Positions 1-64,000 of a stretch of 64,000 nt of DNA are shown piece after piece. The stretch is from Maribacter sp. HTCC2170. Lineage in GTDB: Bacteria > Bacteroidota > Bacteroidia > Flavobacteriales > Flavobacteriaceae. How positions within the stretch are numbered: the stretch's first letter is position 1; each line of letters begins with the position of its first letter. The notes beneath the pieces were generated by a model that saw only the letters and a program-made list of their open reading frames with translations, did not search any database and was not told the origin of the DNA. The stretch spans positions 431,501 to 495,500 of the forward strand of contig NC_014472.1 in NCBI RefSeq assembly GCF_000153165.2. Direction: 5' to 3'. The position numbers and the translations under genes are program-made.

Positions 1-681
1 ACAACAAACAAAGTTGCTGTTGACGAAATAAAAAACGGATGGCAAATGCTTTGGGATGGAAAAACCACAAATGGATGGAGGGGTGCTCGCCTAGATGAGT
101 TTCCAGAGAACGGTTGGGAAATAACCAATGGCATATTGACCGTTCTTCCTTCTGGAGGAGAAGAATCTGCAGCAGGAGGAGATATTGTAACTAAAGAAGT
201 TTATGGTGATTTTGAACTCAAGGTGGATTTTAAAATCACTGAGGGCGCCAATAGCGGAATAAAGTATTATGTAGATACTGATTTGAACAAGGGACCAGGT
301 TCTTCAATCGGATTAGAATATCAAATTTTGGATGATGCTCGTCACCCAGATGCTAAAAAGGGAAATCATGAGGGTAGTCGTACAGTAGCATCTCTTTATG
401 ATTTAATACAGGCCGCAACAGATAAACCTGTCAATCCTATTGGGGAATGGAATACTGCCCATATTATTTCGAAAGACAACCAAGTCGAACACAGGCTTAA
501 CGGAATGACAGTTTTAAAATATGAACGTAAAAGCGATTCCTATAAAAAATTGGTGTCTGAAAGTAAGTATGTGAAATGGCCCAATTTTGGAGAAGTTGAA
601 AAAGGACACATTTTATTGCAAGACCATGGGGATCGAGTAAGTTTCAAGAATATCAAAATAAAACCAATCATTAAAAAATAA
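1..681 (+). CDS. DUF1080 (3-keto-disaccharide hydrolase-like) protein, 5' end outside window
   Basis: The frame is open from base 1, so the gene begins upstream; the first ATG (base 46) is internal because the family motif [12 protein letters not shown] starts right there. The family (PF06439) is a concanavalin-like beta-sandwich that binds or hydrolyses 3-keto-glycosides outside the cytoplasm. Visible family features are the [10 protein letters not shown] strand, the [20 protein letters not shown] strands and the ANSGIKYYV turn near the middle. The stop is 3 nt before a Tat-exported oxidoreductase, so the gene very probably heads an operon acting on oxidised sugars. The family call is firm; the substrate is unknown. 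Confidence 0.85.
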
Positions 682-684
682 CCA

Positions 685-2013
685 ATGACCACACGAAGAG
701 ATTTTATCAAGAAAACCACTGCAGGGTCTGCGGCGGTAACCTTAGGCGGACTGGTTTTGCCCAATATGAGCTATGGCAATGTATTAGGCGCCAATGACCA
801 TTTAAACTGTGCCGTTATTGGTATACGTAGTAGAGGAAAAGCACATGTAAAAGCTATTCATGCTGACCGCAATGCCAAAGTGCTATATAGTTGCGATGTT
901 GATGACGTAATTCTTGAAGAGCATAATGCATGGTGCCAAGCAAATATTGGTTACGTTCCAAAGGTTGAGAAAGATTTTAGAAAGATTCTGGATGATAAGG
1001 AAGTTGATGTAGTATTCATTGCAACCCCTGAACATTGGCATGCGCCAATGGCCATTATGGCCTTACAGGCTGGTAAGCATGTTTATGTTGAAAAGCCTTG
1101 TAGCCATAACCCATATGAAAACATTCTTTTAGTGGCCGCACAAAATAAGTATGGGAAAAAAGTACAAATGGGCAATCAACAACGTTCAGCCCAGACCTCA
1201 ATAAGAGCAATTGAAGAGATAAATGCTGGGGTCATAGGTGAAGTATATAAGGGAGAGGCATACTACTCAAACAATCGTGGTTCGATTGGAATTGGAAAAA
1301 AGACTGAGGTACCAAAAACCTTAGATTGGAATTTATGGCAGGGACCTGCTCCCAAAACAGATTACAAAGACAATATTCATCCCTATAATTGGCATTGGTT
1401 CAGAAATTGGGGAACAGGGGAAATTCACAATAACGGAACACATGAAATTGATATTTGTCGTTGGGCGCTTGGGGTTGATTTACCAGAAAGTGTAACTTCT
1501 TTTGGTGGTAAATATACTTATCAGGATGACTGGGAATTTGTGGATAATCAGCAGGTAACCTATCAATTTAAAGATAATAAATTCATAACATGGACTGGAC
1601 ATAGTAGAGGAATCATGAAACCAGAAAGACCAGGTAGAGGTATAACCATTTATGGAAGCAAAGGTTCTATTGAACTGAGCAGAAATTTCTATAAATTATA
1701 TGGTTTGGATGGTAAACCAATCAAGTTGGAATACGAACAAAATAAAAGCGCAACTACCAATACCAGAGGAGAAGGAGGTTTAGATGTAAACCACGTCGGA
1801 AATCTCTTCGATGCCATCCGCAAAGGCACATCATTACAATCAGACATAAATGATGCGAGTATTTCGACCATGCTCTGTCATTTAGGGAATATGGCTCAAG
1901 ATGCCGGTGAAACTTTAAAAATAGACTCGACCACTGGAAAAGTATTGAACAACGAAAAGGCAATGAAAAGTTGGAAAAGAGAATACCAAAAAGGTTGGGA
2001 ACCAAAATTATAG
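685..2013 (+). CDS. Tat-exported Gfo/Idh/MocA family oxidoreductase
   Basis: 442 aa. The N-terminus has a twin-arginine signal (TTRRDFIKK, then a hydrophobic stretch to about residue 30), so the enzyme should fold in the cytoplasm and be exported. A Rossmann domain follows, with a degenerate dinucleotide loop GIRSRG (residues 46-51) and the family EKP motif at 136-138, whose lysine is the usual catalytic residue. The C-terminal half carries HWFRNWGTGEIHNNG, of the alpha/beta dimerisation domain. Family members oxidise or reduce sugar hydroxyl groups with a tightly bound NAD(P). Spacing to both neighbours is 3 nt, so the three genes are one transcript. It probably produces or consumes the 3-keto sugar handled by the DUF1080 protein; the substrate is inferred only. 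Confidence 0.88.
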   Translation: MTTRRDFIKKTTAGSAAVTLGGLVLPNMSYGNVLGANDHLNCAVIGIRSRGKAHVKAIHADRNAKVLYSCDVDDVILEEHNAWCQANIGYVPKVEKDFRKILDDKEVDVVFIATPEHWHAPMAIMALQAGKHVYVEKPCSHNPYENILLVAAQNKYGKKVQMGNQQRSAQTSIRAIEEINAGVIGEVYKGEAYYSNNRGSIGIGKKTEVPKTLDWNLWQGPAPKTDYKDNIHPYNWHWFRNWGTGEIHNNGTHEIDICRWALGVDLPESVTSFGGKYTYQDDWEFVDNQQVTYQFKDNKFITWTGHSRGIMKPERPGRGITIYGSKGSIELSRNFYKLYGLDGKPIKLEYEQNKSATTNTRGEGGLDVNHVGNLFDAIRKGTSLQSDINDASISTMLCHLGNMAQDAGETLKIDSTTGKVLNNEKAMKSWKREYQKGWEPKL

Positions 2014-2016
2014 TAA

Positions 2017-3207
2017 ATGAAACGTAGAGATTTTGTTGTAAAAAGTAGTTTAGCGACCGCTGCGGTTGCAACCTCAACATCGGTTTTAGGAAATATCAAT
2101 ACTTTCAAAGGCGCCAATGACACAGTAAATATTGGCGTTATAGGAACTGGGGACCGGGGATCGGGTCTCACGCCTTTTATTAACCAATTGGATAAATTCA
2201 AGGTAGTCGCATGTTGTGACACTTTGCCATTTCGTTTACAAAACGGATTGAGCAAGGTTAAAGGAAAAGCGCAAGGATATAAAGATTACCGAAAGCTTCT
2301 TGATAACCCAGATATTGATGCTGTATTGATTTCAACCCCGTTGAACACCCACTCTAAAATAGCGATGGATGCTTTGGATGCTGGCAAACATGTGTATTGT
2401 GAAAAAACTATGGCTAAGGGTTATGATGGTATTCAACATCTTGCTGGCAAAGTAAAAGCCTCCAATAAAATATTCCAAACAGGACATCAATATCACAGCT
2501 CAAGGCTGTATTCACATTTGGTCAAAATGATAAAAGGAGGCACTGTTGGTAAAATAAGTGCTTTTGAGTGTTATTGGAACCGAAATGGAAACTGGCGTAG
2601 ACCTGTTCCTAGTCCAGAATTGGAACGAGCAATTAATTGGCGTATGTATCGGGAGTTTTCAGGTGGTCTCGTTGCAGAATTATGTTCACACCAACTTGAT
2701 TTTGTGAATTGGGTCACCGACTCAACTCCTGAGAAGGTTGCTGGTTTTGGAGGAGTTGATTATTGGAAAGACGGAAGAGAGACATTTGACAATGTTCACT
2801 TATTGTATAGTTACCCAAATGGTGTAAAAGCCAAATTCACAAGCCTTACCAGTAATGCAATGGAGGGGTATAAGATTAAGGTCATGGGTGATAAGGGAAG
2901 TGTTATACTTGATGCATCTAATGCATGGTTCTACCCTGAAGGAAAGAAAAACAAGCAAATGGGTGAGGTAGATGGAGTTGCCGGAGCTACAGTAAAGTGG
3001 GATGAAGGCAAAGGTTATCCTTTGAATATTGACCATGAAAACCCTAGTAAACAGGCATTAACAGACTTTAGAGACAGTATTGTGAACAATACTCAACCAA
3101 TTTCAAATATTACAACTGGAGCAAAAACCGCAATTTGCGTTCAAATGGGCTTGGACGCAATGTACAATGACGAAATAATACATTGGAAAACAATTCCAAA
3201 TGTGTAA
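2017..3207 (+). CDS. Tat-exported Gfo/Idh/MocA family oxidoreductase (second copy)
   Basis: 396 aa. It starts with a twin-arginine signal (KRRDFVVKSS, then an Ala/Thr-rich stretch), then a Rossmann loop GTGDRG (43-48). The EKP motif appears as CEKT near residue 128, so the lysine is kept and the proline is replaced. It is clearly diverged from the preceding paralogue: shorter, with a different C-terminal domain ending in TGAKTAICVQMG. Two different exported oxidoreductases with a DUF1080 protein suggest a two-step conversion, one oxidation and one re-reduction, around a glycosidic cleavage. This is inference from family knowledge. The next 98 nt hold no recognisable gene or terminator. Confidence 0.86.
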   Translation: MKRRDFVVKSSLATAAVATSTSVLGNINTFKGANDTVNIGVIGTGDRGSGLTPFINQLDKFKVVACCDTLPFRLQNGLSKVKGKAQGYKDYRKLLDNPDIDAVLISTPLNTHSKIAMDALDAGKHVYCEKTMAKGYDGIQHLAGKVKASNKIFQTGHQYHSSRLYSHLVKMIKGGTVGKISAFECYWNRNGNWRRPVPSPELERAINWRMYREFSGGLVAELCSHQLDFVNWVTDSTPEKVAGFGGVDYWKDGRETFDNVHLLYSYPNGVKAKFTSLTSNAMEGYKIKVMGDKGSVILDASNAWFYPEGKKNKQMGEVDGVAGATVKWDEGKGYPLNIDHENPSKQALTDFRDSIVNNTQPISNITTGAKTAICVQMGLDAMYNDEIIHWKTIPNV

Positions 3208-3305
3208 AAATATTGTAAAAGATGAATGATGCTAGGAATTGAATATACTAAGGAAAGATAATCGTAGGTAAGGGGAAGGACTTGAAACTTTTAAATAATC
3301 AACTA

Positions 3306-4778
3306 CTACTCTTTCAAAACCACCTCGCTATATTTTGAGTTGATCACGACTGACTTATCACTTTTACTGTTTTTATTATAGCCAGTATGTATTGTGGTAT
3401 TGTTGTGTTTGGTTCTATCAAGCTTTAAACTCGCCGGTGCGGTCAATTTGGACAGCGTGCCATTTACCTCAATCACAAAATCTGTTTTAGGCAAAGGGCA
3501 AGTCATCTCTGCATTTTGAAGGGACACATCCATCTCTTTAAAGCTACTTGAAATTGAATTAATAGTGAGCGGTCCCATTTTATTATTAATAATCACACTT
3601 TCTAAAAGCCTGTTTATGGTAACATCCGAAGATGTGGTGCTCAACCGTAAGTTGAGCACCTCATTTAAATCAACATTTTCTGAATAATCTGCTTGTAACA
3701 AGCCGTAATTCCATTTTTGGACACTTACAGGTGAATATGATGTTTTTATAATGGTTTCATCACCATCTATAGTCGCCGCCAATAAAGTGGAATATGATAA
3801 CCTTGCGTTTATATTTTTGGTGTTTCCTGCCAATTTAACCTCACCATGCCTCACATTCATCTTGATTTTCGTGCCTTTCGGCATCTTTATTTTAATAGTT
3901 TTTTTAACCTCGTATTTTTTGTTTTCGCCTTCTGATGAATAATAAAAGATATTGGAATCAGTTTCATTGTTTCTACGTTCTTCAAACAATTTCTCTCTTT
4001 TCTTCTCCATTTCCACAGCTCGTTTCTCCATCGCCTCAGCTCTTTTTTCCATCGCTTCGGCCTGTTCCTCCATTCTTCTTTCTTGCGCCTCCAATCTCTT
4101 TTGCATACGTTTCTCATGCTTTTGCTCGAGTTCTTCCCTTCGCTCTTCCATGACTTTCCTCTTAATATCCATTTTAGCACTCCATGCCTCCATTTTCTTT
4201 TGATATTCCTTATCAAAACCCTTGTCAAATTTCTTCTGCCACTTTCTTAAATACTTCTCCCCATCCTTTTTATATGCCTCATAATCAAACTCTACCGCCG
4301 GTACAGGTGGCATAGGCATATCGGATAAATCTATATGAAAATCCTCCATATGAAATTCGGGCATTTCCGCCATTTCTGGCATCTCTGGTAACTCTGGCAT
4401 TTCAAAATGAAAATTTGGTATATCAATATTCAAATTATGTAGCCCCTCGGTTGAGTGATTAAAAAGCCAAGAATTTTCAGTCCCAGTAATTATTTTAATC
4501 TTCTTACTGTTACCAATAATCTCAATTCCGCCATTTTTAAAATAATCTGCAGCTTCTTCAGCACTGGCTCCCTCAAGTTCAATGATTGCCTCAATGGCAA
4601 TTTGATTTTTATCCCAAGTTTCAAATTCAATGTCCGCGTTACTGGTGTTGATGTCCAAAACCGTTTCTGCATTTACATTAAATACTTCATTAAAGGTTTT
4701 ACTTTGTTTTTGACCATAAACCCCTACTGTAATTAGGGTTACGATCATAGTGATTAATTTAAACCGCATTAGTTTCAT
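3306..4778 (-). CDS. Exported coiled-coil protein with DUF4097-like beta domains, sigma-factor operon
   Basis: 490 aa, not assignable to a characterised protein. Residues 1-22 form a signal peptide ending VGVYGQ. Residues about 30-90 (LDINTSNADIEFETWDKNQI) and the C-terminal 190 residues look like the repetitive short strands of DUF4097-type putative adhesins. Between them is a Pro/Met/Glu-rich stretch (MPELPEMPEM near residue 125) and a highly charged coiled coil (about 165-275) with repeated AEAMEKR units. The start overlaps the anti-sigma gene by 20 nt, so translation is probably coupled; an ATG at 4769 is an alternative start. It is last in the ECF sigma operon and is likely an envelope-stress sensor or effector; function unknown. 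Confidence 0.75.
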   Translation of the reverse strand: MKLMRFKLITMIVTLITVGVYGQKQSKTFNEVFNVNAETVLDINTSNADIEFETWDKNQIAIEAIIELEGASAEEAADYFKNGGIEIIGNSKKIKIITGTENSWLFNHSTEGLHNLNIDIPNFHFEMPELPEMPEMAEMPEFHMEDFHIDLSDMPMPPVPAVEFDYEAYKKDGEKYLRKWQKKFDKGFDKEYQKKMEAWSAKMDIKRKVMEERREELEQKHEKRMQKRLEAQERRMEEQAEAMEKRAEAMEKRAVEMEKKREKLFEERRNNETDSNIFYYSSEGENKKYEVKKTIKIKMPKGTKIKMNVRHGEVKLAGNTKNINARLSYSTLLAATIDGDETIIKTSYSPVSVQKWNYGLLQADYSENVDLNEVLNLRLSTTSSDVTINRLLESVIINNKMGPLTINSISSSFKEMDVSLQNAEMTCPLPKTDFVIEVNGTLSKLTAPASLKLDRTKHNNTTIHTGYNKNSKSDKSVVINSKYSEVVLKE

Positions 4779-5343
4779 ACTGCTCGTTTTTTGATGATTG
4801 TACTTCGTTTAACTTCTCTTTTAATTTCTGTAATAACTGCAACCGCAATTGCAAGTTCTTTATTAGGGCAGATATGGTCTGATCATTAGGCCCAACCTGA
4901 TTGAGTTCTTCATTCAACTTTCTGTATTCAATATCCAGCTCGGTCAAACGCTCCATATAACTATCCACCATTTCCTTATTCTCTCCGGAAACATTCAATT
5001 TTGATAGTTCTAGATTGATATTAGCCACATAATAATTCTCAACTTTTCTTAAATCTGGCGAAAGATCCCCTAGAGAGATACCTGTTTTTGATTCAATTCC
5101 CGGGTCTTTGTCAACAATAGTGGTCTTTATTCCTGCTTCTTCCCTATTCATATAAAAAGCTGCACCGATACTGAATAAAACTAGAACTGCAGCTGCTATC
5201 TTCAACATGAAGAAAGTTGACTTCTTTTTTTCTGGCAATTCTTTGTCCAAGAGATCCATGAAGCGTTTTTCATGACCTTCGTTCATAACGAAGTGCTCGC
5301 TTTTTTGATCTTCTTCAAATAATTTTCTAAGATCCCGTGCCAT
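4759..5343 (-). CDS. Membrane anti-sigma-factor-like protein
   Basis: 194 aa with one transmembrane segment (about residues 45-63, MLKIAAAVLVLFSIGAAFYM). The N-terminal cytoplasmic part of about 40 residues is charged (LRKLFEEDQKSEHFVMNEGH), the position where anti-sigma domains sit. The periplasmic part is helical and Glu/Lys/Leu-rich, ending in a probable coiled coil (SALIKNLQLRLQLLQKLKEK). Its start overlaps the 3' end of the sigma factor gene by 17 nt, the usual layout for a sigma/anti-sigma pair. No CHCC zinc motif is visible, so the anti-sigma role is inferred from topology and position. Confidence 0.7.
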   Translation of the reverse strand: MARDLRKLFEEDQKSEHFVMNEGHEKRFMDLLDKELPEKKKSTFFMLKIAAAVLVLFSIGAAFYMNREEAGIKTTIVDKDPGIESKTGISLGDLSPDLRKVENYYVANINLELSKLNVSGENKEMVDSYMERLTELDIEYRKLNEELNQVGPNDQTISALIKNLQLRLQLLQKLKEKLNEVQSSKNEQYETNAV

Positions 5344-5869
5344 ATGCTTTCTCTTTTAACAATTCTTTTAAATAACTTTTTCCTCTTAACAACCTAGTTC
5401 TACTTGTGGTTTCGGTCAATCCCAACACTTCTGATATTTCTCTATGGTCAAAACCTTCAATCAAAAACATCATTACCACATATTTGTACTTATCAGGTAA
5501 CTGACCTATAGCCAATTTTACCTGATCTATTGATATATCGTTTTCCACAGTCCAATCTTCATCATCTGTCAACTGCAAATAGTTTTCATCTAATTCTACC
5601 AACCTTTGTTTTCTTGCCTTCAAAAAGTCGATACTTTTATTTATTACTATTCTTTTTAACCAAGCTCCAAAAGTAACTTCCCCTTTAAACTGATGTATTC
5701 TCTGAAATGCCTTTATGAACGATTCTTGAACCACATCTTCAGCATCATTGGAATTTTGAACATATCGCATAGCAACATAGAACATACCCTCACAGTACTG
5801 CTTGTAAAGCTGCATTTGGGCCATACGGTCATTGGCCTTGCATTGTTCTACGACATTAATTTGAAACAT
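5327..5869 (-). CDS. ECF-type RNA polymerase sigma-70 factor
   Basis: 180 aa. Region 2 lies at about residues 25-90, with MRYVQNSNDAEDVVQESFIK (core binding and -10 recognition) followed by FGAWLKRIVINKSIDFLKAR. Region 4 lies at about 120-170, with LPDKYKYVVMMFLIEGFDHR and a helix-turn-helix around EISEVLGLTETTSRTRLLRG. Region 1.1 and region 3 are absent, as in ECF sigma factors. It is first in a three-gene overlapping operon with a membrane anti-sigma-like protein and an exported coiled-coil protein, so it probably answers a cell-envelope signal. A candidate ECF-type promoter lies just upstream. Confidence 0.93.
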   Translation of the reverse strand: MFQINVVEQCKANDRMAQMQLYKQYCEGMFYVAMRYVQNSNDAEDVVQESFIKAFQRIHQFKGEVTFGAWLKRIVINKSIDFLKARKQRLVELDENYLQLTDDEDWTVENDISIDQVKLAIGQLPDKYKYVVMMFLIEGFDHREISEVLGLTETTSRTRLLRGKSYLKELLKEKAYGTGS

Positions 5870-5912
5870 TAGTCAGTTTCGGTGTTGGTTTTAGTTGTTT
5901 TGTTTTTCTAAG

Positions 5913-5935
5913 GACGATATTAATATGTCAATGTT
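5913..5935 (-). promoter_or_regulatory. Candidate ECF-sigma promoter (AAC-N16-CGTC)
   Basis: On the minus strand, AAC at 5935-5933 and CGTC at 5916-5913 are separated by exactly 16 nt, the spacing of many ECF promoters (-35 GAAC-type, -10 CGTC-type). Transcription would begin about 35 nt before the sigma factor start codon. No TANNTTTG box is present in this intergenic region on that strand. This fits autoregulation but rests on seven bases. Confidence 0.35.
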
Positions 5936-5976
5936 GCAAAAAACGACTAATTTTATGCAGAATTAATTCAATATCC

Positions 5977-6885
5977 TTGAAACAAGTTACAATAAGCAAC
6001 CCATTCATTACATTGATTGTATTGGATTATGGGGCGATTATCCAAAAATTATTAGTGAAAGACAATGAAGGTAGGTATACCAATGTTGTCGTTGGTTACG
6101 ATTACCCAAGTGAATATCCTTCAGATACGGCAAGTTTAGGTGCATGTGTAGGACGGTATGCTGGTCGTATTTCTAATGGTGGTTTTACTTTGGACAGAAC
6201 CAATTATTCATTACACACCGATGGCGGTATTCATTTGCATGGTGGAAAAGAAGGCTTTGGAAAAAAATATTGGACCATAGAAGAAGTAAACCATGGGGAT
6301 GAACCTTTTGTTCGACTCTCCTATTATAGCAAACACTTGGAAGAAGGCTACCCAGGAAATCTTAAAGCTACTGTCACCTATAAAATCAGTAACAATGAGC
6401 TTCATATAATTCATGAGGCAATCACCGATTTGACCACTGTTGTTAATCTGACCAACCATTCTTATTTTAAATTGGATGAAGAAAATATAATTGACCATTA
6501 TTATCTAAAATTAAATTGTCCTGAAATTGTTGAAACCAAGAAAAACCTTTTACCAACGGGGAAATTAACACCTGTGACAGGCACCAAATATGACTTCCTC
6601 TCTGAACAACAAATAGGACTTACGCGTTTGGATACACCTTTTGCCACGGATAACCACAGTAGTTTTGCGGCCATGGTTTCTTCAAAAAAATCAGGAATTT
6701 CAATGGAAGTAAGCACCAACCAAAGAGGGATGGTAGTTTATACCCCTCTTGGTTTTCCCGCAATATGTTTCGAAACACAGAATTTTCCTGATGCCCCTAA
6801 CCATAAACATTTTCCCAGTTGTGTGCTTAGACCTAAGGAGACCTACCGGAATGCATCTATCTTTAAATTTGATTTAGTAACTTAG
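5977..6885 (+). CDS. galM: Aldose 1-epimerase (galactose mutarotase)
   Basis: 302 aa, shorter than exported mutarotases of about 380 aa, with no signal peptide, so cytoplasmic. It interconverts alpha and beta anomers of hexoses. The start is TTG at 5977, chosen because the first strands (ITLIVLDYGAIIQKLLVKD) already match the family N-terminus and no in-frame ATG precedes it. Visible motifs are CVGRYAGRISNGGF, GGIHLHGG (83-90), the catalytic histidine in LTNHSYFKL (about 161) and the catalytic glutamate in CFETQNFPD (about 266). A DUF2911 gene follows 26 nt later on the same strand. Confidence 0.92.
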   Translation: MKQVTISNPFITLIVLDYGAIIQKLLVKDNEGRYTNVVVGYDYPSEYPSDTASLGACVGRYAGRISNGGFTLDRTNYSLHTDGGIHLHGGKEGFGKKYWTIEEVNHGDEPFVRLSYYSKHLEEGYPGNLKATVTYKISNNELHIIHEAITDLTTVVNLTNHSYFKLDEENIIDHYYLKLNCPEIVETKKNLLPTGKLTPVTGTKYDFLSEQQIGLTRLDTPFATDNHSSFAAMVSSKKSGISMEVSTNQRGMVVYTPLGFPAICFETQNFPDAPNHKHFPSCVLRPKETYRNASIFKFDLVT

Positions 6886-6911
6886 GGCGAACAACCTAAA
6901 CAACTCTTATA

Positions 6912-7472
6912 ATGAAAAAATTAAAATGGATTTTGCTCGTATTGATTGCTATAATCGCTTTGATTATGTTCGTGGGTTGGCCCTATATGAAAGAGCAAAC
7001 CAAAAAACATAGCCCACAAGTAACAAATACCTACAATAAAAACGGTTTGGATCTTTCTATCAATTATTCAAGTCCTTCAAAGAAGGATAGAGTTATTTTC
7101 GGTGATTTGGTGCCTTATGACGTAGTTTGGCGAACAGGGGCAAATGAACCAACAACTTTCACTACGGCCACCAACATAAAAATCATAGATAAATCTCTTC
7201 CTGCAGGAACTTATTCTTTTTGGACAAAACCGGGCAAGGAAAGCTGGGAAGTAATGTTCAACTCAGAAATTGATGATTGGGGAGTAACCATTTTGAGCGG
7301 CGGCAAAGAGACCACCAGAAACCCGGATACTGATGTAGTAAATATTAAAGTGCCTTCGAATATAAATTCAAATACCCAAGAACGATTAACGATTGATTTT
7401 GAAGATGGAGAGCAGTTACACCTTACACTTTCTTGGGATCAAACCAGTATAAAAATCCCTATAACTAAATAA
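6912..7472 (+). CDS. DUF2911 family membrane-anchored protein
   Basis: 186 aa. One N-terminal transmembrane segment (KWILLVLIAIIALIMFVGWP, about residues 4-23) anchors a domain that should face the periplasm. The rest matches DUF2911: VWRTGANEPTTFTTATNIKI, LPAGTYSFWTKPGKESWEV and WGVTILSGG are the recognisable blocks. Members are common in Bacteroidota and their function is not known. It follows galM by 26 nt and may share its transcript, but nothing in the sequence ties it to sugar metabolism. Confidence 0.82.
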   Translation: MKKLKWILLVLIAIIALIMFVGWPYMKEQTKKHSPQVTNTYNKNGLDLSINYSSPSKKDRVIFGDLVPYDVVWRTGANEPTTFTTATNIKIIDKSLPAGTYSFWTKPGKESWEVMFNSEIDDWGVTILSGGKETTRNPDTDVVNIKVPSNINSNTQERLTIDFEDGEQLHLTLSWDQTSIKIPITK

Positions 7473-7539
7473 AATTATTTGTGTTGGATTTATTAAATGG
7501 ATGCCTTTTCCAATGAGGCAAGTATATCAATAAAAAATA

Positions 7540-7547
7540 TACCTTTG
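7540..7547 (+). promoter_or_regulatory. Candidate -7 box (TACCTTTG) for the GT2 gene
   Basis: TACCTTTG matches the Bacteroidota TANNTTTG -7 consensus and ends 19 nt before the ATG at 7567. No TTG -33 box is seen at the usual spacing, so this is only a half match. Confidence 0.35.
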
Positions 7548-7566
7548 CCGAACCTAAAAAAGCTGA

Positions 7567-8526
7567 ATGCAACCTATTACAGATGCCTTACTTTCAATAG
7601 TCGTCCCTTTTTACAACGAGGAGGATAACGCAGAATTACTAACCCAAAAAATTCATGAAAGTCTCGTAGGATATAATTATCAGATCATTTATGTTGACGA
7701 CTTCTCTACAGATAACACCCGTAAAGTGGTCAAAAACATGGATGATGACAAAGTGCATCTGATAGAGCTAAAGAAAAATTACGGGCAGAGTTTGGCCCTT
7801 GCAGCAGGTATTGACTATGCTGAAGGGGAATTCATTATTACCATGGATGGCGATTTGCAGAACGACCCAAGTGACATACCACAAATGTTGGAATATGCTG
7901 TAAATGATGAGTTTGATGTTGTGACCGGTATTCGTCAAAAAAGAAAAGATTCTTTAGTAAAAAAGATACCTTCGAAAATTGCCAACTTTTTGGTTCGCAG
8001 AGTAACCAAATTGAATATAAAAGACAATGGTTGTGCTTTAAAAGTCTTCACCAGGGATATAGCCAAAGAATTGAATCTTTATGGAGAAATGCATCGATTC
8101 ATAACTCTTTTGGCACACCTTGAAGGCGCACAGATAAAACAGGTTCCGGTTAAACACCATGCAAGAAATGCCGGCGTTTCCAAATACGGATTGGAACGCG
8201 TTTTCAAAGTAGTGGCAGATATGATGCTCTTATTGTTCATTCGTAAATACTTTCAGCGGCCAATTCATTTATTTGGTATCGTAGGGTTTCTAATGATTAT
8301 GTTGGGCTTATTGATCAATGTGTACCTCTTGATCATAAAACTAGGATTCGGAGAGGATATTGGCACAAGACCGCTATTGATTTTCGGGTTAATGTTCATA
8401 TTGGCAGGGATTCAGTTATTCACTATTGGAATTGTTATGGAACTACTTATTAGAACCTATTACGAATCGCAAAAGAAGAGACCATACCGAATTAAAAAAG
8501 TGACCATTGGGGACGGCGTCGCGTAA
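7567..8526 (+). CDS. Polyprenyl-phosphate glycosyltransferase, GT2 (DPM1/GtrB/ArnC type)
   Basis: 319 aa. The GT2 domain occupies residues about 8-230: SIVVPFYNEEDNAELL at the start, YVDDFSTDNT, and the DxD-like metal site in ITMDGDLQNDP near residue 97. Two transmembrane helices follow (about 240-265 and 275-300). This architecture is that of enzymes moving a sugar from a nucleotide onto undecaprenyl or dolichyl phosphate on the cytoplasmic face. The 3' end overlaps the next gene by 20 nt. With the flippase-like neighbour and the convergent GT39 and PAP2 genes it fits a lipid-linked sugar pathway for envelope decoration. Confidence 0.88.
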   Translation: MQPITDALLSIVVPFYNEEDNAELLTQKIHESLVGYNYQIIYVDDFSTDNTRKVVKNMDDDKVHLIELKKNYGQSLALAAGIDYAEGEFIITMDGDLQNDPSDIPQMLEYAVNDEFDVVTGIRQKRKDSLVKKIPSKIANFLVRRVTKLNIKDNGCALKVFTRDIAKELNLYGEMHRFITLLAHLEGAQIKQVPVKHHARNAGVSKYGLERVFKVVADMMLLLFIRKYFQRPIHLFGIVGFLMIMLGLLINVYLLIIKLGFGEDIGTRPLLIFGLMFILAGIQLFTIGIVMELLIRTYYESQKKRPYRIKKVTIGDGVA

Positions 8527-9379
8527 AAAACTGATTACAGTAGTCAAAATTGCCATTAGTGCAATTCTTATCTATTTTATATTTACCAAAGTTGATTTTG
8601 AACAAGTTGTCGGCACCTTAAAAAAGACTAACCCGCTATATTTAATACTAGCGATTTTGCTGTTCATTGCATCCAAAGTACTCGCATCAATTAGATTGAA
8701 TCTCTATTTTCATGAACTCAATGTTTGCTTGTCACAACTGAGCAATTTAAAACTCTATTTACTCGGAATGTTCTATAACCTTTTTCTACCTGGAGGAATT
8801 GGAGGCGATGCTTACAAAGGCTATTTAATCAAGAAAAACTTTGAGGTTGACACCAAAAAAGTCGTTTCGGTTCTTATTTTAGACCGCTTAAGTGGATTGC
8901 TCCTGCTATTTATATATGCCTGTATTCTAGCAATTTTATTAGACAATACCCTGTTGGCTAAATATGAATTGGTCATTTGGGTTTTAGGCATATTGTCCGT
9001 AGTAGTTTTTTGGTTCTTGATCAAACGGTTTTTTAACTATGTCTTGCCAGTTTTTTGGAGGTCTTTTTTACTTTCAGCCTTGGTACAATTGGCGCAGTTG
9101 ATTTGTGTTTATTTTATACTTCAATCCTTGTCAATTCAACTTGATACGATTGCATATCTCTTCATATTCCTATTGTCCTCAATTGTTTCTGTATTGCCGC
9201 TTACCATTGGTGGGATTGGAAGTAGAGAAGTAACTTTTTTCTATGGGGCAACACTATTGGCCCTAGATGAGAACACTTCAATCAGCATAAGTATGGTGTT
9301 CTTTTTGATAACGGCATTAGTATCATTCTTTGGTCTCATTTACCATTTTAAAAAGGTACTGCTAAAAACCACTGATTAA
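8507..9379 (+). CDS. Lysylphosphatidylglycerol synthase-like TM-domain (UPF0104) protein, flippase-like
   Basis: 290 aa with about seven or eight transmembrane helices and the family signature FYNLFLPGGIGGDAYKGYLI near residues 87-107. Family members (AglD or MprF flippase-domain type) are proposed to translocate lipid-linked sugars or aminoacyl lipids. The start is TTG at 8507, inside the end of the GT2 gene; no in-frame ATG lies near, and the 20-nt overlap suggests translational coupling. The partner GT2 makes a lipid-linked sugar and this protein could flip it; that is inference from context. Confidence 0.82.
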   Translation: MGTASRKKLITVVKIAISAILIYFIFTKVDFEQVVGTLKKTNPLYLILAILLFIASKVLASIRLNLYFHELNVCLSQLSNLKLYLLGMFYNLFLPGGIGGDAYKGYLIKKNFEVDTKKVVSVLILDRLSGLLLLFIYACILAILLDNTLLAKYELVIWVLGILSVVVFWFLIKRFFNYVLPVFWRSFLLSALVQLAQLICVYFILQSLSIQLDTIAYLFIFLLSSIVSVLPLTIGGIGSREVTFFYGATLLALDENTSISISMVFFLITALVSFFGLIYHFKKVLLKTTD

Positions 9380-11034
9380 CGAATATGAATCAAGTGCATT
9401 TTATTAAGCACTTTTTTACGTGTAGAGGGATCTAAAAACTTAGCCTGTAATCTTGTAATCCTAAATTGTTTTTCAGATAGTTGTTTATCCCAATCCAAAC
9501 CCTCTTTTTTCATAGAGATCAATTCCTTATCATTGGCATATACCCATAAACCTTGTTGTTGTTTCAAATCTTCTATACTGGTAATCTTTACAGGATGTTG
9601 ATTGTAAAAATCCAAACCCCAAGTATGGTTCCCTGATATCTTGTAAATATTATCAACAGGAATGTTTTGCTCTTTAATAGTTTTAGACATAGTTGAACCA
9701 GCCTGATATTCCAATAAAGTTGGATAAAAATGCGTATTTAAAACTCCGTTTAACAAAACTGAACTCATCACTCCAACAGTTATGATTCTAAAGTAATAAT
9801 CTTCTCGTTTAAGGCAATAATAAACAATCAAAACGGCTAGTACTCCTTTCCAAATAAAGTTATAATAGGAATCTGCTTTAAATACGAAGAAGCAGATAAA
9901 GACAGTGGCAATAAAAATAACTGCAAGCACAAGATATTGAAATCCCAAAAGTACCTTTTTTAATGGCTGGTCACCTTCTTTATAGAGTTTATATAGGTAG
10001 GACGCAGATAGCACTGCAAACAATGGCATGACAATATTTAGGTAATGTGGTAATTTAAATTGGGCAAAACTAATGATGATGAAAATCAAAGTAATTCCCC
10101 CTAAAGTCAGGACCTCGTTTTCAGAGTTGAACCTGAACTTAGTTCTAATCATGTTTTTTACCTTATTCCAGTAGGCAAGTAACCCCACTACAGTCCATGG
10201 TAAAAAGACCCATAAAAAAGTATGAAAAAAGAAGAAGTAATCACTACTATTCTTCCCTACCCCTTCTCCACTTAGGCGCTCAAAACTCTGTTCCCAAAAA
10301 ATAAAGAATATCCCGCTCCGATTCCCTTTTCCACGTATGATCTTCTCGGGGTGCAGATCAAATTGATGGTAATAGGCATAAAGCATCGGGGTAATCACTA
10401 GAGCGAAAACAATCAGCCCTACTAACACTCGCCAATTGAGGAACATCTTCCACTGCCGGGTATATCCCAAATGGCATAGAATAGGTAGTCCAATGACCAA
10501 AAGTGCAATCTGTCCTTTTGTTGAAAAAGCTATACCGGCACCAATAGTACCCAATATCATATGCTTGAGTGAATTCTTTTCTATATAAACAGCCAAATGC
10601 CATATAGAAAAAACAGCAAATCCAGTAAGTACGGCATCGGTACGAACGTCGATTACTCCCAAAACAATGGTTTGTGATGTCATGAAAATCAAAGCCGCAA
10701 GTTTGCCAACATTTTGATTGTAAAGTAACTTACCCAACCCAAAACAACTATATGCTCCTAACAAGGTTGCTAGAATAGCAGGAATGCGATATGCCCATTC
10801 AAACAACCCAAATATCTTGAACGAAAGTGCAGCCAACCAATAATGCATATGTGGCTTATCCAAATACTCCCCGGGTCCTTTAAACAGGCTAAGAAAATCA
10901 TTCTCTTGAACCATGCGCATTGCCATGACCGCAAATTGGGCAGAATCATTTTCGAAGAGTGTGACGAACATTCCAGCGATATAAACTAGAACAATCATTG
11001 CCATTAAAAACCAATACCTGGTGTTCGAAATCAT
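9376..11034 (-). CDS. GT39-family (ArnT-like) membrane glycosyltransferase
   Basis: 552 aa from the ATG at 11034, which overlaps the PAP2 stop as ATGA; a longer frame to 11082 would lie well inside the PAP2 gene and is unlikely. About eleven or twelve transmembrane helices. The first periplasmic loop has the GT-C signature (YIAGMFVTLFENDSAQFAVM, then LDKPHMHYW), with a DKPP-like motif reading DKPH. Members transfer a sugar from undecaprenyl phosphate to lipid A phosphate or to protein on the periplasmic side. PAP2 immediately upstream and a polyprenyl-phosphate GT2 nearby support a role in lipid A or glycolipid modification. Confidence 0.85.
   Translation of the reverse strand: MISNTRYWFLMAMIVLVYIAGMFVTLFENDSAQFAVMAMRMVQENDFLSLFKGPGEYLDKPHMHYWLAALSFKIFGLFEWAYRIPAILATLLGAYSCFGLGKLLYNQNVGKLAALIFMTSQTIVLGVIDVRTDAVLTGFAVFSIWHLAVYIEKNSLKHMILGTIGAGIAFSTKGQIALLVIGLPILCHLGYTRQWKMFLNWRVLVGLIVFALVITPMLYAYYHQFDLHPEKIIRGKGNRSGIFFIFWEQSFERLSGEGVGKNSSDYFFFFHTFLWVFLPWTVVGLLAYWNKVKNMIRTKFRFNSENEVLTLGGITLIFIIISFAQFKLPHYLNIVMPLFAVLSASYLYKLYKEGDQPLKKVLLGFQYLVLAVIFIATVFICFFVFKADSYYNFIWKGVLAVLIVYYCLKREDYYFRIITVGVMSSVLLNGVLNTHFYPTLLEYQAGSTMSKTIKEQNIPVDNIYKISGNHTWGLDFYNQHPVKITSIEDLKQQQGLWVYANDKELISMKKEGLDWDKQLSEKQFRITRLQAKFLDPSTRKKVLNKMHLIHIR
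9392..9417 (+). terminator. Possible terminator of the flippase-like gene
   Basis: A 6-bp stem (AAGTGC/GCACTT) with a 10-nt loop, followed directly by six T, begins 13 nt after the plus-strand stop. It lies inside the 3' coding end of the convergent GT39 gene. The stem is short, so confidence is low. Confidence 0.35.
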
Positions 11035-11600
11035 AGTTGGTATTTGTGAAGTGCAAATATATACAACTTGGAAAAGAGCCAACTAAGCCCTAATCCAATA
11101 CAGATTCCTGTTAATACGTCCAGCGGAAAATGTACTCCTATATAAATTCTGCTATAGGCTACCATAAGTGCCCATAAGAAAAGTAAAGTACCAATAAACC
11201 TATATTTGGATTTTAATAAAAAGGTGAAGAAAGAAGCTACTGCAAAAGAATTCGCCGCATGGGCCGAAAAATAACCAAACCTACCACCACAAGAGTTCTT
11301 CACCAAACGCATAATTTCATTAACATCTTGATCATAACAAGGTCTTAAGCGCTCAACCCCATATTTAAAAAAATTGGCCAATTGATCCGTAACGAGAATC
11401 AATAACCCTATTGTAAGAAGTACAATGAAGGTTTTTCTTAGCCCTAGGTGCTTATAGATTAGAGTCAACAAAAGAAGATATACAGGAATTGAACTCAACT
11501 TATTGGTAACGAACATCCAAAAGCCATCCCAGATGGGGTTACCTAAATTATTAAGAAATAAGAATACCTCTTTATCAAGTTGAATGAGCTCTTCCAACAT
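11031..11600 (-). CDS. PAP2-superfamily membrane phosphatase
   Basis: 189 aa with about five transmembrane helices. The three phosphatase motifs are present: KYGVERLRPC (KX6RP type), SAHAANSFAVA in place of the usual PSGH, and SRIYIGVHFPLDV (SRX5HX3D). The alanine in SAHA keeps the catalytic histidine. Candidates are undecaprenyl-diphosphate phosphatase (BacA-independent type) or a lipid A phosphatase of the LpxE/LpxF kind. The stop overlaps the start of the ArnT-like gene, so the two products are made together and probably act on the same lipid. Confidence 0.86.
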   Translation of the reverse strand: MLEELIQLDKEVFLFLNNLGNPIWDGFWMFVTNKLSSIPVYLLLLTLIYKHLGLRKTFIVLLTIGLLILVTDQLANFFKYGVERLRPCYDQDVNEIMRLVKNSCGGRFGYFSAHAANSFAVASFFTFLLKSKYRFIGTLLFLWALMVAYSRIYIGVHFPLDVLTGICIGLGLSWLFSKLYIFALHKYQL

Positions 11601-11605
11601 ATTGT

Positions 11606-11833
11606 TTAGTCTTCGTAACGGGACACCTCTCTATCGTAGAAAGCTGTGGCTTGTTCTATGGCATATTCAGTTTCTGCCTCCAATTCTTTTTCATCTTCCT
11701 TAGAAAACTCCTCAAACCATTCTACCTCATCATTCTCAAGGTTAATAATGAACCTTGGATACTCCGTGTGTATCACAAAAATCGCATTTGGTAAATCTGT
11801 GTTATCTCCTAGAATAAATTTTGGAAGCTCCAT
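11606..11833 (-). CDS. Small acidic conserved hypothetical protein
   Basis: 75 aa, strongly acidic, with no signal peptide or membrane helix. The first half looks like beta strands (PNAIFVIHTEYPRFIINLEN) and the second half like an acidic helix (SKEDEKELEAETEYAIEQAT). It lies 5 nt upstream of PAP2, so it is probably co-transcribed. I do not recognise a named family; such short proteins are found in flavobacterial genomes. A coding role is supported by position and by the absence of a competing frame. Confidence 0.65.
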   Translation of the reverse strand: MELPKFILGDNTDLPNAIFVIHTEYPRFIINLENDEVEWFEEFSKEDEKELEAETEYAIEQATAFYDREVSRYED

Positions 11834-11900
11834 ATAAAATATTTAAAATCAGATATTATAATTACACCCTTCAACAAACTTGGGTCAACTAAAAAGGAAA

Positions 11901-13265
11901 TTAGCCAATCAATTTTTTTGTCAAATAATTAAATCGAATATACAACATAATCGCCGATGCCGTTAAGCCAGTCAATAGACCAATCCAGATTCCTGTACTT
12001 TTTAAATCGGTATGTAATCCCAGGTAGTATGAAATAGGAAAACCTATCAACCAATATGCAACAAATGTTATTGCCGTCGGAATTTTGACATCCTGTAAAC
12101 CTCTGAGTGCACCAAGAACAACAACCTGAATACCATCCGAGATTTGGAAAAAAGCAGCCACAAACAACAACTGACTTGCCAAAATTATCACTTCGGTATT
12201 ATCTGCCATATTCTTGACATCGTTCACATCTAAATAAATGGTCGGGAACCAATTTCTTCCCAATAAGAACAAAAGCGCAAAAACGATCTCAACCAAAAAG
12301 GTTAAAAAGAAAATTGATATTGCCAACCTTCTTAATTCTTTAAAGTTTTGCAACCCTTTTTGATTACCAACCCTTATCATTGCAGCAACACCAAGTCCCA
12401 TACCGAACATAAAGGTCATACTACTTAAGTTCAAAGCAATTTGGTTGGCTGCCTGGGCATTTTTACCTAATACACCACTTAACCAAATAGCTCCGGTAAA
12501 AATGGCAACTTCAAAAAACATCTGCAGTGCAGAAGGAAAACCAAGACCCACAATTTTATTCATTACCCTATTCTCTATTTTCCTAAAATTGAAGCCTGTT
12601 ACATAATCATGGAATTTCTTTTTCCCTCTTAACAAGAACCAGATATAGAAAACCATTATAAAACGGGAAGTAAGTGTTCCTATGGCGGCACCAACAATCC
12701 CCAATTTTGGAAATCCAAATGAACCAAAAATCAATAAATAGTTTAGCACAATGTTTACAATATTGGCAATTATGGTCGCATACATTGGGTATTTTGTCTG
12801 TGAAAGACCTTCAGAAAACTGTTTAAAAGCCTGGAAAATTATCAATGGCACTAACGAAAAAGCAACCAAATCAAGGTAAGGCATTGCCAATTCAACCACC
12901 TCAGGTGGCTGTTTCATTAAATGCATCAGGGGTTTCAACAGCAAAATAAGACCAAATAGGGCAAGACCTAAAGTTGTGCATAATACCAATCCGTGTTTTA
13001 AGGCGCTTTTTGCGTTCACCTTGTTCCCTGCGCCATCAGCTTCGGCCACCAAGGGTGTTATTGCAGTTGAAAATCCAATTCCCAATGACATGGCGATAAA
13101 GACAAAACTATTTCCCAGAGATACAGCAGCAAGTTCCGCAGTACCCAATTGCCCAACCATAATGTTATCAGCAAAGGCAACAAAAGTATGTCCTAGCATC
13201 CCCATTATTACGGGAACAGATAACTTGATGTTATATTTAAATTCTTTGGTGTATTGCTTGAACAA
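11901..13265 (-). CDS. MATE-family efflux transporter
   Basis: About 454 aa from the TTG at 13265. The frame can be extended to a TTG at 13289, but that codon is the end of a TATATTTG -7 promoter box, so it should not be translated. Twelve transmembrane helices are evident, with the family signatures PVIMGMLGHTFVAFADNIMV in helix 1, LGTAELAAVSLGNS after it, and LNYLLIFGSFGFPKLGIVGA mid-protein. MATE proteins expel cationic drugs or metabolites by H+ or Na+ antiport. The gene stands alone, between a small acidic protein and mazG. Confidence 0.9.
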   Translation of the reverse strand: MFKQYTKEFKYNIKLSVPVIMGMLGHTFVAFADNIMVGQLGTAELAAVSLGNSFVFIAMSLGIGFSTAITPLVAEADGAGNKVNAKSALKHGLVLCTTLGLALFGLILLLKPLMHLMKQPPEVVELAMPYLDLVAFSLVPLIIFQAFKQFSEGLSQTKYPMYATIIANIVNIVLNYLLIFGSFGFPKLGIVGAAIGTLTSRFIMVFYIWFLLRGKKKFHDYVTGFNFRKIENRVMNKIVGLGFPSALQMFFEVAIFTGAIWLSGVLGKNAQAANQIALNLSSMTFMFGMGLGVAAMIRVGNQKGLQNFKELRRLAISIFFLTFLVEIVFALLFLLGRNWFPTIYLDVNDVKNMADNTEVIILASQLLFVAAFFQISDGIQVVVLGALRGLQDVKIPTAITFVAYWLIGFPISYYLGLHTDLKSTGIWIGLLTGLTASAIMLYIRFNYLTKKLIG

Positions 13266-13286
13266 ATTCGAACTATTTTGCGAAGG

Positions 13287-13294
13287 CAAATATA
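13287..13294 (-). promoter_or_regulatory. Candidate -7 box (TATATTTG) of the MATE gene
   Basis: The minus-strand TATATTTG matches TANNTTTG exactly and lies 21 nt upstream of the TTG chosen as the start. No TTG -33 box is visible at 18-20 nt. The box overlaps the start of the longest reading frame, which is why the shorter start was chosen. Confidence 0.42.
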
Positions 13295-13354
13295 GTTCCT
13301 TCCTAATTATTTACCGTTGTAAAAACACTAATGAATTATTGATTTTGTAAATAG

Positions 13355-14128
13355 TTAAATAGATTTAGCTTCTTCCCAGTAGATATCCATTTCGGCCAGG
13401 GTCATATCTTTTAAACTCTTACCTGTTTCTTTTGCTTTTGTTTCCAAATATTGAAACCTACTTATGAATTTCTTATTGGTGCGCTCCAAGGCATTGTCTG
13501 GATTTACGTTCAAAAAACGTGCATAGTTGATCATGGAAAAAAGTACGTCGCCAAACTCTGCTTCAACTTTATCAGGATTACCGGATTTAATTTCAGTTTG
13601 AAGTTCTGATAGTTCTTCTTGCACCTTTTCGAATACTTGTTCGGGCTTTTCCCAATCAAAACCAACCCCTGCTACTTTGTCCTGAATGCGATTAGCCTTA
13701 ACTAGGGCTGGCAACCCATTTGGAACTCCCTCTAAAACACTTTTTTTACCCTCTTTTAGTTTTATGCTTTCCCAATTCTGTTTAACCTCATCCTCATTTG
13801 CCACTTCTACATCGCCATAAATATGTGGGTGCCTGTTGATGAGTTTTTCGCATATACTGTTGCATACATCAGCTACGTCAAAATCATTAGTTTCCGAACC
13901 AATCTTCGAATAGAACACAATGTGCAACAAAAGGTCTCCCAACTCATTTTTGACCTCCTCCAAGTCATTTTTCAAAATAGCATCTCCAAGCTCATAGGTC
14001 TCTTCAATTGTCAGGTGCCGCAAGGTCTGCATGGTCTGCTTTTTATCCCACGGACATTGCTCCCGAAGTTCATCCATTATAGTCAATAAACGATCAAATG
14101 CCTTTAGTTGCGATGCTCTAGAATTCAT
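13355..14128 (-). CDS. mazG: Nucleoside triphosphate pyrophosphohydrolase
   Basis: 257 aa, the usual length of two-domain MazG. It hydrolyses non-canonical or excess NTPs to NMP and diphosphate. The first MazG domain carries CPWDKKQTMQTLRHLTIEET and the EExxE/ExxD metal ligands in EETYELGDAI and EVKNELGDLL; the second repeats this pattern (EEVQEELSELQTEI as KVQEELSELQ, then EAEFGDVLFS). It is preceded by a good promoter and is not in an operon with the divergent TolB-like gene. Confidence 0.95.
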   Translation of the reverse strand: MNSRASQLKAFDRLLTIMDELREQCPWDKKQTMQTLRHLTIEETYELGDAILKNDLEEVKNELGDLLLHIVFYSKIGSETNDFDVADVCNSICEKLINRHPHIYGDVEVANEDEVKQNWESIKLKEGKKSVLEGVPNGLPALVKANRIQDKVAGVGFDWEKPEQVFEKVQEELSELQTEIKSGNPDKVEAEFGDVLFSMINYARFLNVNPDNALERTNKKFISRFQYLETKAKETGKSLKDMTLAEMDIYWEEAKSI

Positions 14129-14143
14129 AATTTATATTTTGCC

Positions 14144-14172
14144 CAAAAGTAAATACAAATAGATTAATGCAA
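14144..14172 (-). promoter_or_regulatory. mazG promoter, TTG-N18-TACTTTTG
   Basis: On the minus strand a TTG at 14172-14170 is followed after 18 nt by TACTTTTG (14151-14144), matching the Bacteroidota -33/-7 pattern. The -7 box ends 15 nt before the mazG ATG, giving a short leader. Confidence 0.5.
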
Positions 14173-14222
14173 TGGGAAATACCAACATTTTTAGCTACCT
14201 TAAATGATTAAATTTCAATTCA

Positions 14223-15731
14223 ATGAAAAGAAATAAAACGCTACGTATTTCTATCGCATATATGGTGATTTTCATACTATGTTTAGGTGTGAGCAACGCC
14301 CAAAAAAGCATTGGCATTTTTGAAAAGAATTCTGACATCGGAAATGTAAAACATAAAGGCTCATTGGAATTCAATATATCAGACAGCACATATACAATTT
14401 CTGGCAGCGGCACCAATATGTGGTTCGATACTGATGAATTTCATTTCGTTTGGAAAAAAATGTCAGGTGATGTTTCACTGGCCGCAAGTATTGAGATGCT
14501 TGGAGAGGGCGTTGACCTCCACAGAAAAGCTTGTTTGATGATTCGTCAAAATCTTGAACCCGATGCACCTTATGTTGATATTGCAATACACGGGGACGGA
14601 CTCACATCAATGCAGTACAGGAAAACGAAAGGAGGGATGACACATGATATAATATCGAATTTTACTGCCCCTCGTAGTGTACAACTGAAAAAAAATGATG
14701 GTTACTTTTCTATCTATGCAGCCTCGGACAAAGAAGAATTAAGTAATGCAGGTGGTTCTTTGCGATTAAAATTTACTGAACCATTTTATGTTGGCCTTGG
14801 CGTTTGTTCGCACAATAGTGATGTCATTGAGACAATTAAATTCTCTAAAGTGTCAATCGATGAAATAACAGAAAAAATAAACCCGCTTATGAAAATTGAA
14901 AGTACTTTGGAAATAATTGATATTGCCACCTTAAACAGAAAGGTTGTTCACCAACCAAAAGAGCATATAGAAGCGCCTAATTGGACGCCCGATGGTAAAA
15001 CCTTGATTTATAACAGCCAAGGATTACTCTATAAAATTTATGTTGAAGGTGGTGTACCAGAAATGATTCCTACTGATTTTGCGAACAAAATCAACAATGA
15101 CCATGGTATTTCACCTGATGGAACCCAAATGGTCATTAGTGACCAAACCGAGACAGGTCAATCAATGATTTATTCCATACCAATAGAAGGTGGAGTCCCT
15201 AAAAAAATAACACCTCTTGCATCATCGTATTGGCACGGTTGGTCACCTGATGGAAAAACGCTCGCCTACTGCGCTGAGCGCAACGATAATTATGACATTT
15301 ACACCATTCCTATTAAAGGTGGGGAAGAGACTCGACTTACCTCAACAGAAGGACTGGATGATGGTCCTGATTATTCCCCTGACGGAAAATATATTTATTT
15401 TAATTCCACCAGAACAGGAACAATGCAAATTTGGCGAATGAAAACTGATGGTTCTGAACAAGAACAAATTACCACAGATAAGTATAATGATTGGTTTGCA
15501 CACCCTTCTCCAGATGGTAAATGGTTGGCATATGTCACCTTTAATACTGATGTGCCTGCCGGCGATCACCCGCCCAATAAGGATGTTATGTTGCGGCTTA
15601 TGAATATAGAAACCAGAGAAGTTACCGTTCTGGCAAAAATATTTGGAGGACAGGGAACTATTAATGTACCATCCTGGTCGCCAGACAGTGGTAGAATTGC
15701 ATTTGTAAGTTATACCCAATGTAAGTCATGA
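14223..15731 (+). CDS. Exported TolB-like protein: beta-sandwich domain plus PD40 propeller
   Basis: 502 aa with a signal peptide (about 1-26, ending GVSNAQ). Residues about 35-220 form a DUF1349/concanavalin-like sandwich (GSGTNMWFDTDEFHFVWKKM, HRKACLMIRQNL). Residues 240-500 carry six PD40 (TolB-type) blades, seen as repeated SPDG motifs: WTPDGKTLIY, ISPDGTQMVI, WSPDGKTLAY, YSPDGKYIYF, PSPDGKWLAY, WSPDSGRIAF. The stop overlaps the start of the SMP-30-like gene by 4 nt (ATGA). The context of lactonase-like and glycoside-hydrolase-like proteins suggests glycan binding or sensing; it is not the Tol-Pal TolB. Confidence 0.82.
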   Translation: MKRNKTLRISIAYMVIFILCLGVSNAQKSIGIFEKNSDIGNVKHKGSLEFNISDSTYTISGSGTNMWFDTDEFHFVWKKMSGDVSLAASIEMLGEGVDLHRKACLMIRQNLEPDAPYVDIAIHGDGLTSMQYRKTKGGMTHDIISNFTAPRSVQLKKNDGYFSIYAASDKEELSNAGGSLRLKFTEPFYVGLGVCSHNSDVIETIKFSKVSIDEITEKINPLMKIESTLEIIDIATLNRKVVHQPKEHIEAPNWTPDGKTLIYNSQGLLYKIYVEGGVPEMIPTDFANKINNDHGISPDGTQMVISDQTETGQSMIYSIPIEGGVPKKITPLASSYWHGWSPDGKTLAYCAERNDNYDIYTIPIKGGEETRLTSTEGLDDGPDYSPDGKYIYFNSTRTGTMQIWRMKTDGSEQEQITTDKYNDWFAHPSPDGKWLAYVTFNTDVPAGDHPPNKDVMLRLMNIETREVTVLAKIFGGQGTINVPSWSPDSGRIAFVSYTQCKS

Positions 15732-16633
15732 ATAGACTTATTATACTTCGGTTTTCATTGTTCATACTTTTAATTGGGTTACTATCTTGTTGTAGACCCC
15801 AGAAAGATTTAATTATTGCTTCTGGAGCTGAACCCGTTTTAATATCATCGCACTATGATTTTACCGAGGGGCCTGCAGTCGATGAATGGGGCAATGTCTT
15901 TTTTACTGATCAACCCAACGACCAGATTCTTAAATGGTCGGAAGAAGATAACAAAGTCTCCGTTTTTATGAAGCCCTCAGGACGATCAAACGGACTTTAT
16001 TTTGATAATGACGGAAATCTTCTTTCCTGTGCCGATGAAAAGAACGAATTATGGCGAATTGATAAGTACAAAAATGTTTCCGTTTTGGTTGATGCATTTA
16101 ATGGTAAAAAACTCAACGGCCCCAATGACCTTTGGGTTGACAACAAAGGAGGAATTTATATTACTGATCCTTTTTACAAAAGACCATGGTGGGACCATGA
16201 AGAGCCTCAACTCAAAGCACAGCGTGTTTACTATTTAGCTCCAGGTCAAAATGAACTTTGTATAGCTGCAGAGGGCTTTGTTCGACCTAATGGTATTATC
16301 GGCACTCCTGACGGAAACATCCTCTATATTGCTGATATTGGGGATAAAAAGACTTATTCTTATAATATTGAAAAGGATGGAACTCTCACAAATAGAAAAC
16401 TGTTTGTTGAAATGGGTTCTGACGGGATGACCTTGGATAATAAAGACAATGTGTATATCACTGGTGATGGAGTAACCGTTTTCAATAAGAAAGGTGTGAA
16501 AATCCAACACATCCCCATTGACCAAAAATGGACTGCAAACGTTACCTTTGGTGGTAAGAATCAAAAGAAACTATTCATCACAGCAATGAGTTCTGTCTAT
16601 GTATTGGATATGAATGTAAAAGGGGTCAGATAA
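15728..16633 (+). CDS. SMP-30/gluconolactonase/LRE-like lipoprotein
   Basis: 301 aa. The lipobox is LIGLLSC, so it should be a lipoprotein. A six-bladed propeller follows with the family metal-site motifs: FTEGPAVDEWGNVFFTDQ (glutamate ligand), LNGPNDLWVDNKGGIYITDP (asparagine ligand) and GSDGMTLDNKDN (aspartate ligand). Family enzymes hydrolyse sugar lactones with a divalent metal. It is coupled to the upstream TolB-like gene by ATGA and lies 27 nt before a DUF4091 protein. A periplasmic or surface sugar-lactone hydrolase is plausible; the substrate is unknown. Confidence 0.85.
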   Translation: MNRLIILRFSLFILLIGLLSCCRPQKDLIIASGAEPVLISSHYDFTEGPAVDEWGNVFFTDQPNDQILKWSEEDNKVSVFMKPSGRSNGLYFDNDGNLLSCADEKNELWRIDKYKNVSVLVDAFNGKKLNGPNDLWVDNKGGIYITDPFYKRPWWDHEEPQLKAQRVYYLAPGQNELCIAAEGFVRPNGIIGTPDGNILYIADIGDKKTYSYNIEKDGTLTNRKLFVEMGSDGMTLDNKDNVYITGDGVTVFNKKGVKIQHIPIDQKWTANVTFGGKNQKKLFITAMSSVYVLDMNVKGVR

Positions 16634-16660
16634 TGAATACGATAAAACAAGTCCTTTTTT

Positions 16661-18322
16661 ATGAAATATTACACCATATTGATTTTTCAATTCTTTTTAC
16701 TTCAAACTGTATACGGGCAGCTATGGCTTGTTGATCCTTTAGAAGCAATATATCCAGACCATAATCATCTAAAACATTTCAATAATATTTGGGAAGCGGA
16801 TTTTCCATTGGGAACGGATGCTGATGTGCATGTTCTGGTTAAAATTCCTAAAGAGTCTACTTTCAAAATAATCACGAGTAAAAATGGAACACCGCTGAAT
16901 ATCGAAGTTTGGAGTCAACTTATTGACGTACCTGTGGAACAAAACACCGGACTCGATAGTAGAACGGAACAATTTATGAATAAAAAAAATCCGCATGTAG
17001 TGCGGAGAGCACCTTTTAGAATCTTTGAGGTATTACAACCTCTTAAGGACAATGCTATTGTTAGTAAAACCAAATTTTCTGCATTTAGACTTGCCATACC
17101 TCCAGAATTAATCAATCAACCGGGACAACACAAAATAAAAATTGAAATACGAAGTGATGGCTTTAAAGCTGATGGAATTTTCAAAATCAATGTACACCCT
17201 GTGAAACTTCCTGAACTTGCCCAAAGCAATTTCTTTTACACTAATTGGTTCAGTTTGACCAACATAGAAAAGTACCACGGACTTGAAAGGTGGTCAAAAC
17301 CTTGGTTTAAAATGATGAACAAATACGCTCGTCTTATGGCCCACGGTAGGCAAAATTCAGTAACCATCCCAGGAGAGCTTATTCGTTTCGAAAATGATTC
17401 TGTTATCCTTGATCAAGAAAAAATGTTGGCTTTCATTGATATCTTTAGGAAATATGGATTTAAATATTATGAAGCTCCACATTTAATGTTCCGTGGGGAA
17501 AATGACGATTGGGGTGACCCCGAATTGAAAGTTACGTTGACCGGTAGAAGATACTACAAGGAAAACGGTAAGGACGATATCGCTAAATTGATGCAATCAA
17601 TAAAACAGTTTTGTGTTAAAAATAATCTCACGGAAAATTGGCTACAACATATTTCTGATGAACCTACTAGTGTAAATTCCGCCTGTTATAAAGACATCGT
17701 TAAACAAGTCAAAGAAATATTTCCGCAAGTAAAGATTATGGAAGCCACAAATGATAAAGAGGGTATCTTAGGTGCCATTGATATTTGGTGTCCATTGATA
17801 AATGATTTTCAAGAAAATGAACTATTCTTCAGGGAACGGCAAAATAAAGGAGAGAAAGTATTGGTGTACACATGCCTTATTCCAGGAGGAAAATGGTTGA
17901 ACCGAACTTTGGATATGGAAAAAATACGTCAAGTATATTTTGGTTGGGGAGCATCGTATTACAATACTGGTGGTTATCTTCATTGGGGCCTTAACCAATA
18001 CAAAGAAGACCCGTTTGAAAATAGTGTTGTAAAACACCCCTCACCGGCTGCAAGTGCCAATAATTACCTTCCGGCTGGTGATACACATATTGTATATCCT
18101 GGTAGTGATGGGCCTCTTTCCTCCATTCGTTTTGAAGCACATAGAATCGGTTGTGAAGATTATGAGTTACTGCAGACCTTAGGGCTTAACAAAAAACAAA
18201 AACAACAAAGGTTAATTAAAAATCTCTTTAGAAGTTATACAGACTATAATCTAAATCTTACTACCTACCGAAGCACAAGAAAAAAGTTGTTGAAGTCCCT
18301 TTCAAAAATTGGCAGTAAATAA
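16661..18322 (+). CDS. Exported DUF4091-domain putative glycoside hydrolase
   Basis: 553 aa with a signal peptide (about 1-20, ending TVYGQ). After a beta-sandwich region (residues about 30-180) comes a TIM-barrel-like part with LQHISDEPTSVNSACYKDIV, in which the ISDEP block is typical of DUF4091. FGWGASYYNTGGYLHWGLNQ and DTHIVYPGSDGPLSSIRFEA match the conserved C-terminal region of the family, and HRIGCEDYELLQTLG the helical end. DUF4091 proteins are regarded as glycoside-hydrolase-like; no activity can be read from the sequence. It sits third in an operon with TolB-like, SMP-30-like and amidotransferase genes. Confidence 0.82.
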   Translation: MKYYTILIFQFFLLQTVYGQLWLVDPLEAIYPDHNHLKHFNNIWEADFPLGTDADVHVLVKIPKESTFKIITSKNGTPLNIEVWSQLIDVPVEQNTGLDSRTEQFMNKKNPHVVRRAPFRIFEVLQPLKDNAIVSKTKFSAFRLAIPPELINQPGQHKIKIEIRSDGFKADGIFKINVHPVKLPELAQSNFFYTNWFSLTNIEKYHGLERWSKPWFKMMNKYARLMAHGRQNSVTIPGELIRFENDSVILDQEKMLAFIDIFRKYGFKYYEAPHLMFRGENDDWGDPELKVTLTGRRYYKENGKDDIAKLMQSIKQFCVKNNLTENWLQHISDEPTSVNSACYKDIVKQVKEIFPQVKIMEATNDKEGILGAIDIWCPLINDFQENELFFRERQNKGEKVLVYTCLIPGGKWLNRTLDMEKIRQVYFGWGASYYNTGGYLHWGLNQYKEDPFENSVVKHPSPAASANNYLPAGDTHIVYPGSDGPLSSIRFEAHRIGCEDYELLQTLGLNKKQKQQRLIKNLFRSYTDYNLNLTTYRSTRKKLLKSLSKIGSK

Positions 18323-18334
18323 ATTTATGGGGAG

Positions 18335-19075
18335 GTGAAAAAAATACTCATTTTACAAATGCGGCCTGAAGATGAAGCAGCTAATAGCGAGTTCGAGGCT
18401 ATATTGCGCGTCGGGGAAATCAATAGTAATAGCGTTCACCGCATTCGTTTGGAACAAAATATTCCAACTATCAATCTAAACGATTATATGGCGATAATTG
18501 CGGGTGGAAGTCCGTTTGATGTGAGCATGCAAAAAGAAAAAAAGGGCCAAATTCAATTAGATATTGAAACATTTTTCCACAACCTATTTAATCGTATAGT
18601 TCCTATAGATTTTCCTTTTCTAGGTTGTTGTTCTGGAAACGGTTTATTAGGTCAGTATTGTGGGGTCAAAATTTCCACAAAATACCCTGAGCCCATTGGG
18701 AGTGTTGAAATATCTGTAACCAATGAAGGTTCCAAAGACCCCTTGTTAAAAGGATTACCACTAAGATTTTCGGCACTTGTTGGTCATAAAGAAGCTTGCG
18801 AAGATATTCCAGAGGGAGCTGTACTATTGGGGACTTCCAAACCTTGTCCTGTTCAAATGTTTCGCTTGAAAAAGAATATCTACGCCACTCAATTCCATCC
18901 TGAGGCCGATGCCAATGAATTTATTCTGCGTATAAAAACCTATAACAACCATGGGTATTTTGCTCCAGAAGAAGCCCAAGATTTAATTACCAAAGTTAGC
19001 AGAACAAACACCCCTGTTCCCAAGGAAATTTTGAAGCGTTTTGTTCGAAAATATACTTCACATTCAATAAGTTAA
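18335..19075 (+). CDS. Class I glutamine amidotransferase-like protein
   Basis: 246 aa from a GTG start; the nearby ATG at 18327 is out of frame. The nucleophile elbow is FLGCCSGNGLLG (Cys near residue 97), a variant of the usual GxCxGxQ in which the glutamine is replaced by asparagine. The His-Glu pair is in TQFHPEAD near residue 191, so the triad is complete. It resembles stand-alone GMP-synthase-type glutaminase domains used in small-molecule or nucleotide amidation. No synthetase partner is adjacent. It is 12 nt after the DUF4091 gene, so probably co-transcribed. Confidence 0.8.
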   Translation: MKKILILQMRPEDEAANSEFEAILRVGEINSNSVHRIRLEQNIPTINLNDYMAIIAGGSPFDVSMQKEKKGQIQLDIETFFHNLFNRIVPIDFPFLGCCSGNGLLGQYCGVKISTKYPEPIGSVEISVTNEGSKDPLLKGLPLRFSALVGHKEACEDIPEGAVLLGTSKPCPVQMFRLKKNIYATQFHPEADANEFILRIKTYNNHGYFAPEEAQDLITKVSRTNTPVPKEILKRFVRKYTSHSIS

Positions 19076-19133
19076 AATCGATTTTTCGGAAATTGTTTAA
19101 TTTGTAATTTTAATCAATCTAAAAACGAAAATC

Positions 19134-19592
19134 ATGAGCTGGAAAAATCTATTCGACGAAAAAGGCCTTCAAGAAACCTTAGACCGAATTAATAGTCTTA
19201 ATAACGAAACCCAAAATCAATGGGGAAAGATGAGTATTGCCCAAATGTTGGCTCATTGCAATGTAGCCTATGACCTTACCTATACTGATAAATTTCCGAA
19301 GCCCAAGGGATTTAAAAAATTCATGATTAAACTTTTGGCAAAGAACGTTGTGGTAGGGCCCAAACCTTATAAAAAGAATAGTAGGACCGCACCGGTTTTC
19401 ATCATAAGTGATCAACGAGAATTTGAAATAGAAAAGAAACGTCTAATTGAGTATTTAGAAAAAACCCAAAAATTAGGTCATACACATTTTGAGGGAAAAG
19501 AATCACATGCATTTGGCGCATTGACGGCAAAGGAATGGAATAATCTTTTTTCAAAACACTTAGATCATCACTTAAATCAATTTGGTGTATAA
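19134..19592 (+). CDS. DUF1569 family protein (DinB-like fold)
   Basis: 152 aa, no signal peptide. It matches DUF1569: LNNETQNQWGKMSIAQMLAH with histidine, then FTLYDxxF-like helices, GPKPYKKNSRTAPVFIISDQ, and the closing KEWNNLFSKHLDHHLNQFGV. The spaced histidines fit a DinB-like four-helix metal-binding fold. Function is unknown. It is 58 nt downstream of the amidotransferase and converges with a DUF1080 lipoprotein gene 4 nt away. Confidence 0.82.
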   Translation: MSWKNLFDEKGLQETLDRINSLNNETQNQWGKMSIAQMLAHCNVAYDLTYTDKFPKPKGFKKFMIKLLAKNVVVGPKPYKKNSRTAPVFIISDQREFEIEKKRLIEYLEKTQKLGHTHFEGKESHAFGALTAKEWNNLFSKHLDHHLNQFGV

Positions 19593-19596
19593 ACCT

Positions 19597-20190
19597 TTAA
19601 TTGGTACCAGAGTATAAATTCTGAAATTTTATATTCCTAAACCTAATCTCACCTGTTTCAGCAGCCTGGAGAGCAATCATACCTTCTGAAAGATCATTAT
19701 CATGTAAGTCAGTGATCAATTCCCCATTGACCCAAGTCTGTAGATGGTTCTTTTCGATTTTTATTTTATAGGTGTTCCATTTATCAAGGGTATTGACATA
19801 AATCAAAGGTTTGGAGCGGTTTACCACAGCACCTGTTCTATTTTCCTGATTAGGGTGCAAATCCCAAATATTGTTTTCATAACAATCCACCATTGATAAC
19901 TCTTTGTTTTTGCATCGAATGAAAATTCCTGAGTTGACTGTACTGTCAGGTTTAAACTCCAATTCCAAAATAAAATTTTTGTATGATTTTTTAGTCATGA
20001 TGAATCCCGAGGCGCCTTTAGCAATACCCACAATTTCATTATCAATAAAATTCCAAGTAGCATCACCAGAGATAAAACACTCTTTGCTGTTTTTTTTGAA
20101 TAATTCAGCTGGCTTGGCATTATTAAAAAAACAGGAAGTCATAACTAGCAAGGCCATTGCACTTACCAAATAGTTTAAAAAACCTTTCAT
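19597..20190 (-). CDS. DUF1080 (3-keto-disaccharide hydrolase-like) lipoprotein
   Basis: 197 aa from the ATG at 20190; ATGs at 20196 and 20217 are alternatives but the lipoprotein signal begins with KGFLNYLVSAMALLV. The lipobox is LVMTSC. The sandwich domain shows SGDATWNFIDNEIVG, FILELEFKPDSTVNSGIFIR and WNTYKIKIEKNHLQTWVNGE, the standard order for the family, and a VNSGIFIRC turn. It is a second DUF1080 protein in the window, not adjacent to MocA enzymes. It probably acts on or binds glycosides at the envelope. Confidence 0.83.
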   Translation of the reverse strand: MKGFLNYLVSAMALLVMTSCFFNNAKPAELFKKNSKECFISGDATWNFIDNEIVGIAKGASGFIMTKKSYKNFILELEFKPDSTVNSGIFIRCKNKELSMVDCYENNIWDLHPNQENRTGAVVNRSKPLIYVNTLDKWNTYKIKIEKNHLQTWVNGELITDLHDNDLSEGMIALQAAETGEIRFRNIKFQNLYSGTN

Positions 20191-20238
20191 ATACATATTG
20201 CTTCTAGTTATTTGCAATTAATAATTCAAATTCATCGT

Positions 20239-22440
20239 TTATTTCACCAAATCGAACATTCGGGTGTACTTAATGATAAAACTGTTGTTAAAGGGACTGC
20301 CATCCTGTATGTTATGATTATATACAACGAACAGTCCCGTATTCGCCTGTTGCAACCAGCCAAATCGAAGGTTGGCCGCCCAAAGTTTGTTTACGGTGTT
20401 ATTCTGAACCAATCCTTGTATATAAATGTTTGGTTTAAAAGAATACGACAATTGACTAATGAAAACATTGGCATTAAAATCCCCTACAGGTAAGTTCACC
20501 TTATTATACATATAGGTAAAAGCAGCATTGAATTTATCTCCTTGTCGTAAAGAAAGTGTACCACTATTCAAGTAACGTGTACCACCAAAAGAACCACCTA
20601 TAACAGAACGAAGATTAAAAGCTACTGGTTTACTTTTATTGGTCATTAAAATGAATTGGGACTCGGCATGCTTATAAATTCCCGGTTGCACAAATACATT
20701 TTCTGAAATTTCAAAAGGATCAACAACCCCCTCGGTCGTAAAATTCACACCTGTATGTATTTCAAATCCACTTTTGTATTCCCAATGGTTATCTACGTGT
20801 AAAAAACCCGTTTCTTGAAAACCATTAAAGTTCCAATATCCTCGATAAGATATATGTGGCCTATGTTCCAATATTTTCGAATCTTCATTTTTTGGCCTCA
20901 AATGGTATAGCACTAACCCCTCAGGTTTCTTGAAAGAAGAACGTAACAAAAAACCTACCTCTGGGTTAAACCCTTCTCCAACTTCGGTATAGGCGCCCCG
21001 AATTTCCCAATTATTCCATTTATAATCTGTTTGTAGTTTAAAGGCATGTTCATCTTCCGCATCAACAGTCCCTGAAGTTTTCGCAGCAAACCCCGATAAT
21101 CTGGCCTTTTTCCCTAAGCCCAATTTTCCATCAATTGCCATCGTACGGTTAAAATCGCCACTGGTCTCTAGCCCTTCTCTATTTATCACCACCGCGCCTA
21201 GGGCAGACCTTCCTTTAAATTCGTGATTAACTCGAGCAACGGTGAAATTATTCTTTTCTATATTGGCGCCCTCTACATCTTCCGTGAACATTGTCAATAA
21301 GCCAACATTTGTTCTGTTCACTTTACCTGAAAGGCGTGCTCCCCCAATTATTGGTACGACATTGCCTTCTTCACCAATACCTATTCTTCTACTGAAGAAA
21401 AGATCTACTTCGCCTGGGCTTCCCACACTAAATAAACCCGCATTTTCAAGAAAGAAAGGTCGTTTTTCAGGAAAGAATAAATTAAAACGATCCAGGTTTA
21501 CCTGTTGCTGATCAACTTCAACCTGTGCAAAATCCGTATTATAGGTAAGATCCAGAGTTAAGCTCGGGGTAATACTATATTTTATATCACCACCCACCTC
21601 AGCATCAAATTCATATTCTGAATCTGTTAAAGTAAAGTCTTTGGATGAACGCCCTAGAGCATAGGGGACCACCTTTAAATTCCCTGGGTTTCTTAAATCC
21701 AAACCTTCCAATGTTCCTGCTAAAGAAAGCCTGTAAATATCGAAACCCACTGGCAATTCTGCCCAATATACAATTTCATTGCTTTTTCGAATGTTCCTAC
21801 GAAAGTTAATACCCCAATCTTTTCCTGCCTGAAAACGAAGTGTTCGTAATGGAATAGCGAATTCTGCGCTCCAACCAAAATCGCCAACTTTAGTTTTTAC
21901 TTCCCAAGAACCATCCCAATTTATATTAAAACCACCAATGGTACCTCCTTGTTGACGGTTTGCATTAAAATTACCCTGGCCTTCATTATCTACCTGGGCA
22001 TCATATTCCACTCCAATTGAATTGGTTCCGAAGACAAACCCGTTCTGATTGTCCTTATAGGTATCTAAAATAAAAAGAAAGGCATCAGTGTTTTCCAAAT
22101 CGGCATCCCTCCTAGCATCAGAAACAACCAATTTATCGGGCTCAGCATCAAAACAAACCACGGAAACATAAAAAGTAGATGAAGTATAGGCGATACGTAT
22201 ATCGGTCTTTTCACTTGCTGCTTGCCCATAATTAGGTTGCATTTGGCTAAATGCACCAAAAGGTTGAATCGTTTTCCAAACATCATCACCTAAAACATCC
22301 CCATCTATATTTGGTTCAGCAATAATCGAAACCGCTTGGGCATTTGGTCGTTCTTTAAGATTGGTTGTGGTACTTTGTGAAATTGCGAAATAAGGTATTG
22401 CCAAAAGGCAACCCATAATCATTAAACTTGGTATTTTCAT
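20239..22440 (-). CDS. DUF5916 outer-membrane protein with N-terminal CBM9-like domain
   Basis: About 733 aa from the ATG at 22440; the frame extends to a GTG at 22458 but the signal peptide (KIPSLMIMGCLLAIPYFAIS) begins at 22440. Residues about 40-230 form a DOMON/CBM9-like sandwich (DVWKTIQPFGAFSQMQPNYG, then WSAEFAIPLRTLRFQAG). The rest matches DUF5916 and reads as an outer-membrane beta barrel, with the plug-like LDRFNLFFPEKRPFFLENAG signature near 330 and a final strand ending RMFDLVK. Function is unknown; the position among carbohydrate proteins suggests surface glycan contact. Confidence 0.86.
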   Translation of the reverse strand: MKIPSLMIMGCLLAIPYFAISQSTTTNLKERPNAQAVSIIAEPNIDGDVLGDDVWKTIQPFGAFSQMQPNYGQAASEKTDIRIAYTSSTFYVSVVCFDAEPDKLVVSDARRDADLENTDAFLFILDTYKDNQNGFVFGTNSIGVEYDAQVDNEGQGNFNANRQQGGTIGGFNINWDGSWEVKTKVGDFGWSAEFAIPLRTLRFQAGKDWGINFRRNIRKSNEIVYWAELPVGFDIYRLSLAGTLEGLDLRNPGNLKVVPYALGRSSKDFTLTDSEYEFDAEVGGDIKYSITPSLTLDLTYNTDFAQVEVDQQQVNLDRFNLFFPEKRPFFLENAGLFSVGSPGEVDLFFSRRIGIGEEGNVVPIIGGARLSGKVNRTNVGLLTMFTEDVEGANIEKNNFTVARVNHEFKGRSALGAVVINREGLETSGDFNRTMAIDGKLGLGKKARLSGFAAKTSGTVDAEDEHAFKLQTDYKWNNWEIRGAYTEVGEGFNPEVGFLLRSSFKKPEGLVLYHLRPKNEDSKILEHRPHISYRGYWNFNGFQETGFLHVDNHWEYKSGFEIHTGVNFTTEGVVDPFEISENVFVQPGIYKHAESQFILMTNKSKPVAFNLRSVIGGSFGGTRYLNSGTLSLRQGDKFNAAFTYMYNKVNLPVGDFNANVFISQLSYSFKPNIYIQGLVQNNTVNKLWAANLRFGWLQQANTGLFVVYNHNIQDGSPFNNSFIIKYTRMFDLVK

Positions 22441-22462
22441 TCTGGTTGGGTTGGTCACTAAT

Positions 22463-22490
22463 AAAAAAGGGTAACATAAATGTTACCCTT
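22463..22490 (-). terminator. Rho-independent terminator of the DUF2853 gene
   Basis: A perfect 10-bp stem (AAGGGTAACA/TGTTACCCTT) with a 4-nt loop, followed on the minus strand by a run of T. It lies 36 nt after the DUF2853 stop and before the DUF5916 start, separating the two genes. Confidence 0.85.
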
Positions 22491-22525
22491 AAATTTAAGA
22501 ATATTTGATTGCAATAACTATATAA

Positions 22526-22858
22526 TTAGCTTAATTCTTGTTGTACCAAGTAATAGAATGCGGGTCTACTTTTCATTCGGATACCAGACATTTTTTCTGC
22601 AACCTTATTTATCGCAGCCATCGCCTTGTCTTTGTCAGTAACACCCAATTTTTTTTCAGCAAAATTACGACGCACTGTCTCTAACTCAGAGGCATCCTTG
22701 CCCGAAACCAAGGTCGCGTCTTTATTGTCAACCATTGTACGCAATCTGTTCACCAAAGACTCCAAGAGCTCTTGATCTACATTGGATACTCCACACTCCT
22801 TTAATTGACCCTCTGCCGTTTCTTTTAGTTTAGCCAATTTTTCCGCTAAATCACTCAT
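22526..22858 (-). CDS. DUF2853 family protein
   Basis: 110 aa, cytoplasmic, all-helical by appearance. The family core is clear: LVNRLRTMVDNKDATLVSGK, ELETVRRNFAEKKLGVTDKD and the C-terminal SRPAFYYLVQQ. DUF2853 proteins are small single-domain proteins of unknown function found in several phyla. It is a single-gene unit with its own terminator. The 231-nt region upstream holds two TTTGCAA direct repeats but no clear promoter that I would defend. Confidence 0.85.
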   Translation of the reverse strand: MSDLAEKLAKLKETAEGQLKECGVSNVDQELLESLVNRLRTMVDNKDATLVSGKDASELETVRRNFAEKKLGVTDKDKAMAAINKVAEKMSGIRMKSRPAFYYLVQQELS

Positions 22859-23089
22859 GATAATTGTTTTTTAAGGTTAAAAAATGATTTGAATTTTGAT
22901 AATCTAAGTAAGTTAAAGATTTCTGCAATAAAAAAGTTGCAAATTGAGAACAATTTATTGCAAATATTTAAATTTAAATACGTGGTGTTCCTGAAAAACA
23001 GTATATTCGAGAGGGATTGACCATTTTTTACACACGACCTTATGAGTTGATTCTTACAACATTATATTTTACTATAAAACCTGATAAAA

Positions 23090-24331
23090 ATGACCAAAAA
23101 CCATCTTAAAACACTAACCACTTTAGTTCTTTTGTATTTGTTTATCCCATTTTCCTCCAATGCTCAAAATTCGGGAGGTAATAAAACAATTGAAGGCTTA
23201 TCCAAAGAAAGAATTGCCCGTTATGATTCTTTTTTAAAAAATGAGATTGATGAAGGTAGAATTGCCGGCGCAGTTTCCCTCATTTCCAGAAATGGAAAAA
23301 TTGTGCATAAAGAGAGTTTTGGGCTGCAAAGCAAAACCGCTGGTTCGCAAATGAATGATGACGGTATCTTCCATCTTATGTCGATGACGAAACCTATTGT
23401 AACAGCAGCTTTTATGATGCTATATGAGGAGGGTCATTTTTTTCTGACTGATCCAGTATCAAAATATTTACCGCAGTTTAAAGACATGGAAGTTAGCTCT
23501 GATTCTTCAAAAGGAAAAGATGGCCCCACAGAATCTGCCCATAAAGAAATAACGATTGCTCATTTGTTGTCACATACGGCAGGGTTCTCGCATGGTCTTG
23601 GTGGTACGGAATTGGATAATGATATCGCAAAAGCCCTTTACTATGAACCTCAGGAAAATATTGAAAGTAGAGTCAATACCCTTGCCAGTCTTCCTTTAGT
23701 AGGTCATCCTGGAGAACAATGGTATTATAGTGCTTCACCAGACGTTCTAGCTTTGATGATAGAGAAAATTTCGGGGCAGTCATTGGACAAATTTCTTGAC
23801 GAACGTATCTTTAAACCTCTTGGAATGAATGATACAGGTTATAATATCTCCAAAAAGAATCATGCACGTTGGGTGCCAGTACACAATATTAATAAAGAAG
23901 GTACACTGGTTAACTCTGAACAGCAACTGCCCATAGAAGGGAATGCAGTTTTTGGTGGCACACACGGCTTGTTTTCTACAGCTTCAGATTATCTTAGATT
24001 TTGTCAGATGATGCTCAATAAGGGGAATTATAATGGTCAGCAATTTCTCAGCTCTAAAACGGTAGACATTATGACCCTAAATCAAACCGGTGATTTGCAA
24101 CATGCCCCTGGCCAAGGTTTTGGTTTCGGATTTGGAGTAACAGTAGACCTTGCGGATTCCAAAAGTCTTGGTTCCGTTGGTCAATATTATTGGGGTGGTG
24201 CTTATTCTACTTATTTCTTTATTGATCCAAATGAAAAATTGATCTCTATTTTAATGACACAATTACAGCCTTATAGTAACTACTATAGTGAGAAAATGAG
24301 GCAGTTCGTGTACCAAACAATAGTTGATTAG
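23090..24331 (+). CDS. Exported serine hydrolase, class C beta-lactamase family
   Basis: 413 aa with a signal peptide (about 1-26, ending FSSNAQ). The catalytic SxxK is SMTK in FHLMSMTKPIVTAAFM (about residue 98). The tyrosine motif is YYSAS in GEQWYYSASPDVLALMIEKI, in place of the usual YSN. The third motif region is near the C-terminus (YYWGGAYSTYFFIDPNE), where HxG-like variants occur. The family includes esterases, D-aminopeptidases and PBP-like enzymes; true beta-lactamase activity is unlikely from the motifs. It stands alone ahead of an aquaporin gene. Confidence 0.9.
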   Translation: MTKNHLKTLTTLVLLYLFIPFSSNAQNSGGNKTIEGLSKERIARYDSFLKNEIDEGRIAGAVSLISRNGKIVHKESFGLQSKTAGSQMNDDGIFHLMSMTKPIVTAAFMMLYEEGHFFLTDPVSKYLPQFKDMEVSSDSSKGKDGPTESAHKEITIAHLLSHTAGFSHGLGGTELDNDIAKALYYEPQENIESRVNTLASLPLVGHPGEQWYYSASPDVLALMIEKISGQSLDKFLDERIFKPLGMNDTGYNISKKNHARWVPVHNINKEGTLVNSEQQLPIEGNAVFGGTHGLFSTASDYLRFCQMMLNKGNYNGQQFLSSKTVDIMTLNQTGDLQHAPGQGFGFGFGVTVDLADSKSLGSVGQYYWGGAYSTYFFIDPNEKLISILMTQLQPYSNYYSEKMRQFVYQTIVD

Positions 24332-24392
24332 CAAAGTTTTTACCAATAATATTTGAATTTCATTATCTTTTGCCAACTAAACAACCAATATT

Positions 24393-25118
24393 ATGAATGC
24401 ATTTTTATTTGAATTTATTGGCACAGCCATGTTAATACTCATTGGCAATGGGGTCGTGGCCAATCTAGTATTAAAAAATACCAAGGGATCCGACTTAGGA
24501 TGGGTGGGTATTTCAATTGCATGGGGAATAGCTGTTTTTTGCGGCGTATTTGTTAGTGCAGATGCGTCTGGCGCCCATTTGAACCCCGCTGTCACAGTTG
24601 GCCTTGCCACGGCCGGAAAATTCGGTTGGGAATTGGTTCCCGGTTATATTCTTTCACAGGTATTGGGTGCAATGATGGGTAACTTCTTGATTTGGCTTAC
24701 GTATAAAAAACAATACGATTCTACTGAAGACCAAGGGTCTATTTTAGCCACCTTCTCTACCTCTCCTGCAATCAGAAATCCTTTTTGGAATTTTATGTCG
24801 GAGGTAATCGGCACTTTTACGTTAGTATTTGGCATCTTTTTTATAGCAAGCGGTAGTGTAGGTGAAGAAGCTATCTCATTAGGCTCTTTAGATGCCTTGC
24901 CAGTAGCATTATTGGTAATAGGGATAGGATTTGGACTAGGTGGAGCTACGGGTTATGCCATTAACCCAGCGCGTGATTTTGGACCTCGATTAATGCACGC
25001 ATTGCTACCCATAAAGAATAAAGGAACCAATGATTGGGGATATGCATGGGTGCCCATTCTTGGCCCGTTGACTGGTGGTGCCTTGGCTGCGTTTGTATAT
25101 TGTTTAATAGGGATTTAA
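24393..25118 (+). CDS. glpF: MIP-family channel, aquaglyceroporin (glycerol facilitator) type
   Basis: 241 aa with six transmembrane helices and two half-helices. The two NPA boxes are present: HLNPAVTVG (about residue 68) and AINPARDFGPR (about 196). The aspartate after the second NPAR is characteristic of glycerol-conducting members rather than strict water channels. The predicted role is passive glycerol or polyol uptake. No glycerol kinase is adjacent, so the gene symbol is a family-level assignment. An esterase gene follows 11 nt later. Confidence 0.87.
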   Translation: MNAFLFEFIGTAMLILIGNGVVANLVLKNTKGSDLGWVGISIAWGIAVFCGVFVSADASGAHLNPAVTVGLATAGKFGWELVPGYILSQVLGAMMGNFLIWLTYKKQYDSTEDQGSILATFSTSPAIRNPFWNFMSEVIGTFTLVFGIFFIASGSVGEEAISLGSLDALPVALLVIGIGFGLGGATGYAINPARDFGPRLMHALLPIKNKGTNDWGYAWVPILGPLTGGALAAFVYCLIGI

Positions 25119-25129
25119 ACTTCTAGTTT

Positions 25130-25990
25130 ATGAGGAAATATGCAACATTGATTTTAATGATCTTTACAAGCATGGTGTCCTGTGGTCAAGAAATTATAGA
25201 ATTACCTTTTTCTCCCTGCGATGGTGTCACCTGGGAAGGTGGTGAAAAAGAATATTTTTCAGAATTGTGGCAAACCCAGGTAGTGACAAATGTTTCCGTC
25301 CCTTCAATGGAAGTTTTTAGACCACAAAATCCAAACGGAACGGCAGTGATTATAGCACCTGGTGGAGCGTTATACGCCCATAGTATAAATAGTGAGGGTA
25401 ATGATGTAGCCAAGTGGTTGAACACAAAAGGAATTACGGCTTTTGTTTTAAAATATAGATTGGTACCGACAGGTGAAGATGGAATTAAGGATTTTAATGA
25501 TGATAGAGAAGATGTTTATAAGAAGGTAGATAAAATTATGCCTCATTCAGTAAATGACGGACTCGCTGCCCTTGAACATGTCATAAAAAATGCAAATAAA
25601 TATAATGTAGAAAGCGGTAAAATAGGTTTTATGGGTTTTTCTGCAGGCGGAGCAGTAACGATGGGAGTTACTTATAATTATTCTGAAAAGAATAGACCTG
25701 ATTTTATAGTTCCTGTTTATCCTTGGACAACAGTTATGAAAAAAAATGAAGTTCCTACAGATGCTCCACCAATGTTGGTTATTTGTGCCACTAATGACCC
25801 CTTAGATTTGGCCGAGGGCAGTATAAATCTTTATTCCGATTGGCTTAAAAACAAAAAGAAAACCGGATTGCATATGTATTCACAAGGAGGACATGGTTTT
25901 GGAATGCGGACCCAAAATCTCCCTTCGGACAATTGGATTTCCCGATTCTATGAGTGGGCACTAGTAGAAGGTTTTACAACTGCAGAGTAA
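25130..25990 (+). CDS. Exported alpha/beta hydrolase (acetyl-xylan-esterase-like)
   Basis: 286 aa. The N-terminal signal ends in a lipobox-like FTSMVSCG. The oxyanion HGG-type motif is APGGALYAH, the nucleophile elbow GFSAGG (about residue 173), the acid in CATNDPLD and the histidine in YSQGGHGFGM near residue 256. This order is that of BD-FAE and acetyl-esterase-type hydrolases. It starts a run of four hydrolases (esterase, SGNH, GH20, S10) on the same strand, so removal of acetyl or acyl groups from a glycan is a reasonable role. Confidence 0.86.
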   Translation: MRKYATLILMIFTSMVSCGQEIIELPFSPCDGVTWEGGEKEYFSELWQTQVVTNVSVPSMEVFRPQNPNGTAVIIAPGGALYAHSINSEGNDVAKWLNTKGITAFVLKYRLVPTGEDGIKDFNDDREDVYKKVDKIMPHSVNDGLAALEHVIKNANKYNVESGKIGFMGFSAGGAVTMGVTYNYSEKNRPDFIVPVYPWTTVMKKNEVPTDAPPMLVICATNDPLDLAEGSINLYSDWLKNKKKTGLHMYSQGGHGFGMRTQNLPSDNWISRFYEWALVEGFTTAE

Positions 25991-25993
25991 GTC

Positions 25994-26656
25994 ATGAAGT
26001 TAACAGGTGCATATTACTCCATACTTTTTCTTTTTATAACTTGTTTCTATGGACAGGCACAAAAGCAAAATCGGTTTCAAGGTGAAGTTGAAGCAATTCA
26101 AAAAAAGTATGATACACTTTGGAACCCCTCTAAAGAAACTATCGTATTTACGGGTAGTTCAAGTATTAGGTTATGGAAAGAATTGAATGATCTATTCCCA
26201 GATCATCAAATAGTGAATACAGGTTTTGGAGCATCATTGAGCACAGACTTACTGCACTATTGTAAAGAATTGGTCATAAACTTCAATCCGTATAGAGTCT
26301 TTATATATGAAGGCGACAATGATTTGGCATCAAAAAGAAAACCAAAAGAAATATTGACAACAACCAAAGAAATTGTCTCCAATATCTGGATGAACAATAA
26401 CAAGACGCAAATTATATTGATTTCTGCCAAACCAAGTATTACAAGGTGGTCATTAAAAAGAAAATACAAACGGCTAAACCGTAAATTCAAAAGGTTGGCA
26501 AAAAAAGAAGAACTGATACAATTTGTTGATGTTTGGAGTCCCATGTTGGAGGGCAAAAAAATAAATCAAGAATTATTTCTTGAAGACGGTTTACATATGA
26601 ATGCCAGAGGATATGAAATCTGGTATCCATTGATTAAGCCATTTGTTTTAAATTAA
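25994..26656 (+). CDS. Exported SGNH/GDSL-family hydrolase
   Basis: 220 aa with a signal peptide (about 1-22, ending CFYGQA). The four SGNH blocks are visible: block I FTGSSSIRLW (serine), block II NTGFGASLSTD (glycine), block III YEGDNDLAS (asparagine) and block V EDGLHMNARGYEIW (Asp and His). The family acts as acetylesterase or lipase on glycans and lipids. It is 3 nt from the upstream esterase and 22 nt from the GH20 gene, so the three are very likely one transcript. Confidence 0.87.
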   Translation: MKLTGAYYSILFLFITCFYGQAQKQNRFQGEVEAIQKKYDTLWNPSKETIVFTGSSSIRLWKELNDLFPDHQIVNTGFGASLSTDLLHYCKELVINFNPYRVFIYEGDNDLASKRKPKEILTTTKEIVSNIWMNNNKTQIILISAKPSITRWSLKRKYKRLNRKFKRLAKKEELIQFVDVWSPMLEGKKINQELFLEDGLHMNARGYEIWYPLIKPFVLN

Positions 26657-26678
26657 TCTATAAAAATTGAATTACAAT

Positions 26679-28295
26679 ATGATCAAAACAATCAGTACCA
26701 GAATCTTTGCCTTTTTATTTATTGCCGCTATTGTTTTTGCTTGTCAAGAAGAGAAAAAGAAAAGAATCAACTTTCCTCCTACCGATTTAGCAAAGCAAAG
26801 TCTAATTCCACAACCCTTAAAAGTAATCCCTACGAATAATGCATTTGGACTAGATCGTTACACGGCAATATATACTTCAAAAGATGAACAAGGATTTTCT
26901 GAAGTAGGAGCATTTTTAGCTGAAAAAATTAAGGCAAGATTAGATTTGGATCTTCCCGTTAACTCAAATAGTGATGAACCAGTAGAACGCATTATCTACA
27001 TCAATCAATCCGATAGTCTTGAATTGGATTCCCCCGAAGCGTATCAACTTTACATTACTCAAGATTCGGTAATATTGAATTCCAATACTGCGGAAGGCGC
27101 TTTTAGAGGCGTTCAAACGTTGCGGCAGATTATTCCTTTTGAGAGTAATGACACCTTGGCCGAACAGCGCATTTGGCCTATACCAACGGGTAAAATAACT
27201 GATAATCCAACTTTTGGGTTTAGGGGATCTATGCTTGATGTTGCTCGGCACTTCTTTAGTGTGGACGATGTTAAAAAATATATTGACCTATTGTCCTATT
27301 ACAAAATAAATGTACTGCATTTACATTTGACAGATGACCAAGGCTGGCGTATAGAAATTAAATCTTGGCCAAAATTGACCGAAGTTGGTGGTAGCACAGA
27401 AGTCGGTGGTGAGGCCGGCGGATTCTTCACCCAGGAAGATTATAAGGAAATCGTTTCATACGCGGCCAAACATTATATGACCATAATTCCTGAAGTAGAT
27501 ATGCCAGGCCATACCAACGCCGCATCGGTCTCATATCCATTTTTAAACGGTAATGGGAAAACGCCTAAGTTATACGAAGGAACCCATGTTGGGTTTAGCA
27601 CTTTCGATGCTCGAAAAGATACGGTCTATGCCTTTATTGACGATGTTGTACGTGAAATATCTGAAATTACGCCTGGACCTTATTTTCATATTGGAGGAGA
27701 CGAAAGTCATGTGACCAAAAAGAGCGATTACATTCATTTTGTTGAAAAAGTTGAAAAAATAGTGCAGAAACATGGAAAACAAATGATTGGATGGGATGAA
27801 GTTGCTTCCGCAAATATAGATTCCTCGTCTATTTCACAATATTGGTCCAATGGAAAAAATGCACAAAAGGCAGTTGACAGAGGCATGAAAGTAATCTTAT
27901 CACCAGCCAAAAAAGCCTATTTGGACATGAAATATGATTCTCTTACCAAACTCGGTCTAACATGGGCAGCTTACATTCCGGTTGACTCAGCATATGTTTG
28001 GACACCTGAGGAATATGAAGGAATTCCCATGGAAAACATTTTAGGAGTTGAAGCACCTCTTTGGTCCGAAACCATAAGTAATATTGATGAGCTTGAGCAG
28101 CTGGCTTTCCCACGGGTCATTGGGTATTCAGAATTAAGCTGGTCAATAAAAGAAAATAGAGATTGGGAAAAGTATAGAGAAAAATTAGCCGATCAAGCGC
28201 CATTTTTAGATTATATGAACGTAAAGTATTATGCTTCCCCTCTTATTGATTGGAAAAAAAGTAAATACACTTATAAAGAAATTATAAAGGATTAA
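26679..28295 (+). CDS. GH20 beta-N-acetylhexosaminidase, lipoprotein
   Basis: 538 aa from the ATG at 26679 (a TTG at 26667 would add four residues). The signal ends in a lipobox FIAAIVFAC. The N-terminal GH20b domain (about 60-175) precedes the barrel, with LHLHLTDDQGWRIEIKSWP and the catalytic Asp-Glu pair in FHIGGDESH near residue 341. It releases terminal GlcNAc or GalNAc from chitooligosaccharides, glycans or peptidoglycan fragments, using the substrate acetamido group. The companion deacetylases and peptidase make glycoprotein, chitin or peptidoglycan debris the likely food; no chitinase is in view. Confidence 0.93.
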   Translation: MIKTISTRIFAFLFIAAIVFACQEEKKKRINFPPTDLAKQSLIPQPLKVIPTNNAFGLDRYTAIYTSKDEQGFSEVGAFLAEKIKARLDLDLPVNSNSDEPVERIIYINQSDSLELDSPEAYQLYITQDSVILNSNTAEGAFRGVQTLRQIIPFESNDTLAEQRIWPIPTGKITDNPTFGFRGSMLDVARHFFSVDDVKKYIDLLSYYKINVLHLHLTDDQGWRIEIKSWPKLTEVGGSTEVGGEAGGFFTQEDYKEIVSYAAKHYMTIIPEVDMPGHTNAASVSYPFLNGNGKTPKLYEGTHVGFSTFDARKDTVYAFIDDVVREISEITPGPYFHIGGDESHVTKKSDYIHFVEKVEKIVQKHGKQMIGWDEVASANIDSSSISQYWSNGKNAQKAVDRGMKVILSPAKKAYLDMKYDSLTKLGLTWAAYIPVDSAYVWTPEEYEGIPMENILGVEAPLWSETISNIDELEQLAFPRVIGYSELSWSIKENRDWEKYREKLADQAPFLDYMNVKYYASPLIDWKKSKYTYKEIIKD

Positions 28296-28344
28296 ATAAC
28301 CAATCGCTCTTATGACTGAACACCATAATTGGGATTATAAAACC

Positions 28345-29850
28345 ATGAAAATGAAAAATATAGTTTTAGTATTTCTGCTATTGTTCGGAACGGTTTTCTA
28401 TGCTCAGGATACCATTCCCAAGGCAGAAATATCAACCACCATGCAAAGTGTGAATATTAATGGCAGAACCATTTATCTAACTGCACAAGCGGGTACATTC
28501 GAAGTTCGTGATGAGAATAACAAGCCTATTGCTCTAATGGGCCATACGTACTATTCAAAAGGAAGTGATAAAAAGGGATCAAGTAATAGGTCAAGACCTA
28601 TAGTATTTGCCTATAATGGAGGGCCTGGTTCTTCTTCATTCTGGTTACATATGGGAGTTTTGGGGCCAAAACGCATTGTTGTCAACGATCCTATAACGAC
28701 ACCAGCTGCACCTTATAAAATAAGCAATAACAATTATTCGATTTTGGATGTTGCCGACTTGGTTATGATCGATCCTGTTGGGACCGGATTAAGTGTACCC
28801 GTAGGTAAATCCAAATTCAAGGATTTTTGGGGCGTTGACCAAGACATAAGAAGTCTTTCATTATTCATTACCCAATTTTTAATTGAACATAACAGAATGA
28901 ATAGCCCTAAATATCTTTTAGGGGAGAGTTATGGTACTTTTAGGAATGCAGGGGTAATGAACAAACTTCTGAATCAAGGTATTGCGATGAATGGGGTAAT
29001 TATGGTTTCAGCAGTTTTTGATTTAAGAACTTTGTTGTTTCCTCCAAATGATGACTTGCCTTACATTGTGCATTTCCCAACCTACGCTGCTACTGCCTGG
29101 TACCATAATATGGTTGAAAATAAACCAGAAGATGTTTATACTTTTTTGGACGAGATAAGGGCATTTACCCAAAATGAATATACACCTGCTTTATTCAAAG
29201 GTGATCAAATCTCGGAAACAGAAAAAAATGAAATAGCATCGAAACTAGCAGCTTACACCGGAACATCCTCATCGTATTGGCTAAAGGCAGATTTAAGAGT
29301 GACCGCAAGCGAATTTTTTGCGGAATTCTTAAGGGATAAAGGTGAAATCGTAGGTCGCTTGGATTCAAGGTTTACTGGAATAAACCAAGACCTCATATCT
29401 CAAGAAGGTAGCCATGATCCTCAAAGCTCGGCAATTTCACCGGCGTACATCACTGGCTTTTTGGACTATTTGCACAGAAACCTCAAAGTAAGTAAAAAGC
29501 TAACTTATTCAATTACAGCAGGTCGCAGAAAAGGTTTTAAATGGGATTGGTCGCATGAAGGAAATAATCGATGGGGAACCCAAGCGGCCATAAATACCAG
29601 TATTGATATGGCCCAAGCCATGTCAAGAGATCCAAATATGAAAGTATTGATTCTTAATGGTATTTATGACATTGCCACGGTATTTTATGGTGTTGAACAT
29701 AGCATCAACCATATGGGCTTGACCAAAGAAATAAAAGATAATATCATTATGGAATATTATGAAGCTGGGCATATGATGTATACACATCAACCCTCATTGG
29801 TTAAATTCAAGAAAGATGTAGCTGATTTTATTAAGACCACTTCTAAATGA
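28345..29850 (+). CDS. Exported S10-family serine carboxypeptidase-like protein
   Basis: 501 aa from the ATG at 28345, where a normal signal peptide (KMKNIVLVFLLLFGTVFYAQ) begins; the frame extends to an ATG at 28312. The oxyanion region is AYNGGPGSSSFWLHMGVLGP, the nucleophile LLGESYGTFRN (about residue 201), the aspartate in LNGIYDIATV (about 434) and the histidine in YEAGHMMYTH. S10 enzymes trim C-terminal residues from peptides at acidic pH. It ends the hydrolase run that starts at 25130 and is followed by a bidirectional terminator. Confidence 0.9.
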   Translation: MKMKNIVLVFLLLFGTVFYAQDTIPKAEISTTMQSVNINGRTIYLTAQAGTFEVRDENNKPIALMGHTYYSKGSDKKGSSNRSRPIVFAYNGGPGSSSFWLHMGVLGPKRIVVNDPITTPAAPYKISNNNYSILDVADLVMIDPVGTGLSVPVGKSKFKDFWGVDQDIRSLSLFITQFLIEHNRMNSPKYLLGESYGTFRNAGVMNKLLNQGIAMNGVIMVSAVFDLRTLLFPPNDDLPYIVHFPTYAATAWYHNMVENKPEDVYTFLDEIRAFTQNEYTPALFKGDQISETEKNEIASKLAAYTGTSSSYWLKADLRVTASEFFAEFLRDKGEIVGRLDSRFTGINQDLISQEGSHDPQSSAISPAYITGFLDYLHRNLKVSKKLTYSITAGRRKGFKWDWSHEGNNRWGTQAAINTSIDMAQAMSRDPNMKVLILNGIYDIATVFYGVEHSINHMGLTKEIKDNIIMEYYEAGHMMYTHQPSLVKFKKDVADFIKTTSK

Positions 29851-29867
29851 TTCACTACCTATAAATC

Positions 29868-29905
29868 AAAAAACCCATAACTTTCGTTATGGGTTTTGCT
29901 TTTTT
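29868..29905. terminator. Bidirectional terminator between S10 peptidase and DUF5606 genes
   Basis: A perfect 12-bp stem (AAAACCCATAAC/GTTATGGGTTTT) with a 4-nt loop, T-rich on the plus side and A-rich on the other, so it can stop transcription from both convergent genes. Confidence 0.88.
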
Positions 29906-29916
29906 CAACTATAGGC

Positions 29917-30336
29917 TTATTCTTCTTCTTGGGAATCTTCAGAATCTTTAACAAATTCAGTAATTCCCTGATCATGTAAGAGGTTGTACCATTGGATAAC
30001 CTTCTTTATATCACTCGCATAAACACGATCCTCATCATAATTAGGTAATACCTCAAAAAAGTATTCTTCCAATTTAAGCTTATCATCTTTATGTCCAATT
30101 GAAGTTTTACCTCCCTTTTCTTTTACTTGGATTTTTTGAAAAACCTCTCCTAAAGGAATTTCCTCTTCCAAAGTATATATTGCTATTTCAGAAAGAACGC
30201 TCACATTACTTTGTGCACTAATGGTGATTCTTTTCTTATCTAACAAAGACTCCGCCACAAAACCTGAACGGGTTTGGGTCAGCAATTGATAAAGGCCGGG
30301 CTTACCACCAATCGACATAATTTTCTCTAAACTCAT
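29917..30336 (-). CDS. DUF5606 domain-containing protein
   Basis: 139 aa, cytoplasmic. The N-terminal half is the conserved DUF5606 core, LEKIMSIGGKPGLYQLLTQT followed by GFVAESLLDKKRITI, which looks like a small beta barrel. The C-terminus is acidic (KDSEDSQEEE). The function is unknown; in this window it is last in a run with peptide deformylase and RuvX on the minus strand, a plausible operon with a 55-nt gap to def. Confidence 0.85.
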   Translation of the reverse strand: MSLEKIMSIGGKPGLYQLLTQTRSGFVAESLLDKKRITISAQSNVSVLSEIAIYTLEEEIPLGEVFQKIQVKEKGGKTSIGHKDDKLKLEEYFFEVLPNYDEDRVYASDIKKVIQWYNLLHDQGITEFVKDSEDSQEEE

Positions 30337-30391
30337 ACTATAAAATTTTCAACCGCAAAGATGCTACATTTGCCTAAATAATCGGGCTTAT

Positions 30392-30982
30392 TTACCGGGC
30401 TTTTTTCATATTGGGAAAGCGCATGCGATAATCAGCATTTATTTTGCCTTTGGATATATTGGCCAATCTTCCTTTTAATAATCGTTTCTTAAGCGATGAT
30501 AGCTTATCCGTAAATAGAATACCTTCAATATGATCATATTCGTGCTGAATAATTCGAGCTAAAATACCATCGAAATTCTCAGTTTGTTTTTTGAAATTTT
30601 CATCAAAATACGTAATCGTGATTGTATCTTTACGCGTAACATCCTCACGAATCTCAGGGATGCTTAAACACCCTTCATTAAAAACCCAATCCTCACCGGT
30701 TTCTTCTTGCATTTTCGCATTAATGAACACTTTTTTAAATCCATCAAGATCCTTTCTTTCTTTCTCAGACAGCTCATCATCTTCGGCAAAAGGAGTGGCA
30801 TCTACCAAAAACAATCTAACAGGTAGGCCAATTTGTGGTGCAGCCAAACCAACGCCACTCGCATTATACATGGTCTCCCACATATTCTCTATGAGCTCGT
30901 CAAGTTTAGGTAAATTCTTTTCAATTTCCTTTCCTACCTTTCGCAGTACTGGATCGCCATAAGCGACAATTGGTAAAACCAT
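30392..30982 (-). CDS. def: Peptide deformylase
   Basis: 196 aa. It removes the formyl group from the N-terminal methionine of nascent proteins using Fe2+ or another divalent metal. The three motifs are present: GVGLAAPQ (43-50), EGCLS (about 126-130, metal-binding cysteine) and QHEYDH (about 167-172, two metal-binding histidines and the catalytic glutamate). An insertion between motifs 1 and 2 (AEDDELSEKERKDLDGF) is common in Bacteroidota enzymes. It starts directly after the RuvX stop, so the two are co-transcribed. Confidence 0.96.
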   Translation of the reverse strand: MVLPIVAYGDPVLRKVGKEIEKNLPKLDELIENMWETMYNASGVGLAAPQIGLPVRLFLVDATPFAEDDELSEKERKDLDGFKKVFINAKMQEETGEDWVFNEGCLSIPEIREDVTRKDTITITYFDENFKKQTENFDGILARIIQHEYDHIEGILFTDKLSSLKKRLLKGRLANISKGKINADYRMRFPNMKKAR

Positions 30983-31393
30983 CTATTTTTTATTTAAATA
31001 CGCCTGTAAAATCAGGGTTGCACTTATTTCATCTACAAGCGCTTTATTCTTGCGTTGCTTTTTTTTGATACCGCCATCAATCATTGATTGAAATGCCATT
31101 TTAGAGGTAAAACGCTCATCTTGCCTTTCAATGGGAATTTCAATGAATGTTCTTCCTAAATGCTTTAAGAAAGGCTTTATCAATTCTTCCGCTTGGGAAG
31201 GTGTATAGTCCATTTGTCTGGGTTCACCTACAACAAATTTCTCTACATTTTCCTCAGAAACATACTTTTTCAAAAAACTTATGAGTTCAACTGTCTTTAC
31301 AGTGGTAAGTCCTGAGGCAATTAACTGCAATTCATCTGTTACAGCAATCCCCGTACGTACTTTTCCATAGTCTAAAGCGACAATTCGACCCAA
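30983..31393 (-). CDS. ruvX: Holliday junction resolvase-like protein RuvX (YqgF)
   Basis: 136 aa from a TTG at 31393. The frame runs on to a TTG at 31453, but no ATG is available, family members begin with GRIVALDYGKVRTG, and a TATTTTTG -7 box lies between the two TTG codons. The RNase H-like fold shows ALDYGKVRTGIAVTD with the catalytic aspartate, the GEPRQMD block, DERFTSKMA with a second acidic residue and KALVDEISATLIL with the third. Proposed roles are pre-16S rRNA 5'-end processing and recombination. Confidence 0.9.
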   Translation of the reverse strand: MGRIVALDYGKVRTGIAVTDELQLIASGLTTVKTVELISFLKKYVSEENVEKFVVGEPRQMDYTPSQAEELIKPFLKHLGRTFIEIPIERQDERFTSKMAFQSMIDGGIKKKQRKNKALVDEISATLILQAYLNKK

Positions 31394-31407
31394 TTTTAAT
31401 TTTTTGG

Positions 31408-31415
31408 CAAAAATA
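31408..31415 (-). promoter_or_regulatory. Candidate -7 box (TATTTTTG) for ruvX-def
   Basis: The minus-strand TATTTTTG fits TANNTTTG and lies 14 nt upstream of the TTG chosen as the ruvX start. No -33 TTG at the expected distance. It supports the short start more than it defines a promoter. Confidence 0.33.
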
Positions 31416-31469
31416 AACCATAAATTGTTATAACTATAAAAACACAAGATCAATTAGGTCTTAAGCCCC

Positions 31470-31477
31470 TATATTTG
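31470..31477 (+). promoter_or_regulatory. Candidate -7 box (TATATTTG) for dapD
   Basis: TATATTTG matches TANNTTTG exactly and ends 20 nt before the dapD ATG. A TTG at 31425 is too far away to be its -33 box. Confidence 0.4.
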
Positions 31478-31497
31478 TCAAAATTTTAAGAAATAAA

Positions 31498-32313
31498 ATG
31501 ACTGAACTTAGACAGACCATTGAAAAAGCATGGGATAATAGAGAACTATTGAAAGATGCCACAACCCAAGATGCGATTCGAAAAGTTATTGATTTACTGG
31601 ACGCAGGTGAACTTCGTTGTGCTGAACCTAGTGAAAAAGGTTGGCAAATAAACGAATGGGTTAAAAAAGGAGTGGTACTCTACTTTCCTATTCAAAAAAT
31701 GGAAACTTTGGAAGCAGGCATTTTTGAGTACCATGATAAAATTCCGCTTAAGAAAGGTTATAAAGAAAAGGGTATTAGGGTTGTTCCACATGCCGTGGCT
31801 AGACATGGAGCATATATATCTTCAGGGACTATCCTTATGCCCAGTTATGTAAACATTGGAGCATATGTTGATGAAGGTACTATGGTCGATACTTGGGCAA
31901 CCGTTGGTAGCTGCGCGCAAATTGGAAAAAACGTACACCTAAGCGGTGGTGTTGGTATTGGCGGAGTGTTAGAACCTTTACAAGCTGCCCCGGTAATCAT
32001 TGAAGACAATGTATTTGTTGGTTCAAGATGCATTGTTGTTGAAGGGGTTAGGGTTGAAAAAGAAGCGGTACTAGGAGCGAATGTAGTTCTTACAGCATCA
32101 ACAAAGATCATAGATGTTACAGGAGACACTCCTGTTGAAAGAAAAGGTTTGGTACCATCTAGATCAGTGGTTATTCCTGGTAGTTATACCAAAAGTTTCC
32201 CTGCTGGTGACTACCAAGTTCCTTGTGCGTTGATAATAGGAACAAGAAAAGAAAGTACGAATAAAAAAACTTCATTGAACGACGCTCTGCGTGAATATGA
32301 CGTAGCTGTATAA
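31498..32313 (+). CDS. dapD: 2,3,4,5-tetrahydropyridine-2,6-dicarboxylate N-succinyltransferase
   Basis: 271 aa, the full length of the family. It transfers succinate from succinyl-CoA in the diaminopimelate/lysine pathway. The N-terminal helical domain (1-100) has RCAEPSEKGWQINEWVKKGV; the left-handed beta helix shows hexapeptide turns around YVNIGAYVDEGTMVDTWATV and AQIGKNVHLSGGVGIGGVLE, then VGSRCIVVEGV. Its use implies the succinylase branch of DAP synthesis. It stands alone with its own terminator; lysA, the last enzyme of the pathway, lies at 55.6 kb. Confidence 0.97.
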   Translation: MTELRQTIEKAWDNRELLKDATTQDAIRKVIDLLDAGELRCAEPSEKGWQINEWVKKGVVLYFPIQKMETLEAGIFEYHDKIPLKKGYKEKGIRVVPHAVARHGAYISSGTILMPSYVNIGAYVDEGTMVDTWATVGSCAQIGKNVHLSGGVGIGGVLEPLQAAPVIIEDNVFVGSRCIVVEGVRVEKEAVLGANVVLTASTKIIDVTGDTPVERKGLVPSRSVVIPGSYTKSFPAGDYQVPCALIIGTRKESTNKKTSLNDALREYDVAV

Positions 32314-32343
32314 GACTTCAAAACATATTATCCATAAGAAATG

Positions 32344-32370
32344 AAAACCCTATTTAACAGTAGGGTTTTT
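32344..32370 (+). terminator. Terminator of dapD
   Basis: A 9-bp stem (AAAACCCTA/TAGGGTTTT) with an 8-nt loop, closed by T residues, starts 31 nt after the dapD stop. The remaining DNA up to 32521 is AT-rich and contains an imperfect AATTGG/CCAATT inverted repeat near 32490-32511. Confidence 0.8.
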
Positions 32371-32521
32371 GCTTATCATCTTGTTAGTTAATAGAATGGC
32401 TATTACAAGATATATTAAAAAAAGAACATTGTAAGAATTTTACATCAATTATATACTTTTTTGCTTTTTTTTCTGTTAATAACAAACACAATTGGTTTAA
32501 CCTGCCAATTAATTTATACGT

Positions 32522-33319
32522 ATGCCCCAAGGAAAAGAAAAATTATCAGCGCTTATCATAACCTACAATGAAATGGGTTACATTGAAAAATGTATTGAAT
32601 CTGTTTCATTTGCAGATGAAATAATAGTGGTTGATTCATATAGTACGGATGGTACATATGAGTACCTATTGAATCACCCGAAGGTTAGGGTCATTCAAAA
32701 TCCGTTCAAAAACTTTACGGCTCAAAAATCCTTTACTTTAAAACAAGCAAATAACGACTGGGTCTTATTTTTGGATGCTGATGAAATTGTTCCCGCTAAT
32801 CTTCAGAATGAAATAAGCAATACAATCAAAAGCAGCCCTAAACATGTAGCATATTGGTTTTATAGAAAATTCATGTTCCAGAATGAAAGGTTACGTTTTA
32901 GTGGCTGGCAGACCGATAAGAATTACAGGTTGTTCAGAAAAAGTAAGGTGAACTTTTCAGATAAAAGAATTGTCCATGAAACTTTGGACATTGACGGAAC
33001 AACGGGAAAATTCAAAAATAAGCTTACACATTTCTGTTACAAGAATTATGAAACGTACAAAAACAAAATGTTGATGTACGGTAGGTTAAAGGCAAAGGAA
33101 GCACATAACAAAGATAATCGCTTCAGTTATGCGCTTTTATTAATTAAACCTATGTGGAAATTCTTCAATGGTTATGTAATTAGACTTGGCTTTCTTGATG
33201 GCATCAAAGGAATTACGATTTGCCATTTAGATGCATTATGCGATCTTGAAAGGTATCGTGAACTTCAGCGGTTAGAGAGAGAAGAACAATGGTCTACGGT
33301 GTTCAAAACCATGCCATAG
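32522..33319 (+). CDS. WaaE/KdtX-type GT2 glycosyltransferase (LPS core)
   Basis: 265 aa, soluble. The GT2 start is LSALIITYNEMGYIEKCIES, followed by EIIVVDSYSTDGT and the DxD metal motif in WVLFLDADEI (about residue 92). The C-terminal signature SGWQTDKNYRLFRKSKVNFS, then HETLDIDG, matches the WaaE/KdtX (beta-1,4-glucosyltransferase-like) group that modifies the inner core of LPS. The same domain, clearly paralogous, forms the C-terminal half of the fusion protein at 35.5-37.3 kb. It opens the phosphodiester-decoration locus. Confidence 0.9.
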   Translation: MPQGKEKLSALIITYNEMGYIEKCIESVSFADEIIVVDSYSTDGTYEYLLNHPKVRVIQNPFKNFTAQKSFTLKQANNDWVLFLDADEIVPANLQNEISNTIKSSPKHVAYWFYRKFMFQNERLRFSGWQTDKNYRLFRKSKVNFSDKRIVHETLDIDGTTGKFKNKLTHFCYKNYETYKNKMLMYGRLKAKEAHNKDNRFSYALLLIKPMWKFFNGYVIRLGFLDGIKGITICHLDALCDLERYRELQRLEREEQWSTVFKTMP

Positions 33320-33383
33320 CATCATTTTTCTTAACAAAACTTCAGTACTTAAACTTCAAATTTTTTTTAGTGCTATAAAATGG

Positions 33384-33391
33384 TAGGTTTG
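33384..33391 (+). promoter_or_regulatory. Candidate -7 box (TAGGTTTG) for the LicD gene
   Basis: TAGGTTTG matches TANNTTTG and lies 40 nt before the ATG. Only a T-run, not TTTG, stands at the -33 distance. Confidence 0.3.
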
Positions 33392-33431
33392 CAAAGCGGG
33401 TTAACGACCCCATATAAAGCAAATTCTCATT

Positions 33432-34016
33432 ATGGCCTATGATATTACCCTTGAAGGGAAAAACCTGGTTCAGGCAGAAAAACTCTTGATTGATGTTATT
33501 TCGATTTTTGAAACCTGCAAAATTGAATATTGGTTAGAGGGCGGCACTTTGTTGGGAATTAGACGGGAGGAGAGACTTTTACCATGGGACAATGACCTTG
33601 ATATTTCAATTCATGAAAAAGAAGGTAATAAGTTAGCTCCCCTTTTAAAAACATTAAAAGAAAAAGGGTTTAGAGTACGCACACGAGTATTTCAACAAGA
33701 CTCAGATGTTTTTAAAAAAGGTGACCTTAGAATGATCAAGATTCGTACAAAGCGTTTTTTCGGATTGTTAAAAGGCAATGTTTGCCTAGATGTTTTTATC
33801 AAATACACCCATGATCAAAAAACGTACTGGGAAATAGACAATAAAACCAAAAATGTTCCCTCAAAGTTTTATACTTCTTTCAAAACAATTAAGTTCAAAG
33901 GAAAGTTTTACATCATTCCAGAATTGACTGATGACTATCTAACCTATCGTTATGGTGTTTGGCAAACTCCAGTAAAAGACTGGGATACATCAAAGGATGA
34001 TAAGGCCTTGAACTAA
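33432..34016 (+). CDS. LicD-family phosphotransferase
   Basis: 194 aa, soluble. The LicD/nucleotidyltransferase-fold signature is complete: EYWLEGGTLLGIRREERLLP, then WDNDLDISIHE with the DxD metal-binding aspartates. LicD proteins transfer phosphocholine or a comparable phospho-group from a CDP-linked donor to sugars of LPS or teichoic acid. The neighbours supply two cytidylyltransferase-like enzymes for making such a donor. Its stop codon overlaps that of the convergent cytidylyltransferase gene (CTAA). The phosphorylated group transferred cannot be decided from sequence. Confidence 0.86.
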   Translation: MAYDITLEGKNLVQAEKLLIDVISIFETCKIEYWLEGGTLLGIRREERLLPWDNDLDISIHEKEGNKLAPLLKTLKEKGFRVRTRVFQQDSDVFKKGDLRMIKIRTKRFFGLLKGNVCLDVFIKYTHDQKTYWEIDNKTKNVPSKFYTSFKTIKFKGKFYIIPELTDDYLTYRYGVWQTPVKDWDTSKDDKALN

Positions 34017-34627
34017 TCCTTTTTAATATTTAATTTTAAAGCCTCTTTTAAAATAGTACTACTCACATTTGCGGTATACGTAAAATACTCCATCGCACAA
34101 CTTACTTTTGGGTACCTCCCTCTCCAATCATCACCGACAGAAATTGCATCTATTTTATAGGAATCAACTATTTTTTGCTTGTTCTTATCTTCTTGTGGAA
34201 TTACCTCATCAACCAGTCCAATTGACTGTACTACTTTTATTCTTTCATGAAATGGGATGACAGGCTTTTTACCTTTTTCCCTTTCAATTAATTCATCGGT
34301 AGAAACTCCCACAATCAAATAATCACAAAGCTCTTTGGATTTGATCAATATATTCAAATGACCAAAATGAAAAATATCAAATGCACCTGAAGTGTACATT
34401 CTATTATACTTTGATCTATGATTTGGCTTTGCAACAATTTTAAACCCATCAATCGCTATTTCCCATTTCTTACCAGAAACATTTGTATATAAATAGTCAA
34501 TGATTTGTGGAATCTCATTCTCATTATTCAATGTTTTGGATACTAGCACTATACCTTTGACTGAATGCTCAGCAATTCTCCAGTTTTTGTACTTGCTATT
34601 TAATTTATTCAAATCTAAATCTACCAT
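34013..34627 (-). CDS. TagD-like cytidylyltransferase with N-terminal extension
   Basis: 204 aa. The catalytic domain occupies residues about 68-200: RMYTSGAFDIFHFGHLNILI with the HxGH nucleotidyl-transfer motif, VGVSTDELI, GDDWRGRY and an ANVSSTILK end in place of the usual RTxxISTT. This is the glycerol-3-phosphate or choline-phosphate cytidylyltransferase type, making CDP-linked donors. The first 67 residues are not part of that domain and I do not recognise them. It is the only minus-strand gene in the locus and converges on licD. Confidence 0.84.
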   Translation of the reverse strand: MVDLDLNKLNSKYKNWRIAEHSVKGIVLVSKTLNNENEIPQIIDYLYTNVSGKKWEIAIDGFKIVAKPNHRSKYNRMYTSGAFDIFHFGHLNILIKSKELCDYLIVGVSTDELIEREKGKKPVIPFHERIKVVQSIGLVDEVIPQEDKNKQKIVDSYKIDAISVGDDWRGRYPKVSCAMEYFTYTANVSSTILKEALKLNIKKD

Positions 34628-34649
34628 ATACCATTTCGTAAATTGTTGG

Positions 34650-34657
34650 CAAAACTA
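34650..34657 (-). promoter_or_regulatory. Candidate -7 box (TAGTTTTG) for the cytidylyltransferase gene
   Basis: The minus-strand TAGTTTTG fits TANNTTTG and ends 22 nt upstream of the ATG. No convincing -33 box. Confidence 0.33.
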
Positions 34658-34743
34658 CAAAATCAAAAACAACTTGAATTTATTTGAATCCCTCCAATAC
34701 TGTTAGGGCGGTTTTTATGAATTAAGAATTTAAATAAAACAAG

Positions 34744-34751
34744 TAACTTTG
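34744..34751 (+). promoter_or_regulatory. Candidate -7 box (TAACTTTG) for the LicC-like gene
   Basis: TAACTTTG fits TANNTTTG and lies 51 nt before the ATG at 34803. It is the only plus-strand candidate in the 175-nt gap between the divergent genes; no -33 TTG at standard spacing. Confidence 0.35.
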
Positions 34752-34802
34752 CTGCTACCAAGGTTCTTCTTCACAAAGACAACCTAGTATTAATCACAAC
34801 TT

Positions 34803-35486
34803 ATGAAAATAGTTATCCTTGCTGCAGGAATAGGTTCTAGACTGGGCAATCCTTTTCCAAAACCACTTACCCCTTTGAACAATGGCAAGAGTATAATGGG
34901 GATGCAAATAAGTAATCTCACTACACATTTTAATGTAGATGATATTAGTATAGTAGTTGGTTTCAAGAAAGATTTAATCATGGAGCGCTTTCCCGAAGTT
35001 ACTTATATTTACAATCCTTTCTTTGATCGTACAAATACTTCAAAAAGTCTACTGCAGGCCTTAAAAAAGAACAAGGACAAATCTGTTCTATGGTTGAATG
35101 GAGATGTTGTTTTTGATTCCAAATTATTGGATGAACTAAAACCTTACTTAAATAATGACCAATCGTTTGTGGCGGTAAACACCAGTAAGGTGGCTGAAGA
35201 AGAGGTAAAATACACCTTAAAAGATAACTATATCCATGAACTTTCCAAGACAGTCAAGAACGGCTTGGGTGAGGCCGTGGGGATAAATTTCATTGCATCA
35301 AAAGACATACAGAGCTTCATTGATTGCTTAGAAGAGTGCGATGATAATGACTATTTTGAACGTGGCCTAGAACTCGCTATTGAAAAAGACAATATTCAAA
35401 TCACTGCTGTTGACATCTCTGCTTTTGATTGTATGGAGGTTGATTTTAAAGAAGATTTGGAAAATGCCAATAACCTCTTTCGTTGA
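34803..35486 (+). CDS. LicC-like sugar/choline-phosphate nucleotidyltransferase
   Basis: 227 aa. The N-terminal signature of the NTP_transferase family is AAGIGSRLGNPFPKPLTPLN (residues 7-26). Later blocks are SIVVGFKKDLIMERFPEVTY and LWLNGDVVFD with the metal-binding aspartate. The short length fits LicC-type CTP:phosphocholine cytidylyltransferases rather than the larger sugar pyrophosphorylases. It is followed by the TagF-GT2 fusion with a one-base overlap (TGATG). The likely role is making the CDP-activated donor used by LicD or TagF; the actual phospho-alcohol is unknown. Confidence 0.84.
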   Translation: MKIVILAAGIGSRLGNPFPKPLTPLNNGKSIMGMQISNLTTHFNVDDISIVVGFKKDLIMERFPEVTYIYNPFFDRTNTSKSLLQALKKNKDKSVLWLNGDVVFDSKLLDELKPYLNNDQSFVAVNTSKVAEEEVKYTLKDNYIHELSKTVKNGLGEAVGINFIASKDIQSFIDCLEECDDNDYFERGLELAIEKDNIQITAVDISAFDCMEVDFKEDLENANNLFR

Positions 35487-37318
35487 TGAAGGTTATATTG
35501 TTTTGTCAGAATGCTTATGCATTTGGGATTTTGGCGCCCATTCGCGACTTATTAACGTCTTCTTCCCATGATTATATTTGGTTTGTATCTAAAAAAATAC
35601 TTCAGGCTTTTCCATTCAAAACCGAGAATTACACTTCAAGCATTTTAGACTTACAATTTTTTGATAGTGATGCGATTTTTATTCCTGGTAATGAGGTGCC
35701 ATATTATTTAAAAGGGTTGAAAGTCCAAGTTTTTCATGGCTTGGCAGGAGAAAAGAAAGGACACTTTAGAATAAGGCATTACTTTGATCTGTATTTGACC
35801 CAAGGACCATTTTTTACTTCCAAATTCAATGAACTAAAGGAAAAACATCAAGATTTTGATGTTATTGAGACTGGTTGGCCAAAGTTGGACGTTTACGGCA
35901 AACATAAAAACTCATTTGATTCGGAAAAGAAGGTAGTATTGGATCGGTACAATACAACTACAATGGTACTTTATGCCCCCACTTTTTCACCAAGTCTAAC
36001 ATCTGCTCCTTTTCTATTGAACGAAATGGAGGAATTAGCGGTAAACACCGGTTATCTTATTTATATCAAGTTCCATGATCTGATGAGTGCTGAGTGGATT
36101 ACTGCCTACGCAGAATTAAGCCACCGAATACCCAATATCATTTTTCAAAAAGAAAAAAATATCATCAAGTTCTTACTTCAGGCAGATATATTGATTAGCG
36201 ATACTTCATCCGTTATCTACGAGTTTCTTTTATTGGACAAACCAGTAGTATCGTTCAAAAATATATCTGGGAATATTCAATGGGACGACTCCCAATCCTA
36301 TTCTAATCTGACTCAAAGGGTTGAGAACAACCTGAACAATGACCCGTTTAAAAAAGAACGACAATCAATCTATGCAGCATACCATCCTTACAATGACGGT
36401 CAATCGGCAGAGCGTATGATTTCGGCTGTTGAAAAGTATATTTCCAAGAACGGAGTACCGGAAAAAAGAAATCTATCTTTTGCCCGTCAACTTAAGATTC
36501 ATAAGATTTTTGGACAACCAGTCTTAGAACCTTGGACGGGTGAAAAAACAGAAAAAATAACGGCACTATTGATTACTTTCAATGAGATCAATAACATTGA
36601 AGAAGTACTGGAAAACGTAAGCTTTGCCAATGAAATCATTGTTGTGGACTCTTTCAGTTCTGATGGCACCGTGGATAAAATCAAGGAATACCCAAAAGTG
36701 AAATTGATTCAAAGGGCATTTAAGAACTATACAGACCAAAAATCTTTCGCTATGGAGCAGGCCTCTAATGATTGGGTCTTGTTCATGGATGCCGATGAAC
36801 GTTTGACTGACGGTCTTAAAAATGAAATCCTAAAAACCATTAACTCAAAATCAAATACTATTGTAGCGTTTATGTTTTCAAGAACATTCATGTTCAAGAA
36901 TAAAATATTGCGCTTTAGCGGATGGCAGAGCGATAAGAATTACCGCTTGTTCCGTAAAACCAAGGTCAAATTTGATAATGACCTTATAGTTCATGAATCC
37001 TTGATTGTGAATGGTGAATCGGGAGTAATGAAAAATAAGCTAATTCATTATTCATATAGTGATTATGAGGATTACAAAGCGAAAATGATCAAATATGGGC
37101 AAATGAAGGCCGCCGAGGAATTTAAAAAGAATAAAAATAGTTATCCTCATCATTTTGTGCTTAGACCGGTATATAAATTTTTAAACCACTATATTATTAG
37201 ATTAGGTATTCTTGATGGAAAAAAAGGCATCATAATTTGCTATCTGAACGCTTTGGGGGTTTATTCTAGATATAAAGAATTAAAGAGATTAAGAAAACAA
37301 GGAAAGTTATCGAGTTGA
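35486..37318 (+). CDS. Fusion: TagF-type glycerophosphotransferase + WaaE-like GT2
   Basis: 610 aa from the ATG at 35486, overlapping the previous stop as TGATG. Residues 1-335 match CDP-glycerol:glycerophosphotransferase (PF04464): FIPGNEVPYYLKGLKVQVFH with GLAGEKKG, then GWPKLD, YAPTFSP, YIKFHDL and ISDTSSVIYEFLLLDKPVVS. Residues about 360-610 are a complete GT2 with LLITFNEINNIEEVLENVSF, VLFMDADERL and SGWQSDKNYRLFRKTKVKFD, paralogous to the gene at 32522. One chain can therefore add a sugar and attach or extend a polyol phosphate on it. It is coupled to tsaC downstream by TGATG. Confidence 0.88.
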   Translation: MKVILFCQNAYAFGILAPIRDLLTSSSHDYIWFVSKKILQAFPFKTENYTSSILDLQFFDSDAIFIPGNEVPYYLKGLKVQVFHGLAGEKKGHFRIRHYFDLYLTQGPFFTSKFNELKEKHQDFDVIETGWPKLDVYGKHKNSFDSEKKVVLDRYNTTTMVLYAPTFSPSLTSAPFLLNEMEELAVNTGYLIYIKFHDLMSAEWITAYAELSHRIPNIIFQKEKNIIKFLLQADILISDTSSVIYEFLLLDKPVVSFKNISGNIQWDDSQSYSNLTQRVENNLNNDPFKKERQSIYAAYHPYNDGQSAERMISAVEKYISKNGVPEKRNLSFARQLKIHKIFGQPVLEPWTGEKTEKITALLITFNEINNIEEVLENVSFANEIIVVDSFSSDGTVDKIKEYPKVKLIQRAFKNYTDQKSFAMEQASNDWVLFMDADERLTDGLKNEILKTINSKSNTIVAFMFSRTFMFKNKILRFSGWQSDKNYRLFRKTKVKFDNDLIVHESLIVNGESGVMKNKLIHYSYSDYEDYKAKMIKYGQMKAAEEFKKNKNSYPHHFVLRPVYKFLNHYIIRLGILDGKKGIIICYLNALGVYSRYKELKRLRKQGKLSS

Positions 37319-37887
37319 TGAGTGATTTTACTGCAGAAATAAATAGTTGTATTAAGGTATTGTCAGAGGGTGGACTCATCCTCTACCCTACCGATACGGT
37401 TTGGGGCATTGGTTGCGATGCGACGAAAGAAGAAGCAGTACAAAAGGTATATGCCCTAAAACAACGTGAAGATTCAAAAGCACTAATAAGTTTAGTGGCG
37501 AATGATGCCATGCTTGAAAGGCATGTTGAGCAAGTACCAGAAGTAGCTTACGAGATATTGGATCTTGCAACCAAACCAACAACCATCATCTACGATAATC
37601 CCAAAGGTTTGGCGCCAAATGTAATTGCCCAAGATAACACCATGGCAATTAGAGTGGCATCTGATAAATTCTGTCAATATTTAATCAACAAGTTTAGAAA
37701 ACCCATTATTTCCACCTCGGCAAATGTTACTGGTCAATCAACTCCTAAAAGCTTTTCTGAAATAAGCGAACCTATTTTAAAAGGTGTTGACTATATTGTA
37801 AATTTGGAGCATGATAAAAAAAATGAATCAGCCTCTTCCATTATTAAATTAAGTAATGATGGTACGGTCAAAGTGATTCGTCAATAA
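37318..37887 (+). CDS. tsaC: Threonylcarbamoyl-AMP synthase (Sua5/YciO/YrdC family)
   Basis: 189 aa from the ATG at 37318, which overlaps the preceding stop by one base. The single YrdC-like domain shows LSEGGLILYPTDTVWGIGCD and a KQREDSKALISLVAN block for ATP and threonine binding. The C-terminal Sua5 extension is absent, so this is the short TsaC form. It makes L-threonylcarbamoyl-AMP for the t6A37 modification of ANN-decoding tRNAs. A related housekeeping tRNA gene (cca) follows 2 nt later. Confidence 0.92.
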   Translation: MSDFTAEINSCIKVLSEGGLILYPTDTVWGIGCDATKEEAVQKVYALKQREDSKALISLVANDAMLERHVEQVPEVAYEILDLATKPTTIIYDNPKGLAPNVIAQDNTMAIRVASDKFCQYLINKFRKPIISTSANVTGQSTPKSFSEISEPILKGVDYIVNLEHDKKNESASSIIKLSNDGTVKVIRQ

Positions 37888-37889
37888 CG

Positions 37890-39326
37890 ATGCAACAAAA
37901 CCACAAAAAAGCACTCCAAGACCCTATATTCAAAATTCTTTCTGATGCAGCCTCCGGGCTGGCACTCGAAAGTTACGTAATTGGTGGTTTTGTTCGTGAT
38001 TACATTTTAGATAGGGGAACACATAAAGACATAGATATCGTTTCTATTGGTAGCGGTATTGCATTGGCAGAAAAAGTGGCTTCAATGCTACCAGGAAACC
38101 CCAAAATATCAATTTTCAAAAACTTCGGGACGGCCATGCTCAGGCATCATGATATGGAGTTGGAATTTGTTGGTGCGCGTAAAGAAAGTTATCAACGTGA
38201 TAGCAGAAAACCAATTGTAGAGGATGGTACTTTAAAAGAAGACCAAGAACGCCGAGACTTTACTATTAATGCACTGGCATTATCACTGAACAAAGAAAAT
38301 TTCGGGGATTTATTGGACCCTTTTGAAGGGGTCTTAGATCTTGATAAAAAAATCATCAGAACTCCACTTGAACCATGTGTTACCTACTCAGACGACCCCT
38401 TACGTATGATGCGCGCTATACGTTTTGCCACACAATTGAATTTTGAGATAGAGCTTAGATCGCTTCAGGCGATTACTGAAAACAAAGAACGTATAAAAAT
38501 AATTTCTGCTGAGCGAACCGTTGATGAATTGCATAAAATAATGGCCTGTGAAAAGCCGTCTATTGGTTTCTCATTGCTGCACAACACCGGACTTCTTGAT
38601 TATATTCTCCCTGAGTTGACAGCGTTGGAGGGTATTGAAGAAGTTGAAGGTCAACGCCATAAAGACAATTTTTGGCATACCTTAGAGGTGGTCGATAATA
38701 TTGCCCAAACTACAGATGATCTTTGGCTACGTTGGGCAGCACTACTACATGATATTGGCAAAGCTCCCACCAAAAAGTTCAGCAAAAAAGTAGGGTGGAC
38801 TTTCCATGGGCACGAATTTGTTGGTTCAAAAATGGTTTACAAGTTATTCAAAAGACTACGTATGCCCTTGAACGATAAAATGAAATTCGTACAAAAAATG
38901 GTCTTGATGAGTTCACGACCAATTGTACTTGCAGAAGACTTTGCCACTGATTCCGCGGTGCGCAGATTGGTGTTCGATGCAGGAGATTATGTCGAAGACC
39001 TAATTACTTTATGTGAAGCGGATATCACTACAAAAAACCCTCGAAAACAAAAAAAATACAAAAACAACTTCAAACTTGTTCGCGCGAAAATCGTGGAAGT
39101 CGAAGAACGTGATCATATACGTAACTTTCAACCACCGGTCTCAGGCGAAGAAATCATAAAAACATTTAACCTCAAACCTTCAAAAGAAATTGGAATTATC
39201 AAAGCGGCGATTAAAGAAGCTATTTTAGAAGGTGAAATCCCTAATGAGTATCAATCAGCCTATGAATATATGCTCGAATTAGGTAAAAATATGGGATTGA
39301 GTATAATAAATGAAAAAAAAAGATAG
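37890..39326 (+). CDS. cca: CCA tRNA nucleotidyltransferase with HD domain
   Basis: 478 aa. The head domain has GGFVRDYILDRGTHKDIDIV (GGxxRD and DxD) for CTP/ATP transfer, then ERRDFTINALAL and DDPLRMMRAIRFATQLNFEI. The C-terminal HD domain is seen in HKDNFWHTLEVVDN and LLHDIGKAPTKKF with metal-binding His-Asp. It adds or repairs the 3'-CCA end of tRNAs; the HD domain may have 2',3'-cyclic phosphodiesterase or phosphatase activity. It lies in a tight operon between tsaC and heme A synthase. Confidence 0.96.
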   Translation: MQQNHKKALQDPIFKILSDAASGLALESYVIGGFVRDYILDRGTHKDIDIVSIGSGIALAEKVASMLPGNPKISIFKNFGTAMLRHHDMELEFVGARKESYQRDSRKPIVEDGTLKEDQERRDFTINALALSLNKENFGDLLDPFEGVLDLDKKIIRTPLEPCVTYSDDPLRMMRAIRFATQLNFEIELRSLQAITENKERIKIISAERTVDELHKIMACEKPSIGFSLLHNTGLLDYILPELTALEGIEEVEGQRHKDNFWHTLEVVDNIAQTTDDLWLRWAALLHDIGKAPTKKFSKKVGWTFHGHEFVGSKMVYKLFKRLRMPLNDKMKFVQKMVLMSSRPIVLAEDFATDSAVRRLVFDAGDYVEDLITLCEADITTKNPRKQKKYKNNFKLVRAKIVEVEERDHIRNFQPPVSGEEIIKTFNLKPSKEIGIIKAAIKEAILEGEIPNEYQSAYEYMLELGKNMGLSIINEKKR

Positions 39327-40343
39327 ATGGTGAAAGATGGTAAAAAAGTAGTCTATTGGATTTTGACAGGATGTTTGTTGATTTTCATTATGGTCTTAGT
39401 TGGTGGTATAACTAGATTAACACATTCTGGCCTTTCCATTTCCAATTACAATCTTGTTTCTGGAACCATACCTCCTTTAAACCATGAAGAATGGCAAGAA
39501 GCCTTTGATTTATACAAACAATTCCCAGAATACCAAAAATTAAATTCTCATTTTACCCTATCTGACTTTAAATCTATCTTTTTTTGGGAATGGCTCCATA
39601 GATTTATCGGAAGGTTTATCGGCATCGTTTTCATTCTACCATTTATATACTTTTTAGTTCGTGGAAAACTCACTAAGGCAACAATAAAGAAATGTCTTGT
39701 TTTACTTACCTTAGGTGCTTTTCAAGGCTTTTTAGGATGGTATATGGTAAAAAGTGGTTTGATTAATAGACCTGATGTTTCTCACTATCGACTAGCCGCC
39801 CACCTAATTACGGCATTCTTAACTTTTGCGTACGGTTTCTGGGTTACCCTTGACCTTATCTACCCAAAAAGAAAGCAGTCAATACCAGAGTTACGAAGAA
39901 TACTTTGGATAATTATGTTTTCTTTGATAGTACAAATAACCTGGGGGGCTTTTGTTGCAGGGTTGGATGCAGGTTTAATACATAATTACTGGCCTTTTAT
40001 GAGTGAAGGTAAATTTATTCATGAGACCGTTTATATAGAACAACAACCCATGTTAAAAAACTTTGTGGAAGGCAAAAGTGGTGTTCAGTTCGTACACAGA
40101 TATTTGGGCTATGTCGTGGTTGCCCTAATAGTCTACTTATGGTATAAGAGCAAAAATATTAATACAACCAAGCATCAAACTCTTGGTATTCAATCATTAC
40201 TATTATTGGTATTATTACAATTTACCCTTGGTGTATTCACCTTATTATTGAGGGTGCCATTGTGGTTGGGAATAGCACACCAGGTTACTGCTTTTCTACT
40301 TTTGGGAGCAACTACTTTCACTTTACACAGATCCTCAAAATAA
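39327..40343 (+). CDS. ctaA: Heme A synthase, COX15/CtaA family
   Basis: 338 aa with eight transmembrane helices. The first-loop family signature is GGITRLTHSGLSISNYNLVS, followed by WHRFIGRFIGIVF-type and HYRLAAHLITAFL blocks bearing the heme-binding histidines (the conserved H-containing motifs FWEWLHRFIGR, QFVHRYLGY and WLGIAHQVTAF). It oxidises heme O to heme A for the cytochrome oxidase. The start codon abuts the cca stop. The gene order beside cca is common only as chance co-operon in Bacteroidota; I infer nothing from it. Confidence 0.95.
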   Translation: MVKDGKKVVYWILTGCLLIFIMVLVGGITRLTHSGLSISNYNLVSGTIPPLNHEEWQEAFDLYKQFPEYQKLNSHFTLSDFKSIFFWEWLHRFIGRFIGIVFILPFIYFLVRGKLTKATIKKCLVLLTLGAFQGFLGWYMVKSGLINRPDVSHYRLAAHLITAFLTFAYGFWVTLDLIYPKRKQSIPELRRILWIIMFSLIVQITWGAFVAGLDAGLIHNYWPFMSEGKFIHETVYIEQQPMLKNFVEGKSGVQFVHRYLGYVVVALIVYLWYKSKNINTTKHQTLGIQSLLLLVLLQFTLGVFTLLLRVPLWLGIAHQVTAFLLLGATTFTLHRSSK

Positions 40344-40384
40344 AACTAATTATTGTAACTTTACCGCCCCACAAAAATTTTAGA

Positions 40385-40882
40385 ATGATCTATAAAATCC
40401 GCATAATATTGGATGCCAAGGAGGATATCTTTAGGGATATGGAGATTGAAGCAAGCTACTCAATGGAAGAGTTTCATAACGCCATTGCACAGTCTTTTGG
40501 TTTTCTTGGAAATGAAATGGCCTCATTTTACACCTGTGATGAGAATTGGAAGCAGGATGAGGAAATTGCACTTTTTGACATGAGTGAGAATGGTTCTGAT
40601 GTTCGATTGATGAATGAAACATTTCTAGAAGATGTTATTACTGAGAAATCTCCGAAAATGATTTATGTCTATGATTTTTTGAATATGTGGACATTCTTTG
40701 TTGAGTTGGCCGATATTGATGATGAAGAACCAGGAAAATCTTATCCAAATATACTTTTTAGTTTTGGCGAACTCCCTGAGGCTCCTCCTGAGAAAAAGTT
40801 TGAAGCCGATGAACCAACAATGGACTTCGACGACACTTTTGATAATTATGATGATTTGGATTTTGATGAAAACTGGAATTGA
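40385..40882 (+). CDS. PRiA4 ORF-3-like domain protein
   Basis: 165 aa from the ATG at 40385, 42 nt after the heme A synthase stop; the reading frame continues upstream into that gene and was rejected. The domain begins YKIRIILDAKEDIFRDMEIE and continues SMEEFHNAIAQSFGFLGNEM and ASFYTCDENW, matching the plasmid pRiA4b ORF-3 family (PF07929). The C-terminus is acidic (DDTFDNYDDLDFDENWN). The name comes from a plasmid but members are widespread in chromosomes; function unknown. Confidence 0.82.
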   Translation: MIYKIRIILDAKEDIFRDMEIEASYSMEEFHNAIAQSFGFLGNEMASFYTCDENWKQDEEIALFDMSENGSDVRLMNETFLEDVITEKSPKMIYVYDFLNMWTFFVELADIDDEEPGKSYPNILFSFGELPEAPPEKKFEADEPTMDFDDTFDNYDDLDFDENWN

Positions 40883-40954
40883 TTTTATATTAAGTCCTCT
40901 CTAAATCAACCCTGTACCAAGCAAACACTCTAACTCCTTAACCTTAATAAGACA

Positions 40955-42013
40955 ATGATTAACCTCTACCCTACCCATATAGACAGTATTTCGCTTCATC
41001 GCGTTGGAAACAAGAACAAAAACGAAGGTGTTTTTTTATCCGAAGAACCTGTTAACCTAAATGATGAAACAACCGGGTTACTAAAGGAATATTTTTTTAG
41101 GCCGTTTAGAGAAAAAGAAGAAAACTACTTTAAACTTTCCAATGAGGTTGATGTTGAGTTTAATGAAATATATAAAATAGCCTCTGAGGTTTTTGCTAAC
41201 CCCTCTTCTGCACATGAGAATTCAATAAAAATAGCAAAACATCTCTTTGAGCAATCAAATCACCCACATATTAAGAGTGGTGAGGTATATGTTACCTATT
41301 TAACAGGGTTATTGCTTGATAATGAAAAGGTTGATGCACTTGGTATTTTCAAGAGCGAATTAAAACATGATTTTCTTCAGTTTGAAGAAAATGGAAATAA
41401 CCTCGATATAGTTGTGCAACATGGTATTAACATTAATAAACTGGACAAAGGCTGTCTAATTTTCAATAAAAACAAAGAAGAAGGTTATAAAGTACTTTCA
41501 GTTGATAGCAACCGCTATGATGCAAAGTATTGGTTAGAGAATTTCTTAGGTGTTGATGCTTTGGCCGATGAAAATTTTTATACGAAGAACTATCTTAAAT
41601 TTTGTCAAAATTTTGCCAAGGATGTGGTTCTACCAGCTGAAGATAAGCAACAAGAAGTTCTGTTTATGAACAAGGCAGTTAACCATTTTGCAAAGAATGA
41701 TGCCTTTGAAGAAAGTAATTTCCTTAACGAGGTTATGGAGAACCCTGAACTTATTCCTGAGTTTAAGCATTATAAAGTGGAGAAAGGCCCAAAATATAGT
41801 ATTGAGGATGTTTCTAATTTTGATATTGCAAATAAAGCCGTTTCTGACGCACGAAAAAAGATTAAAAACGTAATTAGTCTTGACACCAATATTCAGATAA
41901 AAATGGATTTCATAAATCCAGAATCAGCTGAAAAATTCGTTGAAAAAGGCTGGGATGAAGAAAAACAAATGTACTATTACCTAGTATATTTTAATAAAGA
42001 ACAGAAGAGTTAG
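40955..42013 (+). CDS. Nucleoid-associated protein, NdpA/YejK family
   Basis: 352 aa, cytoplasmic. The family (PF04245) signature blocks are IDSISLHRVGNKNKNEGVFL at the start, EYFFRPFREKEENYFKLSN, KSGEVYVTYLTGLLLDNEKV and DKGCLIFNKNKEEGYKVLSV. The C-terminal part contains DAKYWLENFLGVDALADENF with KNYLKFCQNFAKD. YejK of E. coli binds the nucleoid; the role here is inferred. It is on its own, 72 nt after the PRiA4-like gene, and converges with the kinase-like gene at 42022. Confidence 0.87.
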   Translation: MINLYPTHIDSISLHRVGNKNKNEGVFLSEEPVNLNDETTGLLKEYFFRPFREKEENYFKLSNEVDVEFNEIYKIASEVFANPSSAHENSIKIAKHLFEQSNHPHIKSGEVYVTYLTGLLLDNEKVDALGIFKSELKHDFLQFEENGNNLDIVVQHGININKLDKGCLIFNKNKEEGYKVLSVDSNRYDAKYWLENFLGVDALADENFYTKNYLKFCQNFAKDVVLPAEDKQQEVLFMNKAVNHFAKNDAFEESNFLNEVMENPELIPEFKHYKVEKGPKYSIEDVSNFDIANKAVSDARKKIKNVISLDTNIQIKMDFINPESAEKFVEKGWDEEKQMYYYLVYFNKEQKS

Positions 42014-42021
42014 TAGGTCTA

Positions 42022-43104
42022 CTAAATTTTTATTTTATGTTCAATGATCTGTTTCATGCTAACGCCTTGGTAATTGCGTTTTACAAAGTCTAGGGCTAAA
42101 TCTAAAATCTCACCCATAGTCTTACACTTTTTAAATTTAGAATCATTTGTTAGTTCATAAATCTGGGTTCTTAGCATTTCTATATTCTCGTTTATAGATA
42201 TATCGTCTTTTTTACAAATTTCGACAAGCCATTTTATACGATCACCTGAACTAAGTATTCGTTTCGCACTAATTGAACGCTCTTCTAATTTATATTGATC
42301 CACCGAATGATTAAGCAACTTACTTCTAACCAGTTCAACCATTAGAAAATTCTCCTTGAAAAACTGCGGGCGATAAACTTTTAATTTCCCTTCAAAACTT
42401 TGTTGGTCAAAATCGATTGCTCGTATTTTATATACCACATGGTCAAAATCATGGGTCATCACAATGACATAATTATATGATCGCATATCTCCCAACAAGC
42501 GAATCATGCAACGTTCATTGAACTTAACAAATTCCTTTGCCAGCTGGGCTTTTTCAGATTCAGTACATTTAGGCAACATTTCCTTGATGAAAAAGTCACC
42601 AGGAATACCTGCGATATGCTCCTCTATCAAGGTGTCTTTGTAAACAAGAAAATTCAGGTTATATGGTGAAAGCATGTGCTCCAGTTCAAGGCCATACACT
42701 CGTGAAGCATCAGTCTTTTTTACATAGAAATATGTGAAGTTGTCATTCAGAATATTCCTAATCTTTATTCGAAAAGGTTTGGAGTTCCCAAAGGTGCAGT
42801 AATCTACTGCATCAACATTTAAATATTGGTCAATATGATCACTACCATCAGAATGAAGAATAGAATAAATCTTTTTTAGACTCGTATCTATTTCCTCCCT
42901 ATCAAATTCATTATAATAAACTCTTATCCAAAGTGTATCCTCATCATTGTCATCATAAACCACGACGGAGCCAGTAAACCGTAATAAATCTTCATAAAAA
43001 ATTGGAATTTCTATTTTACGATTATACTGTTCTAAATAAGCATCGAGCTCCTGCGAAACGGGATAAGCAGGTTTCTTCTTTGACATTAATTTTTCTTCCT
43101 GCAT
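42022..43104 (-). CDS. Uncharacterised protein with kinase-fold-like motifs
   Basis: 360 aa from the ATG at 43104; an ATG at 43086 (MSKKKPAYP), preceded by AGGAAG, is an equally good start. I do not recognise a named family. Several motifs recall the protein-kinase-like fold: a lysine in FTYFYVKKTDA (about residue 130), a hinge-like TLIEEHIAGIPGDF, the catalytic-loop pattern D-x4-N in RLLGDMRSYNYVIV (about 206), and a DFG-like AIDFDQQSFEG near 231. The ends are helical and there is no signal peptide. It is divergent from an ABC transporter operon. The kinase reading is an inference. Confidence 0.6.
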   Translation of the reverse strand: MQEEKLMSKKKPAYPVSQELDAYLEQYNRKIEIPIFYEDLLRFTGSVVVYDDNDEDTLWIRVYYNEFDREEIDTSLKKIYSILHSDGSDHIDQYLNVDAVDYCTFGNSKPFRIKIRNILNDNFTYFYVKKTDASRVYGLELEHMLSPYNLNFLVYKDTLIEEHIAGIPGDFFIKEMLPKCTESEKAQLAKEFVKFNERCMIRLLGDMRSYNYVIVMTHDFDHVVYKIRAIDFDQQSFEGKLKVYRPQFFKENFLMVELVRSKLLNHSVDQYKLEERSISAKRILSSGDRIKWLVEICKKDDISINENIEMLRTQIYELTNDSKFKKCKTMGEILDLALDFVKRNYQGVSMKQIIEHKIKI

Positions 43105-43139
43105 GCTAAGTGAATTAAATTTAAGGGCTAAGCCTGTAA

Positions 43140-43147
43140 CAAATTTA
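43140..43147 (-). promoter_or_regulatory. Candidate -7 box (TAAATTTG) for the kinase-like gene
   Basis: The minus-strand TAAATTTG fits TANNTTTG and lies 35 nt before the ATG at 43104. It supports a short intergenic region, so the ABC gene on the other side should not start at 43103. Confidence 0.38.
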
Positions 43148-43195
43148 GGGTTTCTTCGTCAAGTTACTATAAACCACCTAAAAACATCTCCTATT

Positions 43196-44098
43196 TTGGA
43201 AAAGATACTTACCGTAAACAATCTCACCAAGAAATTTGGGTACCTAACTGCAGTCGATGATTTGTCTTTTACTATAGAAAAAGGCAATGTTTATGGCATT
43301 TTAGGGCCAAATGGAAGTGGTAAATCAACAACACTCGGAGTTGTTCTAAATGTAGTAAATAGGACCAATGGTGAATTTTCTTGGTTCGATGGCAACACCT
43401 CAACCCATGAAGCGTTGAAAAAAGTGGGGGCAATAATTGAGCGTCCTAACTTTTACCCGTACATGACCGCCACCCAAAACCTAAAACTTGTTTGTAAAAT
43501 CAAAGAAGTATCAAACGCCAAGATTGAAGAAAAATTAGAATTGGTAGGTTTACTGGAGCGCAAGAACAGTAAGTTCAGAACATATTCGCTGGGTATGAAA
43601 CAACGTTTGGCCATCGCTTCGGCCTTATTGAATGATCCAGAGATTTTAATTCTTGATGAACCTACGAACGGTCTGGACCCACAAGGCATACACAAAATTA
43701 GAGAAATTATCAAGAAAGTTGCCTCCCAAGGCACTACGATTCTTTTGGCATCTCATTTATTGGACGAAGTAGAAAAAGTATGTAGTCATGTCGTTATCCT
43801 TAGAAAAGGGCAAAAATTGTATTCTGGAAGGGTTGATGATATGATGGCAAGTCATGGATTTTTTGAATTAAAATCCAACGATAATCCAAAACTCAAGACA
43901 TTCTTGGCAAGCAATGAGAGTTTTGGCAAAATAAAGGACGATGGAGGATTAATTACCGCCTTTCTTACAGAAGAAATGAACTCCGAAGTTCTAAACAGAA
44001 ATCTTATGGATCAAGGCATAGTTCTTTCCCATTTGGTAAAAAGAAAAGAAAGCCTAGAAGAGCAATTCTTGGCGCTGACCAAAAACGAAGCCAACTAA
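43196..44098 (+). CDS. ABC transporter ATP-binding protein (ABC-2 export type)
   Basis: 300 aa from the TTG at 43196 (EKILTVNNLTKKFG). The frame can be read from an ATG at 43103, but that would overlap the divergent gene and its promoter. Walker A is GPNGSGKST, the signature is YSLGMKQRLAIASALLN, Walker B ILILDEPTNGLDP and the switch histidine is in LLASHLLDE. This CcmA-like subfamily energises drug, lipid or peptide export with a separate permease, which follows 15 nt later. Confidence 0.92.
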   Translation: MEKILTVNNLTKKFGYLTAVDDLSFTIEKGNVYGILGPNGSGKSTTLGVVLNVVNRTNGEFSWFDGNTSTHEALKKVGAIIERPNFYPYMTATQNLKLVCKIKEVSNAKIEEKLELVGLLERKNSKFRTYSLGMKQRLAIASALLNDPEILILDEPTNGLDPQGIHKIREIIKKVASQGTTILLASHLLDEVEKVCSHVVILRKGQKLYSGRVDDMMASHGFFELKSNDNPKLKTFLASNESFGKIKDDGGLITAFLTEEMNSEVLNRNLMDQGIVLSHLVKRKESLEEQFLALTKNEAN

Positions 44099-44113
44099 AC
44101 CAAAAAAACAAAC

Positions 44114-44947
44114 ATGCTACGATTACTACAAATAGAATTTATTAAACTTTGGAATAACCGAGTAAGTAAAATATTGATTATTTCATATTTCGTATTACTC
44201 ACTTCTATAGCCCTAGTGGCCGCAATTAAATTTGATATTGGGCCAATTAAGTTTCATTTGGCAGAACAAGGAATTTTCAATTTCCCATACATTTGGCATT
44301 TCAACACTTTTATAACCGCATTCTTTAAATTATTCCTTGCTATTGTCATTGTTTCCATGATGGCCAATGAATATAGTAATAAGACCATAAAGCAAAACTT
44401 GATAGACGGCCTTTCCAAGAAAGAGTTTATCCTTTCAAAGTTTCTCACGGTCACTTCATTTTCATTGATCTCAACCGTATTTGTATTTGTTGTTTCAATG
44501 ATTTTAGGGCTTATCTATTCGGATTATAATGAAGTTTCAATCATTTTTTCTGACCTGGAATTCCTTTTGGCTTTCTTCATTAAACTAATGGGTTTCTTCT
44601 CTTTTTGCTTATTCCTTGGCATACTGGTTAAAAGATCTGCATTTGCCCTTGGTTTTTTGATTTTGTGGCAGGTATTCGAAGGTTTTGTGCGAGGTATGAT
44701 CAGGTGGAAACTCTTTGATGGTGACACCACAGATGTTGTAATGGGCTTTTTTCCCCTGAATGCAATGTGGAAATTAATTGATGAGCCATTTTCAAGACTT
44801 GGGGCGGTTCAATCGGTTGCTGACCAGATAGGTGAAAAATTTGAAATGGACTATGGCGTACATTGGTATGAAATCTTGATCGTTGCCGGCTGGACGTTTG
44901 TTTTCATCTATTTATCCTATGCCTTGTTGAAAAAGAGGGATTTATAG
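44114..44947 (+). CDS. ABC-2-type transporter permease
   Basis: 277 aa with six transmembrane helices: near residues 17-37, 62-85, 108-135, 150-175, 185-205 and 250-270. The conserved NEYSNKTIKQNLIDGLSKKE turn after the second helix is typical of ABC-2 permeases that insert the partner nucleotide-binding domain. It pairs with the ATPase just upstream. The substrate is not identifiable. The T9SS protein gene starts 26 nt downstream, behind a 20-bp palindrome. Confidence 0.87.
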   Translation: MLRLLQIEFIKLWNNRVSKILIISYFVLLTSIALVAAIKFDIGPIKFHLAEQGIFNFPYIWHFNTFITAFFKLFLAIVIVSMMANEYSNKTIKQNLIDGLSKKEFILSKFLTVTSFSLISTVFVFVVSMILGLIYSDYNEVSIIFSDLEFLLAFFIKLMGFFSFCLFLGILVKRSAFALGFLILWQVFEGFVRGMIRWKLFDGDTTDVVMGFFPLNAMWKLIDEPFSRLGAVQSVADQIGEKFEMDYGVHWYEILIVAGWTFVFIYLSYALLKKRDL

Positions 44948-44954
44948 TATATTG

Positions 44955-44974
44955 TAGTGTTTACGTAAACACTA
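44955..44974. promoter_or_regulatory. Perfect 20-bp palindrome ending on a start codon
   Basis: TAGTGTTTAC/GTAAACACTA is self-complementary over 20 bases and its last base is the A of the ATG of the T9SS protein gene. It lies 8 nt after the permease stop. It could be a dimeric repressor operator of the kind with a central CG step, or an mRNA hairpin that hides the start codon. There is no T tract, so it is not an intrinsic terminator. Confidence 0.65.
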
Positions 44975-47682
44975 TGATTAAGAAAAATGCCATATTGCTA
45001 ATTTTTAGCATTGTTTTTCCTGCCCTAGTATTTGGTCAAGGGGAGACTTCCAATTGGTATTTCGGAAACAATGCTGGTATTCATTTCAATAACAATGGTA
45101 CCGTGACCGCACTAAATGATGGTAGGTTAGAAACTTTCGAAGGTTGTACTACTATTTCAAATGACTTAGGTGACTTGCTTTTTTATACAGATGGCATCAT
45201 CGTATATGACCGTAATCATAACGTGATGCAGAACGGTACCGGTCTTTTTGGAGACCCATCCAGTACACAATCTGCATTAATCGTTCCCAAACCAGAGGAC
45301 CCTAATATATATTACATTTTTACCGTGGACACCTCCACTTCCACCAACGATCCTGATTTTGGGCTTAACTATTCTATCGTAGATATTACATTGAACAGCG
45401 GTAATGGCGCTATAACCCAAAAAAATACTCGTCTATTAAATGATTGCTCAGAAAAAATTGCCGCAGTATTAAAGGATTGTTCAGATAAGACCATTTGGAT
45501 TGTAACCCTTAGCTCCCAATTCGGCAGTGGGGGTTTTGATACGTACCATGCTTTTGAAATAAGCGCCTCCGGGGTATCAACTAATGTGGTTAAAAGTACG
45601 TTTTCCAAATTAAGCATTGAAGACCCAAGAGGTTATTTAAAATTTTCCAATGATGGAAAAAAAATGGCTAGTGCCAATATGCGTTTTGGGCTACATCTGT
45701 TTGATTTTGACCCATTGACCGGGGTTGTTTCCAACTTTCAGGAGCTAGTAATAAACAGTGCAAACAATAACCCTTATGGCGTTGAATTTTCTCCCAATAG
45801 TCGTTTTTTGTATACCCATTCCTCAAATTTTGTTGAAGGAGAAGCGAAGCATGCTTCATCCTTGATTCAGTTTGATTTAGATGCTCCAAATATAACAGAT
45901 TCCCAAGTTGCAATTGATTATAAGCGAATTTACCGAGGTGCCTTGCAATTGGGCGCCAACGGAAAAATATATCGTACAATTGCCGATAGTTATGATGATG
46001 GAACCCCTTTTTTAGGTGTAATCAATAATCCCAATGAGAAAGGTGACAATGCTAATTACCAACATAATGCAATTGCCCTGGGCAATAATAGCACGCAAGG
46101 ATTACCCCCTTTTATTCAATCTTTCTTTAACAAAACCGACTTGATTTTCAATGCAGATGGAACATCTAGTGGTTCGACGACCATTTGCATTGGCGAGCCA
46201 TTTACATTGCAGGCAGAAGAAATACCAGGTGCCGTTTACAATTGGGAAAAAGATGGAAATCCAATTATTAATCCCGATAACCATCTTTTACATATCGACG
46301 AAGCAGAAAACATTGATGCCGGTCGCTATAGTCTAGAGATTATTCTTCCAAGCCAAGTAGATTGTAATATTCTAGGAGAATCGTTGATAGAAGTTTTGGA
46401 ACTCCCCCAAAATACAGATTTAACATTAGTACAGTGCGATGTTGATATTGACAATACTGAAGATGGGTTTACCGGTTTTAATCTTGACCAGATAGATGAG
46501 AACCCTGCGTTTATCTATTCATTTTATGAGAACATCGCTAATAGGGATAATGATATTCAAATAGAAAATATTCAAAATTATAGAAACTCGAATCCTTTCA
46601 ACCAGATAATATATTACAGGGTGATGAATACAGCCGGTTGTGAGAATTTTGGTGAATTGGAACTACAGGTCAGGACTGTGAATCTAGATGATGAAAACCG
46701 AAATACATTGTTCGCATGTGATGAAAATTTAAATGATCAAGTTTTATCTGCTACATTCAGCCTTGAAAGCGTCACAACTCCAATTTATCCAAATAGTCTT
46801 GTTAGTTTTTATGATTCTTTGGAAAACCTTGCCTTGGAACAAGAACCGCTTCCAAGTAATATAGTGTCTGAATCTAGAGTGGTTTATGCAAGAATTGAAA
46901 ACTCTAACCAATGTGAGGATGTTCTTGAAATTGAGCTTGTGGTTAACCCAACGCCGTTGGTTGATTTGAATAAAACATATGAACTATGTACTGATGACCC
47001 TTTTCTAAACATATATGCTCCTTTATCATATGATTATTACAATTGGATGAAAATTGATGGGGCTAGCCCACAAATCCTTTCCAATACACAAGAGATTGCT
47101 ATAACCGAAGTTGGTGGTTACACTCTAGAGGTGGGCTATACATATCAAAATAACGGACAAGTACAGAACTGCACTAATTCATATGATTTTGAAGTGATTC
47201 CATCAAATCGCGCAGTTATTGAAAACATTTTTGTAAAAGACTTTTCAAATAATAACTCACTACTTGTGGAGGCCTCTGGTGATGGAGACTATGAATTCTC
47301 GACAAATGGAGTTGAGTATAGTGATTCCAACTTTTTTCAAAATGTTATCCCAGGGGTTATAACGGTAAGTATCAGGGACAAGAAAGGATGTGGTATTGTT
47401 GAGAAAACAGTTTCGGTAATGGGCTATCCAAAATTTTTCACCCCAAACGGGGACACAATCAATGATAAATGGAATTTAATCGGCTTAAGCTCCGAAATTG
47501 AGTCAAATTCAGTCGTTAGTATTTTTGACAGATACGGACGATTGCTAACCGTCTTGTATGCCACTAATGAAGGATGGAATGGAGATTTCAATACAAAACC
47601 TGTACCATCAGGTGATTATTGGTTTAAAGCTGAACTAGGAGATGGAAGAATATTCAATGGTCATTTTGCTTTAAAGCGATGA
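44974..47682 (+). CDS. Large T9SS type-B secreted protein (CHU_C domain)
   Basis: 902 aa with a signal peptide (about 1-20, ending LVFGQ). The N-terminal ~370 residues open with TSNWYFGNNAGIHFNNNGTV and look like a beta-propeller or sandwich region found in gliding-associated surface proteins; the middle has Ig-like repeats with cysteine pairs. The C-terminus is the CHU_C/type-B sorting domain: PKFFTPNGDTINDKWNLIGL, IFDRYGRLL, GWNGDF and GDYWFKAEL, ending in HFALKR. Export is by the type IX system with surface attachment or release through the type-B route. A palindrome at its start may control expression. Confidence 0.9.
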   Translation: MIKKNAILLIFSIVFPALVFGQGETSNWYFGNNAGIHFNNNGTVTALNDGRLETFEGCTTISNDLGDLLFYTDGIIVYDRNHNVMQNGTGLFGDPSSTQSALIVPKPEDPNIYYIFTVDTSTSTNDPDFGLNYSIVDITLNSGNGAITQKNTRLLNDCSEKIAAVLKDCSDKTIWIVTLSSQFGSGGFDTYHAFEISASGVSTNVVKSTFSKLSIEDPRGYLKFSNDGKKMASANMRFGLHLFDFDPLTGVVSNFQELVINSANNNPYGVEFSPNSRFLYTHSSNFVEGEAKHASSLIQFDLDAPNITDSQVAIDYKRIYRGALQLGANGKIYRTIADSYDDGTPFLGVINNPNEKGDNANYQHNAIALGNNSTQGLPPFIQSFFNKTDLIFNADGTSSGSTTICIGEPFTLQAEEIPGAVYNWEKDGNPIINPDNHLLHIDEAENIDAGRYSLEIILPSQVDCNILGESLIEVLELPQNTDLTLVQCDVDIDNTEDGFTGFNLDQIDENPAFIYSFYENIANRDNDIQIENIQNYRNSNPFNQIIYYRVMNTAGCENFGELELQVRTVNLDDENRNTLFACDENLNDQVLSATFSLESVTTPIYPNSLVSFYDSLENLALEQEPLPSNIVSESRVVYARIENSNQCEDVLEIELVVNPTPLVDLNKTYELCTDDPFLNIYAPLSYDYYNWMKIDGASPQILSNTQEIAITEVGGYTLEVGYTYQNNGQVQNCTNSYDFEVIPSNRAVIENIFVKDFSNNNSLLVEASGDGDYEFSTNGVEYSDSNFFQNVIPGVITVSIRDKKGCGIVEKTVSVMGYPKFFTPNGDTINDKWNLIGLSSEIESNSVVSIFDRYGRLLTVLYATNEGWNGDFNTKPVPSGDYWFKAELGDGRIFNGHFALKR

Positions 47683-47743
47683 TCCCCAAAATATTTTTGT
47701 AAGTTACTTTTTTAACTAATTCTATATAAATAGTAAATCTATT

Positions 47744-48649
47744 ATGTTCCCAACGGAGTTAAGAAAACAAGGCCGGGTTTATTCTAAACTTAACTTGTTT
47801 ATAATTCTGGGGTTCTTTAATTTTCTTCAGGTAACCTATTTAAGAAGTGGAAATCTGCAGGACTGTAATCACAACGTCTATCCGATTTCTGATTTCTATA
47901 AATGTGATAGAGATAATGATCATTTTGAGGAGTTTAATATAAATTTAAGTGAACTTAAATCAAACCTGATTAGAAATCAAACAGATTTGGTAGTAACATA
48001 TCATAATGCAGGTGGTGATTTAATAGATTTTTCTACAGGAACACAATTTGTCGTAAATCAAAGAACCATAATAGCAAGAGTAACGAATATTGATGGATGT
48101 TATAAAGAAACGTCCTTTAAACTAACATTACTTTCGCCCCCTGTTGCAAAGTCCTTAATAGACATTTTCGAATGTGAAAGTTACACCTTGCCACCTATTG
48201 ATTTCCATAGTAATTACTACACTGGAACTAATGGAACTGGTCGCAGGCTTAAAGAGGGTGAAATAGTAACAGTGTCACTGACTATTTATATTTATGCTGT
48301 TCAGGCAGATTGTACAGATGAAAGTAATTTTGATATTATCATTGACCCTGCCATTTGTCAAGAAGGTACAGTGGATACAAATGCCGTTTTCCCAAAGTTC
48401 TTTACACCAAATGGAGATAATGTTAATGATTTATGGAAGTATGAACCATATCCAGAAAACCATGGCATCCAGGTGGATTTCATTGAAATTTATGATCGTT
48501 ATGGTACTTTTATAAAGTATTTAGATCGGGAAAAACCTGAATGGGACGGGAGTTTGAATGGCAAACTCCTACCATCCTCAGACTATTGGTTTAAGGCCAA
48601 GTTAGAAAACGGAAGTCAACATAAAGGTCATTTTACTCTCAAACGCTAG
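47744..48649 (+). CDS. T9SS type-B secreted protein (CHU_C domain)
   Basis: 301 aa. The N-terminus is not a clean signal peptide: about 18 basic residues precede the hydrophobic KLNLFIILGFFNFLQVTYLR, so either the start lies further in or the signal is unusual. The middle contains paired-cysteine Ig-like segments (YKCDRDNDHFEEFNINLSEL). The C-terminal domain has PKFFTPNGDNVNDLWKYEPY, IYDRYGTF and GSLNGKLLPSSDYWFKAKLE, ending HFTLKR, as in the adjacent paralogue. It is probably surface-exposed or released. It lies 61 nt after the larger T9SS protein. Confidence 0.87.
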   Translation: MFPTELRKQGRVYSKLNLFIILGFFNFLQVTYLRSGNLQDCNHNVYPISDFYKCDRDNDHFEEFNINLSELKSNLIRNQTDLVVTYHNAGGDLIDFSTGTQFVVNQRTIIARVTNIDGCYKETSFKLTLLSPPVAKSLIDIFECESYTLPPIDFHSNYYTGTNGTGRRLKEGEIVTVSLTIYIYAVQADCTDESNFDIIIDPAICQEGTVDTNAVFPKFFTPNGDNVNDLWKYEPYPENHGIQVDFIEIYDRYGTFIKYLDREKPEWDGSLNGKLLPSSDYWFKAKLENGSQHKGHFTLKR

Positions 48650-48705
48650 AGTTATTTTGTACGCTAGATATTAACAAAATGCTGTTGCTTTCGTATTTTT
48701 AAAGC

Positions 48706-50697
48706 ATGAAATTCAAGGTAGTATCAGAATTTAAACCTACAGGTGATCAACCTGAAGCCATAAGACAATTGGAAGAGGGAATAAACTCCCAAGAACCTTA
48801 TCAAACCCTGCTTGGTGTTACAGGTTCTGGAAAAACGTTCAGTGTTGCCAATGTTATTGAGAAAGTTCAGCGCCCAACATTGGTTCTTGCCCATAACAAA
48901 ACTCTTGCCGCTCAATTGTATTCCGAGTTCAAGCAATTTTTTCCTAATAATGCCGTCGAATACTTTGTTTCTTACTACGATTATTACCAACCGGAAGCTT
49001 ATATCCCTACTTCAGGTCTTTATATTGAGAAAGACCTCTCAATCAATGAAGATATTGAAAAACTAAGGTTAAGCGCCACATCATCACTTTTGTCTGGTCG
49101 CAGGGATGTACTTGTAGTTGCATCTGTATCTTGTCTATATGGTATTGGGAATCCCGTTGAATTTCAAAAAAACGTGATAAGTATTTTTAAAAATCAGGTC
49201 ATAGCCAGAACCAAGCTTTTACATATGCTGGTTCAAAGCCTTTACTCAAGGACTACAGCTGATTTTAGAAACGGGAACTTCAGGGTAAAAGGTGATGTCG
49301 TCGATGTATTTCCCAGTTACGCGGACCATGCTTTTCGAATTCATTTTTTTGGAGATGAAATAGAAGAAATTGAGGCTTTTGACCCCTTCAATAATAATGT
49401 CATTGAAGTTTATGAGAATTTGAATATCTACCCAGCCAATATGTTCGTTACTTCTCCAGATATTCTTCAAAATGCAATCCACTATATTCAAGATGACCTT
49501 GTACATCAGATTGATTATTTCAAAGAAATCGGAAAACCTCTTGAAGCAAAACGCCTAGAAGAGCGGACCAACTTTGATTTGGAAATGATTCGCGAATTGG
49601 GGTATTGTTCTGGAATTGAGAACTACTCAAGATATTTGGATGGTAGAGAGCCCGGAACAAGGCCATTCTGTTTATTGGACTACTTTCCTGACGATTATCT
49701 AATGGTGATTGATGAAAGTCATGTAACTATTCCACAAGTGCATGCGATGTATGGTGGCGACAGATCAAGAAAAGAAAATCTTGTGGAATACGGATTTAGG
49801 CTCCCAGCTGCAATGGACAATAGACCATTGAAATTTGAAGAGTTTGAAGCGCTACAAAATCAAGTCATTTATGTAAGTGCAACACCTGCCGATTATGAAC
49901 TCCAACTTTGTCAAGGTGTTTATGTTGAGCAGGTAATTAGGCCAACAGGCCTTCTTGACCCAATTATTGAGGTTAGACCAAGTTTAAATCAGATTGATGA
50001 TTTGGTTGAAGAAATTCAGCAAAGAGTTGAAAAAGATGAAAGAACCTTGGTAACTACGCTGACCAAGCGAATGGCGGAAGAATTAACCAAATATTTATCT
50101 CGGATAAATGTACGCTGCAGATATATTCATAGCGATGTGGATACCTTGGAACGTGTTGAGATAATGCAAGATTTACGCAAAGGTATTTTTGATGTTCTCA
50201 TTGGTGTTAACCTCCTTAGAGAGGGGTTGGATTTACCAGAGGTTTCCTTGGTCGCTATTTTAGATGCTGATAAAGAAGGTTTTTTACGAAGCAACCGATC
50301 GTTGACACAGACTGTGGGTAGAGCAGCTCGGCATTTAAACGGTAAGGCAATCATGTATGCGGATAAGATTACCGCTAGCATGCAAAAAACAATTGATGAG
50401 ACCAATTATCGCAGAGAAAAACAAATAGCTTATAATACTGCCAATAATGTTACACCAAAAGCCTTGAACAAAAGTTTGGACAGTGTTTTGGCTAAAAATT
50501 CGGTTTCAACGTACCATTTTGAGAAGGAAGAATTAAGAGCGGCCGAACCGGATATGGATTATCTTACAAAAGAGCAGATAGAAAAAATGATTCGTGATAA
50601 GCGAAAAGCTATGGAGAAAGCGGCAAAGGAACTGGACTTTATGCAAGCGGCAAAATTACGTGATGAGATAAAAATGCTTCAGAACCAAGATAAGTAA
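48706..50697 (+). CDS. uvrB: UvrABC excinuclease subunit B
   Basis: 663 aa, full length. Walker A is GVTGSGKT (37-44). The beta-hairpin that probes damaged DNA is in YFVSYYDYYQPEAYIPTSGL (about 88-107). The Walker B region reads LMVIDESHVTIPQ, followed by helicase motifs DADKEGFLRSNRSLTQTVGR, and the UVR domain is in the final 40 residues. It takes damaged DNA from UvrA and recruits UvrC. It is a single-gene unit with its own hairpin terminator. Confidence 0.97.
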   Translation: MKFKVVSEFKPTGDQPEAIRQLEEGINSQEPYQTLLGVTGSGKTFSVANVIEKVQRPTLVLAHNKTLAAQLYSEFKQFFPNNAVEYFVSYYDYYQPEAYIPTSGLYIEKDLSINEDIEKLRLSATSSLLSGRRDVLVVASVSCLYGIGNPVEFQKNVISIFKNQVIARTKLLHMLVQSLYSRTTADFRNGNFRVKGDVVDVFPSYADHAFRIHFFGDEIEEIEAFDPFNNNVIEVYENLNIYPANMFVTSPDILQNAIHYIQDDLVHQIDYFKEIGKPLEAKRLEERTNFDLEMIRELGYCSGIENYSRYLDGREPGTRPFCLLDYFPDDYLMVIDESHVTIPQVHAMYGGDRSRKENLVEYGFRLPAAMDNRPLKFEEFEALQNQVIYVSATPADYELQLCQGVYVEQVIRPTGLLDPIIEVRPSLNQIDDLVEEIQQRVEKDERTLVTTLTKRMAEELTKYLSRINVRCRYIHSDVDTLERVEIMQDLRKGIFDVLIGVNLLREGLDLPEVSLVAILDADKEGFLRSNRSLTQTVGRAARHLNGKAIMYADKITASMQKTIDETNYRREKQIAYNTANNVTPKALNKSLDSVLAKNSVSTYHFEKEELRAAEPDMDYLTKEQIEKMIRDKRKAMEKAAKELDFMQAAKLRDEIKMLQNQDK

Positions 50698-50701
50698 ACG
50701 A

Positions 50702-50733
50702 GAAAAGCGCTTTGATCTCTCAAAACGCTTTTC
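50702..50733 (+). terminator. Terminator hairpin after uvrB
   Basis: A nearly perfect hairpin: GAAAAGCG pairs with CGCTTTTC, one C/A mismatch, then TTTGA pairs with TCAAA around a 4-nt loop. It begins 4 nt after the uvrB stop. The downstream T tract is weak. Confidence 0.7.
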
Positions 50734-50800
50734 CAACTAACCAACTAAACCAACCATTATGAAATGACCCAGAACGGATCATCATAATTTCTTTAATATT

Positions 50801-51226
50801 TTAAGATAACTCTATCATTCTTTTAGGTTTGGGCAGAGCTTCCTCCTTCTTAGGCAAAGAAAATTTCAAAATTCCATTTTCATAATTTGCCTTTATATTT
50901 TCTTCATCAACTGTTTCTGGCAGAGTAAATGCGCGTTTAAAGGAAGTGAAGATAAATTCCCTCCTAGTGAAGTTGCCTTTTTCAATATTCTCCTCGCTCT
51001 TGGTTTCCGATGAGATTGTTAACACATTTTCATTGATTTCAATAAGAAAATCTTCCTTTTTTCTTCCAGGAACCATAAGCTCCAGTTCAAAATTTTCTTC
51101 GTTTTCCTTGATATTAACAGCTGGGATATTGCTTTTATGGTTTTCCATGCCACCAAACCAATCAGGTTTTAATATTTCATTCATTAGTGATGGAAATAAA
51201 ACATCGTTTCTTTTTATAATACTCAT
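50801..51226 (-). CDS. Hsp20/alpha-crystallin small heat-shock protein
   Basis: 141 aa from the ATG at 51226; a TTG at 51232 would add two residues. The alpha-crystallin domain covers about residues 40-130: NFELELMVPGRKKEDFLIEI, NVLTISSETKSE, FTRREFIFTSFKRAFTLPET and the C-terminal YENGILKFSLPKKEE. It is a holdase that keeps unfolding proteins soluble. The region 74-118 nt upstream has two 13-bp direct repeats with a palindrome between, unlike any of the other promoters here. Confidence 0.93.
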   Translation of the reverse strand: MSIIKRNDVLFPSLMNEILKPDWFGGMENHKSNIPAVNIKENEENFELELMVPGRKKEDFLIEINENVLTISSETKSEENIEKGNFTRREFIFTSFKRAFTLPETVDEENIKANYENGILKFSLPKKEEALPKPKRMIELS

Positions 51227-51299
51227 GATCAAATCTTTATTCGTTTAAAATTCAAGTTCAAGCGAATAAAGACAAAAGATGTACCAATGCTAAAATCAC

Positions 51300-51344
51300 G
51301 TCATTTTGGCGCATTATCGTGTTAACACAGTGTCATTTTGGCGC
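51300..51344 (-). promoter_or_regulatory. Repeat-palindrome-repeat array upstream of hsp20
   Basis: Two identical 13-base copies of GTCATTTTGGCGC (51300-51312 and 51332-51344 on the plus strand) are 32 nt apart centre to centre, which is three helical turns. Between them is a perfect 10-bp palindrome GTGTTAACAC (51319-51328). The array is 74 nt before the hsp20 ATG, so an activator or repressor site for the heat-shock gene is likely. The protein that binds is unknown. Confidence 0.6.
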
Positions 51345-51357
51345 TTTTTTAACAAAA

Positions 51358-51759
51358 TCAATTGTAGTGGGCCTTAAAAATCTCAATAAGTACATTAGGT
51401 GGTACTATTTTATTGGGATACTTGTGCATTATTGAAAGAACCTGCTCAATAGCAGAAGGAGGCAGTCCCATACTCAATCCTATATTATGTATTCTACTTA
51501 TTTCCAACAAATCTTGCTTGTTATCAACGTTCATTAATAACACGAGTCTGTGAAATTGAAGAATACGGTCTGCCTGCGATTTAGGAATTATGTGTTCCAC
51601 CTTCTCATTAAAAAGGGAATCAAAGGTTTCTTCATCTACATCTAATTGTTGGGCAACACTTTGCAGAAAAACATACTCTTCGTCTTTAATAGTATTATCT
51701 ACCCGTGCGAAAGCAATCATTTCTGAAAGGATACTAAGCTTTTCTTTTCTTGTGCTCAT
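51358..51759 (-). CDS. TerB-like helical protein
   Basis: 133 aa, cytoplasmic, all-helical. The order LSILSEMIAFARVDNTIKDE then EYVFLQSVAQQLDVDEETF, with an acidic metal-ligand-like pattern (D/E spaced in VDNTIKDEEY), matches the TerB/DjlA-type domain. Such proteins are often labelled by neighbourhood to uvrB, but no UvrB domain is present. The cellular role is unknown. The stop is 13 nt from the hsp20 repeat array. Confidence 0.65.
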   Translation of the reverse strand: MSTRKEKLSILSEMIAFARVDNTIKDEEYVFLQSVAQQLDVDEETFDSLFNEKVEHIIPKSQADRILQFHRLVLLMNVDNKQDLLEISRIHNIGLSMGLPPSAIEQVLSIMHKYPNKIVPPNVLIEIFKAHYN

Positions 51760-51798
51760 ATTTTACAAAAAGTATTAATCATCTTATCCCCTATACTG

Positions 51799-52332
51799 TT
51801 ATTTGGGCATAAACCTATTGGGATCCTCTTTTGTTACTCTCATTTTTTCCCTATCAGGATTTAATTCGATAACCTCCCTATTCGAGGCAATTGCGCTTTC
51901 GTCATTCTGTCGTCTTTCGACCACTAAATTTGCGTTTTTAACGTTATTCAAGTCCTTTTTCTTGCTCGAAAATCTATATGCAGTAAATGAAATCAACAAG
52001 ATACTTGCTACTATAGCCGCGTTTAAAGAATTTTGAAATAAAATTACAATCCCAAGAACAAGGAATATTGGGCCCCAGTATTCCATTTTTATCCAAAACA
52101 AGCTATTATTGTTCTTCAATAGAAATTTTTCACCTGTTTTTTCATCAATAACGGTCATAGCGTTCGCTGTATTCCATTTGTGTCCAAAATACCAGCTAAA
52201 GATACCTGCTGTAAAAGTAGCGATGACAAAACCGTAATCAGCCAAATGCTTTGGTAGTAATGAAATTGATGCAAACAAGGCAGCAATAAGAACAATAACA
52301 GAAAGAAATCCTCTACCAGACCATACAATCAT
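51799..52332 (-). CDS. Conserved membrane protein of unknown function
   Basis: 177 aa with four transmembrane helices (about residues 10-26, 33-50, 88-104, 106-122), paired around a hydrophilic loop (HKWNTANAMTVIDEKTGEKF). The C-terminal 50 residues are charged and cytoplasmic (SSKKKDLNNVKNANLVVERR). I do not recognise a named family; the loop motif with VIDEKTGEKFLLKNN appears in other flavobacterial membrane proteins. It stands alone, ahead of the divergent DUF1456 gene. Confidence 0.6.
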   Translation of the reverse strand: MIVWSGRGFLSVIVLIAALFASISLLPKHLADYGFVIATFTAGIFSWYFGHKWNTANAMTVIDEKTGEKFLLKNNNSLFWIKMEYWGPIFLVLGIVILFQNSLNAAIVASILLISFTAYRFSSKKKDLNNVKNANLVVERRQNDESAIASNREVIELNPDREKMRVTKEDPNRFMPK

Positions 52333-52410
52333 AAGTGAACAATTTTGATTCTATATTTATTGGTATAACTTAAATTTTAATTCTTTCGTATAAAAAAACC
52401 TCGATTTCCG

Positions 52411-52439
52411 TTGTATTACCAGTTGCAATCATAACTTTG
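52411..52439 (+). promoter_or_regulatory. Promoter of the DUF1456 gene, TTG-N18-TAACTTTG
   Basis: TTG at 52411-52413, 18 nt spacing and TAACTTTG at 52432-52439 match the Bacteroidota -33/-7 pattern. The -7 box ends 26 nt before the ATG. Confidence 0.5.
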
Positions 52440-52465
52440 CACAAAAGACAGAAACTAAAGGATTC

Positions 52466-52834
52466 ATGACGAACAATGATATTTTTAAAAAGCTTAGAGT
52501 TGCTCTAATGTTAAGGGATGATGAAATAGTTGAGATATTAAAGTTAGCGGATTTCAATATTACCAAAAGTGAATTAGGTGCCTTGTTCAGAAAGGAAGAT
52601 CACCCAAATTATATGGAGTGTGGCGATCAGATTCTTCGTAATTTTTTAAACGGATTGGTAATTCATCTTAGAGGAACAAAAGACAACCCAAAAAAACCTG
52701 GCGAAGTTTTACTAAAGGCAAAATCAACAAACAGCAATTCAGTCGCAAAGAATTTTGACAACAAACCCAGAAGAAAAAAGAAGTTCAATACTGACATTTC
52801 ACCTGTGAAATATAAAAACAAAAAAAAATCCTGA
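52466..52834 (+). CDS. DUF1456 (YehS-like) protein
   Basis: 122 aa. Two DUF1456-type repeats are present: NDIFKKLRVALMLRDDEIVE with ILKLADFNITKSELGALFRK, and CGDQILRNFLNGLVIHLRGT. The C-terminal 45 residues are basic (NKPRRKKKFN, KYKNKKKS), which would suit nucleic-acid contact, though that is inference. The stop overlaps the left arm of a terminator that serves both this gene and the convergent one. Confidence 0.85.
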   Translation: MTNNDIFKKLRVALMLRDDEIVEILKLADFNITKSELGALFRKEDHPNYMECGDQILRNFLNGLVIHLRGTKDNPKKPGEVLLKAKSTNSNSVAKNFDNKPRRKKKFNTDISPVKYKNKKKS

Positions 52835-52850
52835 TAAAATCAGGATTTTT
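52821..52850. terminator. Bidirectional terminator, DUF1456 and the 111-aa protein
   Basis: A perfect 12-bp stem (AAAAATCCTGAT/ATCAGGATTTTT) with a 3-nt loop; T-rich to the right and a run of eight A to the left. The DUF1456 stop codon lies inside the stem. Confidence 0.85.
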
Positions 52851-52870
52851 AAATTGTTCAACAAGTATCT

Positions 52871-53206
52871 CTAGCTTGCAATTCTAATAGGAATAGTAAA
52901 CATTGTACCTTCACTAGCGTTTTGAACACTTACCTTTTTGTAGTTTAATCTACCTTTTACAAAAGACTCGAGTCTTTTATTTTCAGTATCAACTGACAAA
53001 ACTACAATTTCACCCTCGTTGTTCAAGGTAAATCTAACCTGTGCCGTTAAGCTCACGTCATCACCAGTCTCGTAATTATCCCCCAAAAGCTCTCCAATTT
53101 GAGTGGATAGTTTTTTGGTTGGATCGTCTTTAACTGAATCGTTAGCTAAAATGTTTCCTGTTGCAAGTAGCATTGCAGCTACAAATACTAAACTTAATTT
53201 TCTCAT
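52871..53206 (-). CDS. Small exported protein of unknown function
   Basis: 111 aa from the ATG at 53206; the frame runs on to 53329 but the longer version lacks a signal at its start, while RKLSLVFVAAMLLATGNILA is a clean signal peptide here. The mature part (about 85 residues) contains LTAQVRFTLNNEGEIVVLSV and VKGRLNYKKVSVQNASEGTM, a two-strand pattern like the C-terminal domain of TonB-like or energy-coupling proteins. I do not assign a function. The 276-nt stretch upstream to sucC holds a terminator and no gene. Confidence 0.7.
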   Translation of the reverse strand: MRKLSLVFVAAMLLATGNILANDSVKDDPTKKLSTQIGELLGDNYETGDDVSLTAQVRFTLNNEGEIVVLSVDTENKRLESFVKGRLNYKKVSVQNASEGTMFTIPIRIAS

Positions 53207-53426
53207 GATTTGTTTGTTTAATGATTGATGATTAATTGATGAATTACTTAAAAGACGTACCAGGAACAAGATCGTTACAAGGTTTTTCTCATTTAACATA
53301 ACTTTAGTTATTACTTTTTTAATCAACATGACTCTTCAAAAAACATTAAAACATAATGTTAGTGTGCATTTCCAATGATTTCATTGTATCTCATGGTAAT
53401 AAGATATTAAGAAACTTTTAAGCAAA

Positions 53427-53456
53427 TAAAAAAGGCAATGCGAAAATGCATTGCCT
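53427..53456 (-). terminator. Terminator of sucC
   Basis: A 9-bp perfect stem (AGGCAATGC/GCATTGCCT) with a 6-nt loop is followed on the minus strand by six T. It lies 27 nt after the sucC stop. Confidence 0.85.
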
Positions 53457-53482
53457 CTGTTCTATTGCTATTGAGTCTTGTA

Positions 53483-54676
53483 TCAATTCAAAACTTCCTT
53501 TACTTTATCAGCAGCTTCTTGAAATTGAACCGCAGAATGTACAGCCAAACCTGAATTATCTATAATCTCCTTTGCCAACTCGGCATTTGTACCTTGCAAT
53601 CGAACAATAATCGGTACCGTAATGGCATCCCCCATGTTCTTATAAGCATCAACAACACCTTGAGCGACTCGATCACATCTTACAATGCCACCAAAAATGT
53701 TTATTAATATGGCTTTTACATTGGCATCTTTTAAAATAATGCGAAACGCTTCCTCTACCCTTTTGGCATCTGCTGTACCACCAACATCCAAGAAATTGGC
53801 AGGTTCACCGCCAGCCATTTTAATCAAATCCATCGTTGCCATGGCCAAGCCAGCGCCATTCACCATACAGCCAACGTTTCCATCAAGATCAACATAACTT
53901 AAACCTACAGCCCTAGCTTCAACCTCAATTGGATTTTCTTCTCTTAAATCACGCATCTCTGCGTATTGCTTTCTTCTATATAACGCGTTATCATCTATAG
54001 ACACCTTTGCATCTACCGCCATTATCTTGTCATCCGATGTCTTTAATACCGGATTTATTTCGAACATGTTAGAATCACTTTCAACATAAGCCTTATAAAG
54101 CGAAGCCACAAATTTGGTCATTTCTTTAAAGGCCATACCTGACAAACCAAGATTAAAAGCAATCTTACGAGCTTGGAAAGGCAAAAGGCCCGTAGACGGA
54201 TCCACTTCCTCGGTAAATATCAAATGTGGAGTTTTTTCGGCTACTTCCTCAATATCCATACCTCCTTCGGTAGAATACATAATCATATTTCTTCCCTTAC
54301 CACGATCCAGTAGAACGGACATGTAAAATTCACTTGTCTCACTATCTCCGGGATAATAAACATCTTCTGCAATCAATACTTGGTGAACTTTTTTTCCTTC
54401 AGCTGAGGTCTGGGGCGTAATCAAGTTCATACCGATGATGTTACCAGCAACCTCCTCTACTTCCTGAAGGTTTTTGGCCAGTTTTACTCCGCCGCCTTTA
54501 CCACGACCACCTGCATGCACTTGGGCCTTTATCACGTGCCAGCCTGTACCTGTTTCAGCAGTTAGCTGCTTGGCTGCATCTACCGCTTCTTTTGGGCTAT
54601 GGGCTACAATACCACGCTGAATACGCACACCAAAACTTGCTAAAATTTCTTTTCCTTGATACTCGTGAAGGTTCAT
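53483..54676 (-). CDS. sucC: Succinate-CoA ligase (ADP-forming), beta subunit
   Basis: 397 aa from the ATG at 54676 (NLHEYQGKEIL), the standard family N-terminus; the frame runs upstream to 54718 but nothing supports it. The ATP-grasp domain shows VIKAQVHAGGRGKGGGVKLA and GLLPFQARKIAFNLGL; the C-terminal CoA-ligase domain shows NPVLKTSDDKIMAVDAKVSI, VGCMVNGAGLAMATMDLIKM and GGEPANFLDVGG. It makes or uses succinyl-CoA in the citric-acid cycle. The alpha subunit gene sucD is not adjacent, so the two are separate here. Confidence 0.97.
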   Translation of the reverse strand: MNLHEYQGKEILASFGVRIQRGIVAHSPKEAVDAAKQLTAETGTGWHVIKAQVHAGGRGKGGGVKLAKNLQEVEEVAGNIIGMNLITPQTSAEGKKVHQVLIAEDVYYPGDSETSEFYMSVLLDRGKGRNMIMYSTEGGMDIEEVAEKTPHLIFTEEVDPSTGLLPFQARKIAFNLGLSGMAFKEMTKFVASLYKAYVESDSNMFEINPVLKTSDDKIMAVDAKVSIDDNALYRRKQYAEMRDLREENPIEVEARAVGLSYVDLDGNVGCMVNGAGLAMATMDLIKMAGGEPANFLDVGGTADAKRVEEAFRIILKDANVKAILINIFGGIVRCDRVAQGVVDAYKNMGDAITVPIIVRLQGTNAELAKEIIDNSGLAVHSAVQFQEAADKVKEVLN

Positions 54677-54701
54677 ATGGGATTTCTTAAAAGTTTGAGA
54701 G

Positions 54702-54709
54702 CAAAAATA
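54702..54709 (-). promoter_or_regulatory. Candidate -7 box (TATTTTTG) of sucC
   Basis: The minus-strand TATTTTTG fits TANNTTTG and lies 25 nt before the sucC ATG. No -33 TTG at standard spacing. Confidence 0.38.
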
Positions 54710-54752
54710 GGAAACCAAGTGGATTTACCCTAATGAATTTAAATAGGATTCC

Positions 54753-55391
54753 TCAAATTTTAAAGTCTTCAAAATCAAGAGGGTCAAAATTTTTGAAATC
54801 GCCATTCATTTTGATTGTACCCTTGGTCCTGTCCAACTCATTCAAAACCGTAATAGTCGTAGATAAATGGGAAGAAACAAACTCTAATCGCTCACTTTCC
54901 TTGGGCATTTGCAATAATTGATATTCCTGTTCATAGGACAGTCCTATTTTATGGATTAGACTATACATATTGAATTTACCTAAAGCCATTGGAGTAAAAG
55001 ACACATCCATCAAGGTATATAATTCCTTAATGCCATCAAGGACCTGTATTTTCAAATCATCAGTAGCATCGTTCAATCCTTCCAAAAACTCTACGTTTCC
55101 TCCCGGATACAACTTGCCATTCATTTCATTCTCAAATGATAGTATTTTAAAAACCTGCCTTCCCACACATACCACATCCATTTCACCACTATCATATGTA
55201 TTTACAATTTCGACAAGTTGAACTTCAGTGCCATAGGCAATCTGGTCATATATAAATACAGGGATACCGAAAGTAATAGCCTCATTTCTACAATCTTGGA
55301 TAAGCTGCTTGTAACGATCTTCAAAAATGTGTAAGGGTACAGTTTCACCGGGGAAAAAAATCGATTTTAAAGGAAATAAAGGTATTTGCAT
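54753..55391 (-). CDS. Lon substrate-binding (N-terminal) domain protein
   Basis: 212 aa, equivalent to the LON N-domain alone. The signature is QIPLFPLKSIFFPGETVPLH with IFEDRYKQLIQDCRNEAITF, then GTEVQLVEIVNTYDSGEMDV. The AAA+ and protease domains of Lon are missing, so it is not a protease and may be a substrate adaptor. The stop is about 75 nt from the sucC start on the same strand. Divergent from lysA, with a shared control region of 164 nt upstream. Confidence 0.87.
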   Translation of the reverse strand: MQIPLFPLKSIFFPGETVPLHIFEDRYKQLIQDCRNEAITFGIPVFIYDQIAYGTEVQLVEIVNTYDSGEMDVVCVGRQVFKILSFENEMNGKLYPGGNVEFLEGLNDATDDLKIQVLDGIKELYTLMDVSFTPMALGKFNMYSLIHKIGLSYEQEYQLLQMPKESERLEFVSSHLSTTITVLNELDRTKGTIKMNGDFKNFDPLDFEDFKI

Positions 55392-55405
55392 ATTCCAATT
55401 TTTGC

Positions 55406-55437
55406 TAAAAATACAATTCGATTATGATTACAACAAA
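55406..55437 (-). promoter_or_regulatory. Promoter of the Lon-domain gene, TTTG-N20-TATTTTTA
   Basis: On the minus strand TTTG (55437-55434), a 20-nt spacer and TATTTTTA (55413-55406) fit the -33/-7 pattern with one mismatch at the end of the -7 box. The -33 box lies at the edge of the first copy of a repeated element. Confidence 0.45.
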
Positions 55438-55489
55438 TGAAGTTAATTCTCAATATTGTTGTAATCATAACATATTGTTGTATTTATAA
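55422..55489. promoter_or_regulatory. Three-copy repeated element between lysA and the Lon-domain gene
   Basis: A 15-bp perfect inverted repeat, TTATGATTACAACAA (55422-55436) and TTGTTGTAATCATAA (55456-55470), is separated by 19 nt. A third, directly repeated copy (55473-55489) matches 15 of 17 positions of the second. The left copy lies over the -33 box of the Lon-domain gene; the two right copies lie upstream of the lysA -33 box. This has the look of operators for one regulator acting on both divergent promoters. Confidence 0.62.
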
Positions 55490-55506
55490 AGAATACTTGA
55501 AAAATA

Positions 55507-55537
55507 TTGTACATCCCAAAATAGTATCCTAGATTTG
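55507..55537 (+). promoter_or_regulatory. lysA promoter, TTG-N20-TAGATTTG
   Basis: TTG (55507-55509), a 20-nt spacer and TAGATTTG (55530-55537) match the Bacteroidota -33/-7 pattern. The TTG at 55535, where the longest reading frame begins, is inside this -7 box. Confidence 0.6.
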
Positions 55538-55555
55538 TTCAAAACAACTATTATA

Positions 55556-56797
55556 ATGAGGAATGCTGATTTATTGAAAATCGCCAAAACATACGGCAAC
55601 CCGGTATACGTTTATGATTCTGAAAAAATAATTTCACAATTCAATAGGTTGACCAATGCTTTTAAAGGTGTTAATCAATTAAAGCTTAACTATGCTGCCA
55701 AGGCACTTTCAAACATTGCCATTTTGCGCCTTATGAACAGTTTGGGCAGTGGTTTGGATACCGTTTCTATCCAAGAAGTGCAATTAGGCCTATTGGCAGG
55801 GTTTAAACCTGAGTCAATTATTTTTACCCCAAATGGTGTTTCTCTTGAAGAGATTGAAGAAGCCGCAAAATTGGGCGTGCAAATAAATATTGACAATTTA
55901 TCTGTGCTTGAACAGTTCGGGGGAAAACATCCTGATATTCCTGTTTGCATTAGAATTAATCCGCATGTTATGGCGGGTGGTAATTCCAACATTTCAGTTG
56001 GCCATATAGATTCTAAATTTGGAATAAGTATTCATCAAATACCACATCTACTTAGAATTGTGGAATTAACAAAAATGAATATCAATGGTATTCATATGCA
56101 TACAGGTAGCGATATTCTGGACATTGATGTATTTCTTTACGCCTCGGAAATTCTTTTTGAAACGGCCAAAAATTTCAAAAATCTAGATTTCATTGATTTT
56201 GGTAGCGGCTTTAAAGTACCTTATAAAGAAGGAGACATTGAAACCAATATTGAAGAATTGGGTAAGAAATTGACCGGCAGATTCAATGAATTTTGTAAAG
56301 AATATGGCAAAGAGCTCACATTGGCATTTGAACCCGGTAAGTTTTTGGTAAGTGAAGCCGGGCACTTTTTGGCAAAAGTCAATGTCGTAAAACAAACTAC
56401 ATCAACAGTTTTTGCCAGTGTAGACTCAGGTTTCAACCATTTGATAAGACCCATGCTATATGGAGCATCTCACACAATCGAGAACATTTCCAATCCTCAA
56501 GGTCGTGAAAGGTACTACTCAGTGGTAGGTTATATCTGTGAGACAGATACCTTTGGAAACAATCGCAGAATAAATGAGATTTCAGAGGGTGATATTCTTT
56601 GTTTTAAAAACGCCGGTGCTTATTGTTTCACTATGGCCAGCAATTACAATTCAAGATACAGGCCAGCAGAAGTTTTATGGCACGATGACAAAGCTCATTT
56701 AATCAGGGAAAGAGAAACTTTTGATGACTTAATTAAAAATCAGGTAGATGTCAAAGATTTATTTGTACCTGAAAAGGTCAAAGTAGCCGTAAAATAA
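55556..56797 (+). CDS. lysA: Diaminopimelate decarboxylase
   Basis: 413 aa from the ATG at 55556; a TTG at 55535 lies in the promoter and is not a start. It is a PLP enzyme that decarboxylates meso-DAP to lysine. The PLP lysine is in KLNYAAKALSN (Lys 49); other blocks are INPHVMAGGNSNISVGHIDS with KFGI, the HMHTGSDI loop, the FEPGKFLVSEAG block and the active-site cysteine in VGYICETDTFG. The N-terminal extension found in some bacteria is absent. A good promoter and a repeated-element region sit directly upstream. Confidence 0.96.
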   Translation: MRNADLLKIAKTYGNPVYVYDSEKIISQFNRLTNAFKGVNQLKLNYAAKALSNIAILRLMNSLGSGLDTVSIQEVQLGLLAGFKPESIIFTPNGVSLEEIEEAAKLGVQINIDNLSVLEQFGGKHPDIPVCIRINPHVMAGGNSNISVGHIDSKFGISIHQIPHLLRIVELTKMNINGIHMHTGSDILDIDVFLYASEILFETAKNFKNLDFIDFGSGFKVPYKEGDIETNIEELGKKLTGRFNEFCKEYGKELTLAFEPGKFLVSEAGHFLAKVNVVKQTTSTVFASVDSGFNHLIRPMLYGASHTIENISNPQGRERYYSVVGYICETDTFGNNRRINEISEGDILCFKNAGAYCFTMASNYNSRYRPAEVLWHDDKAHLIRERETFDDLIKNQVDVKDLFVPEKVKVAVK

Positions 56798-56814
56798 AGG
56801 TCAAAAATAATCGT

Positions 56815-56822
56815 TAGTTTTG
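56815..56822 (+). promoter_or_regulatory. Candidate -7 box (TAGTTTTG) for the thioredoxin-like gene
   Basis: TAGTTTTG fits TANNTTTG and ends 37 nt before the ATG. The -33 region has no TTG. Confidence 0.33.
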
Positions 56823-56859
56823 GTACAGTTGTTGGACTAACCAGCAAAAACAATTTGTA

Positions 56860-57393
56860 ATGAAGCAAAACGTGTCTTTCATAAAGAAATTTTCTATTTT
56901 TTTATTTGTCGGATTGATTTCCGCTACTGTCTATGGGCAAGATGTCAAATGGCTTAGCTGGAATGAAGCAGTTGAACTTACCAAAACCGAAAAAAACCCA
57001 AAGAAGGTTTTCATTGATGTTTACACGGATTGGTGCGGCTGGTGTAAAAAAATGGATAAAGACACTTTCCAGAATCCAGAAGTAGCGACTTATATGGCAG
57101 CTAATTTTTATATGGTAAAAATGGATGGTGAGGGAAAAGAACCCATTGACTATAATGGTAAGACATTTAAATTTATCCCTTCAGGAAGAAAAGGCTACCA
57201 TGAATTGGCCGCGGCCTTGATGCAAGGTAAATTGAGCTACCCAACAACAATTTTCTTAGATGAAAAAATGAACATGCTTTCCCCTGTCCCGGGCTATCAA
57301 AAACCTGACCCATTTTTAAACATCGCCAGATATTTTGGTGATGATATTTATTTGGAAAAAGATTGGAAAACCTATAGTGGTCAAGGGAAATAA
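56860..57393 (+). CDS. Exported thioredoxin-like protein (WCGWC)
   Basis: 177 aa with a signal peptide (about 1-27, ending TVYGQ). The active site is YTDWCGWCKKMDKDTF, a CxxC with a glycine-tryptophan pair, as in periplasmic disulfide reductases and DUF255-like thioredoxins. The cis-proline side is GKLSYPTTIFLDEKMNMLSP. The distance from the signal to the CxxC is short and there is no membrane helix, so it is a soluble periplasmic protein. A role in thiol redox or in cytochrome c maturation is possible. It is preceded by lysA and followed by a terminator. Confidence 0.87.
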   Translation: MKQNVSFIKKFSIFLFVGLISATVYGQDVKWLSWNEAVELTKTEKNPKKVFIDVYTDWCGWCKKMDKDTFQNPEVATYMAANFYMVKMDGEGKEPIDYNGKTFKFIPSGRKGYHELAAALMQGKLSYPTTIFLDEKMNMLSPVPGYQKPDPFLNIARYFGDDIYLEKDWKTYSGQGK

Positions 57394-57413
57394 TTCAAAA
57401 TAACACTTAAAAG

Positions 57414-57440
57414 AAAAGAGCCGTTATACGGCTCTTTTTT
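57414..57440. terminator. Bidirectional terminator, thioredoxin-like gene and guaB
   Basis: An 11-bp perfect stem (AAAAGAGCCGT/ACGGCTCTTTT) with a 3-nt loop and a T-run on the plus side; the A/G-rich left flank serves the minus-strand guaB more weakly. Confidence 0.85.
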
Positions 57441-57456
57441 ATTTTATAAAAACAAA

Positions 57457-58929
57457 TTACCTACTATAGTTTGGTGATTCTTTAGTAATCGTCACATCAT
57501 GGGGATGACTCTCGTTAATGCCACTTGCTGTAATCTTTACAAATCTGCCCGATTCTTTTAAGGTTTCAATATCCTTAGCTCCACAATAGCCCATCCCTGC
57601 ACGAAGACCTCCCACAAACTGATGAATACTTTCGTATAACTCACCTTTATATGGAACACGACCAACTATACCCTCAGGCACTAATTTTTTAATATCATCT
57701 TCAACATCCTGGAAATAACGATCTTTAGAACCATGCTTCATGGCCTCAACCGAACCCATTCCACGATATGATTTGAATTTTCTTCCTTCGTATATAATAG
57801 TTTCTCCCGGTGATTCTTTTGTACCAGCAAGTAATGACCCAAGCATTACCGTATCCGCTCCGGCGGCTATCGCTTTAGGAATATCTCCAGTATACCGTAT
57901 CCCGCCATCAGCAATTACAGGAACACCACTGCCTTTTATTGCCGAAGCAACCTCCAATACAGCTGAAAACTGTGGAAAGCCAACCCCTGCAACCACTCTG
58001 GTTGTACATATCGAACCCGGACCTATTCCCACTTTTACGGCATCGGCGCCAGCTTCAACCAAATATTTTGCAGCCGCTCCCGTGGCAATATTGCCCACAA
58101 TAACTTCAAGTTTGTGGAATTTATTTTTTACCTCTTTCAACACATTAACCACTCCCTTTGTATGTCCATGGGCAGTATCAATGACCACAGCATCTACACC
58201 TGCATTAACCAACGCAGCTGCTCTTTCAACGGCATCACCCGTGACTCCAATGGCAGCAGCCACCCTAAGTCTACCAAAATGATCCTTGTTAGCACTTGGT
58301 TTCTGTGTAAGTTTCGTAATGTCTCTAAAAGTGATTAAACCCACCAACTTATTATTGGCATCAACTACTGGTAATTTCTCAATTTTATTCTCTTGAAGAA
58401 TATCTTCCGCTTCAGCCAAAGAAGTACCTTCACCAACCGTTACGAGGTTTTCAGAAGTCATAACCTCTGACAATGGGCGCTCATTGTTTTTTTCGAACCG
58501 TAAATCCCTATTGGTAACGATTCCTATGAGCTTTCCCATTTTATCAACAATCGGTATTCCTCCAATACTAAATTCCTTCATGTTCGCTTTTGCATCTTTC
58601 ACCAAAGCCGTTGATGGAAGAGTGACTGGATCTATGATCATACCACTTTCCGCACGTTTTACTTTGCGCACTTTCATGGCCTGTTGCTCTATCGTCATGT
58701 TTTTATGCAGAACTCCTATACCCCCTTCTTGGGCAATTGCAATTGCCATTCGGGATTCTGTAACTGTGTCCATCGCAGCAGAGACGATAGGCACATTTAT
58801 GCTAATATTCCTTGTAAATTTTGTTTTGATACTTACTTCTCTCGGAAGAACTTCTGAAAAGGCAGGTACGAGAAGTACGTCATCATAAGTTAAACCTTCT
58901 CCGAGAATTTTATTTTGGTGGGCTTCCAT
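57457..58929 (-). CDS. guaB: Inosine-5'-monophosphate dehydrogenase
   Basis: 490 aa. It oxidises IMP to XMP with NAD+, the first committed step in GMP synthesis. The barrel starts [20 protein letters not shown]; the two CBS domains lie between about 95 and 210 ([20 protein letters not shown] and [20 protein letters not shown]). The catalytic cysteine is in [18 protein letters not shown] (about residue 303), followed by the flap with [13 protein letters not shown]. Its start has a matching -7 box. Confidence 0.97.
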
Positions 58930-58951
58930 GCAATTAAGGATTAATTGCGGG

Positions 58952-58959
58952 CAAATATA
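58952..58959 (-). promoter_or_regulatory. Candidate -7 box (TATATTTG) of guaB
   Basis: The minus-strand TATATTTG fits TANNTTTG exactly and lies 22 nt before the guaB ATG. No -33 TTG at the expected spacing. Confidence 0.42.
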
Positions 58960-58988
58960 CTACATTTAATAGTAACTTTTTGAAACTA

Positions 58989-59495
58989 CTATATTTTATC
59001 AGGATTGCCCGATTTTCGGATTAATTGCTGTAGCACTGCCAAAACAGAAATACTATATGTGAGTGTCATTAAAACTCCAGAAAATATAACCACATACTTC
59101 ATCCATAATACACCTGTCCACAACAAATATATTCCACCGAAAGTAAGTAAAACAGATAAAAAAGGTTCTACTGTCAGGAACAGTTTAGTGTTTTTTGACA
59201 GCTTTGTCATCCACACTAAAATTCCCAATAAAAAAAAGATAAAAGACATGGAAAGAATATGGGTATGAACAATGGTCAACATTTCACGCTCACTTTTATG
59301 AAATTTCATGACCGCAGCATCTTCGTTCTCCTCATTCCCCAGATAGTTCTCTTGTATTCCTGAAGGATTTGCCGAGCTGGTTTCGTTTACAAATAAAAGG
59401 CCAGTAAAAAACCCTATTGAAAGTATAATAACAAACGAGGCAATGAATATTTTTATTTCTGTTGGAAATGTGGCAAGAAGACCGTGGAGTTTCAT
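58989..59495 (-). CDS. Four-helix membrane protein of the FMN-binding operon
   Basis: 168 aa with four transmembrane helices (about 14-36, 75-97, 105-127, 130-155). The long loop after helix 1 is acidic (GNEENEDAAVMKFHKSE) and helix 2 opens with IVHTHILSMSFIFF, with two histidines that could hold a heme or metal. I do not recognise a named family. The start codon overlaps the stop of the FMN-binding gene by one base, so the two proteins are made together. A membrane electron carrier for the flavoprotein is a plausible guess. Confidence 0.65.
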   Translation of the reverse strand: MKLHGLLATFPTEIKIFIASFVIILSIGFFTGLLFVNETSSANPSGIQENYLGNEENEDAAVMKFHKSEREMLTIVHTHILSMSFIFFLLGILVWMTKLSKNTKLFLTVEPFLSVLLTFGGIYLLWTGVLWMKYVVIFSGVLMTLTYSISVLAVLQQLIRKSGNPDKI

Positions 59496-60031
59496 TACAG
59501 GATTTGATTATTTTGTAATAAGCCAATAGTTTGCAAAAGGTCATCAATTGAAGAGGTCATTGATCTTACAGATATGGTTGCGCCCGCAATACCATCAATA
59601 TTTTTTTCATGATCAACTCTATCACTTCCTGTTTTACCCATGAACTGTTTAAGCCACCTTTTACTGCCTATTTCCCCTCCATATTCTTCGCGATATATCA
59701 GGACTTTTGAATGCACAATAGCCAGTTCATTGTCAAAAACAACCAAATAATCAAATTCAGCTGTTTTACTCCTTGCTTTATCCACGAACATGAAACCAAG
59801 GTGTTTGTCACTACTTGAAATCCTAAAAAAATTGTTTCCTTTTATTTTCATAGGAAGTTCCTCATTCAATTCATCTGAAACTTGAATTGGGCTCAAATCA
59901 AAATTCTCTATTTGAAAGGTTCTTTGAAGTTCTTTCCTAACCTTTTTCTCAACAGTTTTGGGCAATCCAAAACCTACCAGCAGAAATGAGATTGTCATCA
60001 GTAAAACGAAAAATGTCTTTGACCTTTGCAT
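59495..60031 (-). CDS. FMN-binding domain protein (covalent flavin type)
   Basis: 178 aa with a signal or membrane anchor at about 7-24. The family signature is DGIAGATISVRSMTSSI near residues 146-162: the threonine in GAT is the expected site where ApbE attaches FMN through a phosphoester. Before it is the acidic KGNNFFRISSSDKHLGFMFV strand region. Such proteins carry electrons outside the cytoplasm in Rnf, NQR and extracytosolic reductase systems. It is co-translated with the membrane protein and controlled by a dyad that also occurs twice before the porin gene. Confidence 0.85.
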   Translation of the reverse strand: MQRSKTFFVLLMTISFLLVGFGLPKTVEKKVRKELQRTFQIENFDLSPIQVSDELNEELPMKIKGNNFFRISSSDKHLGFMFVDKARSKTAEFDYLVVFDNELAIVHSKVLIYREEYGGEIGSKRWLKQFMGKTGSDRVDHEKNIDGIAGATISVRSMTSSIDDLLQTIGLLQNNQIL

Positions 60032-60044
60032 GTTGTAAATGTAT

Positions 60045-60067
60045 TAATTTAGAATGAATCTCAATAA
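60045..60067 (-). promoter_or_regulatory. Third dyad copy before the FMN-binding gene
   Basis: TAATTTAGA-N5-TCTCAATAA matches TTATTTAGA-N5-TCTAAATAA at 16 of 18 defined positions with the same 5-nt spacer as the two copies near the porin gene. It lies 14-36 nt before the FMN-binding start codon and covers the space between a TTG (60064-60062) and TACATTTA (60043-60036), a possible weak promoter. Confidence 0.6.
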
Positions 60068-60084
60068 AGAAATTTCGTTCTTTT

Positions 60085-60121
60085 AAAAAGGGTTCCCTTT
60101 TTCAAATGAAGAAGGGAACCC
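60085..60121 (-). terminator. Terminator of the porin gene
   Basis: A perfect 10-bp stem (GGGTTCCCTT/AAGGGAACCC) with a 12-nt loop, then five T on the minus strand, begins 9 nt after the porin stop. It separates the porin from the FMN-binding gene. Confidence 0.82.
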
Positions 60122-60130
60122 AACAAACAA

Positions 60131-61309
60131 CTAAAACCAAACTCCGATACCAAAATTCAACCGATCTTTGACATCGCCATTATCCAACGCATTACTTCTG
60201 AACTGGTAATCACCTTTCAAAACAACACCAGGTGCCAAATGATAAGTTAAACCAGTTGTAATATCCGTTTTATCATAGGCATTATTCTTTGTTAAAGATC
60301 CAGCGGTTGAAGCATGCGTATCATATTTTTCATAACGGGCAAATGCAAACAGTTTTTGTTGGTTTTTAGTTGGCAGAAGATTAAACGCACTTTCAACATA
60401 CCAACCTTGTAGCGCACTACCTAAATCCCTACCCGTTAAGGCATTGTAATCCTCAGTATCTGACAAAGAAGCATGTATGAACTGACCACGAGCAGTAAAT
60501 CGCTGATAAGCATAACGGGCATCTAAACCAATCATAGATATACCAATATTGGCACCATCAATTTCCTCAACCTCATCTGCCGCTTGTGTTTTACCAAAAT
60601 AAGTTGAAAGCCCTAGGCGCAAGCCAGGTATGCCATAATAATCCAATTTTGTAGATAAATTTGGGCTATCAACAGTTGATTTAATCCCCTTTTGGCGACC
60701 ACTTCGAAGGCCGTTAGATCCCTTTAAAACACCGGAAACTCCACCCTCCCCGTCTGCCAAAGTTGATTTAAAACCATTGAACAGATATGCTTGATAACCT
60801 AATGAAAGGTTGTCAAAACGACCACTGACACCGACACCAAGTTCTCTCCAGGTGGTTGGTACAATAACATTGTCCATAGCTGGTCGCTCCGTACCATTAA
60901 AAGTTGTGGGTTCATGAAACTCATTTACGATTCCCATGGGCACTAACATTAAACCACCTCTAAGGTTAACATTATTACCAACATTATAATTAACGAAAGC
61001 TTGCTCAACGAAGACTTCCTCAACATGTTCAAACTCGATTTCCGTTACGAATTGGGTTTTTTCATTGAAACGATAGCCCATTAACAACACTAATCGTTGA
61101 ACGTCCAATTCGCCATTGTCCCCTTCTGGCTGATTGTATAGCATTTCACCATACGCGCCAATGGTGACAGCTGAGGCATAATTTCCTGATAACAATCTTT
61201 GTGCGGCATTTAATTGTTTCTGAGGATTCAACATTATTGAATCTGTAACTGTTTGAGCAGATAAAAATGCTGTAAACAATACTGCAAATAATAAAATTGG
61301 ATTTTTCAT
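60131..61309 (-). CDS. Outer-membrane porin-like beta-barrel protein
   Basis: 392 aa with a signal peptide (about 1-19, ending FLSAQ). The barrel strands include YGEMLYNQPEGDNGELDVQR, FVTEIEFEHVEEVFVEQAFV and RGGLMLVPMGIVNEFHEPTT, ending with a C-terminal GIGVWF as usual for insertion. It resembles OprO/OprP-like porins of Bacteroidota and its substrate is not known. It is a single-gene unit with a strong promoter between two copies of the 23-bp dyad, so its expression is probably switched with that of the FMN-binding gene. Confidence 0.82.
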   Translation of the reverse strand: MKNPILLFAVLFTAFLSAQTVTDSIMLNPQKQLNAAQRLLSGNYASAVTIGAYGEMLYNQPEGDNGELDVQRLVLLMGYRFNEKTQFVTEIEFEHVEEVFVEQAFVNYNVGNNVNLRGGLMLVPMGIVNEFHEPTTFNGTERPAMDNVIVPTTWRELGVGVSGRFDNLSLGYQAYLFNGFKSTLADGEGGVSGVLKGSNGLRSGRQKGIKSTVDSPNLSTKLDYYGIPGLRLGLSTYFGKTQAADEVEEIDGANIGISMIGLDARYAYQRFTARGQFIHASLSDTEDYNALTGRDLGSALQGWYVESAFNLLPTKNQQKLFAFARYEKYDTHASTAGSLTKNNAYDKTDITTGLTYHLAPGVVLKGDYQFRSNALDNGDVKDRLNFGIGVWF

Positions 61310-61323
61310 TTTTAAAGTTATTC

Positions 61324-61346
61324 TTATTTAGACTTATTTTAAATAA
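61324..61346 (-). promoter_or_regulatory. Dyad copy 1 (downstream of the porin promoter)
   Basis: TTATTTAGA-N5-TTTAAATAA: one mismatch to the consensus TTATTTAGA-N5-TCTAAATAA. It lies between the predicted transcription start and the porin ATG. Confidence 0.62.
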
Positions 61347-61361
61347 ATATGTTTTGTGGAG

Positions 61362-61393
61362 CAAATTTAATACCCAATTTTGATTTGAACAAA
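61362..61393 (-). promoter_or_regulatory. Porin promoter, TTTG-N20-TAAATTTG
   Basis: On the minus strand TTTG (61393-61390), a 20-nt spacer and TAAATTTG (61369-61362) match the full Bacteroidota consensus. The leader to the ATG at 61309 is about 45 nt. Confidence 0.65.
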
Positions 61394-61395
61394 GT

Positions 61396-61418
61396 TTATT
61401 TAAACTAAATCTAAATAA
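61396..61418 (-). promoter_or_regulatory. Dyad copy 2 (upstream of the porin -33 box)
   Basis: TTATTTAAA-N5-TCTAAATAA: one mismatch to the same consensus. It abuts the -33 box of the porin promoter. Confidence 0.62.
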
Positions 61419-61475
61419 TATTCAAAGAAAGAAATCAGCCCCCTTTTATTTGACTGAGAGTGTGCTCGTTAAGTA

Positions 61476-62342
61476 CTAATGGAATTTTGAAAAAAGTTCG
61501 GTCGCTTTATTATAAGCTGCCTCGAAAGCCATCCAGTTTACATTTGAATCAACTTTTTCCGTAGTAAAATAAGACAACATTTTTTCTGTTGGCATATTTC
61601 CTGTCAATTCATCCTTGGCCATGGGACAACCTCCAAAACCTTGAACGGCACCATCGAATCTTCGGCAACCTGATTTAAACGCAGCATCAACCTTTTCATG
61701 CCATTTGGTAGGTGTAGTGTGCAAATGTGCTCCAAATTCGATATCTGGGTATTTAGGAATCAAATTTGAAAAAAGATACGTAATGTTTTCTGGGGTCGAG
61801 GTACCAACAGTATCAGATAATGATAAAACATTAGCACCCATTTCTGCCAATTGCTCCGTCCACTCCCCTACTATTTCCACATTCCATGGATCACCGTAGG
61901 GATTTCCAAACCCCATGGAGATATAGGTAACAACTTCTTTACCCGTATCCTTCGCCATACGAAGGATTTCACCGAGGATTTCAACTGACTGGGCTATTGT
62001 TTTATGCGTATTACGCATTTGAAAGTTCTCAGAAATTGAAAATGGGTAACCTAAATATTGAATCTCCTCATGCAAACAGGCATTTTGCGCTCCTCTTATA
62101 TTTGCTACTATTGCCAATAATTTACTATCGGTCTTTGACAAATCCAATTGGGATAATACTTCAGCTGTATCTACCATCTGCGGAATTGCTTTTGGGGATA
62201 CAAAACTTCCAAAATCAATAGTATCAAAACCGCACCCTAACAAGGACTGAATGTATTTTACCTTTTCATTTGTCGGAATGAATGCCTTAATGCCTTGCAT
62301 AGCATCTCTAGGGCATTCAATCATTTTGACATTATCGGACAT
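61476..62342 (-). CDS. mvaB: Hydroxymethylglutaryl-CoA lyase
   Basis: 288 aa. It splits HMG-CoA to acetoacetate and acetyl-CoA in leucine breakdown. The barrel starts IECPRDAMQGIKAFIPTNEK, followed by FVSPKAIPQMVDT and FGAHLHTTPTKWHEKVDAAF; the signature GFGGCPMAKDELTGNMPTE contains the catalytic cysteine. The signature normally starts with DGLQ; here the second block reads DAMQ, a small change. It is a single gene, 32 nt from the LysE gene on the same strand. Confidence 0.93.
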   Translation of the reverse strand: MSDNVKMIECPRDAMQGIKAFIPTNEKVKYIQSLLGCGFDTIDFGSFVSPKAIPQMVDTAEVLSQLDLSKTDSKLLAIVANIRGAQNACLHEEIQYLGYPFSISENFQMRNTHKTIAQSVEILGEILRMAKDTGKEVVTYISMGFGNPYGDPWNVEIVGEWTEQLAEMGANVLSLSDTVGTSTPENITYLFSNLIPKYPDIEFGAHLHTTPTKWHEKVDAAFKSGCRRFDGAVQGFGGCPMAKDELTGNMPTEKMLSYFTTEKVDSNVNWMAFEAAYNKATELFSKFH

Positions 62343-62374
62343 ATTTCAACCTTGAAATCATTTCAAAATTACCA

Positions 62375-63001
62375 TTATTTATTTGATAACAATACAAACA
62401 CACCTATACCAATAAACACAAAAATCTGAAGCCATTTTAATACCAATCCAGCTTTGGAATGCTCTGTTAAATAATCTGAAATTAATCCTGAAAGCACGGC
62501 TATCAAACCGAATACGACAAATGCCACAAACATGAACAACAAACCCAAAATATAGAACTGAGCAACATGACCCATTGTATCACTAAACAAAAACCCAGGA
62601 AAAAAGGCCAAAAAGAAAATTGTAACCTTTGGATTTAAAACGTTCATTACAAACCCTTGTTTAAACAGTTGCAACATTCCTTTTCGGGGAACTTCATCAT
62701 TACATAATTGTAATGTTGAATCACTTCTAAATACTTTATAAGCCAAATAAAAAAGATACAACGCACCCATTAATTTAATAACAAAAAATAGCTGATCGCT
62801 CTCTTTAATAATAGCTGAAATTCCAAAAGCCAATAAAGTAGTATGCACCAAACAACCCGAAACCAAGCCCATGGTAGTAGCCAAACCATATTTCCTGCCA
62901 TTGACAATGCTTTGAGTCAAAACGTAAATATTATCCGGCCCAGGAGCAAAAGCAAGGGCAGTAGAAGCTAAAACAAAAGCGCTCAGAATTTCGTAATTCA
63001 A
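62375..63001 (-). CDS. LysE-family amino-acid exporter
   Basis: 208 aa from the TTG at 63001 (NYEILSAFVLA), because the frame's upstream part to 63031 lacks the family start. Six transmembrane helices; the signature is STALAFAPGPDNIYVLTQSI with GRKYGLATTMGLVSGCLVHT, and NVLNPKVTIFFLAFFPGF in the middle. It exports amino acids or related small compounds. The divergent Dabb gene starts about 80 nt away. Confidence 0.85.
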   Translation of the reverse strand: MNYEILSAFVLASTALAFAPGPDNIYVLTQSIVNGRKYGLATTMGLVSGCLVHTTLLAFGISAIIKESDQLFFVIKLMGALYLFYLAYKVFRSDSTLQLCNDEVPRKGMLQLFKQGFVMNVLNPKVTIFFLAFFPGFLFSDTMGHVAQFYILGLLFMFVAFVVFGLIAVLSGLISDYLTEHSKAGLVLKWLQIFVFIGIGVFVLLSNK

Positions 63002-63083
63002 TACTATTGGTTTTAAAATTGAAAAATACAAAATCCTTTAAGTACTTGACAATTTTTATATCTTACCAAAAAAATATTAAATC

Positions 63084-63503
63084 ATGAAATTCATCTACAT
63101 TTCTCTAAGTGTACTTTTTACCGTGCTTACCTTAAGTTTGTGCAATCCTAGGAGCTCAAATCCAAAAACAATGAAAAACGAAATTCATAAAGCGAATGAT
63201 AGTGTTTTACGCCATGTTGTTTTGTTCAAGTTTAAAGAAGGCACCTCAGCTATAGACGTTAAAAAAGTGGAAGATGCATTTTCTGCCTTACCTACAAAAA
63301 TTCCCCAAATACTGAGTTACGAATGGGGTTTGAACAACAGCCCGGAGGGATTGGAAAAGGGATTTACCCATTGTTTTTTCTTGACTTTCAAAAGTGAAGA
63401 AGATCGAGCGATTTATTTACCGCACCCTGACCACAAAGCATTTGGACAGGTACTAACACCTTTTTTAGAAGATGTACTTGTAATCGACTATTGGACGAAA
63501 TAA
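63084..63503 (+). CDS. Exported Dabb-domain (stress-responsive alpha/beta barrel) protein
   Basis: 139 aa with a signal peptide (about 1-19, FIYISLSVLFTVLTLSLC, which also ends in a lipobox-like LSLC). The Dabb domain begins LRHVVLFKFKEGTSAIDVKK and contains EWGLNNSPEGLEKGFTHCFF and HPDHKAFGQVLTPFLEDVLV. It is a ferredoxin-like dimeric fold. Function is unknown; an oxidoreductase-type or stress role is only by family name. Confidence 0.85.
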   Translation: MKFIYISLSVLFTVLTLSLCNPRSSNPKTMKNEIHKANDSVLRHVVLFKFKEGTSAIDVKKVEDAFSALPTKIPQILSYEWGLNNSPEGLEKGFTHCFFLTFKSEEDRAIYLPHPDHKAFGQVLTPFLEDVLVIDYWTK

Positions 63504-63511
63504 GTATTAAC

Positions 63512-64000
63512 TTAGATCTTAGCAAGTAGGGCCTTATTGATTCTTTTAATCAATGCCGGACCTTCGTAGATGAATCCCGTATAAAGTTGTATCAAATCGG
63601 CTCCTGCTTCTAACTTTTCAATGGCGTCTTCAGCCGAATGAATTCCGCCAACACCAATAATCGGAAATGCCTTATTGCTTTTTTCGGAAAGAAAACGAAT
63701 TACCTCAGTACTCCGTGTTTTCAAAGGCTTTCCGCTCAATCCGCCTTTTTCTTCGGTGATAAAAAGAGAGGACTTTAAATTTTCTCTACCAATAGTAGTG
63801 TTCGTGGCAATAATCCCATCAATTTTAGTGTCTTCAACAATTTTAATAATATCCAACAACTGATCATTAGTCAAGTCAGGAGCTATTTTAAGTAAAATCG
63901 GTTTTTCTTTGTTACCAGTGCCTTTTATCGCAATCTTCTTATTCTCCTTTTTTAGTTCCTTCAACAAAGCGGTCAATGGCTCTTTATCTTGCAATTCCCT
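63512..64000 (-). CDS. pyrD: Dihydroorotate dehydrogenase (class 2), 5' part outside window
   Basis: The 3' 163 codons are present and the frame stays open to base 64000, so the gene starts beyond the window. The C-terminal half of the FMN barrel is visible: [53 protein letters not shown] and the phosphate-binding [20 protein letters not shown] with [10 protein letters not shown]. It oxidises dihydroorotate to orotate with the quinone pool in pyrimidine synthesis. The stop is 8 nt from the Dabb gene stop. Confidence 0.93.

Follow-up and report, generated by a model that had tools for sequence, protein, structure and literature searches.

Three dyads in one operon of Maribacter sp. HTCC2170 read as Fur boxes, through which Fur would shut a porin promoter and an internal promoter when iron is replete and open both when iron is scarce; we put the probability of this reading at roughly 0.85. 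Expression of the three genes served by these promoters (for a porin, an FMN-binding protein and a four-helix membrane protein) is probably induced by iron scarcity. We infer Fur binding here, the direction of control and the operon's role in iron supply. The window, i.e. the whole stretch of DNA that was analysed, is 64,000 nucleotides long, and the operon lies on its minus strand.

Architecture of the operon

The first-pass annotation had described two 23-bp dyads, each one mismatch away from a shared 9-5-9 form, that flank a full promoter, one upstream of the -33 element and one in the leader. The sequence and a pattern scan confirm the pair: TTATTTAGACTTATTTTAAATAA (61324-61346) and TTATTTAAACTAAATCTAAATAA (61396-61418) each differ at one place from TTATTTAGA-N5-TCTAAATAA. 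The flanking arrangement is likewise present on the minus strand, where the order is the distal box TTATTTAGATTTAGTTTAAATAA (61418-61396), 2 nt, the -33 element TTTG (61390..61393), 20 nt, the -7 element TAAATTTG (61362..61369), 15 nt, the proximal box TTATTTAAAATAAGTCTAAATAA (61346-61324) in the porin leader, and 14 nt to the porin ATG. We take the flavobacterial promoter form to be TTTG-N19-21-TANNTTTG. The porin gene (60131..61309; 392 aa) is followed by a terminator-like hairpin with a T run (60085..60121), which was identified by fold and is missing from the pattern-scan list because its loop exceeds the scan's loop limit. Between this hairpin and the FMN-binding gene, the pattern scan found a third Fur-type box that the earlier annotation did not contain, TTATTGAGATTCATTCTAAATTA (60045..60067), followed by a possible -7 element of an internal promoter, TACATTTA (60036..60043), which lies 5-12 nt before the ATG of the FMN-binding gene (59495..60031; 178 aa). 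The four-helix membrane protein (58989..59495; 168 aa) completes the set.

What might these three proteins do? The first is an outer-membrane porin by virtue of a match to Porin_O_P (PF07396) that barely passes, at 22.4 bits against a cut-off of 20.9, and the second matches FMN_bind (PF04205) at 28 bits against a cut-off of 22. The FMN-binding protein carries a flavinylation-type GAT(I)S motif, with G150, A151 and T152 in 30/30 sequences, and the invariant GAT is presumably that of the flavinylated kind. The membrane protein has invariant His77 and His79 and matches no family above its Pfam cut-off; its AlphaFold model has a mean pLDDT of 78.6, and a Foldseek search with that model returned no match at E ≤ 0.001 and thus no known fold. 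The gene order porin-FMN-membrane is kept at 30/30 porin loci and at 73/80 loci chosen by the membrane gene (the best 80 of 446 relatives). In that same set of 80, seven loci (L277, L322, L329, L330, L336, L337 and L338) have a membrane gene with no detectable porin or FMN neighbour. Flavinylated FMN-binding proteins have been linked to iron uptake in P19/FTR1 and VIT1 clusters, as passages of PMC8238504 describe, and ApbE is reported to be raised in low iron in Riemerella anatipestifer (PMC5609570). We infer that the operon may feed FeoAB by means of a flavin ferric reductase that has a dedicated gate in the outer membrane.

Chance and conservation

In the window, the 23-mer occurs at four places with ≤3 mismatches, whereas 100 dinucleotide shuffles gave 0.21 on average and never four, and the 19-bp core occurs four times at ≤1 mismatch, compared with a mean of 0.04. 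Two of these places, 60045-60067 and 29828-29850, are additional to the pair first annotated. The dyad at 29828-29850, which has two mismatches, covers the stop codon of the gene at 28312-29850 with no gene start just downstream, and is probably there by chance. A looser pattern, ATTTADA-N5-TCTAAAT with 2 mismatches, shows no excess in the window (12 vs 9.4). Genome-wide there is no enrichment either, with 17 places for the 23-mer at ≤3 mismatches vs 19 for the reversed pattern and 9 for the core at ≤1 mismatch vs 7, and site counting across the genome was dropped as a line of support. Some of these places lack iron context, among them several in coding sequences, one before a dihydroxyacid-dehydratase-like gene, and others; two of the 17 gave no locus and stayed outside the examination. 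The concern raised by the first-pass annotation, that the dyad might lie at random genome positions, is thus borne out by the raw count and not by the best-scoring sites: six of the seven places at ≤2 mismatches are in upstream regions (the porin twice, the FMN gene, hemA/araC, a cytochrome c gene and feoA) and one is at a coding end. In other words, it is position and conservation, not the raw genome count, that tell signal from noise.

Conservation was assessed in two samples, with a box defined as the core ATTTAGA-N5-TCTAAAT with exactly 5 nt between halves and ≤2 mismatches. Of 80 family genomes, 33 gave some porin match; three with weak hits were dropped, and the 30 with strong hits make up the family set; L054, which has no upstream region, a split feoB match in G060, and the weak hemA paralogues L171 and L172 were excluded. 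Here, the box stands upstream of the porin in 29/29 genomes, feoAB in 28/29, hemA/araC in 25/28, the cytochrome c gene taken for actA in 27/29, sufA in 21/30 and sdhC in 16/30. As controls, the box precedes fur in 1/30 and dtxR in 1/30, shuffled upstream regions (20 rounds) gave a mean of 0.2-0.5 boxes per set, and 2/258 coding windows had one; wrong spacings were found 0-1 times at feoAB and hemA, with N4 in 4/29 at the porin and 5/30 at sdhC. The second sample consists of 80 named loci fetched by the membrane protein, i.e. the best 80 of 446 relatives, from Flavobacteriaceae genera or from Flavobacteriaceae, Bacteroidia and Bacteroidetes bins. Eight fell outside the box test, including seven in which the membrane gene has neither a porin nor an FMN neighbour, and 71 of the 72 testable porin promoters carry the box, with 0-5 for other spacings. 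Comparison of orthologous porin promoters, as the earlier annotation had proposed, therefore finds the dyad conserved in both samples, with the proviso that these counts are not independent events, since the two samples may share species and their rows are related by descent.

Two boxes at one promoter

Within the named loci (the best 80 of 446 relatives), the distance from the start of the distal box to TANNTTTG stays at 45-47 nt in 55 of 56 two-box loci, and box and promoter therefore shift together. Alignment of 54 loci on box and -7 shows a -33 element with an invariant G and TTT at 0.78-0.98. The proximal box, in the same best 80 of 446, starts at a variable 13-28 nt after TANNTTTG. A second box at ≤2 mismatches is present in 26/29 family loci and 50/72 named loci, vs 0 of the latter for two boxes of any other spacing; in 16/72 named loci a single box can be recognised, which visual inspection puts at the distal place in 15. 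Because the distal box is constant while the proximal one varies and is sometimes unrecognisable, we think, from these alignments, that it is the distal box that serves as main operator, the proximal box adding an extra block.

The first-pass annotation had proposed a repressor acting either by a loop or by blocking both sides of the promoter. Could Fur dimers on the two boxes form a fixed DNA loop or a phased contact? The first 28 two-box loci suggested so, as they cluster at box-to-box spacings of 72-73 (18 loci) and 60-62 (5 loci), one turn apart. The larger set of 56 two-box named loci, a count that allows ≤3 mismatches, where N4 also gives single boxes in 34/72, fills the gap: spacings are 59-62 in 5, 65-67 in 12 and 69-74 in 39, without clear helical steps among these best 80 of 446 relatives. 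The helical-phase model was not upheld by these 56 loci, and with one-box loci also counting against it, we regard a fixed loop or phased contact as quite unlikely. A rigid loop is argued against by a proximal box that wanders and is sometimes unrecognisable while the distal place is fixed. Blocking of both sides of the promoter, on the other hand, fits the layout.

At the FMN-binding gene, a box (≤2 mismatches) occupies the interval before the gene in 51/72 named loci, and TANNTTT starts 22 nt after the start of the third box in 47/52 (both within the best 80 of 446 relatives). From this constant distance, the third box likely covers an internal promoter, that of the FMN-binding gene.

Which regulator reads the dyads?

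The first-pass annotation had likened the half-sites to those of metal-dependent regulators (Fur or DtxR class); the suggested kind of regulator stands, with Fur now favoured over DtxR. The core of the dyads is the same as the published R. anatipestifer Fur box in letters and in its 5-nt centre; the 19-bp box predicted in that species is ATTTAGAATTATTCTAAAT, and EMSA showed binding of the purified R. anatipestifer protein to four promoters (PMC5609570). Additionally, rhuB, with ATTTAGAATTATCCTAAAT, was bound by purified Fur plus Mn (PMC10986502), and the Fur literature on this species also includes PMC11967795. A Fur-family protein is present in 30/30 porin genomes, with one copy in Maribacter sp. 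HTCC2170. The dyads thus have the core letters and 5-nt centre of a Fur box and recur both at the promoters of orthologues and before established iron genes, in genomes with a Fur gene.

The R. anatipestifer record is not uniform. PMC10434265 places a Fur box at feoAB and reports increased expression of these genes in low iron and, by 4-5 fold, in a fur mutant; contrary to this, feoAB is lower, not higher, in the fur mutant of PMC5609570, where most iron responses persist without fur (e.g. hmuR, 7.89 in wild type and 8.44 in the mutant). Only 5/11 of the boxes printed there fit our core at ≤2 mismatches, and the box of sprT, an EMSA-positive promoter, has 5 mismatches. An E. coli-type box is quoted for the same strain (PMC7976709). 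Also counting against the Fur reading is MliR, a MerR-like iron regulator known in a marine relative (PMC9478572).

Might a DtxR/MntR-family repressor read the dyads instead? The family is present in 30/30 porin genomes, the one member here has a FeoA domain, and the half-sites are similar (TTTAGA/TCTAAA). The dtxR promoter, however, has a dyad of its own, TTTTAGR-N4-YCTAAAA, in 14/30 genomes at ≤2 mismatches and 19/30 at ≤3, compared with N5 in 1/30, and the N5 dyads do not share its centre spacing. Conversely, N4 is found at feoAB in 1/29, hemA in 0/28 and the porin in 4/29, vs 28, 25 and 29 for N5. Two spacing classes therefore exist side by side, and the N4 class at dtxR, together with the published Fur EMSA on N5 sites, favours Fur for N5. 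The 4-nt-spaced class is likely the DtxR/MntR box; in this genome, TTTAGA-N4-TCTAAA lies in the dtxR promoter, in the gap that separates dtxR from a TonB-dependent receptor gene (L016:1700-1760 in genome C1). DtxR as reader of the dyads was rejected on the spacing difference, and we consider it very unlikely. An Irr-like Fur-family protein, binding without ligand and responding to haem, is a further candidate: the ICE of alphaproteobacteria, reportedly TTTAGAA-N3-TTCTAAA (letters not found in the Irr literature examined), has the same geometry as the dyads, and haem, Fe-S and respiratory genes figure in both target sets. According to a review, ICE position decides whether Irr represses or activates (PMC7762939). 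Set against this candidate, the sole Fur-family protein found here has its best solved matches among proteins that bear the name Ferric uptake regulation protein, and agrees with them at the aligned H, E and HDH positions, and R. anatipestifer Fur requires Mn for EMSA (PMC10986502). We judge an Irr-like reader highly improbable and return to Fur.

Other targets and a possible position code

Beyond the operon, boxes at ≤2 mismatches fall into fixed places, a constancy that represents conservation and not independent tests, since orthologous promoters share ancestry: the box starts 10-15 nt after the start of TANNTTTG at feoAB (25/28) and 13-15 nt after it at sufA (21/21), i.e. on the start site, and 64-65 nt before TANNTTTG at actA (25/27) and 64-66 nt before it at sdhC (14/16). 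In Maribacter sp. HTCC2170, a cytochrome c gene that is probably actA (L006:1501-1523) and sdhC (L014:1501-1523) each have a box ~65 nt ahead of the -7 element, an activator-like place. The sdhC box begins TTGATTAAAATCAA, which we take to resemble an FNR site. The best box of the genome (L003:1501-1523; C1:1434501-1434523) is between hemA and a divergent AraC-family gene, and is nearer araC: the araC TANNTTTG is 36-37 nt before this box in 14/25 genomes, and that of hemA is 150-152 nt after the box start in 21/25.

Reported expression in relatives agrees in sign with such a code. Under low iron, R. anatipestifer expresses more feoAB and suf but less succinate dehydrogenase and less of a quinone-binding subunit of a cytochrome c oxidoreductase (PMC5609570); in Elizabethkingia anophelis, more iron goes with higher quinol:cytochrome c oxidoreductase and succinate dehydrogenase (PMC7221216). 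Against an account by Fur alone, the R. anatipestifer changes persist in the fur mutant, some of them stronger (sdh b558, -1.01 in wild type and -2.47 in the mutant; PMC5609570), and there must therefore be a second iron input, at least in R. anatipestifer. The box positions suggest that Fur may repress the feoAB/suf group and might activate the actA/sdhC group. A joint reading, which we offer tentatively and at somewhat less than even odds, is that a start-site box would mean off, for feoAB, suf and the porin, FMN-binding and membrane genes, and a box ~65 nt before -7 on, for alternative complex III and succinate dehydrogenase, two large users of iron in respiration, with the porin operon as outer-membrane gate and flavin ferric reductase feeding FeoAB.

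Outlook and relation to known systems

In the mechanism that we propose, when iron is plentiful, a metal-loaded Fur dimer would occupy the distal box, in contact with the -33 element, and another the proximal box in the leader, keeping the porin promoter shut, while Fur on the third box would shut the internal promoter that serves the FMN-binding gene and the gene for the four-helix membrane protein. Iron scarcity would release Fur, and the porin, FMN-binding and membrane proteins would be made. The proposal links to iron a conserved and as yet uncharacterised operon for outer-membrane and flavin proteins in marine flavobacteria, and it maps the promoters at which the family's Fur would repress and those at which it might activate. 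The N5 vs N4 spacing would let Fur and DtxR targets be separated in any family genome. A literature search, with most subscription papers outside it, found no description of the operon as Fur-controlled or of the two-box bracket.

Among known systems, the R. anatipestifer Fur box has the same 19-bp core and 5-nt centre, and feoAB and suf are iron-responsive there; the passages on Fur in that literature describe no porin-FMN-membrane operon, two-box bracket, actA box or sdhC box. DtxR/MntR boxes have the half-site letters TTTAG/CTAAA in common with the dyads but a centre of 4 nt, not 5, at the dtxR promoters here. The Irr/ICE system is alike in dyad geometry and in its haem, Fe-S and respiratory targets, and differs in that the regulator here resembles an ordinary Fur and belongs to another phylum. 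The clusters of PMC8238504 carry P19/FTR1 or VIT1, and the word porin is absent from the main text of that paper; like the operon described here, they combine an FMN_bind protein outside the cytosol with a link to iron.
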